This document shows, in pieces, positions 1 through 34,658 of a stretch of DNA of 34,658 nucleotides. Under the pieces are notes generated by a model that was given only the letters and a program-made list of their open reading frames with translations, made no database searches and had not been told where the DNA came from. Numbering within the stretch: position 1 is the stretch's first letter; every line of letters starts with the position of its first letter. Made by a program: the position numbers and the translations under genes. Origin of the DNA: an uncultured Clostridia bacterium (lineage in GTDB: Bacteria > Bacillota > Clostridia > Oscillospirales > Oscillospiraceae); NCBI GenBank assembly GCA_946412355.1, contig CAMKGX010000016.1, forward strand, positions 1 through 34,658. The letters run 5' to 3'.

Positions 1-379
1 AGCGCAATATAACTCGGCGTAAGCCGAATATAACTGCGAAGCAATATCACTCGCCGCAGGCGAGTATAACTGCGGCGCAGTTATATTGTCCCTTCGGGAC
101 AGTTATATTTTGCGGCTGTGCCGCAAAGTTATATTATATTCGCCTCAAAACTGCGCGAAGCGCAATATAACTCGGCGTAAGCCGAATATAACTGCGAAGC
201 AATATCACTCGCCGCAGGCGAGTATAACTGCGGCGCAGTTATATTGTCCCTTCGGGACAGTTATATTTTGCGGCTGTGCCGCAAAGTTATATTATATTCG
301 CCTCAAAACTGCGCGAAGCGCAATATAACTCGGCGTAAGCCGAATATAACTGCGAAGCAATATCACTCGCCGCAGGCGA
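1..379. repeat. Tandem array of short hairpin modules, 158-bp unit
   Basis: A 158-bp unit is present as two identical full copies (1-158 and 159-316) and a partial third (317-379). Each unit is a string of different small palindromes (for example TCGGCGTAAGCCGA, TCGCCGCAGGCGA, TCCCTTCGGGAC, TTGCGGCTGTGCCGCAA) separated by a near-constant TATAAC/GTTATA spacer. The open reading frames through it are identical translations of the repeat and are not genes. A related array lies at 33792-33949 in the same orientation. The array may extend upstream of base 1. Its function is unknown. Confidence 0.9.
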
Positions 380-387
380 ATAAAACT

Positions 388-420
388 AAAAAAACAGCAC
401 TTGCAAGAGCAAGTGCTGTT
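388..420 (-). terminator. Rho-independent terminator of tRNA-Cys
   Basis: A perfect 12-bp stem (393-404 with 409-420, loop AAGA on the + strand) is followed on the minus strand by a T-rich tract (complement of the A-run at 388-392). It lies directly after the tRNA 3' CCA end. A T-run at 421-425 means it could also work on the + strand. Confidence 0.85.
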
Positions 421-424
421 TTTT

Positions 425-499
425 TGGAGGTGACACCCAGATTTGAACTGGGGAATGAGGGTTTTGCAGACCCTTGCCTTACCACTTGGCTATGTCACC
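425..499 (-). tRNA. tRNA-Cys (anticodon GCA)
   Basis: Read on the minus strand the sequence folds as a cloverleaf. The acceptor GGTGACA pairs with TGTCACC, followed by discriminator T and an encoded CCA (425-427). The anticodon loop reads CT-GCA-AA, giving cysteine, and the T-loop contains GTTCAAATC. The 75 bases including CCA fit the tRNA-Cys size. It has its own promoter and terminator and so is a single-gene transcription unit. U as discriminator base is the known identity element for cysteinyl-tRNA synthetase. Confidence 0.95.
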
Positions 500-531
500 A
501 TTGTTGCCGCCTTGTGCAACGGACAGGAGGT

Positions 532-561
532 ATTATAATACACCCCGCCGCCTATTGTCAA
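532..561 (-). promoter_or_regulatory. Sigma-A promoter of tRNA-Cys
   Basis: On the minus strand, -35 TTGACA (556-561) and -10 TATAAT (532-537) are both perfect consensus with an 18-base spacer. The expected start point is about 25 bases before the tRNA. Confidence 0.85.
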
Positions 562-581
562 GGGGCAAAGCAAATTTTCCC

Positions 582-1838
582 TCACTCTTTGGTGTGGACG
601 TTGATATACTCCGCCCGCAGCTTGGAGTAGAGGATGGTCTGGCTGGCGTACAGTCCGCAGTAGCCGGACACCACGTAGCTGATAGCGCAGGCCATGGCGA
701 AATACAGCATCCCCCGGGCGCCGAACAGCTCCATGGCCAGCAGCATGGAGGCCAGCGGGCAGTTCACCGCCCCGCAGAACACCGCCACCAGTCCGATGGC
801 GGCCCCCACGCCCCCCGGCAGCCCCAGCCAGGGCGCGGCAAGGCAGCCGAAGGTGGCCCCCACGAAGAAGGAGGGCACCACCTCGCCGCCCTTGAAGCCG
901 CAGCCAATGGTGATGGCGGTAAACAGCAGCTTCAAAAGCCACGCCCCGTGGCGGGCTTCCCCCGCCATGGCCCGTTCAATGACCTCCATACCGGCGCCGT
1001 TGTAGTCGGTGCCCAGCAGCAGCGTCAGGCCGATAAGCACCATGCCGCCTACCGCCGCCCGGAGATAGGTATTTTTAATATAGTGTGCCGCCAGATGCTC
1101 CACGCCGTGGAGCCCACGGCAGAACAGGATACTGACGCCGCCGCACAGCAGTGCCAGCACCACCACCCGCACCATGGTCATCACGTCCGCCTCCGGCATC
1201 ACCACGGCAAACCGGGTGGGGGCCACGCCCATAGACGTGCTGACCAGATACCCCACCAGCGACGCCGTGAGGCAGGGGATCAGCCCGGCGTAGTACAGCG
1301 CCCCCACGGAGATGACCTCCAGGGCGAACACGGTGGCCGTCAGCGGCGTGCCGAACAGGGCGGAGAATACCCCCGCCATGCCGCACAGGGTTGCCAGCGG
1401 CAGATCCTTCTCCCCCAGGCGCAGCAGCCGTCCCGCCCGGTAGCCAATGCCGCCGCCGATTTGCAGCGCCGCGCCCTCCCGGCCTGCGGAACCGCCGCAC
1501 AGGTGGGTCAGCACCGTGCTGATAAAGATCACCGGCACCAGAGCCACCGGCACGTTTTTGCCGAAATGGACCGACTCGATAACGGCGTTGGTGCCCATCC
1601 CCTCCACCCGGCAGGCACGGTACAGCGCCGTGATGACCACACCGCAAAGGGGCAAAAGATACAAAATCCAGGGGTTTTCCAGCCGCAGCGCCGTGGCGTA
1701 GTGGACGCCGATGTGAAACAGCGAGCCCACCACGCCGCCTACCGCGCCCACCAGTCCGCCTACCGCGAACCACTTTACCAGCGCCCCGGCGTACTCGCCC
1801 ATATGCTGCCACCGTGTCTCCCTCTGCCCCACAGCCAC
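582..1838 (-). CDS. CLC-family anion transporter, probable CLC-F fluoride/proton antiporter
   Basis: This 418-residue polytopic membrane protein has the CLC fold motifs. The loop that is GSGIP in chloride CLCs here reads GMGTN with Met81. The gating-glutamate loop is GGSAGREGAAL with Glu121. The GxFxP motif is replaced by GGEVVP (317-322) with Glu319. Methionine in place of the anion-coordinating serine and glutamate in the third motif are the described marks of the fluoride-exporting CLC-F branch, which swaps F- for H+ to relieve fluoride toxicity. No C-terminal CBS domains are present, as in that branch. The start is GTG behind an AGGGGG ribosome binding site; an in-frame ATG at 1802 is the alternative. 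It is a single-gene unit with its own promoter. No fluoride (crcB) riboswitch was recognised upstream. CLC membership is very secure; the fluoride substrate is inferred from the motif residues. Confidence 0.85.
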   Translation of the reverse strand: MAVGQRETRWQHMGEYAGALVKWFAVGGLVGAVGGVVGSLFHIGVHYATALRLENPWILYLLPLCGVVITALYRACRVEGMGTNAVIESVHFGKNVPVALVPVIFISTVLTHLCGGSAGREGAALQIGGGIGYRAGRLLRLGEKDLPLATLCGMAGVFSALFGTPLTATVFALEVISVGALYYAGLIPCLTASLVGYLVSTSMGVAPTRFAVVMPEADVMTMVRVVVLALLCGGVSILFCRGLHGVEHLAAHYIKNTYLRAAVGGMVLIGLTLLLGTDYNGAGMEVIERAMAGEARHGAWLLKLLFTAITIGCGFKGGEVVPSFFVGATFGCLAAPWLGLPGGVGAAIGLVAVFCGAVNCPLASMLLAMELFGARGMLYFAMACAISYVVSGYCGLYASQTILYSKLRAEYINVHTKE

Positions 1839-1862
1839 TCGCCCCCTTTTTAACTGCTTTCA

Positions 1863-1892
1863 GTTATACCATGCCCCCGCGACCCCTGTCAA
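1863..1892 (-). promoter_or_regulatory. Promoter of the CLC transporter gene
   Basis: On the minus strand, -35 TTGACA (1887-1892) and -10 TATAAC (1863-1868) are separated by 18 bases. The predicted start leaves a leader of only about 20 bases, which leaves no room for a riboswitch. Confidence 0.7.
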
Positions 1893-1948
1893 CGATGCCG
1901 CCGTCATTAAAATTTTTTAGGTTTCCACAAATTTTGTTTGCCACGCTC

Positions 1949-1977
1949 TTGATTATCCTGCCGGAAAGGCTTATACT
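1949..1977 (+). promoter_or_regulatory. Promoter of the serC-serA operon
   Basis: -35 TTGATT (1949-1954), a 17-base spacer and -10 TATACT (1972-1977), followed by a leader of about 50 bases to the serC start. No T-box or riboswitch was seen in that leader. Confidence 0.7.
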
Positions 1978-2031
1978 GTACTTAACCATATCAGAGGAAA
2001 CCCACCCACTACGATGCAGGAGGACAGATAC

Positions 2032-3120
2032 ATGAAGTACGATCGCACTTTTAACTTCTCCGCCGGCCCCGCCATGATGCCGGAGAGCGTGCTGGAGGAG
2101 ATCCGTGACGAGATGATGAACTACCGCGGCAGCGGCATGTGCGTCATGGAGATGAGCCATCGCTCCAAGGTGTTCCAGCAGATCATCGACGAGGCCGAGG
2201 CCGACCTCCGTGCGCTGATGCACATTCCCGACAACTACAAGGTGCTGTTCATCCAGGGCGGCGGCACGCTGCAATTCGCCATGGTGCCCATGAATCTGAT
2301 GAAGCACGGCAAGGCCTGCTATATCGAGACCGGCACCTGGTCCAAGAAGGCCATCGCCGAGGCCAAAAAGTACGGCGAGGTGCAGATTGTGGCCTCCTCC
2401 GCCGACAAGAATTTCTCCTATATCCCCGACTGCTCCGACCTGCCCATTCCCGACGACTGCGACTACGTCTACATCTGCGAGAATGAGACCATCAACGGCA
2501 CCACCTGGCACAAGCTGCCCAACACAAAGGGCCACGTCCTGGTGTCCGACCAGAGCTCCATGTTTCTCTCCCGCCCCTGCAACGTGGCGGACTACGGCCT
2601 CATCTGGGCCGGCGTGCAGAAGAACGTGGGTCCCGCCGGTATGTCCGTGGTCATCATCCGGGAGGACCTGATTCGTGACGACCTGGATCCCAAAACCCCC
2701 ATTTATATGATGTACAAGACCCACGCCGACAACGGCTCCATGTACAACACCCCCAACTGCTGGGCCATCTACTGCTGCGGCAAGGTGTTCAAGTACCTGC
2801 GCAACCTGGGCGGCCTGGAGGAGATGGAGCGCCGCAATAAGGCCAAGGCCCAGGTCATCTACGACTTCCTGGACAAGTCCAAGCTGTTCCGGGGCGCCGT
2901 GGTGCCCCAGGACCGCAGCCTCATGAACATCCCCTTCGTCACCGGCGACAAGGACATGGACGCCGCCGTGGTGGCCGCCTCCAAGGAGGCCGGCTTCGAC
3001 AATCTCAAGGGCCACAAGAGCGTAGGCGGTCTCCGGGCCAGCGTGTACAACGCCATGCCCATCGAGGGCGCCCAGGCCCTGGTGGCATTCCTGGAAAAGT
3101 TCGAGCAGGAGCACAAATAA
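2032..3120 (+). CDS. serC: Phosphoserine aminotransferase
   Basis: This 362-residue PLP-dependent class V aminotransferase converts 3-phosphohydroxypyruvate and glutamate to phosphoserine and 2-oxoglutarate, the second step of serine synthesis. The N-terminus (MKYDRTFNFSAGPAMMPESV) is typical of SerC. The GGGTLQFAMVPMNL segment matches the cofactor phosphate region and SDQSSMFLSRP the PLP Asp region. The Schiff-base lysine is in AGVQKNVGPAG, and GGLRASVYNAM near the C-terminus is the conserved substrate-binding end. The ATG at 2032 is preferred over an in-frame ATG at 2014 because GCAGGAGGAC lies just before it; the earlier ATG overlaps that site. serA follows after 27 bases, so the two are cotranscribed. 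Confidence 0.97.
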   Translation: MKYDRTFNFSAGPAMMPESVLEEIRDEMMNYRGSGMCVMEMSHRSKVFQQIIDEAEADLRALMHIPDNYKVLFIQGGGTLQFAMVPMNLMKHGKACYIETGTWSKKAIAEAKKYGEVQIVASSADKNFSYIPDCSDLPIPDDCDYVYICENETINGTTWHKLPNTKGHVLVSDQSSMFLSRPCNVADYGLIWAGVQKNVGPAGMSVVIIREDLIRDDLDPKTPIYMMYKTHADNGSMYNTPNCWAIYCCGKVFKYLRNLGGLEEMERRNKAKAQVIYDFLDKSKLFRGAVVPQDRSLMNIPFVTGDKDMDAAVVAASKEAGFDNLKGHKSVGGLRASVYNAMPIEGAQALVAFLEKFEQEHK

Positions 3121-3147
3121 TCGTATTTGAGGAAAGGGGTTATCACT

Positions 3148-4053
3148 ATGCGTATTCTGGTTACCGACGGCATGGATAAGACTGCCCTGGCACAGCTCCG
3201 GGAGCTGGGCCACGAGGTGGTGGAGCAGTTCTATGAGCCCGACCAGCTGGGCGCGGCCCTGCGGGACTTCGACGTGGTGGTGGTGCGCAGCAAGACCAAG
3301 GTCCGCGCCAACCACATCGACGAGGCCAAGGGCGGACGGCTTAAAATGATCATCCGCGGCGGCGTGGGTGTGGACAACATCGACGTAAAGTACGCCGAGA
3401 GCTGCGGCATCGCCGTGAAGAACACCCCCCGTGCCTCCTCCCAGTCGGTGGCGGAGCTGGCCATGGGCCACATGTTCGCCTGCGCCCGGTATCTGTCCAT
3501 TGCGGGCCACACCATGCGGGAGGACAAGTGGGAGAAGAAAGCCTACGGCAAGGGCATTGAGCTCCAGGGCAAGACCCTGGGCATCGTGGGCTTCGGCCGC
3601 ATCGGCCAGCACCTGGGCGTCATGGCCAAGGCCATCGGCATGAAGGTCATCGCCTTCGATATCTTCCACATTCCCGGCATCGAGAAACAGTTGGGCATCC
3701 CCTACGTGGAGATGGACGAGCTGCTGTCCCAGGCCGACTTCGTGTCCGTCCACGCCCCGGCGGTGGACGGCGGCGCCCTCATCAGCGCCGAGAACATCGC
3801 CAAGATGAAGGACGGCGTGTGCATCATCAATACCTCCCGGGGCACCAACGTGGACGAGGCCGCCCTGCTGGCGGCGTTGGAGAGCGGCAAGGTCCGCGCC
3901 GCCGGCCTGGACGTGTACGCCGACGAGCCCGCCACCAATAAGGCCCTCTACTCCCACCCCATGGTGTCCTGCACGCCGCATATCGGCGCCGCCACCGTCG
4001 AGGCCCAAAAGCGCATCGGTGCGGAGATCGTGGACATCGTCAAGGCCATGTAA
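3148..4053 (+). CDS. serA: D-3-phosphoglycerate dehydrogenase, short form
   Basis: This 301-residue D-2-hydroxyacid dehydrogenase is expected to oxidise 3-phosphoglycerate to 3-phosphohydroxypyruvate with NAD, the first step of serine synthesis. The substrate-site motif RGGVGVDNID is near residue 70. The Rossmann motif VGFGRIGQ is near 147-154 and the catalytic His is in TPHIGAAT near 276. It ends directly after the catalytic core and lacks the C-terminal ACT (and ASB) regulatory domains of long SerA proteins, so serine feedback through ACT is not expected. The start at 3148 has AAAGGGG nine bases upstream; an in-frame ATG at 3127 lacks a good site. Its position behind serC supports this substrate over other 2-hydroxyacids. 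Confidence 0.94.
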   Translation: MRILVTDGMDKTALAQLRELGHEVVEQFYEPDQLGAALRDFDVVVVRSKTKVRANHIDEAKGGRLKMIIRGGVGVDNIDVKYAESCGIAVKNTPRASSQSVAELAMGHMFACARYLSIAGHTMREDKWEKKAYGKGIELQGKTLGIVGFGRIGQHLGVMAKAIGMKVIAFDIFHIPGIEKQLGIPYVEMDELLSQADFVSVHAPAVDGGALISAENIAKMKDGVCIINTSRGTNVDEAALLAALESGKVRAAGLDVYADEPATNKALYSHPMVSCTPHIGAATVEAQKRIGAEIVDIVKAM

Positions 4054-4073
4054 CCTCTGCAATCATATAATAA

Positions 4074-4106
4074 AAAGAATCCACCCCCTCGGGGGTGGAT
4101 TCTTTT
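4074..4106. terminator. Bidirectional terminator between serA and the PBP gene
   Basis: A perfect 13-bp stem (4076-4088 with 4091-4103) has an A-run on one side and a T-run on the other. It lies between the converging ends of serA and the penicillin-binding protein gene and can serve both. Confidence 0.85.
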
Positions 4107-4130
4107 GCGTGCGTTATCTTCCCGGCTCTG

Positions 4131-6788
4131 TCATTCTCCGCCTTGTCCGCCGGTCTGTCCGCCGGTTTCCTCGTCGGGCTGCGTCTCCCCGCCCTCCGGC
4201 GGAACCACATCCCCGCCGATGAAGTTGCCAAACTCATCCCACCAGGTGGAGGGGTCGTTGGGGTCAGGCTCCACAAACATAGGCTTGGTGTGCATCACAT
4301 AGTCGTCGTCCTCCGCCACGATCTCCGGGAAATCGGCAAACTGCTCGTCGTCCCGGACATAGTTCAGAATGGCGGAGCCGTCGTGGTAGGTGCAGTATTC
4401 CAAGGGCTGGTTGTCGCTGGCGCAGATTTCCGTCACCACCCGGCTGCCTCTGGGGTCAGCCTCGCAGGCTGTGGTGGCCAGCATGCCGCTGTCGGCGCAC
4501 ACGGTGACGGTGGTCAGGCCGGAGGAGGTGAAGAAGTCCTTATCCGGCAGCTCCGCGTGGATCTGGGACATCACCTTCTGCCACAGCACAGCCGCAGGGT
4601 TGACGCCGCCGGAGCTCACCACGGAGTTGGACTTGTAGCCCACCCACACGGCGGCGCTGTAATAGGGGGAGTAGCCCACAAAATAGCGGTCCTTCAGGTT
4701 GTTGGTGGTACCGGTCTTACCGGCGATGTGCATGCCGCTGAACCGGGCGCTGTAGCCGGTGCCGCCGGAGATGACCTGCTGCAGAATGCTGTTCATAATG
4801 GCGGCGGTGGTGGGCTTCATGGCCACGTTGGAGCGGGCCTCATTCTCCAGCACCACCCGGCCGTTGGCGTCCTCCACCCGCACGAAGGTGCGGGGCGCGG
4901 TATAGATGCCCTCGTTGACGAAGGCGCCGTAGGCCGCCGCCATCTCCTCGGTGGTGACGCCGTACTGGAAGCCGCCCAGGGCCATATTGCCCACCTGCTG
5001 GCTGTCCTCCGCCGTCAGGGTGGTGAAGCCCAGCTTGTTGGTCATAAAGTCGTAGGCGTTCCACACGCCGTATTTCAGGCACACACGCACCGCGCAGGTG
5101 TTCAGGGAGCTGACCAGCGCCGTGCGGATGGGGGTCAGGCCCCGGAAGCGGCCGTTGTCGTTCTTGGGATAGGGCTCCTCGTCGTTCAGCAGCAGCACGG
5201 GGTAGTCGTCCACGGTGCTGGCGGTGGTGATCACGCCGCTGTCCAGCGCCGGGGCGTAGGTGCTGATGGGCTTCACAGCGGAGCCGCAGGGCCGCTCACT
5301 GGTGGCCCAGTTCCAGCCGCGGTCGGCAGTCTTGGGGCCGATGCCGCCCACCAGCGCCACCACGTAGCCGGTGTAGGGGTCCACCACCGTGATGGCGCCC
5401 TGGAGCTGCTCGCCGTCAGAGCGGGTGTAGGGCGCGTTGGACACGTCCTCAAACACGCTCTCGGCGATCTTCTGGTACTCCATCACCTGGGTGGTGTAAA
5501 TCTTATAGCCGTTGCCGTACACCATGTTGATGGCCTGCTCATAGGCGGAGGTCACGTGCTCAATGCCGTCCTTGTCGGTGTAGCGGTTTTCCGTCAGGCC
5601 CAGCTCACGGACCAGCGCCCGGGCCACGTCGCTGATGAGGGCGTCGGTGAAGTAGGAGTTCCACGCGGTGGACACCGGCTTCTCCTTCTCGCCCTCCTCC
5701 TTGATCTCCTCCAGATGCTCGTTGACGTAGTTGCCCAGGTTGGTGTAGCCGTTGGTGAACACGATCTCCTCGTTCCTGGCCTTGTCGTACTCCGCCTGGG
5801 AGATCTTGCCGTATTCCAGCATCCGTTCCAGCACGTCCAGCTGGCGGCCCCGGTTCTGCCTGCGGCTCCAGTCGCTCTCCAGGGGTCCGTAGCGGGAGGG
5901 GTTGTTGGTAATGGAAATCAGGCTGGCGCACTCCGCCAGATCCAGTTCCCTGACGTACTTGCCGAAATACCGCAGCGACGCCGCCTCCACGCCGTAGCAG
6001 GAGCGGCCCAGGTAAATCTCGTTGAGATACGCCTCTAAAATCTCGTCCTTGTCGTACCGCGTCTCCATCTCCAGCGCCCGGTAAATCTCCGTCACCTTGC
6101 GCTTGACGGTGGTCTCGCTGTCCTGGGTCAGGTTCTTAATGAGCTGCTGGGTGATGGTGGAGCCGCCCTGGAGGCTGTTGCCGGGCCCCAGGGTGAACAC
6201 GATGGCACGGATGGTGCCTTTCCAGTCCACGCCCTTGTGCTCGTAGAACCGGTGGTCCTCAATGGCCACGGCGGCGTCCCGCAGATACTTGGGTATCTCG
6301 TCATAGCTGACCCAGATGCGGTCCTCGCCCTCCATAAACAGGGTCTGGTACATGACCCAGTCGCCGCTGGTCTGGTCCTGGTAGTACAGCTCCGTGGACA
6401 CGCTGTTTTCAAACTCGTCGATGTAGACCTCCACGTTGCCCTTCAGCGACGTGTTGACCCACCGCATGAAAATCCACGTGAAGATGGCCACCGTCAGCAC
6501 GCCCACCAGCGCCAGTGTGCCGATGACACCCAGCACCGTGACGCCTCTCTTTTTCTTCCGGGGCCGGCGCTGGGCCGTCTGCTCCTGGCGCGGGGCGGCC
6601 TGCTCCTGACGCGGAGCCGCCGGAGCGGTGCGTGGCGCGGCAGGGGCCTCCCGCCGGGGCCGGTTGGCGGCCTCAAACTGCTGATGCACCGGCGGGTGCA
6701 GGTCCGTGGCCCGGTGGGAGGAGGGCTGTATTCTGTTGGCGCTCTGCTTCTTCTCGCCGTCTCCGTAGACGCGACGTCCTTCACTCAT
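4131..6788 (-). CDS. ponA: Class A penicillin-binding protein (PBP1A-type glycosyltransferase/transpeptidase)
   Basis: This 885-residue bifunctional peptidoglycan synthase polymerises glycan strands from lipid II and cross-links stem peptides outside the membrane. A basic, Ala/Pro/Gln-rich cytoplasmic tail of about 80 residues precedes one transmembrane helix (about 83-106). The GT51 domain follows, with EDHRFYEHKG (near 177), GGSTITQQLIKNL and the segment ending EAYLNEIYLG. The transpeptidase domain has SAVK (near 503, catalytic Ser), SLN (near 559) and KTGTT (near 690). An acidic Gly/Gln/Glu-rich tail ends the protein. The ATG at 6788 has an AAGGAAGG site. It is transcribed alone. The symbol follows Gram-positive PBP1 usage and is not proven orthology. 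Confidence 0.95.
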   Translation of the reverse strand: MSEGRRVYGDGEKKQSANRIQPSSHRATDLHPPVHQQFEAANRPRREAPAAPRTAPAAPRQEQAAPRQEQTAQRRPRKKKRGVTVLGVIGTLALVGVLTVAIFTWIFMRWVNTSLKGNVEVYIDEFENSVSTELYYQDQTSGDWVMYQTLFMEGEDRIWVSYDEIPKYLRDAAVAIEDHRFYEHKGVDWKGTIRAIVFTLGPGNSLQGGSTITQQLIKNLTQDSETTVKRKVTEIYRALEMETRYDKDEILEAYLNEIYLGRSCYGVEAASLRYFGKYVRELDLAECASLISITNNPSRYGPLESDWSRRQNRGRQLDVLERMLEYGKISQAEYDKARNEEIVFTNGYTNLGNYVNEHLEEIKEEGEKEKPVSTAWNSYFTDALISDVARALVRELGLTENRYTDKDGIEHVTSAYEQAINMVYGNGYKIYTTQVMEYQKIAESVFEDVSNAPYTRSDGEQLQGAITVVDPYTGYVVALVGGIGPKTADRGWNWATSERPCGSAVKPISTYAPALDSGVITTASTVDDYPVLLLNDEEPYPKNDNGRFRGLTPIRTALVSSLNTCAVRVCLKYGVWNAYDFMTNKLGFTTLTAEDSQQVGNMALGGFQYGVTTEEMAAAYGAFVNEGIYTAPRTFVRVEDANGRVVLENEARSNVAMKPTTAAIMNSILQQVISGGTGYSARFSGMHIAGKTGTTNNLKDRYFVGYSPYYSAAVWVGYKSNSVVSSGGVNPAAVLWQKVMSQIHAELPDKDFFTSSGLTTVTVCADSGMLATTACEADPRGSRVVTEICASDNQPLEYCTYHDGSAILNYVRDDEQFADFPEIVAEDDDYVMHTKPMFVEPDPNDPSTWWDEFGNFIGGDVVPPEGGETQPDEETGGQTGGQGGE

Positions 6789-6881
6789 CGACAGGGCACC
6801 TTCCTTTCCTTGGAAATTGCAAAAGCGGCTTTGCCGCGGATATCGCCGTGGTTATGACCATACGTATCCATTATTTGTACT

Positions 6882-6910
6882 ATTGTACCACACCTGTCAA
6901 ATCATGAAAA
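6882..6910 (-). promoter_or_regulatory. Probable promoter of the PBP gene
   Basis: On the minus strand, -35 TTTTCA (6905-6910), a 17-base spacer and -10 TACAAT (6882-6887). The same hexamer pair and spacing recur before the structured RNA at 7427. A TTGACA at 6895-6900 has no convincing -10 at normal spacing. Confidence 0.5.
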
Positions 6911-7014
6911 CACCGGATTTGCAATTTTTTCTTCCATAATCATGGTATAATCCGGCCATTACAGTGATATTTTATCGAAATGTGTCAAAAATAGTGAAAA
7001 AAGTCATCGCGCCC

Positions 7015-7043
7015 TTGCTTTTTCCCCCGTAATGTGGCATACT
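7015..7043 (+). promoter_or_regulatory. Promoter of the DUF1292 gene
   Basis: -35 TTGCTT (7015-7020), a 17-base spacer and -10 CATACT (7038-7043), with a short leader to the AGGAGG site and start at 7075. Confidence 0.6.
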
Positions 7044-7074
7044 CTATCCACGAAACAATAAGGAGGCGCATACA

Positions 7075-7371
7075 ATGAGCGACGAATACGGCCCCAATTT
7101 CATCACCCTCACCGACGAGGACGGCCAGGAGATCACCCTGGAATACGTGGACGCTCTGGAGCATAACGGCCAGACCTACATGGCCTTCTTCCCCACCGTC
7201 ACCGAGGACATGGACGAAGCCGCCGCCGAGGACTACGGCCTGGTGATTCTCAAGAGCGTGATGGAAAACGGCGAGGAGCTGCTCTCCACCCTGGACAGCG
7301 ACGAGGAGCTCAACCAGGTCTACGACCTGTTTATGGAGCAGCTTTTAGACGATGAGGAGGAAGATTCCTGA
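7075..7371 (+). CDS. DUF1292 family protein
   Basis: This small, very acidic 98-residue protein has no signal peptide or membrane segment. The pattern ITLTDEDGQEITLEYVDAL, then YMAFFPT and VILKSVMENGEE, is characteristic of the DUF1292 family (YrzB-like), widespread in Firmicutes and of unknown function. The C-terminus is a Glu/Asp run (LLDDEEEDS). The ATG is preceded by AAGGAGG. In many Firmicutes this family sits near yrrL/yrzL-type genes; here the neighbours are a PBP gene and a structured RNA, so context gives no clear role. Family assignment is confident; no biochemical role is claimed. Confidence 0.88.
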   Translation: MSDEYGPNFITLTDEDGQEITLEYVDALEHNGQTYMAFFPTVTEDMDEAAAEDYGLVILKSVMENGEELLSTLDSDEELNQVYDLFMEQLLDDEEEDS

Positions 7372-7391
7372 CCTTTGGGTCAAATTTCCCC

Positions 7392-7420
7392 TTTTCAAAC
7401 CGCCGATGATTTGGTACAAT
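7392..7420 (+). promoter_or_regulatory. Promoter of the structured RNA
   Basis: -35 TTTTCA (7392-7397), a 17-base spacer and -10 TACAAT (7415-7420). It places a start point near 7427, at the beginning of the first hairpin of the RNA. Confidence 0.55.
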
Positions 7421-7426
7421 AGGGGT

Positions 7427-7636
7427 GAGCCCGGGAGACCAGGCTCACCCCCGCGGTGTATACAGGCCTTTTTTATCCTCACATTTGGTTATACGGGATG
7501 TCGGATCAGTATGTGGTTTGCAGGCCTCCCGGCTGCCTTTCGCGGCTGGAAGTTGGAAGCAGTAAAGCAAGCTGGAGACAACCCACCTGCAGAGATGGTG
7601 CAGGTTATAACTGGGTCTGTATGCATCGCTTTTTTG
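7427..7636 (+). ncRNA. ssrS: Structured non-coding RNA, probable 6S RNA
   Basis: The stretch has its own promoter, no credible coding frame and a strong closed structure. Bases 7453-7468 pair over 16 consecutive positions (with G-U pairs) with 7614-7629, and six T follow (7630-7635), giving a closing stem that doubles as a terminator. Inside are a hairpin CACCTGCA/TGCAGG followed by TTATAACTG, and a central arm around CCCGGCTGCC. A long terminal stem, an open central bubble and a 3' hairpin followed by an unpaired A/T stretch match 6S RNA, which binds the sigma-A RNA polymerase holoenzyme. An extra hairpin (GTGAGCC/GGCTCAC, 7426-7448) precedes the closing stem, which is unusual. That this is a structured RNA is well supported; the 6S identity is by architecture only. 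SRP RNA was considered because of a GGAAGCAG string, but the rest does not fit. Confidence 0.62.
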
Positions 7637-7648
7637 CGCCTTTCCCCC

Positions 7649-7677
7649 TTGCCAAAACGGCGGTTATCTTGTATAAT
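7649..7677 (+). promoter_or_regulatory. Promoter of the parvulin-type foldase gene
   Basis: -35 TTGCCA (7649-7654), a 17-base spacer and a consensus -10 TATAAT (7672-7677). A leader of about 55 bases follows, containing a terminator-like hairpin. Confidence 0.75.
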
Positions 7678-7699
7678 AGCGGGGTATGCCAAAAATAAC

Positions 7700-7720
7700 G
7701 GGCGTTTCCGCCCATTTTTT
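7700..7720 (+). terminator. Terminator-like hairpin in the foldase leader
   Basis: GGGCG (7700-7704), loop TTTC and CGCCC (7709-7713) are followed by ATTTTTT. It lies between the promoter and the ribosome binding site of the foldase gene. It may be an attenuator, a leader stabiliser, or a barrier to readthrough from the RNA gene. Confidence 0.45.
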
Positions 7721-7737
7721 GAGAGGAATGAATACAA

Positions 7738-9264
7738 ATGAGTGCATCCAGAGAAAAGAAGGCCCGCCAGGAGATTCTCTCCCAGGAGGGTTACGTTGAC
7801 CCCAAGGCGGAGCGCCTGGCCAAGGAGGCCGCCGAGAACCGCCGCAGCAAGGTGCTGTATAGCTGCGTCGCCGTGGTGTTCGTCATCGTGGCTGCCCTGC
7901 TGATCGTGATGAAGACCGGCATCCTCACCCGCAGCGCCACCGCCGTCACCGTGGACGGCGTGAAGTACACCCCCGGTCAGGTGGATTACTACTATTATAA
8001 TGCCCTCAACAACATCCGCAACAGCAGCTATTACAGCTACATGGGCATTGACGACTCCACCCCCATCGCCTCTCAGAGCCTCAGCGAGATGGCCAAGATG
8101 CTGCTGGGCGTGGACAGCGAGGAGGAGATGACCTGGCACGACTACCTGCTCTCCACCGCCAAGGACAATCTCTCCACCACCGTTACCCTGGCCAACGCCG
8201 CCAAAGCCGAGGGCATGACCCTCAGCGACGAGAACCAGCAGGAGCTGGAGGACACCATGGCCTCCCTGAAGGAGTACGCCGCCTCCAACGGCTATTCCAG
8301 CAGTGCCTATTTGAAGCTGGTGTTCGGCGAGAATATGACCATGAACATCTTCAAGGATTCCGTCACCACCTCCATGCTGGCCCAGCAGTACCAGCAGCGG
8401 TACGTGGACAGCCTGACCTTCACCGACGAGGAGCTGGAGAGCGCCTACGCCGAGGAGCGTCTGGAGTTTGACGTAGCCGACTACGAGACCCTGTATTTCA
8501 ACGGCACCGCCCCCTCCACCACCGATGCGGACGGCAACACCGTGGCCGCCACCGAGGAGGCCCAGGCCGCTGCCGCCGAGGCCGCCAAGACCGCCTATGA
8601 CGAGGCCCTGGCCCGTCTGGAGTCCGGCGAGGTGCTGGAGCACATCGCCCCCGACTATGAGGACATCGCCAACTACAACCACGTGGAGAGCGGCGCCTAC
8701 ACCGGCACCGACGTGACCAAGTGGGTGTTTGAGGAGAGCCACGAGGATGGCGACTACACCGGCATTGCCAGCGGCGCCAGCTGGTATCTGGTGGTGTTCC
8801 ACAGCTGTGGCCGTCCCGAGTACAACACCGTCAACGTCCGCCACATTCTGACCCTCACCGGCGACGACGCCGACGCCGCCAAGGCCACCGCCGAGGCCAA
8901 CCTGGCCGAGTGGAAGGCCGGCGAGGCCACTGCCGAGAGCTTTGCCGCCATGGCCGAGGAGCGCAGCGAGGACACCGGCTCTGCCGCCAACGGCGGCCTC
9001 ATCTCCGGTGTGGCCCAGGATAACACCTACGTCCAGTCCTTCCAGGATTGGTGCTTCGAAGATGGCCGCGCCGTGGGCGACACCGGCATCGTGGAGAGCA
9101 GCTACGGCTACCACGTCATGTACCTGGACAGCTTCGGCGAGCCCTACTGGAAGCAGGCTGTCACCGCCGACCTGCAAAACCACCGCTACAACGAGTGGAT
9201 TGAGCAACTCACCGCCGACGTGGTGGTGGAGGATGGCACCGGCATCAAGTACGTGGGCGCCTGA
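7738..9264 (+). CDS. Membrane-anchored PpiC/parvulin-type peptidyl-prolyl isomerase (PrsA/SurA-like)
   Basis: This 508-residue exported foldase candidate has a charged N-terminus (about 1-38), then a single membrane anchor near residues 39-60 ending in MKTG. There is no lipobox cysteine, so it is a signal-anchored protein and not a PrsA lipoprotein. The middle is helical and SurA/PrsA-N-like. The C-terminal region from VRHILTL (near 366) through FAAMAEERSEDTGSAANGG to SSYGYHVMYL (near 460) is a parvulin domain. Such proteins catalyse proline isomerisation and assist folding outside the membrane. An Ala/Glu-rich insertion lies near residues 265-295. The ATG follows GAGAGGAATG. It is a one-gene unit with a terminator at 9286. 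Domain family is confident; the client proteins are unknown. Confidence 0.88.
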   Translation: MSASREKKARQEILSQEGYVDPKAERLAKEAAENRRSKVLYSCVAVVFVIVAALLIVMKTGILTRSATAVTVDGVKYTPGQVDYYYYNALNNIRNSSYYSYMGIDDSTPIASQSLSEMAKMLLGVDSEEEMTWHDYLLSTAKDNLSTTVTLANAAKAEGMTLSDENQQELEDTMASLKEYAASNGYSSSAYLKLVFGENMTMNIFKDSVTTSMLAQQYQQRYVDSLTFTDEELESAYAEERLEFDVADYETLYFNGTAPSTTDADGNTVAATEEAQAAAAEAAKTAYDEALARLESGEVLEHIAPDYEDIANYNHVESGAYTGTDVTKWVFEESHEDGDYTGIASGASWYLVVFHSCGRPEYNTVNVRHILTLTGDDADAAKATAEANLAEWKAGEATAESFAAMAEERSEDTGSAANGGLISGVAQDNTYVQSFQDWCFEDGRAVGDTGIVESSYGYHVMYLDSFGEPYWKQAVTADLQNHRYNEWIEQLTADVVVEDGTGIKYVGA

Positions 9265-9285
9265 TTCACTCCGAAAAGCAAAATT

Positions 9286-9313
9286 AGGGCCGGTTTCAGC
9301 CGGCCCTTTCTTT
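9286..9313 (+). terminator. Terminator after the foldase gene
   Basis: AGGGCCGG (9286-9293) pairs with CCGGCCCT (9300-9307) around a six-base loop, followed by TTTCTTTC. Confidence 0.8.
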
Positions 9314-9342
9314 CTATCAATCACAAGCAGGAGGAAAACCCT

Positions 9343-10071
9343 ATGCAGGAGGAATTGATACGCACCGCCATGCTGCTGGGCGACGACGCCATGGCAGTCC
9401 TGGGCCGCAGCCACGTGGCGGTGTTCGGCCTGGGGGGCGTGGGCAGCTACGCCGCGGAGGCCCTGTGCCGCGCCGGCGTGGGCCGTCTGACGCTGGTGGA
9501 CCAGGACACCTTGAGCCTGAGTAATATCAACCGCCAGCTCTACGCCCTCCACTCCACCGTGGGGATGGCAAAGGCGGAGGCCGCCGCCGCCCGCTGCCGG
9601 GACATCCGCCCCGACGTGGCCGTGCGCCCCCTGGTGGCCACCTACGACGCCGCCCACCGGGAGGACTTCTTCACCGAGGAATACGACTACATCGTGGACG
9701 CCATCGACCTGGTAAGCTGCAAGCTGGATTTGATTGACCAGGCCCGGCGGCGCCATATCCCCATCCTCTCCGCCCTGGGCACCGGCAACAAGCTGGACCC
9801 CTCCCTGCTGACCATCTCCGACATCGCCAAGACCACCGTCTGCCCCCTGGCCCGGGTGATGCGCAAGGAGCTGCGCACCCGGGGCATCACCCACTGCAAG
9901 GTGTGTTTCAGCACCGAGCAGGCTATCGCCCCGGAGCAGCGGGAGGCCCCCCCTCCCGGCCGCCGCAGCGTGCCGGGCAGCGTGTCCTGGGTGCCCTCCA
10001 GCGCCGGGCTGCTGATGGCGGGCACCGTGGTGCAGGACCTGCTTCACGGCACCGGCGTCATCCCCCGGTAA
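9343..10071 (+). CDS. tcdA: tRNA threonylcarbamoyladenosine dehydratase (ThiF/MoeB/E1-like)
   Basis: This 242-residue ATP-dependent adenylating enzyme of the E1-like fold has a nucleotide-binding motif FGLGGVGSYAAEAL (near 28-41). VDQDTLSLSNINRQL contains the Arg/Asn set typical of this family. VDAIDLVSCKLDLI and ALGTGNKLDPS are hallmarks of the TcdA/CsdL (YgdL) branch. TcdA cyclises N6-threonylcarbamoyladenosine at A37 of ANN-decoding tRNAs. The length (about 240-270 residues for the branch), the absence of a rhodanese domain and the lack of moa or thi neighbours argue against MoeB or ThiF. The ATG has an AGGAGG site. It is flanked by terminators on both sides and so is monocistronic. Confidence 0.9.
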   Translation: MQEELIRTAMLLGDDAMAVLGRSHVAVFGLGGVGSYAAEALCRAGVGRLTLVDQDTLSLSNINRQLYALHSTVGMAKAEAAAARCRDIRPDVAVRPLVATYDAAHREDFFTEEYDYIVDAIDLVSCKLDLIDQARRRHIPILSALGTGNKLDPSLLTISDIAKTTVCPLARVMRKELRTRGITHCKVCFSTEQAIAPEQREAPPPGRRSVPGSVSWVPSSAGLLMAGTVVQDLLHGTGVIPR

Positions 10072-10086
10072 TCCCCAAACAGAAAT

Positions 10087-10115
10087 GCCGCTCCCACCGG
10101 GAGCGGCTGTTTTGT
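10087..10115 (+). terminator. Terminator after tcdA
   Basis: GCCGCTCCC (10087-10095) pairs perfectly with GGGAGCGGC (10099-10107), followed by TGTTTTGTTG. Confidence 0.8.
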
Positions 10116-10134
10116 TGTCCAAAGGCGGCAGCTA

Positions 10135-10163
10135 TTTACAAATTTCTCCCTTTGGAGTACAAT
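10135..10163 (+). promoter_or_regulatory. Promoter of the membrane protein gene at 10221
   Basis: -35 TTTACA (10135-10140), a 17-base spacer and -10 TACAAT (10158-10163). The start point would leave a leader of about 50 bases. Confidence 0.6.
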
Positions 10164-10220
10164 ACAGAATCATCATCCGCATTGTACCGTCCGCCTCCCG
10201 GCGGGCAGGGAGAAGAAAAC

Positions 10221-10952
10221 ATGAAAAAACGCAACTGGAAAAAGAGAGCCGCTGCCGGGGCCGTAGCCACCGCCGCCGGGGCCGGGCTGCTGGTGGGCGC
10301 CGCCTTCGACTCCCCCGCCGACTTTTTAGGGGAGGCGGACGCCATCGCCATCACCGCCCACGCCGACGATGACGGCGGCGACATGATCACCGGCGGCGAT
10401 GAAGACGAGGAGCGCTCCCGCAAGGGCTCTCCCCTGCGCCGCACCATCCAAACGCTGCCCGCCTGGGTGCGGCTGGGGGTGTGCCTGCCCCTGTGGTGCA
10501 TCGGCACGGCGCTGCAATACCTGCTGAGCCTGCTGTATCAGGCGGCGCTGACCCCTCTTGGCAGCACCATCCTCTCCTGGGTGTTGGCGGCAGCCATGGT
10601 GCTGGGCGTGTTCGCCCTGACAGCCAAGGCCATGTTCCCGGACATCCCGCTGAAAAAGCTGCTGCGCCCCCGTCACTTCCTGTGGCTTCTGGGCGGCGTG
10701 GCGCTGCTGGCAGTGGCGGATATCGTGATGCCCTACTACTGGGAGGACTGGGCCACCCTGGGCAAGATCCTCCGCCTGGCGGGCACGGCGGCCCTGGTGG
10801 GCCTGGGTGCCCTGGCCCTGCGGCGCATCGGCAAGCGGTTTGTCCCCGCCCCGGCCCCGGAGGAAACGCCCCAGCAGCCGTCCCTCACCGTGGAGCAGCA
10901 GGCCATGGCCCTGGCGGACTCCGTCTGCCCCCGACCGGTGTACAAGGTTTAA
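10221..10952 (+). CDS. Unknown multi-pass membrane protein
   Basis: I do not recognise a family. The 243-residue protein starts with a strongly basic segment (MKKRNWKKR), then an Ala/Gly-rich hydrophobic stretch (about 10-32) that could be a signal or first helix. An acidic loop (DDDGGDMITGGDEDEE) follows, then four hydrophobic helices: around VRLGVCLPLWCIGTAL, ILSWVLAAAMVLGVFAL, FLWLLGGVALLAVADIV and LAGTAALVGLGALAL. The C-terminal tail is Pro/Gln-rich and cytoplasmic by charge. The ATG at 10221 follows CAGGGAGAAG and a good promoter; longer frames upstream run through tcdA in another frame and are not credible. It converges on cbiO with only 36 bases between and no visible terminator. Coding is well supported; function unknown. 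Confidence 0.72.
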   Translation: MKKRNWKKRAAAGAVATAAGAGLLVGAAFDSPADFLGEADAIAITAHADDDGGDMITGGDEDEERSRKGSPLRRTIQTLPAWVRLGVCLPLWCIGTALQYLLSLLYQAALTPLGSTILSWVLAAAMVLGVFALTAKAMFPDIPLKKLLRPRHFLWLLGGVALLAVADIVMPYYWEDWATLGKILRLAGTAALVGLGALALRRIGKRFVPAPAPEETPQQPSLTVEQQAMALADSVCPRPVYKV

Positions 10953-10988
10953 TCATTTTGAAAACAAATAGATCATTTTGAACACCAA

Positions 10989-11708
10989 TTAAACGTTTTG
11001 AAAGCGCAGGGGCAGCTCCATGTGGTGCTGCTCCAGCAGCTTTTTATCCCGCAAAATGGTCTCCTTCGGCCCGTCGGCCACGATCTCGCCTCCGTCCAGC
11101 AGCAGCACCCGCTGGCAGGTGTCCCAAATCATGTCCAGGTCATGGGCGGCAATCAGCTTCGTCTGGCCCATGGCCCCAATGGCCCGGATCACCACCCTTC
11201 GGTAGTAGGGGTCCAGCGCCGACGTGGGCTCGTCCATCAGCACCGCCGACGGCGCCATAGCCAGTACGGTGGCAATGGCCGCCATCCGCTTCTCGCCGCC
11301 GGAGAGCCGGTGGTTGTGCCGGTGCTTCAATTCGGCAATATCCAGTGCCGCCAGCACCTCATCCACCCGCCGCTCCGCCTCCTCCCGAGGCACCATGGCG
11401 TTCAGCGGCCCGAACATCATATCCTCGTACACCGTGGGCATAAACATCTGGTTGTCAGAGTTTTGCAGCACATAGCCCAATGAGCGCCGCACCTGGGGCA
11501 AGTTGGCGCTCTCCACCGTCACGCCGTCCACGGTGATGCGGCCCTGGCCCTGCACCAATCCCAGCAGCAGCTTCATCAGTGTGGACTTCCCCGCCCCATT
11601 GGCGCCGATGAGTCCCACCGCCTCCCCGTCCTGTATGCGAAACGACACATTTCGCACCGCAGGGCGGCTTTTTTCATAGGAAAAGGATACATTTTCAAAG
11701 GAAATCAC
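10989..11708 (-). CDS. cbiO: Cobalt/nickel ECF transporter ATP-binding protein
   Basis: This 239-residue ABC ATPase energises metal uptake by the CbiMQO complex at the inner face of the membrane. Walker A GANGAGKST is near 35-43, the Q-loop Gln near 82 (LQNSDNQMF, typical of the ECF/CbiO group), the signature LSGGEKR at 135-141, Walker B VLMDEPTSALD near 156-166 and the switch His near 189 (AAHD). I place the start at a GTG (11708) with a GAGGTG site inside the end of cbiQ. Longer frames reading back through cbiQ add sequence unrelated to the family. The gene begins five bases after the cbiQ stop, implying translational coupling. A single ATPase gene implies a homodimeric pair. Confidence 0.93.
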   Translation of the reverse strand: MISFENVSFSYEKSRPAVRNVSFRIQDGEAVGLIGANGAGKSTLMKLLLGLVQGQGRITVDGVTVESANLPQVRRSLGYVLQNSDNQMFMPTVYEDMMFGPLNAMVPREEAERRVDEVLAALDIAELKHRHNHRLSGGEKRMAAIATVLAMAPSAVLMDEPTSALDPYYRRVVIRAIGAMGQTKLIAAHDLDMIWDTCQRVLLLDGGEIVADGPKETILRDKKLLEQHHMELPLRFQNV

Positions 11709-11713
11709 GGTTT

Positions 11714-12517
11714 TCACCTCACCAATAGTCCGCCCAGCCAGCCGGTGACGTCCACCAGCCGCGCCAGCGCAAAGGCCCCCAGGCACAGCGCCAGATACAG
11801 CCCGTCCCACCCGGTAAAGGGTCCCACCGGGGCGTAGTGGAAATGGCCGTGGTAGCCCCGCAGCACCATGCTGTCGTACAGCTCCCGGGCCCGGTCCATG
11901 CTTCGCAGCAGCAGCTGGCCCAAAAACGAACCCCACGCCGACACGTGGATGCCCTTCTGTCCCGGCGCCCGGAGATGGTAGGCGGTGGTCATCACCGCCA
12001 GTTCCTCCGTCAGCACGCCGGTGTAGCGGTAGGTCAGCAGCAGCAGTGTCACCAGCATTCCCGGCAGGTGCAGCGTCCGCAGGGCGGCGCACAGGCAGTC
12101 GATGGAGGTGGTGGCCATCAGCAAAAAGGAGGCCATCAGGCACAGCACACCCTTGACCATCAGCGTCACCATGCTCACCACGCCGCCGGACACCGCCGTG
12201 CCCCCTACATAGAGCAGGGTTGCCCGGTCAAACAGGGGGTTAAAGAGCCCCACCGCCATCACCAGCGGCAGCACGTACCGCAGCTTCCGAAAGCAGGTGG
12301 ACACCGGCACCCCGCTGACCTGGAACAGCGCCACCGGCCACAGCGCCATGGGCGTCAGCGCCGCCAGGGCGTATTTGGGGAAGGACAGCACCACCGCAAT
12401 GTACCCCACCGTGGCCAGCAGCTTGGCAATGGCGTGGCGGCGGTGGATGGGCGACGACCGGGCCGCCAAATCGTCCATCTCCCCCAGCTCCCGCAGGGCC
12501 GCTTCCATTCGGTTCAT
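11714..12517 (-). CDS. cbiQ: Cobalt/nickel ECF transporter transmembrane component
   Basis: This 267-residue T-component (EcfT/CbiQ fold) couples the ATPase to the substrate-binding membrane unit. There are about five or six hydrophobic helices. The coupling motif with Arg-Ala-Arg (MDRARELYDSMVLRGYHG, near 215-232) is the family hallmark. The N-terminus (MNRMEAALRELGEMDDLAA) matches the usual CbiQ cytoplasmic start. The ATG has GGGAGGTGAG just upstream. It lies 106 bases after cbiM with a hairpin between, so cbiQ-cbiO expression may be reduced relative to cbiM or depend on readthrough. No separate promoter for cbiQ is obvious. Confidence 0.92.
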   Translation of the reverse strand: MNRMEAALRELGEMDDLAARSSPIHRRHAIAKLLATVGYIAVVLSFPKYALAALTPMALWPVALFQVSGVPVSTCFRKLRYVLPLVMAVGLFNPLFDRATLLYVGGTAVSGGVVSMVTLMVKGVLCLMASFLLMATTSIDCLCAALRTLHLPGMLVTLLLLTYRYTGVLTEELAVMTTAYHLRAPGQKGIHVSAWGSFLGQLLLRSMDRARELYDSMVLRGYHGHFHYAPVGPFTGWDGLYLALCLGAFALARLVDVTGWLGGLLVR

Positions 12518-12558
12518 GGTGTCTCACCTCCCTTTCCCACACATTTCCGTAAACAGGG

Positions 12559-12581
12559 AAAAAGGGGCGCAGCGCCCCTTT
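12559..12581 (-). terminator. Hairpin/terminator between cbiM and cbiQ
   Basis: On the minus strand AAAGGGGCG (complement of 12573-12581) pairs with CGCCCCTTT (complement of 12561-12569) around a three-base loop, and a T5 run (complement of 12559-12563) ends it. Position inside the cbi operon suggests partial termination or mRNA end protection. Confidence 0.6.
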
Positions 12582-12623
12582 CTCCTGTTGATTCCATTAT
12601 TATATGCCCGTCGCGGCAAGCCG

Positions 12624-13667
12624 TCAACTGCGTTTGCGGCGATAGGCCCCGCCGATGACGCACACCACCGCCGCCACAATGGCCACCATGGCCGCGCCCA
12701 CCAGGCCGGACACAGTGGTGCCCGCCGCGGACTCGCTGCCGGGGAAGGCGTAGTCCGGCAGGAAGGACGTACCCTCCTGGATGGAGGCGGCCTTGTCCGC
12801 CGCAGCGCTCTCCACGCCGTAGGCCTCCTCGTCCAGGCCCATGTTCTCGCTGTAACCGGACTCGGCGTTGCCGAACAGGGCCCACTCCAGGCCGTCGGGA
12901 TTGCTGCTGGCCAGCAGGCTCAGCCCGCCGCCCACCAGAATGGTCACCGCCGCCAGAACGGCTACCACGCTCTTCACGGATCGCTTGGCGCCCACGCCCG
13001 CTGCGTCCGCCTCCCGCACCAGCTCCGGCCGTGCGCTGTACACGAAGCACAGCACCGCCGCCGTCACCGCGCCCTCCACCAGGCCGATGGCCAGATGGAT
13101 GGGCTGCATCAGCGCCACGAAGGCGCCGAAGGGCAGCTCGGTGATGCCGGAGAGGCTGGTCTCCAGCACCACGGAGAAGGCGCCCAGCTGCAGCGTCACC
13201 ACGCAGCCGATGACCGACGCGGCGATGATCCGCAGCCGCACCGCCCTGGCGCCGTCGCCAAACCAATGGCTGCGCAGAATGGGCCGCCAGATGAGATAGT
13301 AGCCCACAAAACAGCCGTAAAACGCCATATTCCACACGTTGGCGCCCAGCGCCATCAGTCCGCCGTCAGCAAAAAACAGGCACTGGATGGCCAGAATCAC
13401 GATCATGGACAAAAAGCCGGCCTGGGGCCCCAGCAGGGCCGACAGCAGCAGGCCGCCGCAGATGTGGCCGGAGGAGCCGGTGCCGGGGATGGTGTAGTTG
13501 ATCATCTGCCCGGCGAACACCAGCGCCGCCCCCACCGCCATAGTGGGCAGCTGGGCGGGGTTGTTCTCCTTCTTCAGCTGATGGATGGAGATGCCGGCCG
13601 TAGTGCCGGAGGATGCATACATCACCGCCGCCACAGCGGGGGACAGCAACGCGTCTGCCATGTGCAT
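12624..13667 (-). CDS. cbiM: Cobalt/nickel ECF transporter S-component, CbiM fused to a PDGLE domain
   Basis: This 347-residue metal-specific membrane unit begins MHMADALLSP; in this family Met1-His2 at the free N-terminus form part of the metal site, which fixes the ATG at 13667 (AGGAGGGG upstream). GTGSSGHICGG supplies the second conserved His. Six or more hydrophobic helices follow. After a linker, the C-terminal part has a helix, SSNPDGLEWALFG (the PDGLE motif of CbiN/NikN-like partners), an extracytoplasmic loop and a final helix before YRRKRS. The M and N functions are therefore in one chain. Cobalt versus nickel cannot be told from sequence: no B12-synthesis, urease or hydrogenase genes adjoin, and no cobalamin riboswitch was seen. 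Confidence 0.93.
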   Translation of the reverse strand: MHMADALLSPAVAAVMYASSGTTAGISIHQLKKENNPAQLPTMAVGAALVFAGQMINYTIPGTGSSGHICGGLLLSALLGPQAGFLSMIVILAIQCLFFADGGLMALGANVWNMAFYGCFVGYYLIWRPILRSHWFGDGARAVRLRIIAASVIGCVVTLQLGAFSVVLETSLSGITELPFGAFVALMQPIHLAIGLVEGAVTAAVLCFVYSARPELVREADAAGVGAKRSVKSVVAVLAAVTILVGGGLSLLASSNPDGLEWALFGNAESGYSENMGLDEEAYGVESAAADKAASIQEGTSFLPDYAFPGSESAAGTTVSGLVGAAMVAIVAAVVCVIGGAYRRKRS

Positions 13668-13698
13668 AAATAGCCCCTCCTATGAATAATCTACGGCG

Positions 13699-13727
13699 AG
13701 TATACCCCCATCCTCCAACCCCCGCAA
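13699..13727 (-). promoter_or_regulatory. Promoter of the cbiMQO operon
   Basis: On the minus strand, -35 TTGCGG (13722-13727), a 17-base spacer and -10 TATACT (13699-13704). The palindrome CCCCCCGGGGGG lies just upstream near 13730 and could be a regulator site; the regulator is unknown. Confidence 0.55.
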
Positions 13728-13771
13728 GCCCCCCGGGGGGATAGTATTTGCTGTAAGTCTCCATTCCACGC

Positions 13772-13799
13772 AAAAAGGACGCCCCGCGGGGCGTCCTTT
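13772..13799 (-). terminator. Terminator after the SDR gene
   Basis: A perfect 12-bp stem (13774-13785 with 13788-13799) is followed on the minus strand by T5. It separates the SPT/SDR pair from cbiM. Confidence 0.85.
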
Positions 13800-13820
13800 C
13801 ATTGCTGCAATAGCCGTATT

Positions 13821-14621
13821 CTATTTGGCGTACAGCAGCCCGATGATCCAGTTGCTTACCCCGCAGGGCAGCAGCTTCATCACCACGCAGGCCGCCTTGT
13901 AGGCGAGGCCGATGGCGTACAGGGGCTTGACGCGGCGCCGCAGGGCCAGGGAGGCGATGTACTGTCCCGCCACCGCCGGGTCCATGCCGGTCTGCTCGTC
14001 GTGCTCCATCCGCGCCACGCTGCGGCCGATGCGGCCATCGTAGATGTCGTCCCCCGCCGTCACCTTCTGCCGGGCGGCGGTAAAGCCGGTTTTGATGTCG
14101 CCGGGCTGCACCGCGCACACGGTGACGCCGAAGGGCTTCACCTCATTGGCCAGGGCCATGGTGTAGTCGTTCACCGCCGCCTTGGTGGCGGAGTAAAAGG
14201 CCTGGAACGGGATGGGCACAGGGGCCGCCACGGAGCTTAGATTCACAATGCGGCCCGTCCCCTGCCGCCGCATGATGGGCAGCACGTGGCGGTTCATCCG
14301 CACCATGCCGAAGAAGTTGGCGTCAAAAAGCCGCCGGGCCTCCTCGGTGTCGGTGAACTCGATGGCCCCGGAGATGCCGTAGCCCGCGTTGTTCACCAGG
14401 ATGTCGATGCGGCCCTCCCGCTCCATCACCTGGCGCACCGCCGCCTCCACGGCTCCCTCGTCGGTGATGTCCGCCGTCACGTGGATCAGCCCCTCCACCT
14501 GGCGGTCCCGCCGGGAAAACTCATACACCCGGCAGCCTGCCTCCCGCAGCGCCAGGGCCGTGGCCCTGCCGATGCCGGAGCTGCCGCCGGTGACAATGGC
14601 AATTTTAGGCATGGACGTCAT
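13821..14621 (-). CDS. Short-chain dehydrogenase/reductase, possible 3-ketosphinganine-type reductase
   Basis: This 266-residue classical SDR has the NAD(P) motif TGGSSGIG at 11-18, NNAG at 77-80, catalytic Ser near 129/130, and Tyr143-x3-Lys147 (YSATK). SRR after the second strand suggests NADPH preference. The C-terminal part is hydrophobic (IGLAYKAACVVMKLLP and WIIGLLYAK), as in membrane-associated lipid-acting SDRs. It overlaps the 3' end of the SPT-like gene by 17 bases, so the two are translationally coupled. By analogy with SPT and 3-ketodihydrosphingosine reductase, it would reduce the keto product of the upstream enzyme. SDR membership is certain; the substrate is inferred from the gene pair. 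An alternative ATG lies at 14612. Confidence 0.88.
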   Translation of the reverse strand: MTSMPKIAIVTGGSSGIGRATALALREAGCRVYEFSRRDRQVEGLIHVTADITDEGAVEAAVRQVMEREGRIDILVNNAGYGISGAIEFTDTEEARRLFDANFFGMVRMNRHVLPIMRRQGTGRIVNLSSVAAPVPIPFQAFYSATKAAVNDYTMALANEVKPFGVTVCAVQPGDIKTGFTAARQKVTAGDDIYDGRIGRSVARMEHDEQTGMDPAVAGQYIASLALRRRVKPLYAIGLAYKAACVVMKLLPCGVSNWIIGLLYAK

Positions 14622-15789
14622 ACCGGCTCATCACGTCGGCGATGATGTCCACCGCCTCATCCACCAGGGCTTTGGTGTGGGTGGCCATCAGCGTGCAGCG
14701 CAGCAGGCACTGGCCCGGCGCACAGGCCGGGGGCAGCGTGGCGTTGACGTACACGCCCCGCTGGTACAGCTCCTTCTGAATTTTCAGCGTCGTCAGGCTG
14801 TCGTAGGTGTAAATGGGAATGATGGGGGTCTCGGCGTCGATGATGCTGACGCCCTTTTCGTGGAGCCGGTCCCGCATGTACTGGCTGATGGCCAGCAGCT
14901 GCTGCGGCCGCTCCGGGTGGGCCTCGATGAACCGCAGGGCCGCGTGGGCCACGGCGATGGAAGCCGGGGTCACAGAGGCGGAGAAGATGTAGGGCCGGGA
15001 GTTGGTGCGCACGTACTCGCACACCACGTGGCTGGCGGCCATGTAGCCACCCAGGGAGGCCATGGACTTGGAGAAGGTGCCCATGTAGATGTCCACCTTG
15101 TCCTCCAGGCCGAAGTGGCTGGCGGTGCCCCGTCCGCCCTTGCCGATGACGCCGAAGGCGTGGGCGTCGTCCACCATCACCCGTGCGCCGTATTTCTCCG
15201 CCAGGTCCACAATCTCCGGCAGCTTGCAGATGTCGCCGCCCATGGAGAACACGCCGTCGGTGACGATCAGCGCGCCGGCCTCCTCGGGCACGTGCTGGAG
15301 GCAACGCTCCAGCTCCGCCATGTCGCTGTGGTGGTAGCGCAGCATCTTGCCGTAGCTCAACTTGCAGCCGTCGTAGATGCTGGCGTGGTTCTCCCGGTCG
15401 CAGATCACATAGTCGCCCCGGCCCACAATGGCGCTGATAATGCCCAGGTTGGACTGGAAGCCGGTGGAAAAGGTGACCACGTCCTCCTTGCCCAGGAATC
15501 TGGCCATATCGGCCTCAAACTGCTGGTGCAGCACCAACGTGCCGTTTAAGAGCCGGGAACCGGAACAGCCGGTGCCGTAGTTGTCCAGGGCCCAGTGGGC
15601 GGCCTCAATCATCTCCGGCTCGGTGGTCAGCCCTAAGTAGTTGTTGGAGCCCAGCATGATGCGGCGCTCCCCCTCCATGATGACCTCGGTGTCCTGGCGG
15701 GACTGAAGCTCCCGGAAGTAGGGGAACAGGTCCATGGCCCGCAGTTCTTCCACCTGCTTATATTCATAGCATTTTGTAAAAATATCCAC
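14605..15789 (-). CDS. Alpha-oxoamine synthase, serine palmitoyltransferase-like
   Basis: This 394-residue PLP enzyme of the alpha-oxoamine synthase family condenses an acyl thioester with an amino acid and releases CO2. His135 (NHASI) stacks on PLP, Asp207/His210 (VDDAH) contact the cofactor, and Lys241 in MGTFSKSMASLGG forms the Schiff base. From memory, long stretches resemble bacterial serine palmitoyltransferases: PYFRELQSRQDTEV, FSMGGDICKLPEIV, YIFSASVTPA, ETPIIPIY and LPPACAPGQCLLRCTLMATHT. BioF and 2-amino-3-ketobutyrate ligase are the main alternatives, but no biotin or threonine-dehydrogenase gene adjoins, and a lipid-type SDR does. The start is GTG with AAGGAGAG upstream, behind a strong promoter. 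Family is certain; the SPT assignment is probable. Confidence 0.85.
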   Translation of the reverse strand: MDIFTKCYEYKQVEELRAMDLFPYFRELQSRQDTEVIMEGERRIMLGSNNYLGLTTEPEMIEAAHWALDNYGTGCSGSRLLNGTLVLHQQFEADMARFLGKEDVVTFSTGFQSNLGIISAIVGRGDYVICDRENHASIYDGCKLSYGKMLRYHHSDMAELERCLQHVPEEAGALIVTDGVFSMGGDICKLPEIVDLAEKYGARVMVDDAHAFGVIGKGGRGTASHFGLEDKVDIYMGTFSKSMASLGGYMAASHVVCEYVRTNSRPYIFSASVTPASIAVAHAALRFIEAHPERPQQLLAISQYMRDRLHEKGVSIIDAETPIIPIYTYDSLTTLKIQKELYQRGVYVNATLPPACAPGQCLLRCTLMATHTKALVDEAVDIIADVMSRYDVHA

Positions 15790-15830
15790 TTTCTCTCTCC
15801 TTTTGCGGGATTCACAAATAATGACATTTG

Positions 15831-15859
15831 ATTATATCCCACAAGAGAGGGCAAGTCAA
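15831..15859 (-). promoter_or_regulatory. Promoter of the SPT-like/SDR operon
   Basis: On the minus strand, -35 TTGACT (15854-15859), a 17-base spacer and consensus -10 TATAAT (15831-15836), giving a leader of about 35 bases. Confidence 0.8.
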
Positions 15860-15905
15860 CCGACAAATCCCACAAATGGATATTCCATGCCGTGGGCCGC
15901 CCCAT

Positions 15906-15998
15906 TCAAATGCGGTCCAGGCGGGCAATCAGCCGCACAAAGCCCCGGGTCATGGCGGCAGCCCCCGCCAGGGTAAACAGTAAGCTCAAGCCGGTCAT
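15906..15998 (-). CDS. Possible 30-residue hydrophobic small protein
   Basis: A short frame encodes 30 residues (MTGLSLLFTLAGAAAMTRGF then VRLIARLDRI) with one hydrophobic stretch followed by a basic tail, the pattern of a single-pass microprotein. GAGGAG lies nine bases before this ATG; a second in-frame ATG at 16007 directly touches that site and is less likely. A TATACT hexamer at 16031-16036 (minus strand) and a CTGTCC-N8-GGACAG palindrome (16044-16063) lie upstream. It occupies the gap between the surface operon terminator and the SPT promoter. I do not recognise a family, and chance coding is possible. Confidence 0.4.
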   Translation of the reverse strand: MTGLSLLFTLAGAAAMTRGFVRLIARLDRI

Positions 15999-16063
15999 AT
16001 CGGTCATCTCCTCTCTGAAGTTGACACCAGTATACCGGCTCATCTGTCCCAAATAACGGACAG

Positions 16064-16106
16064 AAAAGCACCCCCGGGCCCTTTTTTTCGGGTCGGGGGT
16101 GCTTTT
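16064..16106 (-). terminator. Terminator of the surface operon
   Basis: AAAAGCACCCCCG (16064-16076) pairs with CGGGGGTGCTTTT (16094-16106), with a C/T-rich loop. It lies ten bases after the LCP gene stop on the minus strand. Confidence 0.75.
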
Positions 16107-16115
16107 ATAGGCATA

Positions 16116-17132
16116 TTATTCCGCGTCCAGGGGCAGGTAGAAAATGTCCACCACCATCTGATACAGCGCGTCTTCGTCGGCGTAGAACTCCGGGGACCGG
16201 TCCTCGCTGTACACCGGCTCGCCCGCGATTTCCCGGATGGGCGTAAAGGTGTAGGTGGTGGCCATGTCCACAAAGCTGCTCAGGGCGTTCACCGTAAAGT
16301 CGGACACCATGTCGTCAGACACAGCGGTGACGATCTGTCGGCTCAGGTCGTCATTCTCCGCCAGCTCCTGGGTGAATTTCTGCTGTAACGCCGTCAGATA
16401 CTGCTGCTGGCGCTTCATACGGTTCAAGTTGGTGGGGTCGGCAAGACCCATACGGGCCCGAACGTAGGTCAGGGCCTGGTCGCCCTGCAACGTCACCGTC
16501 TCCCCCTGCACCAGCGCGCTATCCAGCGCGGACAGGTCGTCCAGCACCGTCACCGTCACGCCGCCCACCAGGTTGTTGATGATGCCCACGGCGTCCATGG
16601 TGACGGAGGCGTAGTGGTCAATGGGCGTGTCATACAGCAGCTCCGACACCGCCCGCACCTGATTGCGGCAGCTGTCCCGGCCGCCGGAGCCGTAGGCGTG
16701 GGCTGTACAGATCTGGCTGTTCAGCGGGGCAAACAGCTCGCCATAGGCGTCCAACTGGTACACCGTGCACATGGTGTCGCGGTTGATGTGCACCGGCGTG
16801 CAGGTGCCGGTGCTGCGGTCCAGCACCAACAGCAGCAGCATATCCGCCTGCTGCCCGTTGACGCCGCCAACGTCGCCGCCGGTCTGGCTCTCGAATTTGT
16901 CCAGGCCCATCAGCAGCACCGTCTCAATGGCGTCGTTTTTGACGTAGCGCCCGCCGTTATACAGCAGCACGTCCGGGTCGTCCCTCTCCGTCACAGAGGC
17001 CGCAGGGACGCTCTGCCGCCGGCTGAGGAGAAAGTGTCCCGTCATCAGTCCTGCCGCCAGCAGGAAGCACGCCAGCAGGACAATGATTATGCTCTTGCCG
17101 TGCCGCCGGGCCGTGGAGGAGTGATGACTCAT
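16116..17132 (-). CDS. LytR-CpsA-Psr (LCP) family wall-polymer ligase
   Basis: This 338-residue type II membrane protein has a short cytoplasmic N-terminus, one helix (about 14-36) and an extracellular LCP domain. Conserved blocks are ETVLLMGLD, GQQADMLLLLVLD, PVHINRDTMC (the Arg/Asp that bind lipid phosphate), a VRAVSELLYDTPIDHY block and the QALTYVRARMGLADPTNLNRMKRQQ tail region split over residues near 225-250. LCP enzymes transfer polymers from undecaprenyl pyrophosphate to peptidoglycan or, in some lineages, to proteins. It is the last gene of the operon, ten bases after the SPQTG protein gene, so it is a candidate for attaching the polymer whose length the first genes control. Its ribosome site is weak (ACAGGG). 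Confidence 0.92.
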   Translation of the reverse strand: MSHHSSTARRHGKSIIIVLLACFLLAAGLMTGHFLLSRRQSVPAASVTERDDPDVLLYNGGRYVKNDAIETVLLMGLDKFESQTGGDVGGVNGQQADMLLLLVLDRSTGTCTPVHINRDTMCTVYQLDAYGELFAPLNSQICTAHAYGSGGRDSCRNQVRAVSELLYDTPIDHYASVTMDAVGIINNLVGGVTVTVLDDLSALDSALVQGETVTLQGDQALTYVRARMGLADPTNLNRMKRQQQYLTALQQKFTQELAENDDLSRQIVTAVSDDMVSDFTVNALSSFVDMATTYTFTPIREIAGEPVYSEDRSPEFYADEDALYQMVVDIFYLPLDAE

Positions 17133-17142
17133 GGCAGCCCTG

Positions 17143-17838
17143 TCAGGCGGCCTTGCGGCTCTTCACCACAAAGGCAGCGCAGGCCACGGCCATCACCGCT
17201 GCACCCAGCAGGTAGGCAGCAGCGGTCATCTCGCCGGTCTGGGGGGAGACGGGGGTCACAGGGGTATCGCCGGTGCCGTTGGCGCTCACCACCACGGCAA
17301 TGGGAACACCCTTATAGCCGGGGTAAGTCACGGGGCCGTTGTTCGTATTCCAGGTCGTGTCGGGCAGATGGTTGGTCAGCTCCAGGGTGGTGGGGGTGGG
17401 CATAATGCCGGTGATGCCGCCGGTGGAGGTGCCGCGCACCCACTTGGAGCCATCGTAGTACAGCACGTACTCAAAGGAATAGCCCCAGGGAATGCTGACG
17501 TTGCGCAGCGTCACCGTGGGATAGGGGCCGCCAGCCATATCCTGGGTGGCGGTGTCGTACACGCCCACGTTGAACACATAGGGCACCTTCTGGTCGTTAT
17601 CCAGCTTCTCGCTGCCGTTAGAGCCGTTGATAAGCTGGTTCAGAATGTCGTTGCTGTCCTCGTTGTCATCCACTCGGATTTCCTGGCCGGAAGGAGCGGG
17701 GGTATCCACACCGATGGAGGCAACCTCCTGGCTGTTCTGCCTATACACCCTGCCGTCGCTGCTGGTGTCGGCGAAGGCCATCACGGACAGGCTTGCCATC
17801 ATCATAACGGCAATCAATAAGGCAACTACTCTTTTCAT
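17143..17838 (-). CDS. Secreted surface protein with SPQTG sortase-sorting signal
   Basis: This 231-residue protein starts with a signal peptide (MKRVVALLIAVMMMASL, cleavage near AFA-DTS). The mature part is of unknown fold with many Asn, Thr and Tyr, and includes YPTVTLRNVSIPWGYSFEYVL. A Thr/Pro linker leads to SPQTGE (198-203), a hydrophobic stretch and a basic end (KSRKAA), the complete arrangement of a sortase substrate. The LPxTG site is the SPQTG variant. I chose the ATG at 17838 since AAAGG sits nine bases before it; an ATG at 17847 overlaps that site. The neighbouring class B sortase is the likely anchoring enzyme. Function of the mature domain is unknown. Confidence 0.88.
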   Translation of the reverse strand: MKRVVALLIAVMMMASLSVMAFADTSSDGRVYRQNSQEVASIGVDTPAPSGQEIRVDDNEDSNDILNQLINGSNGSEKLDNDQKVPYVFNVGVYDTATQDMAGGPYPTVTLRNVSIPWGYSFEYVLYYDGSKWVRGTSTGGITGIMPTPTTLELTNHLPDTTWNTNNGPVTYPGYKGVPIAVVVSANGTGDTPVTPVSPQTGEMTAAAYLLGAAVMAVACAAFVVKSRKAA

Positions 17839-17906
17839 AACATTCATCCTTTCAAATGAAGAATTTATAATACTGCATGGGCGACTCGCCCAGGGGATTA
17901 CGTGTT

Positions 17907-18668
17907 TCAGCCCTTATCCACCGTCTCCACCAGCTTTCCGATCACCAGAAAGCGGTTGGTGCGGTTGGTTTTCAGGCACGTGGAAAGGATCACCAGCTTG
18001 TCGCCCACCTGGGCCGCGGCGTCCTCGTCATAGTTGGCGGCGCTGTCGGTCAGGTCATAGACGGAGTCCAGAAAGGCCTGATACCGCTCCGGGTCGCTGA
18101 AATCATACTGATATAAAATATGCTCGTTGCTGTGGGGCACGGCGGCAAAAATGCGGTAATGCTCCTCCCTGTCCGGCAGATACACCACAAACTCGTTGAT
18201 GTGGGAAAAATCCGCGTCCCCCAGGTACAGGGGCTGCAGCTGGCCGAACATGGCGCCGCTGTTCATGCGGTGGCCGTAAATCACCGTCACCGGGTCGCCG
18301 AATCCATGGTCATTGTACCCCGCCTGGGTAAAGAGGGCGCCGTTGGCAGAAGACCGGCCGTAAATGTCCCGCTTGAGATAGTACTCATCGTCCGTGGGGT
18401 GCTGCACCACCGGGTAGCTGATGTCGGTGCCCGGGATGGCCAGCCAGGCGTAGATGTCGCCGCATTCCCCCTGCCAGTAGGCAAAGTCGATGGGGCTGGT
18501 ATAGGGCACTTCCGGGTCGGGCTGCATCACCGCCTCTGGCACATCCGGCGCCACCGGCGTGCTCACCGGTTCCTTCGCCTTGGGGATGGCCCGGTACAGC
18601 AGCCACAGGCAGGCCAAGCCGCACACCACCGCCAGCGCCGACCATATCCAACGCTTCACGCTGTCCAT
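17907..18668 (-). CDS. srtB: Class B sortase
   Basis: This 253-residue transpeptidase anchors secreted proteins to the cell wall. An N-terminal helix (about 6-26) anchors it outside-facing. The catalytic set is His133 (IYGHRM), Cys231 (LSTC) and Arg239 (NRF). Class B character comes from the DFAYWQGECGDIYAWLAIPGTDISYPV region, the YLKRDIYGRSSANGALF region and the long segment between His and Cys. It starts inside the cpsB stop region (13-base overlap) with GGGAGGA touching the ATG, so translation is probably coupled to cpsB. Its next gene encodes the SPQTG protein, an obvious substrate. Confidence 0.92.
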   Translation of the reverse strand: MDSVKRWIWSALAVVCGLACLWLLYRAIPKAKEPVSTPVAPDVPEAVMQPDPEVPYTSPIDFAYWQGECGDIYAWLAIPGTDISYPVVQHPTDDEYYLKRDIYGRSSANGALFTQAGYNDHGFGDPVTVIYGHRMNSGAMFGQLQPLYLGDADFSHINEFVVYLPDREEHYRIFAAVPHSNEHILYQYDFSDPERYQAFLDSVYDLTDSAANYDEDAAAQVGDKLVILSTCLKTNRTNRFLVIGKLVETVDKG

Positions 18669-19357
18669 TCCTCCCAGTAATCATAGGCCCGGCGGAAAAA
18701 GTCCGCCGCCTCCTGCTGTCCCAGCCGCTTTTCCAATGCCGCGGCCGCCACGTCCATGTTGGGCTTGCGGCTGCTCATGTTGTGGCAATCGGTGCCCACC
18801 ACGTGGACATAGCCCTGCCGCAGCAGCCGGATGGCACCGCCCTGGTGCAGTCCCGGTTTGAAAAAGGAGGCGTTGCACTGAAACACAGCGCCGGCCTGGC
18901 GCAGCCGCTGCCACACGCCGCGCTTCTGGTTTTTCCAGTACCGCTCAATGTGGGCCAGCATCACGGTGAAGCGCCCGCTGCGGCACAAATCCTCCACCTC
19001 ACGGATTTCTCCCTCCGTCCAGGTATTGAAGGGCATCTCCAGCAGCAGCACATTGGTGCCCTCCAGGCAAAGGCGCTCCAGCCCCTCCATGTGGGAAATA
19101 TCCCGGAAGTAATACACCTCCGCCCCCAGCCGTACCCGGGGCATATCCTCCCCCAGCACCGGCGCCAGCCGGGCAAAGGCCCTGGAGCGCCGCTCCAGAA
19201 AATGACGGGGGCTGTTCTCGTTGGCGTAGAAGTGAGACGTCAGCGCCACCAGCTCCACGCCCTGTCGATACAGCGCTCGCAGCATTTCGGCGCTCTCCTC
19301 CACGCTGCGGCTGCCGTCGTCAATACCCGGGAGAATATGGCTGTGAAAGTCAATCAT
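18656..19357 (-). CDS. cpsB: PHP-type protein-tyrosine phosphatase, CpsB/YwqE family
   Basis: This 233-residue metal-dependent phosphatase dephosphorylates the autophosphorylated tyrosines of its partner BY-kinase and so sets polysaccharide output. PHP metal ligands are seen in DFHSHILPGIDDGS (3-16), the TSHF segment, GAEVYY, AHIERY and GTDCHN. The length is close to the usual 240-250. The ATGA overlap with the kinase stop shows tight coupling. It has no relation to low-molecular-weight tyrosine phosphatases of Gram-negative capsule loci, which places the locus in the Firmicutes type. Confidence 0.94.
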   Translation of the reverse strand: MIDFHSHILPGIDDGSRSVEESAEMLRALYRQGVELVALTSHFYANENSPRHFLERRSRAFARLAPVLGEDMPRVRLGAEVYYFRDISHMEGLERLCLEGTNVLLLEMPFNTWTEGEIREVEDLCRSGRFTVMLAHIERYWKNQKRGVWQRLRQAGAVFQCNASFFKPGLHQGGAIRLLRQGYVHVVGTDCHNMSSRKPNMDVAAAALEKRLGQQEAADFFRRAYDYWEEWTA

Positions 19358-20274
19358 TTACCCTTCTTGCCCTCGCGGCGGCGGCCGTTCTCCTCCTGGC
19401 CCCGGGCCGCGCCGGGCTTCTGGGGGCTGGCCTCCACAGTGGCGTTTTTGCCCCTGTTCTTACCGTAGCCGTAACCGTAGCCATATCCGTAACCGTAGCC
19501 ATAACCGTAACCATAGCCGCTTCCGTATCCATAGCGGCCATAGCGCCCGTATCGGCCATACCGGCCATAGCCCTTCTGCTGCTCGGGCATGCCGGTCATC
19601 ACGAAGCCAAGCACCTTATTGCCCAGCACCTCCAACCGATGCATACAGTTGTTCAGCGACACCCGGTCGGAGTAGTTGCTGCGCACCGCCACCACGATGC
19701 CGTTGATAAAGTTGGCAATGGACAGCGCGTCGGACACGATGTCCACCGGCGGCAGGTCGATGACGATGAAGTCATACACCTCGCTCAGCTCGCTCAGCAG
19801 CCGCTCCATCTGGCCCGAGCCCAGCAGCTCCGAGGGGTTGGGGGGCACATCGCCGGCGGGCAAAATGCGGAAATTGGACATAAACCCGGAGGGATGCACC
19901 GCCTTGTTGGCGCTGCACAGGCCCGCCAGCAGGTTGGAAAGGCCGGGCTTCAAGTCCACGCCCAGCTTTTTGGCCACGCTGGGCAGACGCATATCCGCGT
20001 CGATCAGCAGCACTTCCCGGCCCGTCTCGGCTATGGTGTAGGCCAGGTTGATGGCGGTGGTGGACTTGCCCTCGCCCCGGATGGCGCTGGTGACGCCCAC
20101 CAGGCGGCACTTGTTCTCATCCGGCAGGGCAAAAAGCAGGTTGGCGCGGAGCTGCTTATAGGACTCCGCCGCCGTAAAGCTCAGCTGGTCGCACAGCATG
20201 CTGCGCTGCTGCTGGGCGGAGACGCTTTCGGAGCTGCGCCGCCGGGGGCGCGAGAGATTCAAACCCTTAAACAT
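19354..20274 (-). CDS. cpsD: Bacterial tyrosine kinase (BY-kinase), CpsD/YwqD type, with long Tyr-Gly tail
   Basis: This 306-residue cytoplasmic P-loop kinase is activated by its membrane partner (the Wzz-like protein encoded just upstream) and autophosphorylates C-terminal tyrosines. Walker A is SAIRGEGKSTTAINLAY, the second Walker motif LLIDADMRLPS, and Walker B FIVIDLPPVD. Residues about 235-271 are a run of GYG, four RYG and ten YG-type repeats with 15 tyrosines, followed by a basic tail ending GKKGK. Most CpsD proteins have three to five tyrosines here, so this is an extreme case. Start at 20274 (GAGGGGG site) overlaps the wzz stop by eight bases; a longer frame upstream runs into wzz and is rejected. 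Confidence 0.93.
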   Translation of the reverse strand: MFKGLNLSRPRRRSSESVSAQQQRSMLCDQLSFTAAESYKQLRANLLFALPDENKCRLVGVTSAIRGEGKSTTAINLAYTIAETGREVLLIDADMRLPSVAKKLGVDLKPGLSNLLAGLCSANKAVHPSGFMSNFRILPAGDVPPNPSELLGSGQMERLLSELSEVYDFIVIDLPPVDIVSDALSIANFINGIVVAVRSNYSDRVSLNNCMHRLEVLGNKVLGFVMTGMPEQQKGYGRYGRYGRYGRYGYGSGYGYGYGYGYGYGYGYGYGKNRGKNATVEASPQKPGAARGQEENGRRREGKKGK

Positions 20275-21046
20275 CGCTTCTTGCCCCCTCGCTCTTTCTA
20301 CCAGTCTCATAGCCGCCTGCATAGGCGCTTGCGGTATCATGGCGGCTCAGCAAATCAGGAATGGTGCCCAGCACGGGAATCTCAAAGCGCTGCAACAGGT
20401 AGTCCTCATCCCGGATGATGTCGTCCAGCATATCCACCAGCAGCACCACGCCGCAGCTCACCACCAGGCCGATCAGCGCGCCGATCATGGCGTAGCGGCT
20501 GTGGCTGGGGGCCACCCGGCCCGTAGGCACCACGGCCCGGTCCACCACGCTGACGTGGCCGCCGTCCATCACGTCCATGATCTTATCCGGCAGCACGTCG
20601 GCGATCACGTTGGCGATGTGGGCCGCCTCCTCCGGGTCGGTGGAGCGCACCGTGATGGCGAAAATGGGCGTCTCGTTGACGGAACCGGCGGAAATCTTCC
20701 CCGCCAGCTGCTCATAGGTGTAGGGCAAATCGCCGCGCTGAATCACGGCATTCAGCGTGGTGCGGGTCTTCAGGATGACGGTGTAGATGTCCACCAGGCT
20801 CTTGGCGCTGTTGAACTCGCTCATGCTAAAGGTCACCGACGTGCCGCCCAGGGACAGGGAGCTGTTGTTGACGTATAGCAGCGTGCGGGCCTGGTAAGTG
20901 GGCGTCACCATATAGCGGGCATAGCAGTAGCCCATAGAGCCGGCAATCAGCACCGTCAGGGCGATAATGACCAAGTGCTGCCACAGCACACCCACCAGCC
21001 GCAGCAGGTCAATTTCATAAACTTCATCGTTGTTCTGCTGTCTCAT
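20267..21046 (-). CDS. Wzz/CapA-type chain-length and BY-kinase activator protein
   Basis: This 259-residue membrane protein of the Wzz family has two helices: one near residues 21-43 (HLVIIALTVLIAGSMGYCY) and one near 205-228 (YAMIGALIGLVVSCGVVLL). The extracellular part between them shows typical features (VTPTYQARTLLYV, NSAKSLVDIYTVILKT, ITVRSTDPEEAAHIAN). In Firmicutes the cytoplasmic C-terminus of such proteins activates the kinase encoded next. The ATG at 21046 has an AAAGG site; an in-frame ATG at 21106 lacks one. It is the first gene of the six-gene surface operon. Confidence 0.92.
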   Translation of the reverse strand: MRQQNNDEVYEIDLLRLVGVLWQHLVIIALTVLIAGSMGYCYARYMVTPTYQARTLLYVNNSSLSLGGTSVTFSMSEFNSAKSLVDIYTVILKTRTTLNAVIQRGDLPYTYEQLAGKISAGSVNETPIFAITVRSTDPEEAAHIANVIADVLPDKIMDVMDGGHVSVVDRAVVPTGRVAPSHSRYAMIGALIGLVVSCGVVLLVDMLDDIIRDEDYLLQRFEIPVLGTIPDLLSRHDTASAYAGGYETGRKSEGARSDV

Positions 21047-21139
21047 GTGAAAAAACCTTTCTGTCTCTGTTGTCGCCAGGTCAAAGACCTCTCCGCGCCA
21101 GCGCAAAGGTCCGCTTTGAGCCTATTATATAACAGTGGT

Positions 21140-21168
21140 ATTATACCGATTCCCACGCTGCTTGTCAA
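21140..21168 (-). promoter_or_regulatory. Promoter of the surface operon
   Basis: On the minus strand, perfect -35 TTGACA (21163-21168) and -10 TATAAT (21140-21145) with a 17-base spacer. The leader of about 85 bases contains an imperfect stem between GGCTCAAAG and CTTTGACC. Confidence 0.85.
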
Positions 21169-21276
21169 TGCATAAACCTTTTGCATACCCTTTTCCCAAG
21201 CCGTTTTGCCGTCTCTGCCCCCTTTCTCTCTCCATTGTGCCCAGAAAGCGGAAACTATTTTTGTCATTTTCGTTTC

Positions 21277-21305
21277 TTGTATTCCCTGTATGGCAATGTT
21301 ATACT
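21277..21305 (+). promoter_or_regulatory. Promoter of the tetR-GH2-GT-GPH operon
   Basis: -35 TTGTAT (21277-21282), a 17-base spacer and -10 TATACT (21300-21305), with a leader of about 35 bases. It is divergent from the surface operon promoter, about 110 bases away. No clear TetR palindrome was identified. Confidence 0.7.
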
Positions 21306-21344
21306 TCATTATATACGATATTTTGCAGAATCGGAGGGAGTGCC

Positions 21345-21947
21345 ATGGAGCTGCGCCAAACCCCGACGGACGCCGCCCGCGCCCGGATTCTGGAGGCCGC
21401 CATCCCCCTGTTCAACCAGCGGGGGCTGAAGTTCACCATGGACGAGCTGGCCGCCTCCCTGGGCATGAGCAAAAAGACCATCTACGCCGCCTTCCCCAGC
21501 AAGGAGAAGATGCTGGAGGAGATGGTGGACTATGTGTTCGACTTCATCCAGCGGGACAAGGCCGCCATCCTGGGCGACGACACCCTGCCCTATCTGGACA
21601 AGCTGCGCCGGGTGCTCACCACGCTGACGGACAAATACGAGAGCATCGACCTGCGCCGCCTGTACGACCTGGAGAGCCGCTACGGCGCCGTGTACGCCAA
21701 GGTGGCCCGCCGCCTGGAGACCGGCTGGGAGGGCACCACCGCCCTGCTGGAGCAGGGCATCCGGGAGGGCGTGCTGCGCCCCTTCCCCATCCCCATCTTC
21801 AAGCTGATGATGGAGACCACGCTGCAGCAGTTTTTCCGCAATGACGTGCTGCTGCGCAGCGGCATCTCCTATCAGGAGGCCCTTCGGCAGGTGGTGGATA
21901 TTTTGCTGCGGGGCATTCTGTCCCCGGGAGAGGAGTTACCCCAATGA
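21345..21947 (+). CDS. TetR/AcrR family transcriptional regulator
   Basis: This 200-residue regulator has the N-terminal helix-turn-helix (ARARILEAAIPLFNQRGLKF, then TMDELAASLGMSKKTIYAAF with the typical recognition helix, about 13-55). The rest is an all-helical ligand-binding domain with no recognisable ligand signature. The ATG at 21345 follows CGGAGGGAG. Its stop overlaps the next start (ATGA), making it the first gene of its own operon, which suggests autoregulation and control of the glycoside genes. The inducer is unknown, plausibly the glycoside or its aglycone. Confidence 0.92.
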   Translation: MELRQTPTDAARARILEAAIPLFNQRGLKFTMDELAASLGMSKKTIYAAFPSKEKMLEEMVDYVFDFIQRDKAAILGDDTLPYLDKLRRVLTTLTDKYESIDLRRLYDLESRYGAVYAKVARRLETGWEGTTALLEQGIREGVLRPFPIPIFKLMMETTLQQFFRNDVLLRSGISYQEALRQVVDILLRGILSPGEELPQ

Positions 21948-24343
21948 CAAAACGCATTCCCTTGAATAACGGCTGGGACTTCGTCCCCAGCTTTACCGAC
22001 GAATATCTCCACGGCCAGGGCAGCGGCCAGCCTGTCCGCCTGCCCCACGCCTGCGTGGAGACGCCCTATGACTACTTCGACGAGAGCATCTACCAGATGC
22101 ACTGCGCCTACCGCCGCACCCTGTCCGTCCCGGAGGAATGGGCGGGCAAGCGTCTGCTGCTGACGGTGGGCGCCGCCGCCCACCGGGCGGTGGTGTACCT
22201 GGACGGCAAGGCCCTCTATGAGCATAAATGCGGCTACACCGCCTTCACCGTGGACCTGGCGGACCACGTCACCCCCGGCAAGGACCACGTGCTGGCCATC
22301 ACCGTGGACAGCCGGGAGACCCTGGACCAGCCCCCCTTCGGTTACGTCATCGACTACATGACCTACGGCGGCCTCTACCGTGAGGTGTGGCTGGAGGTCA
22401 AGGAGCCCACCTACCTTGCCGACGTGTTCGCCCAGCCCGCCTTCACCAATCGGGCCGCCGGGGAGGGCGCCGTCACCTCCTGGGTCAGCGTCACCGCCCC
22501 CCAGCCGGGTGACACCGTCGTCCAGACCCTGCTCCAGGGCGCCACGGCCCTCCAGCGCCGCTCCTTCCCCGCCCAGGGGGAGAACACCTGCGTCCTCACC
22601 GCCGCCGGTCTGAAGCCCTGGGGCATCCGTGAGCCCTGCCTCTACACCCTCCGCACCGAGCTGTATCGGGGCGGCCAGGTGCTGGACAGCCGGGAGGACC
22701 GCATCGGCTTCCGGGAGGCGGTGTTCACCAAAGACGGCTTCTTCCTCAACGGCGAAAAGGTAAAGCTCCGTGGCCTGAACCGCCACCAGAGCTACCCCTA
22801 CGTGGGCTACGCCATGCCCGCCGGGGTGCAGCAGCTGGACGCCGACATTCTGAAAAACGAGCTCCACTGCAACGCCGTCCGCACCTCCCACTATCCCCAG
22901 TCCCCCCACTTCATCGACCGCTGCGACGAGCTGGGCCTGCTGGTGTTCACCGAGATTCCCGGCTGGCAGCACATCGGCGGCGACGACTGGAAGGCCCAGG
23001 CCCTGCGCAACGTGGAGGACATGGTGCGCCAGTACCGCAACCATCCCTCCATCATCCTATGGGGCGTGCGCATCAACGAGTCCCGGGACGACGACGCCCT
23101 GTATGAAAAGACCAACGCCCTCTGCCACGCTCTGGACCCCACCCGCCCCACCGGCGGCGTGCGGTGCATCAAGCACAGCCACCTGCTGGAGGACGTGTAC
23201 ACCTATAACGATTTCGTCCACGAGGGGAACAACCGGGGCTGCGAGCCCAAGAAAAACGTGACCGATGCGGCGGACAAGCCCTATCTCATCTCCGAGTATA
23301 ACGGCCATATGTTCCCCACCAAGCTGTTCGACGCCGAGGCCCACACCACCTCCCACGCCCTGCGCCACGCCAAGGTGCTCAACGACGTGGCCGCCAATGG
23401 GGACATCGCCGGTGCCTTCGGCTGGTGCATGTTCGACTACAACACCCACCTGGACTTCGGCAGCGGCGACCGCATCTGCTACCACGGCGTCATGGATATG
23501 TACCGCAACCCCAAAACCGCCGCCTCCGTCTACGCCATCCAGTCCGAGGACGGCACGGTGCTGACCACCACCTCCCGCATGGACATCGGCGAGCATCCCA
23601 CCGGCAACATGGGCGAGGTGTACCTGCTGAGCAACGCCGACGCCGTGCGGATGTACAAAAACGGCCATTTCATCCATGAATACCCCACCCGCAGCAAGGA
23701 CTACCCCGCCCTGCCCCACGCCCCCGTGCTGCTGACGGACTACGTGGGCGACGCTCTGGCGAAAAACGAGGGCTACGGCCCCACCCAGGAGCGGCTGGTA
23801 AAGGATATGCTGAATTTCAGCGCCGTCTACGGCGCCGGCCACATGGGCCTGGATATGAAGCTGAAAGCCGCCCGGGCTATGGCCCAGTTCCACATGACCT
23901 TTGACGACGCCAACGCCCTCTACGGCAAGTACATCGGCTCCTGGGGCGACGGCGCCACCACCTACCGCTTCGACGCCGTCAAGGACGGCAAGGTGGTGGC
24001 CTCCCTTACCCGCAGCCCCGTCACCGCCATCCACCTGACGGCCAGGGTGGACCGCACCGACCTCATCGAGGGCGACACCTACGACGCCGCCGCCGTCCGC
24101 ATCGCCATGTGTGACCAGAACGGCGCTCCCCTGCCCTTCTTCCACGACGCCGTCGCCCTGGAGACCTCCGGCCCCATCGCCCTCATCGGCCCCGCGTCCG
24201 CCATGCTGCGGGGCGGCTGCGGCGGCACCTACGTCCGCACCACCGGCCAGGCCGGCGACGCCACGTTGACCCTTCGGTCCGCCCAGGGCGGCACCGTCAC
24301 CATCACATTCCATATCGCAAAGGAGGAGCAGGAAAAGCAGTGA
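21944..24343 (+). CDS. Glycoside hydrolase family 2 enzyme (beta-galactosidase/beta-glucuronidase type)
   Basis: This 799-residue cytoplasmic enzyme has no signal peptide. An N-terminal jelly-roll sugar-binding domain (NNGWDFVPS... RLPHACVETPYDY) is followed by an immunoglobulin-like domain and the TIM-barrel. The acid/base is Glu379 (GVRINESRD) and the nucleophile Glu451 (ISEYNGHM). KLRGLNRHQSYPYVG and RTSHYPQS are classical GH2 barrel landmarks. A C-terminal beta-rich region (about 600-795) has an Ig-like repeat. The substrate among galactosides, glucuronides and mannosides cannot be settled by eye. Location between tetR and a GPH symporter means imported glycosides are split inside the cell. 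Confidence 0.93.
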   Translation: MTKRIPLNNGWDFVPSFTDEYLHGQGSGQPVRLPHACVETPYDYFDESIYQMHCAYRRTLSVPEEWAGKRLLLTVGAAAHRAVVYLDGKALYEHKCGYTAFTVDLADHVTPGKDHVLAITVDSRETLDQPPFGYVIDYMTYGGLYREVWLEVKEPTYLADVFAQPAFTNRAAGEGAVTSWVSVTAPQPGDTVVQTLLQGATALQRRSFPAQGENTCVLTAAGLKPWGIREPCLYTLRTELYRGGQVLDSREDRIGFREAVFTKDGFFLNGEKVKLRGLNRHQSYPYVGYAMPAGVQQLDADILKNELHCNAVRTSHYPQSPHFIDRCDELGLLVFTEIPGWQHIGGDDWKAQALRNVEDMVRQYRNHPSIILWGVRINESRDDDALYEKTNALCHALDPTRPTGGVRCIKHSHLLEDVYTYNDFVHEGNNRGCEPKKNVTDAADKPYLISEYNGHMFPTKLFDAEAHTTSHALRHAKVLNDVAANGDIAGAFGWCMFDYNTHLDFGSGDRICYHGVMDMYRNPKTAASVYAIQSEDGTVLTTTSRMDIGEHPTGNMGEVYLLSNADAVRMYKNGHFIHEYPTRSKDYPALPHAPVLLTDYVGDALAKNEGYGPTQERLVKDMLNFSAVYGAGHMGLDMKLKAARAMAQFHMTFDDANALYGKYIGSWGDGATTYRFDAVKDGKVVASLTRSPVTAIHLTARVDRTDLIEGDTYDAAAVRIAMCDQNGAPLPFFHDAVALETSGPIALIGPASAMLRGGCGGTYVRTTGQAGDATLTLRSAQGGTVTITFHIAKEEQEKQ

Positions 24344-25803
24344 AAGACAGAGCAAAAGTGATTTTCGGCAACGTCATCTCTGACGGCGATTACCGCAAGG
24401 CGGAAAAGTCCAAGGCCAAGTACGCCCGTAAGTTCAAGGATGACTCCGCCCTTCCCCACCCCGCCCGGGTGGTGGAAAACCCCCACATCGGCCCGTCCCT
24501 GGGGGTGCAGGATATCCGCATTGAGCCCGGCGAGGGTCTGCCCTTCGACACGGAAAAGGGCATCATCGTGGGCAACATCCGCATGGGCTTCGGCCACTAC
24601 CGCATCTCCATGGCCATGGCCTCCGCCGCCCACGCCCTGGGCTACCAGCCCTACTGGATGGATCTGAACTCCTATCCCGACACCACCTGCACCAAGGTGA
24701 TCTCCGCCCAGAATGACCTGTACTCCCTGGGCTCCCGCATCTCCCAGAAGAGCAAGCTGTTCAACCGCTTCGTCTGGGAGCCCATGAACTACGAGGGCTT
24801 CCGCAAGCTGAGCTACAACGCCTCCGACCAGAAGAACGCCGAGCTGATGGCCCCGGTGTTCCAGAACGTGCCCCGGGATATCCCCGTCATCGGCACCCAC
24901 GTCTGGCCCGCCCAGGCCGCCATCCACGCCGGCATGCAGTATGTGGTCAACGCCATCCCCGACAACTGGCCCATGGCCCTGCATCTGGCCGAGGGCAGCC
25001 TCCACACCGTCCAGACCCATTACGCCTACCAGGGCTACCGCATCTTAAACGGCATGCGGGGCAATGAGGTCCTCCGCCCCATGGGGGAGAACGATCTGCT
25101 CTACACCGGCCATTACATCGACCATGAGCTGGTGGCCAACATTGAGAGCGACTGCGCCGCCCGTATGGCTCGCAAGGACACCGGAAAGCCCATGCGCTTT
25201 TTGCTGACCATCGGCGGCGCCGGGGCCCAGAAGGAGATTTTTGCCGCCATCATCCGCCACCTGCTGCCCCTGATCCGGGAGCAGAAGGCCGCCCTCTACG
25301 TCAACGTGGGCGACTATCGCAACGTGTGGGACGAGTTGGCCCGGGAGATTCCCGAGCTGGGCGGCCTCTCCACCCTCCACTTCGACGACTGGGCCGACAC
25401 CTGCGCCTTTGCCCAGGCCGCCCTCACCGGCGACGTCACCGGCGTCCACGCCTTCTACCACGCCAACATCTTCCAGGCCGTCTACGCCACCAACCTGTTG
25501 ATGCGCAGCTGCGACGTGCTGGTGACCAAGCCCAGCGAGCTGGCCTTCTATCCCGTGCCCAAGCTGTTCATCCGCCGCATCGGCGGCCACGAGCAGTGGG
25601 GCGCCATCCACTCCGCCGAGATCGGCGACGGCACCCTGGAGTGCCGGGACGTCCCCCACACCCTGCAGATGATCGACCTGTTTTTGCAGGACAACGTGAC
25701 GCTGCGGGATATGTGCGACAACATATGCCGCAATAAGACCATGGGTATCTATGACGGCGCTTACCGGGTGGTAAAGGCCGCCATGGCGCTGAAAAACAAA
25801 TAA
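24340..25803 (+). CDS. GT-B-fold protein, MurG/MGDG-synthase-like (putative glycosyltransferase)
   Basis: The 487-residue soluble protein shows features of the GT-B fold: a glycine-rich N-terminal loop NIRMGFGHYRISMAMA (near 81-96), a conserved His region GTHVWPAQAAIHAG, a C-terminal domain beginning RFLLTIGGAGAQKEI (near 286), and TKPSELAFYPVPKLF (near 397), which resembles the donor-binding end of MurG-like enzymes. A precise family name is not claimed. The start is GTG overlapping the GH2 stop (GTGA), with AAAGGAGGAG upstream, so expression is coupled to the hydrolase. A glycosyltransferase-like protein inside a catabolic operon is odd; it might act on a released sugar or be a phosphorylase-like or lectin-like relative. 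Confidence 0.65.
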   Translation: MKDRAKVIFGNVISDGDYRKAEKSKAKYARKFKDDSALPHPARVVENPHIGPSLGVQDIRIEPGEGLPFDTEKGIIVGNIRMGFGHYRISMAMASAAHALGYQPYWMDLNSYPDTTCTKVISAQNDLYSLGSRISQKSKLFNRFVWEPMNYEGFRKLSYNASDQKNAELMAPVFQNVPRDIPVIGTHVWPAQAAIHAGMQYVVNAIPDNWPMALHLAEGSLHTVQTHYAYQGYRILNGMRGNEVLRPMGENDLLYTGHYIDHELVANIESDCAARMARKDTGKPMRFLLTIGGAGAQKEIFAAIIRHLLPLIREQKAALYVNVGDYRNVWDELAREIPELGGLSTLHFDDWADTCAFAQAALTGDVTGVHAFYHANIFQAVYATNLLMRSCDVLVTKPSELAFYPVPKLFIRRIGGHEQWGAIHSAEIGDGTLECRDVPHTLQMIDLFLQDNVTLRDMCDNICRNKTMGIYDGAYRVVKAAMALKNK

Positions 25804-25824
25804 TGATATAAAGGAGAGAGAACC

Positions 25825-27249
25825 ATGAAACTATCCGGCAAAGCCAAGCTGTCCTACGCCCTGGGGGCCGTGGGCAAGGACATGGTGTACATGCTGTCCG
25901 CCAGCTATGTGCTCTACTATTTCCAGGACCTGCTGGGCGTCAACGCCATCGCTATGGGCATCATCCTCATGGCCGCCCGGGTGTTCGACGCCTTCAATGA
26001 CCCCATCATGGGCGTCATCGTGGCCAAGACCAAGACCCGCTGGGGCAAGTTCCGCCCCTGGCTGCTCATCGGCACGCTGACCAACGCCGTGGTGCTGTAC
26101 CTGATGTTCGCCGCGCCCCCGGCCCTCAACGGCGCCGGCCTGGTGGCCTATGCCGCCGTCACCTACATCCTCTGGGGCGTCACCTACACCATGATGGACA
26201 TCCCCTACTGGTCCATGATCCCCGCCTTCACCGAGGGCGGCAAGGAGCGTGAGAATCTCACCACCCTGGCCCGTACCTCCGCCGGCGTGGGCAGCGCCAT
26301 CGTCACCGTGTTCACCATGATGCTGGTGCCCATGCTGGGCCGCCTCTTCGCCGGCGCCGACGCCGGCGCCAAGGCCGTGGAAGTGGTGGGCTTCAAGTAC
26401 TTCTCCCTCATCGTGGCCGCCCTGTTCATCCTCTTCACCGTGCTGACCTGCGTCAACATCAAGGAGAAGTCCACCGCCGAGATGAAGACCGTCTCCGTGG
26501 GCCAGATGTTCAAGGCCCTGGTGCAGAATGACCAGGCCATGACCGTCACCATCGCCATCGTCCTCATCAACTGCTCCATCTACATCACCTCCAACCTGGT
26601 GATCTACTTCTTCAAGTACGACTTCGGCGGCACCGGCTGGAACGACGCCTACGTGCTGTTCAATATGTTCGGCGGCGCCATCCAGGTGCTCTCCATGATG
26701 GTGTTCTATCCCCTGCTGCGCAAGAAGTTCACCAGCCTGCAGATTTTCTACATCTGCCTGGGCATGGCCATCGTGGGCTACGCGGTGCTGCTGGCCCTGG
26801 CCTTCACCAATATGTCCAGCGTGTTCCTGCTGTTTATCCCCGCCTTCTTCATCTTCGCCGCCAACGGTATGCTCACCGTCATCACCACCGTGTTCCTGGC
26901 CAACACCGTGGACTACGGCCAGCTGAAAAACGGCCGCCGGGATGAATCCGTCATCTTCTCCATGCAGACCTTTGTGGTGAAGCTGGCCTCCGGCGTGGCC
27001 GCTCTGGTGGCCTCCATCTGCCTGAGCGTCAACCATCTCCAGGCCGGCACCGAGGTCTCCGAGGCCGACAAGCTGGTGGACTGGTCCGCCAATGTGGCCG
27101 CCGCCTCCAAGGTGGGCCTGCGCATGACCATGACCATCATCCCCATCATCGGCCTGTTCGTGGCCCTGTTCTGGTTCAAAAAGCGCTTCCTGCTCAGCGA
27201 TCAGTACATGGCCGACGTCAACCGCCAGCTTGCCGAGAAAAACAAGTAA
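25825..27249 (+). CDS. GPH-family sugar/glycoside:cation symporter
   Basis: This 474-residue major-facilitator protein of the glycoside-pentoside-hexuronide:cation group has about 12 hydrophobic helices. KLSYALGAVGKDMVYML at the N-terminus, RVFDAFNDPIMG with the cation-site Asp residues, and KTRWGKFRPWLL between helices 2 and 3 are family signatures (MelB, UidB, XynB). NTVDYGQLKNGRRDES matches the second-half conserved loop. It imports a glycoside with Na+ or H+. AAAGGAGAGAG precedes the ATG, 21 bases after the GT-like gene. As last gene before a strong terminator it completes the operon. Confidence 0.94.
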   Translation: MKLSGKAKLSYALGAVGKDMVYMLSASYVLYYFQDLLGVNAIAMGIILMAARVFDAFNDPIMGVIVAKTKTRWGKFRPWLLIGTLTNAVVLYLMFAAPPALNGAGLVAYAAVTYILWGVTYTMMDIPYWSMIPAFTEGGKERENLTTLARTSAGVGSAIVTVFTMMLVPMLGRLFAGADAGAKAVEVVGFKYFSLIVAALFILFTVLTCVNIKEKSTAEMKTVSVGQMFKALVQNDQAMTVTIAIVLINCSIYITSNLVIYFFKYDFGGTGWNDAYVLFNMFGGAIQVLSMMVFYPLLRKKFTSLQIFYICLGMAIVGYAVLLALAFTNMSSVFLLFIPAFFIFAANGMLTVITTVFLANTVDYGQLKNGRRDESVIFSMQTFVVKLASGVAALVASICLSVNHLQAGTEVSEADKLVDWSANVAAASKVGLRMTMTIIPIIGLFVALFWFKKRFLLSDQYMADVNRQLAEKNK

Positions 27250-27266
27250 TCGTCTCTATGACAGCA

Positions 27267-27297
27267 AAAGGGACTGCCCGCCGGGCAGTCCCTTTCA
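27267..27297 (+). terminator. Terminator of the GH2/GPH operon
   Basis: A perfect 13-bp stem (27267-27279 with 27283-27295) lies 18 bases after the symporter stop; TTTC follows. Confidence 0.8.
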
Positions 27298-27300
27298 GAT

Positions 27301-27549
27301 TGTCAAAAAAGCATCGCAGATTTCGCGCCCGCAGGCGCGAACCCTTGAAATCCGAAAAAAGTGACGACATGTACCCCAAGGGCACTGGCTCCACCAACCG
27401 CTCATGCTTCGCGGGGTGTCGCTGGCGCGCGTCACTTTTTTCACTTCTCAGGCTACGAAGTGTGCGAATAGTGCGCCAGAGGCGCACTATTCGTGCGCGT
27501 AGTAGACTGCAATCCTATTGTCAAAAAACGGCTATGCCGTTTTTTGACA
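27301..27549. repeat. Possible MITE-like element bounded by 10-bp inverted repeats
   Basis: TGTCAAAAAA (27301-27310) and TTTTTTGACA (27540-27549) are exact inverted repeats 249 bases apart. Inside are a 12-bp inverted repeat AAAAAAGTGACG/CGTCACTTTTTT (27355-27366, 27430-27441), hairpin TCGCGCC/GGCGCGA (27323-27340) and a perfect 13-bp hairpin (27465-27477 with 27481-27493). No protein is credible. No target-site duplication was found, and the right-hand inverted repeat is also half of a local hairpin (27519-27549), so the element status is uncertain. Confidence 0.4.
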
Positions 27550-27626
27550 GGCTCAAAAGCAGGAGCATGTCTACATGCTCCTGCTTTTGCTCTCAAGCTG
27601 TCGACACTTTGTCGACAGCTTGAGAG
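27519..27626. repeat. Three consecutive long perfect hairpins
   Basis: Perfect stems follow each other nearly without gaps: 14 bp (27519-27532 with 27536-27549), 17 bp (27554-27570 with 27573-27589) and 17 bp (27590-27606 with 27610-27626), with loops of two or three bases. The stems are unrelated in sequence. They sit in the intergenic stretch 27298-27760, which carries no gene. Confidence 0.85.
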
Positions 27627-27650
27627 CCGCCCTCGGGCGGCTCTTTTTTT
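27624..27650 (+). terminator. Terminator-type hairpin at the end of the hairpin run
   Basis: GAGCCGCCC (27624-27632) pairs with GGGCGGCTC (27635-27643), followed by T7. It would end any + strand transcript through the hairpin run. Confidence 0.75.
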
Positions 27651-27693
27651 GCCAAAACCGTGATAATCCCGGCACAAAAGCCACTTTTGCCAA

Positions 27694-27722
27694 TTGCTTT
27701 TTGCCATTCCCTGTGCTACACT
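27694..27722 (+). promoter_or_regulatory. Promoter of the Asn-rich protein gene
   Basis: -35 TTGCTT (27694-27699), a 17-base spacer and -10 TACACT (27717-27722). Confidence 0.55.
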
Positions 27723-27760
27723 GTCCTTGACCACCATAGATAAGATGTGAGGTTCCACTT

Positions 27761-28315
27761 ATGAATCATCGCAGTGTAACCATATTATTGATTCTTTGCC
27801 TGATGGGTCTGCTGTCCATCGGTGCCATGTTTGGCTTCCATCACTACAATGCCAAAAACGCCCCGCCCAAGCGGCAATACCCCATCTTCACCCCGGCGGA
27901 GGAAACGGAGCCCGAGCCCGAAGTGCCCGCCCCCACCCCCCGCAAGCTGGCGGAGGTAGAGGCCCGGCTGGCTGCCCCGGAGGAGACCCCGGAGGACACC
28001 TCCACCCAGGAGACAGAGGAGCCGGTATGGTACCAGTTCTACTCCGAAGAGCCCACCACGCCCTCCCAGCCCGAGACGCCCCAGGAGACTGACAACACAA
28101 ACCCGGCGTCCGGCACCGACACCAACAACACCGACCCCACCAACACCGACAACACCAACAGCACCGACACCAACAACACCGACAACAGCAACACCGACAA
28201 CAACAACAACAACAACAACATCGACAACAACAACATCGACAACAACGCCGACAACAACAACATCGACAACAACGCCGATGATTCCCCCGCCCCGGGTCCC
28301 GATTCCGGCACTTGA
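27761..28315 (+). CDS. Exported or membrane-anchored Asn/Asp/Thr-rich low-complexity protein
   Basis: The 184-residue protein has an N-terminal hydrophobic helix (about 7-26, TILLILCLMGLLSIGAM) and then no further membrane segment. Residues about 45-110 are rich in Pro, Glu and Thr. Residues about 111-172 are almost only Asn, Asp, Thr, Ser and Ile, built from short NTD, NNT and NNNID repeats. No folded domain is visible. Such composition suits a wall-spanning stalk or spacer with the N-terminal helix as anchor. GTGAGG nine bases before the ATG and a promoter support expression. The repeat DNA (AAC/GAC triplets) makes length variation by slippage likely. No family is recognised. Confidence 0.65.
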   Translation: MNHRSVTILLILCLMGLLSIGAMFGFHHYNAKNAPPKRQYPIFTPAEETEPEPEVPAPTPRKLAEVEARLAAPEETPEDTSTQETEEPVWYQFYSEEPTTPSQPETPQETDNTNPASGTDTNNTDPTNTDNTNSTDTNNTDNSNTDNNNNNNNIDNNNIDNNADNNNIDNNADDSPAPGPDSGT

Positions 28316-28331
28316 GCAAACCAAATCAAAC

Positions 28332-28388
28332 AGAACAAAACACAATCCCCGGAGGCAAAAAATGCCTGTGGGGATTGTGTTTTGTTCT
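28332..28388. terminator. Bidirectional terminator with a 19-bp perfect stem
   Basis: Bases 28332-28350 pair without mismatch with 28370-28388, with an inner AGGCA/TGCCT hairpin in the loop. A-rich and T-rich flanks allow use on both strands, between the converging Asn-rich gene and aroE. Confidence 0.85.
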
Positions 28389-28426
28389 CAAATATCAAAT
28401 TCTGAAAAAGCGGAACATCCGCAACA

Positions 28427-29155
28427 TTATCTGTCTGCAATAAAGAGCTGAAAGGCGATTTCCGCCTGTTTCTGCAACAATTTCCGGCCGTCCATTGCCG
28501 TCAATCCACGCCGCTGCGCCTCTGTCACCAGCGCGGTAGGCTCCGGGCCATACACCATATCAAATACAATAGAATTGTTCTGTAATCCATCCAGAAAGTC
28601 AGAATCCTGCCACTTTTCGCCGCCAATCATACCCAAAGGCGTGGCGTTCACCAGAATATCGCATTCCGCGGCCAAAACTTCCAGTTTTTCCCAATTATAC
28701 TGCTCCTCTTTTGGGTGTCGGCAGCACACCTTCACCGTCGCCCCGGCCTGGGACAGGGCGTAGGCCGCCGCCTTTCCCGCGCCGCCAAAACCCAGTATTA
28801 GAGCCGTTTTTCCCGCCACGGGCATGGAAAGCGCTTCCAGCAGCCCCGGGGCGTCCGTATTGTGGCCGGCAGCCCGCCCGTGGTGAATGACCACCGTGTT
28901 GACCCCGCCGATTGCCTTTGCGGTGGGGGACAATTCATCCAGCAGCGGCAAAATCGCCTCCTTGTGGGGCATGGTCACATTAAACCCGTCCCAGGACCCC
29001 GCCTTGGCGGAATTGACAAATTCCGGTAATTCCTCCGGCAGCACCCGCACCGCGGAATAGCAGCCCGCTGTTCCCGCTTTTCGCAACAATTCCGTGTGAA
29101 TTTCTGGGCTTTTGCTGTGGGAAATGGGGTTTCCGATAACGCAAAGCCGTATCAT
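28427..29155 (-). CDS. aroE: Shikimate 5-dehydrogenase
   Basis: This 242-residue enzyme reduces 3-dehydroshikimate to shikimate with NADPH. SHSKSP (12-17) binds substrate, Lys65 in NVTMPHK and Asp101 in HNTDAPG form the catalytic pair. GFGGAGKAAAYAL is the dinucleotide loop and LVNATPLGM the following conserved strand. It is somewhat shorter than the usual 270-290 residues. The last gene of the aro operon, its ATG overlaps the aroQ stop by four bases. Base composition is more A/T-rich than its neighbours aroB and aroC, hinting at different constraints or origin. Confidence 0.95.
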   Translation of the reverse strand: MIRLCVIGNPISHSKSPEIHTELLRKAGTAGCYSAVRVLPEELPEFVNSAKAGSWDGFNVTMPHKEAILPLLDELSPTAKAIGGVNTVVIHHGRAAGHNTDAPGLLEALSMPVAGKTALILGFGGAGKAAAYALSQAGATVKVCCRHPKEEQYNWEKLEVLAAECDILVNATPLGMIGGEKWQDSDFLDGLQNNSIVFDMVYGPEPTALVTEAQRRGLTAMDGRKLLQKQAEIAFQLFIADR

Positions 29156-29571
29156 GCCAACATCTCCATTGCCTTACAATATCCATCTATTCCCAATCCG
29201 CAGACCATCCCCCGGCAGGCCGGGGCGGTGACTGACAGATTTCTCCATTTCTCCCTTGCGTGGATATTGGAAATATGTACCTCTACCGCCGGGGTGGACA
29301 CAGAACGCAAAGCGTCATGAATGGCATAGCTATAATGGGCATAAGCGCCTGGATTGATGACAATTCCGTCATATTTTCCGTCACTTTCCTGAATGACGTC
29401 GATGATGTCGCCCTCGTGGTTGCTTTGGTAAAAAGTGGCAGAATGGCCGCGTGCCTCCGCCCAGGTTTTCACCGTCTCACACAGGTCGTCGTAGGTGGCG
29501 GCGCCGTAGATCTCCGGCTCTCGGCGGCCCAAAAGGTTGAGATTTGGGCCATTTATGATTAGAAAGCGCAT
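29152..29571 (-). CDS. aroQ: Type II 3-dehydroquinate dehydratase
   Basis: This 139-residue enzyme dehydrates 3-dehydroquinate to 3-dehydroshikimate; type II enzymes form dodecamers. INGPNLNLLGRREPEIYG carries the conserved Asn, Arg and catalytic Tyr. YQSNHEGDIID, INPGAYAHYSYAIHDAL, and VEVHISNIHAREKWR with the catalytic His are all present. I start at the ATG at 29571 with GGAGGGAG upstream; a TTG start five codons earlier overlaps that site. The gene overlaps aroK by 13 bases and aroE by four. Confidence 0.95.
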   Translation of the reverse strand: MRFLIINGPNLNLLGRREPEIYGAATYDDLCETVKTWAEARGHSATFYQSNHEGDIIDVIQESDGKYDGIVINPGAYAHYSYAIHDALRSVSTPAVEVHISNIHAREKWRNLSVTAPACRGMVCGLGIDGYCKAMEMLA

Positions 29572-30056
29572 ATTTTCTCCCTCCAAAGTGCGGCTGTCTG
29601 TGCGACGGCAGCTTCAAAATCCCGGCCGTCCACCGTGGCGTCCGCCCAGGCGCGATACAGGGGCAGCCGCTGTTCATAAAGCTGGGCAAGGGTGGTGGTT
29701 TCCAGCAGGGGTCGGCCTGTCAGCCCGCAGGTTGACATAATATCATCCGGCGTTCTGTTCCAGAAAATGACAAATCCAGGGCGGAGAATGTCATGGTTTT
29801 CAGGGACGGTGACCACGCCGCCGCCGCAGGCGATAACCCGGCCGGGCAGACCGGTCAGGCGGCGGAGCGCTGCTGTCTCCCGGGCGCGGAAGCCCGGCTC
29901 CCCCTCCCTGCGGAAAATCTCTGGGATGGTCATTTGGGCGGCTTGCTCCACGGCTTCATCACTGTCAGAAAAAGGAAGATTGAGCGCTTTTGCCAGGGCC
30001 CGGCCGGCGGTGGTTTTGCCGCTGCCGGGGAGGCCGATTAAGATAAGGTGCTTCAC
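29559..30056 (-). CDS. aroK: Shikimate kinase
   Basis: This 165-residue P-loop kinase makes shikimate 3-phosphate from shikimate and ATP. The P-loop GLPGSGKTT is at 8-16, SDSDEAVE provides Mg/shikimate contact, FRARE the shikimate-binding Arg and ACGGGVV the second glycine-rich loop; TGRPLL lies in the lid region. The start is GTG overlapping the aroC stop (GTGA). Length is normal for the family (160-190). Confidence 0.94.
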   Translation of the reverse strand: MKHLILIGLPGSGKTTAGRALAKALNLPFSDSDEAVEQAAQMTIPEIFRREGEPGFRARETAALRRLTGLPGRVIACGGGVVTVPENHDILRPGFVIFWNRTPDDIMSTCGLTGRPLLETTTLAQLYEQRLPLYRAWADATVDGRDFEAAVAQTAALWREKICAF

Positions 30057-31258
30057 TTCTGCACCTCCCGGGCCTGGGCCATGACGGCGCGGAACACCTG
30101 CTCCACCGCGTCGCGGTAGGGCCCGGCCCAGTCGCCCCGGGTGCGAAGCACCTCCGCCTCCCTGCCGCCGTCCTGCACCGCCATTTGGCGGTCTTTTTTA
30201 TACTGTCCGATCCGCTCCGCCGTTTGCAGCCGCTCTACCAGCAGGGTGGTGATCTGGCTGTCGATGGCGTCGATGCGGCGGCGCAAATCGTCTATTTCCG
30301 CCTCCTCCGCCGGCACCAGGGCGCACAGCGCCAGGGCGGCAGCGGACTCCACGGCGCTTGCCGCCCGCAGAGCCACGCAGCTGTCGTGGCGGCCATGGAC
30401 GGTGACAGTGGCGTTGGTCATGGTGGACAGGTCCACGGTGTCCTGGGGCAGGGCGATGGAGGGGGTGGGGCGGAAGGTGACGGTAAAGGTGACGGGCATG
30501 CCGTTGGTGACGCCGCCGTTGATACCGCCGGCGTGGTTGGAGGTGGTGTAAATCCTCTCGCCGTCGGTGCGCAGGGGGTCGTTGGCTTGGCTGCCCTCCA
30601 TGGAGGCCAGGGCCTCACCGCTGCCGAAGCCCAGGGCCTTCACCGCCGGGATGGCAAAGACGTGGCGGGCAATCTCGCTCTCCACCGCGTCGCGGTAGTC
30701 GGGGCCGCCAAGACCGGCGGGGAGGCCGGTGACGGTGCAGGCAACCTGGCCGCCTACGCTGTCCCCCCGCGTCCGGACTTTCTCTGCCCGGGCGCGGAGA
30801 TTTGCCTCGTCCACCACATGGGCGGAGACGGCAATGCCTTTTTCTTTTAAGTAGGTCAGCGCCAGGGCGCCCGCCACCACCAGGGGGGCGGTGAGACGGC
30901 CGGAGTAGTGGCCGCCGCCCCGGTAGTCCTGATGGCCCGATGCCCGGACAAAGGCGGCGTAGTCGGCATGGCCGGGACGGGGCAGACGGCGGAGGGCCTC
31001 GTAGTCGCCGGGACGGACGTCGCCGTTGCGCAGCACCGCCACCAGGGGCATACCGGTGGTCTTGCCTTCAAAGATGCCGGAGAGATAGGCCACCTCATTC
31101 GTCTCACGGCGGGCGGTGGCGGCAGCGCCCCGGGGGGCACGGCGCAGCAGCTGGGCGGCGGTGAAGCCGTCATCCACCGGGATACCGGCGGGCACGTGCT
31201 CCAGCACCACGCCCACCACGCCGCCGTGGGACTCGCCGAACAGGGTATATTCCATCAT
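30053..31258 (-). CDS. aroC: Chorismate synthase fused to AroQ-class chorismate mutase
   Basis: This 401-residue bifunctional chain has residues 1-316 as chorismate synthase (EPSP to chorismate, FMN-dependent): TFGESHG-type start MEYTLFGESHGG, RPGHADYAAFVRASGHQDYRGGGHYSGRLTA, and NHAGGINGGVTNGMPV. Residues from about 318 are a chorismate mutase of the AroQ fold: LRRRIDAIDSQI with the first active-site Arg, VERLQTAERIGQYKKDR with Arg and Lys, and VQDGGREAEVL with the Asp and Arg/Glu pair. It would convert chorismate to prephenate. No prephenate dehydratase or dehydrogenase part follows. The N-terminus is about ten residues shorter than common AroC. The ATG at 31258 overlaps the aroA stop (ATGATG), with GGGAGGTG upstream. 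Confidence 0.93.
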   Translation of the reverse strand: MMEYTLFGESHGGVVGVVLEHVPAGIPVDDGFTAAQLLRRAPRGAAATARRETNEVAYLSGIFEGKTTGMPLVAVLRNGDVRPGDYEALRRLPRPGHADYAAFVRASGHQDYRGGGHYSGRLTAPLVVAGALALTYLKEKGIAVSAHVVDEANLRARAEKVRTRGDSVGGQVACTVTGLPAGLGGPDYRDAVESEIARHVFAIPAVKALGFGSGEALASMEGSQANDPLRTDGERIYTTSNHAGGINGGVTNGMPVTFTVTFRPTPSIALPQDTVDLSTMTNATVTVHGRHDSCVALRAASAVESAAALALCALVPAEEAEIDDLRRRIDAIDSQITTLLVERLQTAERIGQYKKDRQMAVQDGGREAEVLRTRGDWAGPYRDAVEQVFRAVMAQAREVQK

Positions 31259-32385
31259 GGGGCCAGCACCTCCCTTTTGCCGCCTAAGCGGGTATAGTCC
31301 TCCCAAAACAGGGGATAGGATTTGGTGACGCATTGGGCATCTTGCAGCGCCACCGGGCCGGTGGCAAACAGGGCGGCAAAGGCCGCCAGCATGGCCATGC
31401 GGTGGTCACCCCGGCTGTCCACGGCGCCGCCCCGAAGGCGGGAAACGCCGGTGACGGTCAGGCCGTCCGCCGTCTCCTCCACGGTGCCCCCCAGGGCGTT
31501 GAGCAGGGCGGCGGTGGCGGCAAGGCGGTCGCTCTCCTTGCCCCGGAGAAAGGCGCCGCCGGTGAAGCGGGTGGTTTTTCCCGGCTGCAACGCTGCCAGC
31601 AGTGCCAGAGGCGGCAGCAAATCCGGAGTGTCGGAGAGGGTGACATTCTCCGGCAATCGGTTTACATAATTCATGACGGCACTGTCCCCCTGGAGGGAGG
31701 GCAGAGTCAAATTGTCCACCGTGACGGCATCCTCGCCCCGCAAGGCGTTATAGACCACATACCAGGCCGCCGCCGACCAGTCCCCCTCCGGGGCCATAGG
31801 GGCGGCGCGGTAGCGCTGGCCGCCGGGGACGCGGTAGCCGGTGGAAGTCTCGGAGACGGTGACGCCAAAGCGAGCCATAGTTTTCACCGTCATGGTGAGG
31901 TAGGGTCGGGAGACGACGGGGGTGGTGAGAATGATTTCCGAATCGCCGTTCAAAAGGGGCAGGGCCAGCAGCAGACCGCTGATGACCTGGGAGGTCTCGT
32001 CCGCCGCCAGGGCGTAGCGGCCCGGCGTCAGAGGGCCGGTGACGCGGTAGCCCGCCGCCGTCTTTTCCATGGGCAGCGGGGCGGGGACGGGGCGCCGCAG
32101 CAGCTGGGGGTCGCAGGAAAAGGTGACGCCCACCTTGCCCAGGGCCATGGCCACAGGCAGCAGCAGCCGCAGCGTGGTGCCGCTTTTGCCGCAGGGCAGG
32201 GTGGTTTCCCCCGATTGAAGGCCGCGAAGCACGGTTCGGGTGGCGGCTATGTCATCACCGCCGGAACCATTTTCTATATGGTCGTCCGCCAGAAAACGGC
32301 AGATGAGATGGCGATGGAGCAGGCTTTTGCTTTGGGGCACGGTGACGTGGCCGTTAAGCTGCCCGCCTGGGAGCAATACGTTCAT
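31255..32385 (-). CDS. aroA: 3-phosphoshikimate 1-carboxyvinyltransferase (EPSP synthase)
   Basis: This 376-residue enzyme joins shikimate 3-phosphate and PEP. VPQSKSLLHR (Lys, Ser and Arg for both substrates), GKSGTTLRLLLPVA, GDWSAAAWY, LRGKESDRL and GDHRMAM are the expected landmarks in order. The chain is about 50 residues shorter than the common 427-440 and the PEP-loop motif is GKSGTT instead of GNAGT, which could affect inhibitor response; this is inference. It overlaps aroB by four bases (ATGA) and aroC by four. Confidence 0.95.
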   Translation of the reverse strand: MNVLLPGGQLNGHVTVPQSKSLLHRHLICRFLADDHIENGSGGDDIAATRTVLRGLQSGETTLPCGKSGTTLRLLLPVAMALGKVGVTFSCDPQLLRRPVPAPLPMEKTAAGYRVTGPLTPGRYALAADETSQVISGLLLALPLLNGDSEIILTTPVVSRPYLTMTVKTMARFGVTVSETSTGYRVPGGQRYRAAPMAPEGDWSAAAWYVVYNALRGEDAVTVDNLTLPSLQGDSAVMNYVNRLPENVTLSDTPDLLPPLALLAALQPGKTTRFTGGAFLRGKESDRLAATAALLNALGGTVEETADGLTVTGVSRLRGGAVDSRGDHRMAMLAAFAALFATGPVALQDAQCVTKSYPLFWEDYTRLGGKREVLAP

Positions 32386-33410
32386 GCCAGGCCCTCCATT
32401 AGTTCATCCCAGGAGACGCGCCGCATTTCGCCGTGGCCGGGGGCGGAGAGGGTGACGATGCGGATGCCGTCGCCGCTGCCCTTTTTATCCCTGCGCAGGA
32501 GGCCCGCCAGGGCCTTTGTATCGCAGGGGATGGCGGCGGGCAGATGGTATTTCTCCAGCAGGGGCAGCAGCCGGGCAAGGCTCTGGGACACATCCTCCCC
32601 CCTGCCCTGCTGCCAGCGCAGCATGGCCGCCATGCCGGCGGCCACCGCCTCGCCGTGGGTGTAGGTCGCGTAGCCCCCCAGAGCCTCGTAGGCGTGGCCA
32701 AAGGTGTGGCCGAAATTCAGCAGATGGCGGGGGCCCCGGTCCATTTCATCCTGCTCCACCAGGGCGATTTTGGCGGTCAGGCACCGGGGGATCCAGACCT
32801 CCGGGGGCAGCTCCTTTTCCAACATGGTGAGGATCTCCCCATCACAGGCCATGCCGTACTTGATGACCTCCGCCATGCCGCAGGAGAATTGGCGGGCCGG
32901 GAGGGTGTCCAGGGCGGCGGTGTCCGCCAGCACCAGGCGGGGGCGGTAGACGGCGCCGATCTGGTTTTTGCCCCAGGGGGCGTCCAGGCCCACCTTGCCG
33001 CCTACGGCGCTGTCCGCCTGGGCCAGGAGGGTGGTGGGGGCCATCACCAGGGGCAGGCCCCGGAGACAGGTGGCGGCCACGAAGCCCGCCAGGTCGCCGA
33101 TGACGCCGCCGCCCAGGGCGATGACGCCGTCAGAGCGGGTGAAGCCCGCCTCCGCCAGGGCGCGAAGCAGGGTCTCGTAGCGGGCCAGGGTCTTGCTGCC
33201 CTCCCCGGCGGGGACGGTGAACACCTGGGCGGCGAGACCGGCGGCGGCAAGGCTCCCACAGAGGGCGTCCCCATAGAGGGGGGCCACGGTGTCGTCAGTG
33301 ATGACGGCCCAGCGCCGGGCGATGGGGGCCAGCAGCGGCCCGGCACGGTGCAGCAGGCCCCGGTCAATATGGACTTGGTAGCCGCCTTCGCCGTGTACTG
33401 TCAGCACCAT
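32382..33410 (-). CDS. aroB: 3-dehydroquinate synthase
   Basis: This 342-residue NAD- and metal-dependent enzyme converts DAHP to 3-dehydroquinate. GEGSKT, the nucleotide region GGGVIGDLAGFVAAT, PTTLLAQADSAVGGK, FSCGMAEVIKYG, the metal ligands in HLLNFGHTFGHAYE and HGEAV are all present. It is the first gene of the six-gene aro operon; AAGGAGGG sits before the ATG. DAHP synthase, needed for its substrate, is not in the window. Confidence 0.95.
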   Translation of the reverse strand: MVLTVHGEGGYQVHIDRGLLHRAGPLLAPIARRWAVITDDTVAPLYGDALCGSLAAAGLAAQVFTVPAGEGSKTLARYETLLRALAEAGFTRSDGVIALGGGVIGDLAGFVAATCLRGLPLVMAPTTLLAQADSAVGGKVGLDAPWGKNQIGAVYRPRLVLADTAALDTLPARQFSCGMAEVIKYGMACDGEILTMLEKELPPEVWIPRCLTAKIALVEQDEMDRGPRHLLNFGHTFGHAYEALGGYATYTHGEAVAAGMAAMLRWQQGRGEDVSQSLARLLPLLEKYHLPAAIPCDTKALAGLLRRDKKGSGDGIRIVTLSAPGHGEMRRVSWDELMEGLA

Positions 33411-33452
33411 GGCGCAGCCCTCCTTTTTTGGGGTGAAAACCCGATTCTTCTC

Positions 33453-33469
33453 TATGATACCATATCATA
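33453..33469 (-). promoter_or_regulatory. Palindrome over the probable aro operon promoter
   Basis: TATGATA (33453-33459) and TATCATA (33463-33469) form a perfect inverted repeat with a three-base centre. It contains the best -10 candidates (TATGAT or TATCAT on the minus strand) for aroB, about 45 bases before its start. This layout fits an operator that blocks polymerase; the regulator is unknown. No good -35 is present. Confidence 0.5.
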
Positions 33470-33682
33470 CACTATTTTGGCAGCGGTTGCACTCTTTTTT
33501 TGGTGGGAAGCAGTACGTGGGCGGCGGCCCGGGCAATGGGCTGCCGCTGGTTTGCTTTTGTGGGGGGATTTGATATGGGGTTTCGCTTCTATTCAACATG
33601 ATTCAACATGGAGGGTGGGTGTGGGGTGCAGAGGATTTGCGTTGGAAAAATAATGTGGTTGAAAAGTTGAAAAATGGCGACA
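33470..33682. other. Intergenic stretch without a convincing gene
   Basis: Between the aro promoter and the terminator at 33683, a + strand frame (about 33480-33653) encodes two hydrophobic, Trp-rich stretches (ILAAVALFFWW and AAAGLLLWGDLIWGF), but it has no ATG and no ribosome binding site; it may be a decayed gene. A 10-base direct repeat ATTCAACATG occurs twice in a row at 33592-33609. Nothing else was seen. Confidence 0.4.
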
Positions 33683-33716
33683 AAAAATCCCGAAACCGGT
33701 TGGTTTCGGGATTTTT
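33683..33716. terminator. Bidirectional terminator hairpin without an evident gene
   Basis: A perfect 15-bp stem (33683-33697 with 33702-33716, loop GGTT) has A-run and T-run flanks. No intact gene ends at it on either strand, so it may be left from a lost gene or serve an unseen RNA. Confidence 0.7.
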
Positions 33717-33791
33717 GTTGTCAATAGGGTACGAAAAAGATGGATTGACGGTTTTGCCAAGTGGTTTCGTACTCACGAGCTTTCAAGTGCT

Positions 33792-33949
33792 ATTGCCGCC
33801 TTTGGCGGCAGTGATATTGTCCCTTCGGGACAGTTATATTGCGCCTGGGGCGCAGTGATATTATATTCGCCTCAAAACTGCGCGAAGCGCAATATAACTC
33901 GGCGTAAGCCGAATATAACTGCGAAGCAATATCACTCGCCGCAGGCGAG
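33792..33949. repeat. Second copy of the modular hairpin array
   Basis: This array shares long identical stretches with 1-379, including the block from CGCCTCAAAACTGCGCGAAG to the CTCGCCGCAGGCGAG hairpin. It differs by module exchange: GCCGCCTTTGGCGGC and GCGCCTGGGGCGC replace modules of the first array. It ends at the same hairpin module as the partial third copy at 379, and the insertion sequence end begins a few bases later. Confidence 0.88.
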
Positions 33950-33955
33950 TCAGGA

Positions 33956-34076
33956 CCTCCGGCTAAGCCGGAGGCTTGATTTCGCCCTATAAGGGCATTT
34001 AACCAGCAGCCCCTTAAGGGGCCCGAATGGTTTGCCGACCGCGCATTCATCTCGGGCCGCCCCTAAAGGGGCTGCT
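33956..34076. mobile_element. Structured right end of an IS200/IS605-family element
   Basis: Stretch after the tnpA stop with stacked hairpins: CCTCCGGC/GCCGGAGG (33956-33974), GCCCT/AGGGC (33984-33996) and a larger fold in which AGCAGCCCC (34005-34013) pairs with GGGGCTGCT (34068-34076) around two GCCCC/GGGGC hairpins. IS200/IS605 ends carry such subterminal hairpins, recognised by TnpA on single-stranded DNA. The exact element boundary is unknown; it lies near 33950. The other end is beyond base 34658. Confidence 0.6.
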
Positions 34077-34596
34077 TACTTTGCCTTCGTTTTCTGGCTA
34101 CCCGTAAACGGGTTCCCAGTTTTGCCCCGTTTCGGATACTCCTCCCCTGTAAACGGATCGTAGTATTCCTTTATCGTCATTTGATCTGCCATCTCATCTT
34201 CTTTGAGCTGGTTTTGGATGTATTTCTTGATTGCCTCTTTGTTTCGTCCTACCGTATCCACATAATAGCCTCTCGCCCAGAAATGCCTATTGCCGTACTT
34301 GTACTTCAAATTCGCATGTCGGTCAAATATCATCAGACTTGATTTGCCTTTTAGATACCCCATTACTTCCGCCACACTGAACTTTGGCGGAATGCTTATC
34401 AGCATGTGGATATGGTCAGGGCATGCTTCTGCCTCTATTATTTTCCCCCCTTTTGCTCGCATATTTTCCGTAGTATCTGACCTATGTCCTTCTTTATCTG
34501 CCCGTATATCACCAATCTTCGATACTTTGGCGCAAATACAACATGATATTGACATCTCCATCGCGTATGCTCTAAACTACTTATGTCTTTCTCCAC
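34076..34596 (-). pseudogene. tnpA: IS200/IS605 TnpA (Y1 HUH transposase) split by a -1 frame break
   Basis: The true N-terminus is in another frame than the long C-terminal frame. From the GTG at 34596 one reads MEKDISSLEHTRWRCQYHVV, FAPKYRRLVIYGQI and ILRKICEQKGGK, then two stop codons at 34435-34440. The -1 frame continues at once as IIEAEACPDHIHMLIS to the stop at 34076, giving 173 residues in all. The HUH motif is HIH in DHIHM and the catalytic Tyr is in the AIKKYIQNQ helix. The break lies at AAAAGGGGGGAAAA (34441-34454). One more G would restore the frame without changing protein length. The tail (PFTG repeated twice) is longer than usual. It could be a pseudogene, a base-calling error or programmed frameshifting at G-GGA-AAA. 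No tnpB is in the window. Confidence 0.8.
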
Positions 34597-34658
34597 GAAA
34601 GGCCGGTACTGTCAAGATAATTGCGCAAATTCATTTGCAGTCTCTGTGAATGCCGTCA

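Follow-up and report, generated by a model that had tools for sequence, protein, structure and literature searches.

An overlapping gene pair and its control signals

The window examined here is a 34,658-nucleotide stretch, contig 16 of the 2.06-Mb assembly of an uncultured member of the Oscillospiraceae (96.5% complete by the assembly figures). Its minus strand carries an alpha-oxoamine synthase (AONS) related to serine palmitoyltransferase (SPT), followed by an overlapping SDR gene. The features of the locus are as follows.

15859-15831, minus strand: sigma-70-like promoter TTGACT-17-TATAAT, by consensus match alone (11/12 positions)
15797-15801, minus strand: ribosome-binding site AGGAG of the AONS gene, located by eye, 7 bases 5' of the GTG start
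14605-15789, minus strand: AONS, an SPT-type alpha-oxoamine synthase of 394 aa with a GTG start; PLP lysine K241, and A271 at the SPT-type alanine position
14605-14621, minus strand: overlap of the AONS and SDR reading frames, 17 bases
13821-14621, minus strand: classical SDR of 266 aa, candidate 3-ketosphinganine reductase, with TGGSSGIG, NNAG and YSATK motifs and two predicted C-terminal helices
13773-13800, minus strand: terminator-like palindromic hairpin of 12 pairs, from RNA folding, its five-U run mostly paired in the stem

A preliminary description of this DNA had reported both reading frames with their overlap and had quoted several motifs of the AONS; the frames lie where it placed them and the motifs are present in the translation. 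With a start at the second Met, as in several homologues, the SDR would overlap the AONS by 8 bases. The same description had credited the pair with a strong promoter and a terminator of its own. A near-consensus promoter does exist, about 40 bases upstream of the AONS start, and is the single such site in 13600-16150, where 0.5 would be expected by chance. As to the terminator, minus-strand RNA 13812-13765 folds into a strong 12-bp hairpin after the SDR (-25.4 kcal/mol, z -4.2, equalled by 0 of 200 shuffles), although a pattern scan for terminators reported none 3' of the SDR and the uridine run is mostly paired. As a palindrome, the hairpin could act for either strand.

Elsewhere in the window, a shikimate cluster includes genes for dehydroquinate synthase (32382-33410), EPSP synthase (31255-32385), a chorismate synthase fused to a type II chorismate mutase domain (30053-31333, minus strand), dehydroquinase (29152-29586) and shikimate dehydrogenase (28427-29155). 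An IS200-like (Y1) transposase frame lies near the contig end (34076-34561, minus strand).

Family assignment of the synthase

The best profile, the best PDB match and the best fold of the window AONS are all SPT, and its alignment with the best PDB match, the Sphingobacterium SPT (3a2b), is gapless. The score against NCBIfam NF047600 (SPT, CFB type, equivalog) is 521.5 bits, below the curated cut-off of 640; two further Clostridial AONS rows score 508 and 555 bits, and the cut-off is a narrow one, reached in 2 of 80 Bacteroidota genomes. The scores against the other families considered are likewise below the cut-offs: BioF (TIGR00858, 381.6 bits against a cut-off of 426), KBL (TIGR01822, 318.5 against 493; NF005394, 389.9 against 460), TIGR01825 (380.7 against 535) and the CqsA/LqsA autoinducer synthases (NF005526, 208 against 428). 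BioF, KBL and TIGR01825 also stand apart from the AONS in the trees, which contain no CqsA row.

In a tree of 74 rows, the 20 Clostridial AONS form one clade (100/100), whose sister (95/95) is a Bacteroidetes SPT group comprising the Sphingobacterium enzyme, two above-cut-off Bacteroidota rows, and proteins of B. finegoldii, Prevotella and Parabacteroides that are themselves above the SPT cut-off. The whole SPT side is united at 100/100, with KBL and TIGR01825 apart. This tree omits seven long or short-covered rows (E. coli BioF, two BioF, one BioF-like, Rubrobacter and two alpha-proteobacterial SPT), and 15 Clostridial and 7 Bacteroidota rows were thinned out of it; a 103-row tree including all of these likewise unites the SPT rows (SH-aLRT 100, 68 rows). 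Forcing the Clostridial AONS together with KBL and TIGR01825 is rejected by the AU test (p = 1e-8), which covered KBL/TIGR01825 as the one grouping with housekeeping AONS. The test does not reject a tree in which every other SPT-like row is closer to its fellows than to the Clostridial AONS, which then lie outside them (p = 0.097), so that their nesting within SPT is unproven. Under the tree model, SPT-side ancestry of the AONS is firmly indicated; the sister relationship to Bacteroidetes SPT is suggested by the support values only. The phylogeny proposed as a check in the preliminary description thus gives no firm placement inside BioF or KBL, and the likeness to SPT it had noticed is borne out by concordant profile, PDB, fold and active-site evidence.

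Residue numbers in the window protein equal those of the Sphingobacterium SPT minus 3 (window 1..390 aligned to 4..393). Identical in both are N49, Y51, G77, S78, H135, S182, D207, H210, T238, S240, K241 and R364; the surroundings of several of these residues in SPT are described in the available text of PMC10196870. Three positions named there differ, namely N50 (Ser53 in SPT), S76 (Ala79) and I268 (Met271), the last of which is described as acting via its main chain in the Sphingobacterium enzyme (PMC10196870). The position of A271 separates the families: all Clostridial rows but one (70 of 71, the exception having Thr) and all 41 other SPT-side rows have Ala there, as against Thr in 10/10 BioF-type rows, Thr or Ser in 23/23 TIGR01825 rows and Asn in 13/13 KBL rows. 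The ten BioF-type rows are nine plus E. coli BioF; one gene occurs twice among the nine, and one row had no BioF cut-off check of its own. SulA is described as having Lys281 where bacterial SPT has alanine (PMC9304779), and from equal spacing (+30) from the PLP lysine we infer that A271 is the counterpart of this residue. A cysteate acyltransferase of the SulA/CFAT kind, marked by Lys281 in the active site, was discarded as a candidate on this ground.

The candidate reductase

The window SDR has all three motifs of a classical SDR (TGxxxGxG, NNAG and YxxxK). All 25 aligned rows keep Ser130, Tyr143 and Lys147, and NNAG reads NCAG or otherwise in many of them. An SRR sequence after the second strand suggests NADPH as the cofactor, and the C-terminus is predicted to form two additional helices. 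Among 226 NCBIfam matches the highest-scoring is the 3-ketodihydrosphingosine reductase KdsR (NF049977) at 240 bits, below the cut-off of 400 and closely followed by general oxidoreductase models (227 bits). This cut-off was reached in 0 of 80 Bacteroidota genomes, and the model is of no help in placing the SDR; a fold search returned general SDRs, with 3m1a as the best. The putative reductase role rests on gene order, on the intact SDR motifs and on the KdsR match, best but sub-threshold, with gene order the stronger evidence compared with the profile match.

Conservation and spread of the pair

Relatives 61-99% identical are encoded in 44 of 48 loci taken from genome contigs, one of them truncated, and near-identical loci (99%) occur in MAGs named Oscillospiraceae (goat reticulum) and Ruminococcaceae (RUG11024). 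Of 71 distinct Clostridial loci, 60 have an SDR downstream of the AONS in the same orientation (64 of 75 rows before removal of four duplicates, all SDR-positive). The 11 loci without an adjacent SDR include two pairs of close relatives. In every pair with estimable dS, dN is lower than dS (8 AONS and 6 SDR sequences). The recurrence of relatives and of the gene order, together with dN below dS, argues that the pair is more than a chance juxtaposition.

The genes flanking the pair vary between clades, and no conserved third gene was found near it: of 49 sources (the window and 48 loci), 10 have the largest neighbour family, which includes frames overlapping the AONS, and at most 9 have any of the next. 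This survey used crude longest-ORF calls, which are unreliable in GC-rich loci and kept the AONS itself in only 39 sources. Upstream of the pair in the window (16116-21106, minus strand) lie genes for a LytR-CpsA-Psr protein, a sortase, a CpsB/CapC-type protein, a CpsD-like ATPase frame (named from its sequence) and Wzz, a set for capsule or exopolysaccharide control. Since the neighbours differ between relatives, the idea that the pair belongs functionally with nearby capsule or cobalt-uptake genes was abandoned.

The AONS was found (E 1e-100 or better) in 54 of 150 genomes drawn from the host's family, and in 37 of the 97 high-quality ones. It is carried by a two-contig assembly of the host genus (G125), which makes contamination an unlikely explanation. 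Five of the 54 matches have one in-frame stop in the matched range, one of these in a one-contig assembly. The AONS also occurs in MAGs titled Lachnospiraceae and other Clostridia, with one locus titled Sutterella. Outside Clostridia, a Bacteroidota-drawn genome has a partial SDR match (33% over 178 residues) downstream of an SPT-like gene (L110, G180, 886-2667), and the SPT-SDR order may therefore extend beyond the class. An SPT-type AONS, 46% identical, is encoded on the Priestia megaterium plasmid CP109762.1 (L170, 2629-6215) near an Acyl_transf_3 acyltransferase and a methyltransferase, with no annotated SDR within 5 kb; this gene on a Bacilli plasmid represents a second Firmicute lineage of the SPT side.

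Putative ceramide-synthesis genes on the SPT side and in the host genus

The Caulobacter-type set for bacterial ceramide synthesis is spt-bcerS-cerR. This set has been used to recognise ceramide makers (PMC11334938, available text). A GNAT of one family adjoins 28 of 38 distinct non-Clostridial SPT-side loci (39 rows, one contig counted twice; close relatives are frequent among the loci, and a contig end truncates one GNAT match). The order is epimerase-like (by eye), SPT, GNAT in a Deltaproteobacterium; SPT, GNAT, epimerase-like, CDP-alcohol transferase (the last by eye) in a Bacteroidota genome near Sphingobacterium; and SPT, GNAT, epimerase-like, LTA synthase on a Rubrobacter plasmid. In size, domain and order, the GNAT and epimerase-like genes would fit bCerS and CerR, and these neighbours are an independent pointer to what the SPT side does. 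Within 4 kb of the SPT genes of B. finegoldii and P. distasonis there is no such GNAT, and the adjoining gene is diacylglycerol-kinase-like.

The host genome has a GNAT of its own (G000:C42:11437-12609), unlinked to the pair, which is a full-length homologue (28%) of the Deltaproteobacterial GNAT and shares 41% identity across 380 residues with the one adjoining the curated SPT of a Bacteroidota genome (G186). No NCBIfam model matched it; we call it bCerS-like for its homology to SPT-adjoining GNAT genes. In a GNAT tree it groups with the G186 gene, at 100/99 when the row of G368, a genome of another family, is included and at 93/56 when it is not. The former union comprises 16 rows (14 Clostridial, the G186 gene and the G368 row) and is the only part of the tree used, as the outgroup is not on one side and several branches are long. 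G368 is the one genome of another family with both SDR and GNAT, and there too the SDR adjoins an AONS. In the host, the GNAT gene and a small phosphopantetheinyl transferase gene are transcribed divergently (G000:C42, L209, 6297-8113). This arrangement, of uncertain relevance, recurs in 8 of 14 further genomes compared.

Searched with the Deltaproteobacterial GNAT, both of the other host-genus genomes covered gave homologues, as against 0 of 9 other AONS-positive genomes of the family. Across the 150 family genomes, the GNAT occurs in five (three genera), all AONS-positive (hypergeometric 0.005, kinship ignored). Among 30 relatives, it is present in 14 of the 16 genomes with the SDR and in 2 of the 14 without it (p = 0.0001, kinship again ignored), one of the latter two matches being weak (26%); within the host genus alone the counts are 13 of 15 and 2 of 4, which is not significant (p = 0.18). 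Ceramide formation through this GNAT is possible in the host genus. It cannot be general, since 49 of the 54 AONS-positive genomes of the family gave no GNAT match; other Clostridia would use something else or stop at the base.

Proposed function and alternatives

We consider it likely that the pair makes a sphingoid base, with a 3-ketosphinganine-type synthase and its reductase encoded side by side in Clostridia. The pairing of SPT with a ketoreductase had been put forward in the preliminary description and is supported here as a function deduced from sequence. The proposal builds on what was observed of ancestry, active-site residues, gene order, distribution and GNAT co-occurrence; the amino acid, the acyl donor and its chain length, the substrate and cofactor of the SDR, the third step and the final lipid are what we infer. 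The AONS would bind L-serine on PLP (Lys241) and condense it with a long-chain acyl thioester, releasing CO2 to give a 3-ketosphinganine-type amino ketone, which the overlapping SDR would reduce, with NADPH as the probable cofactor, to a sphinganine-type amino alcohol. The unlinked bCerS-like GNAT of the host genus may then N-acylate the base to a dihydroceramide. Counting against a sphingoid base are the scores of both proteins, below the curated cut-offs of their best families (521/640 and 240/400 bits), the 11 of 71 loci that have no adjacent SDR, and the residues N50, S76 and I268 that depart from Sphingobacterium SPT.

Could the enzyme accept another substrate? An SPT-like AONS preferring alanine, glycine or an unusual acyl group would yield a 1-deoxy base or another amino alcohol. 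Alanine and glycine are described as SPT substrates of lower efficiency (PMC10196870), the Clostridial clade is separate in the tree, and all 71 Clostridial rows have Ser at position 76, where the Ala79 of Sphingobacterium SPT is said to contact the amino-acid side chain via water (PMC10196870). However, Ser or Thr occupies this position in 27 of 27 other Bacteroidota rows, most of them adjoining ceramide-synthase-like genes, and the window protein keeps N49, Y51, G77, S78, S182, T238, S240 and K241, which the available text names around bound serine and PLP; we regard such a preference as unlikely. Cysteate in place of serine would lead to sulfonolipids (capnine), a route likewise built of an AONS and a ketoreductase. 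Capnine reductase homologues are reported in 14.4% of Firmicutes and 12.3% of Firmicutes_A genomes (PMC11211663, available text), and such profile searches may also catch the present pair; with alanine at position 271, we give this route the least credence of all.

The preliminary description had also allowed for a signalling alpha-hydroxyketone of CqsA/LqsA type. In such a signalling unit the AONS would form a short- or medium-chain amino ketone, which the SDR would convert to a diffusible hydroxyketone signal. CqsA belongs to the same fold family, and the two-gene unit has no conserved lipid gene beside it; given a CqsA/LqsA score of less than half the cut-off, this alternative is weak and we hold it to be very improbable. 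A housekeeping BioF or KBL next to an unrelated SDR has in its favour bit scores that are not negligible (382 for bioF and 390 for KBL NF005394), yet both are below their cut-offs, and the tree, the AU test against KBL/TIGR01825 and the residue columns are contrary to it, so that this explanation is largely refuted and scarcely credible.

To return to the sphingoid-base proposal, a more specific version of it is tentative, and we would sooner doubt than assert it: the host genus may make dihydroceramides de novo by a mixed route from SPT through the linked classical SDR to an unlinked GNAT ceramide synthase, while other Oscillospiraceae and Lachnospiraceae may make free or differently acylated bases. 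The SPT-then-SDR part of such a route would follow the step order of eukaryotes and Bacteroides.

Significance and comparison with known systems

Oscillospiraceae, the host included, should be without an outer membrane. The enzymes discussed here are of known kinds; the novelty would lie in the Clostridial clade, in the overlap of SPT and SDR genes and in a cell type that probably lacks that membrane. SPT-like genes have been reported for 38 phyla from the Black Sea (PMC11334938); the words Firmicutes, Bacillota and Clostridi are absent from the main text of that paper. In the available text of a review, the detection of bacterial sphingolipids is described as largely limited to Bacteroidota and some alpha-Proteobacteria (PMC10191378). 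A literature search over titles and the beginnings of abstracts, with most subscription papers outside it, returned no report of SPT activity or sphingolipids in gut Clostridia, nor of the Clostridial AONS clade or an SPT-SDR operon. Work on the sphingolipids of gut microbes treats them mainly as Bacteroidota products, and Bacteroides spt genes served as the measure in at least one study (PMC12816596, available text). Should Oscillospiraceae and Lachnospiraceae produce sphingoid bases too, part of the host effects and metagenomic associations may have been credited to the wrong organisms, and a second enzyme pair, evolving independently, would become open to study. If the mixed route holds, the sphingolipids of gut and rumen would have in Clostridia a source that has been overlooked.

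Among characterised enzymes, the SPT of Sphingobacterium multivorum (3a2b, 8guh) and those of Bacteroidales resemble the window AONS over its full length at 46-50% identity, with the same PLP residues, most of the tested serine-site residues, the nearest fold and membership of the sister clade. They differ in that the window AONS belongs to a separate Clostridial clade below the SPT-CFB cut-off, and in the neighbouring gene, which is an SDR in Clostridia, diacylglycerol-kinase-like in Bacteroidales and CerR- or bCerS-like elsewhere. With the spt-bcerS-cerR set, the host genus shares an SPT-type enzyme and a bCerS-like GNAT. The Clostridial GNAT, in contrast, is unlinked and mostly not found, and the reductase beside the AONS is a classical SDR instead of an epimerase-like protein. 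The closest counterpart of the window SDR by description is BT_0972, the 3-ketosphinganine reductase of Bacteroides thetaiotaomicron (PMC9278070, available text), a classical SDR of similar size with the Gly-rich and YxxxK motifs that performs the step expected here. BT_0972 is described as not clustered with its SPT (PMC9278070), whereas the window SDR overlaps the AONS gene.
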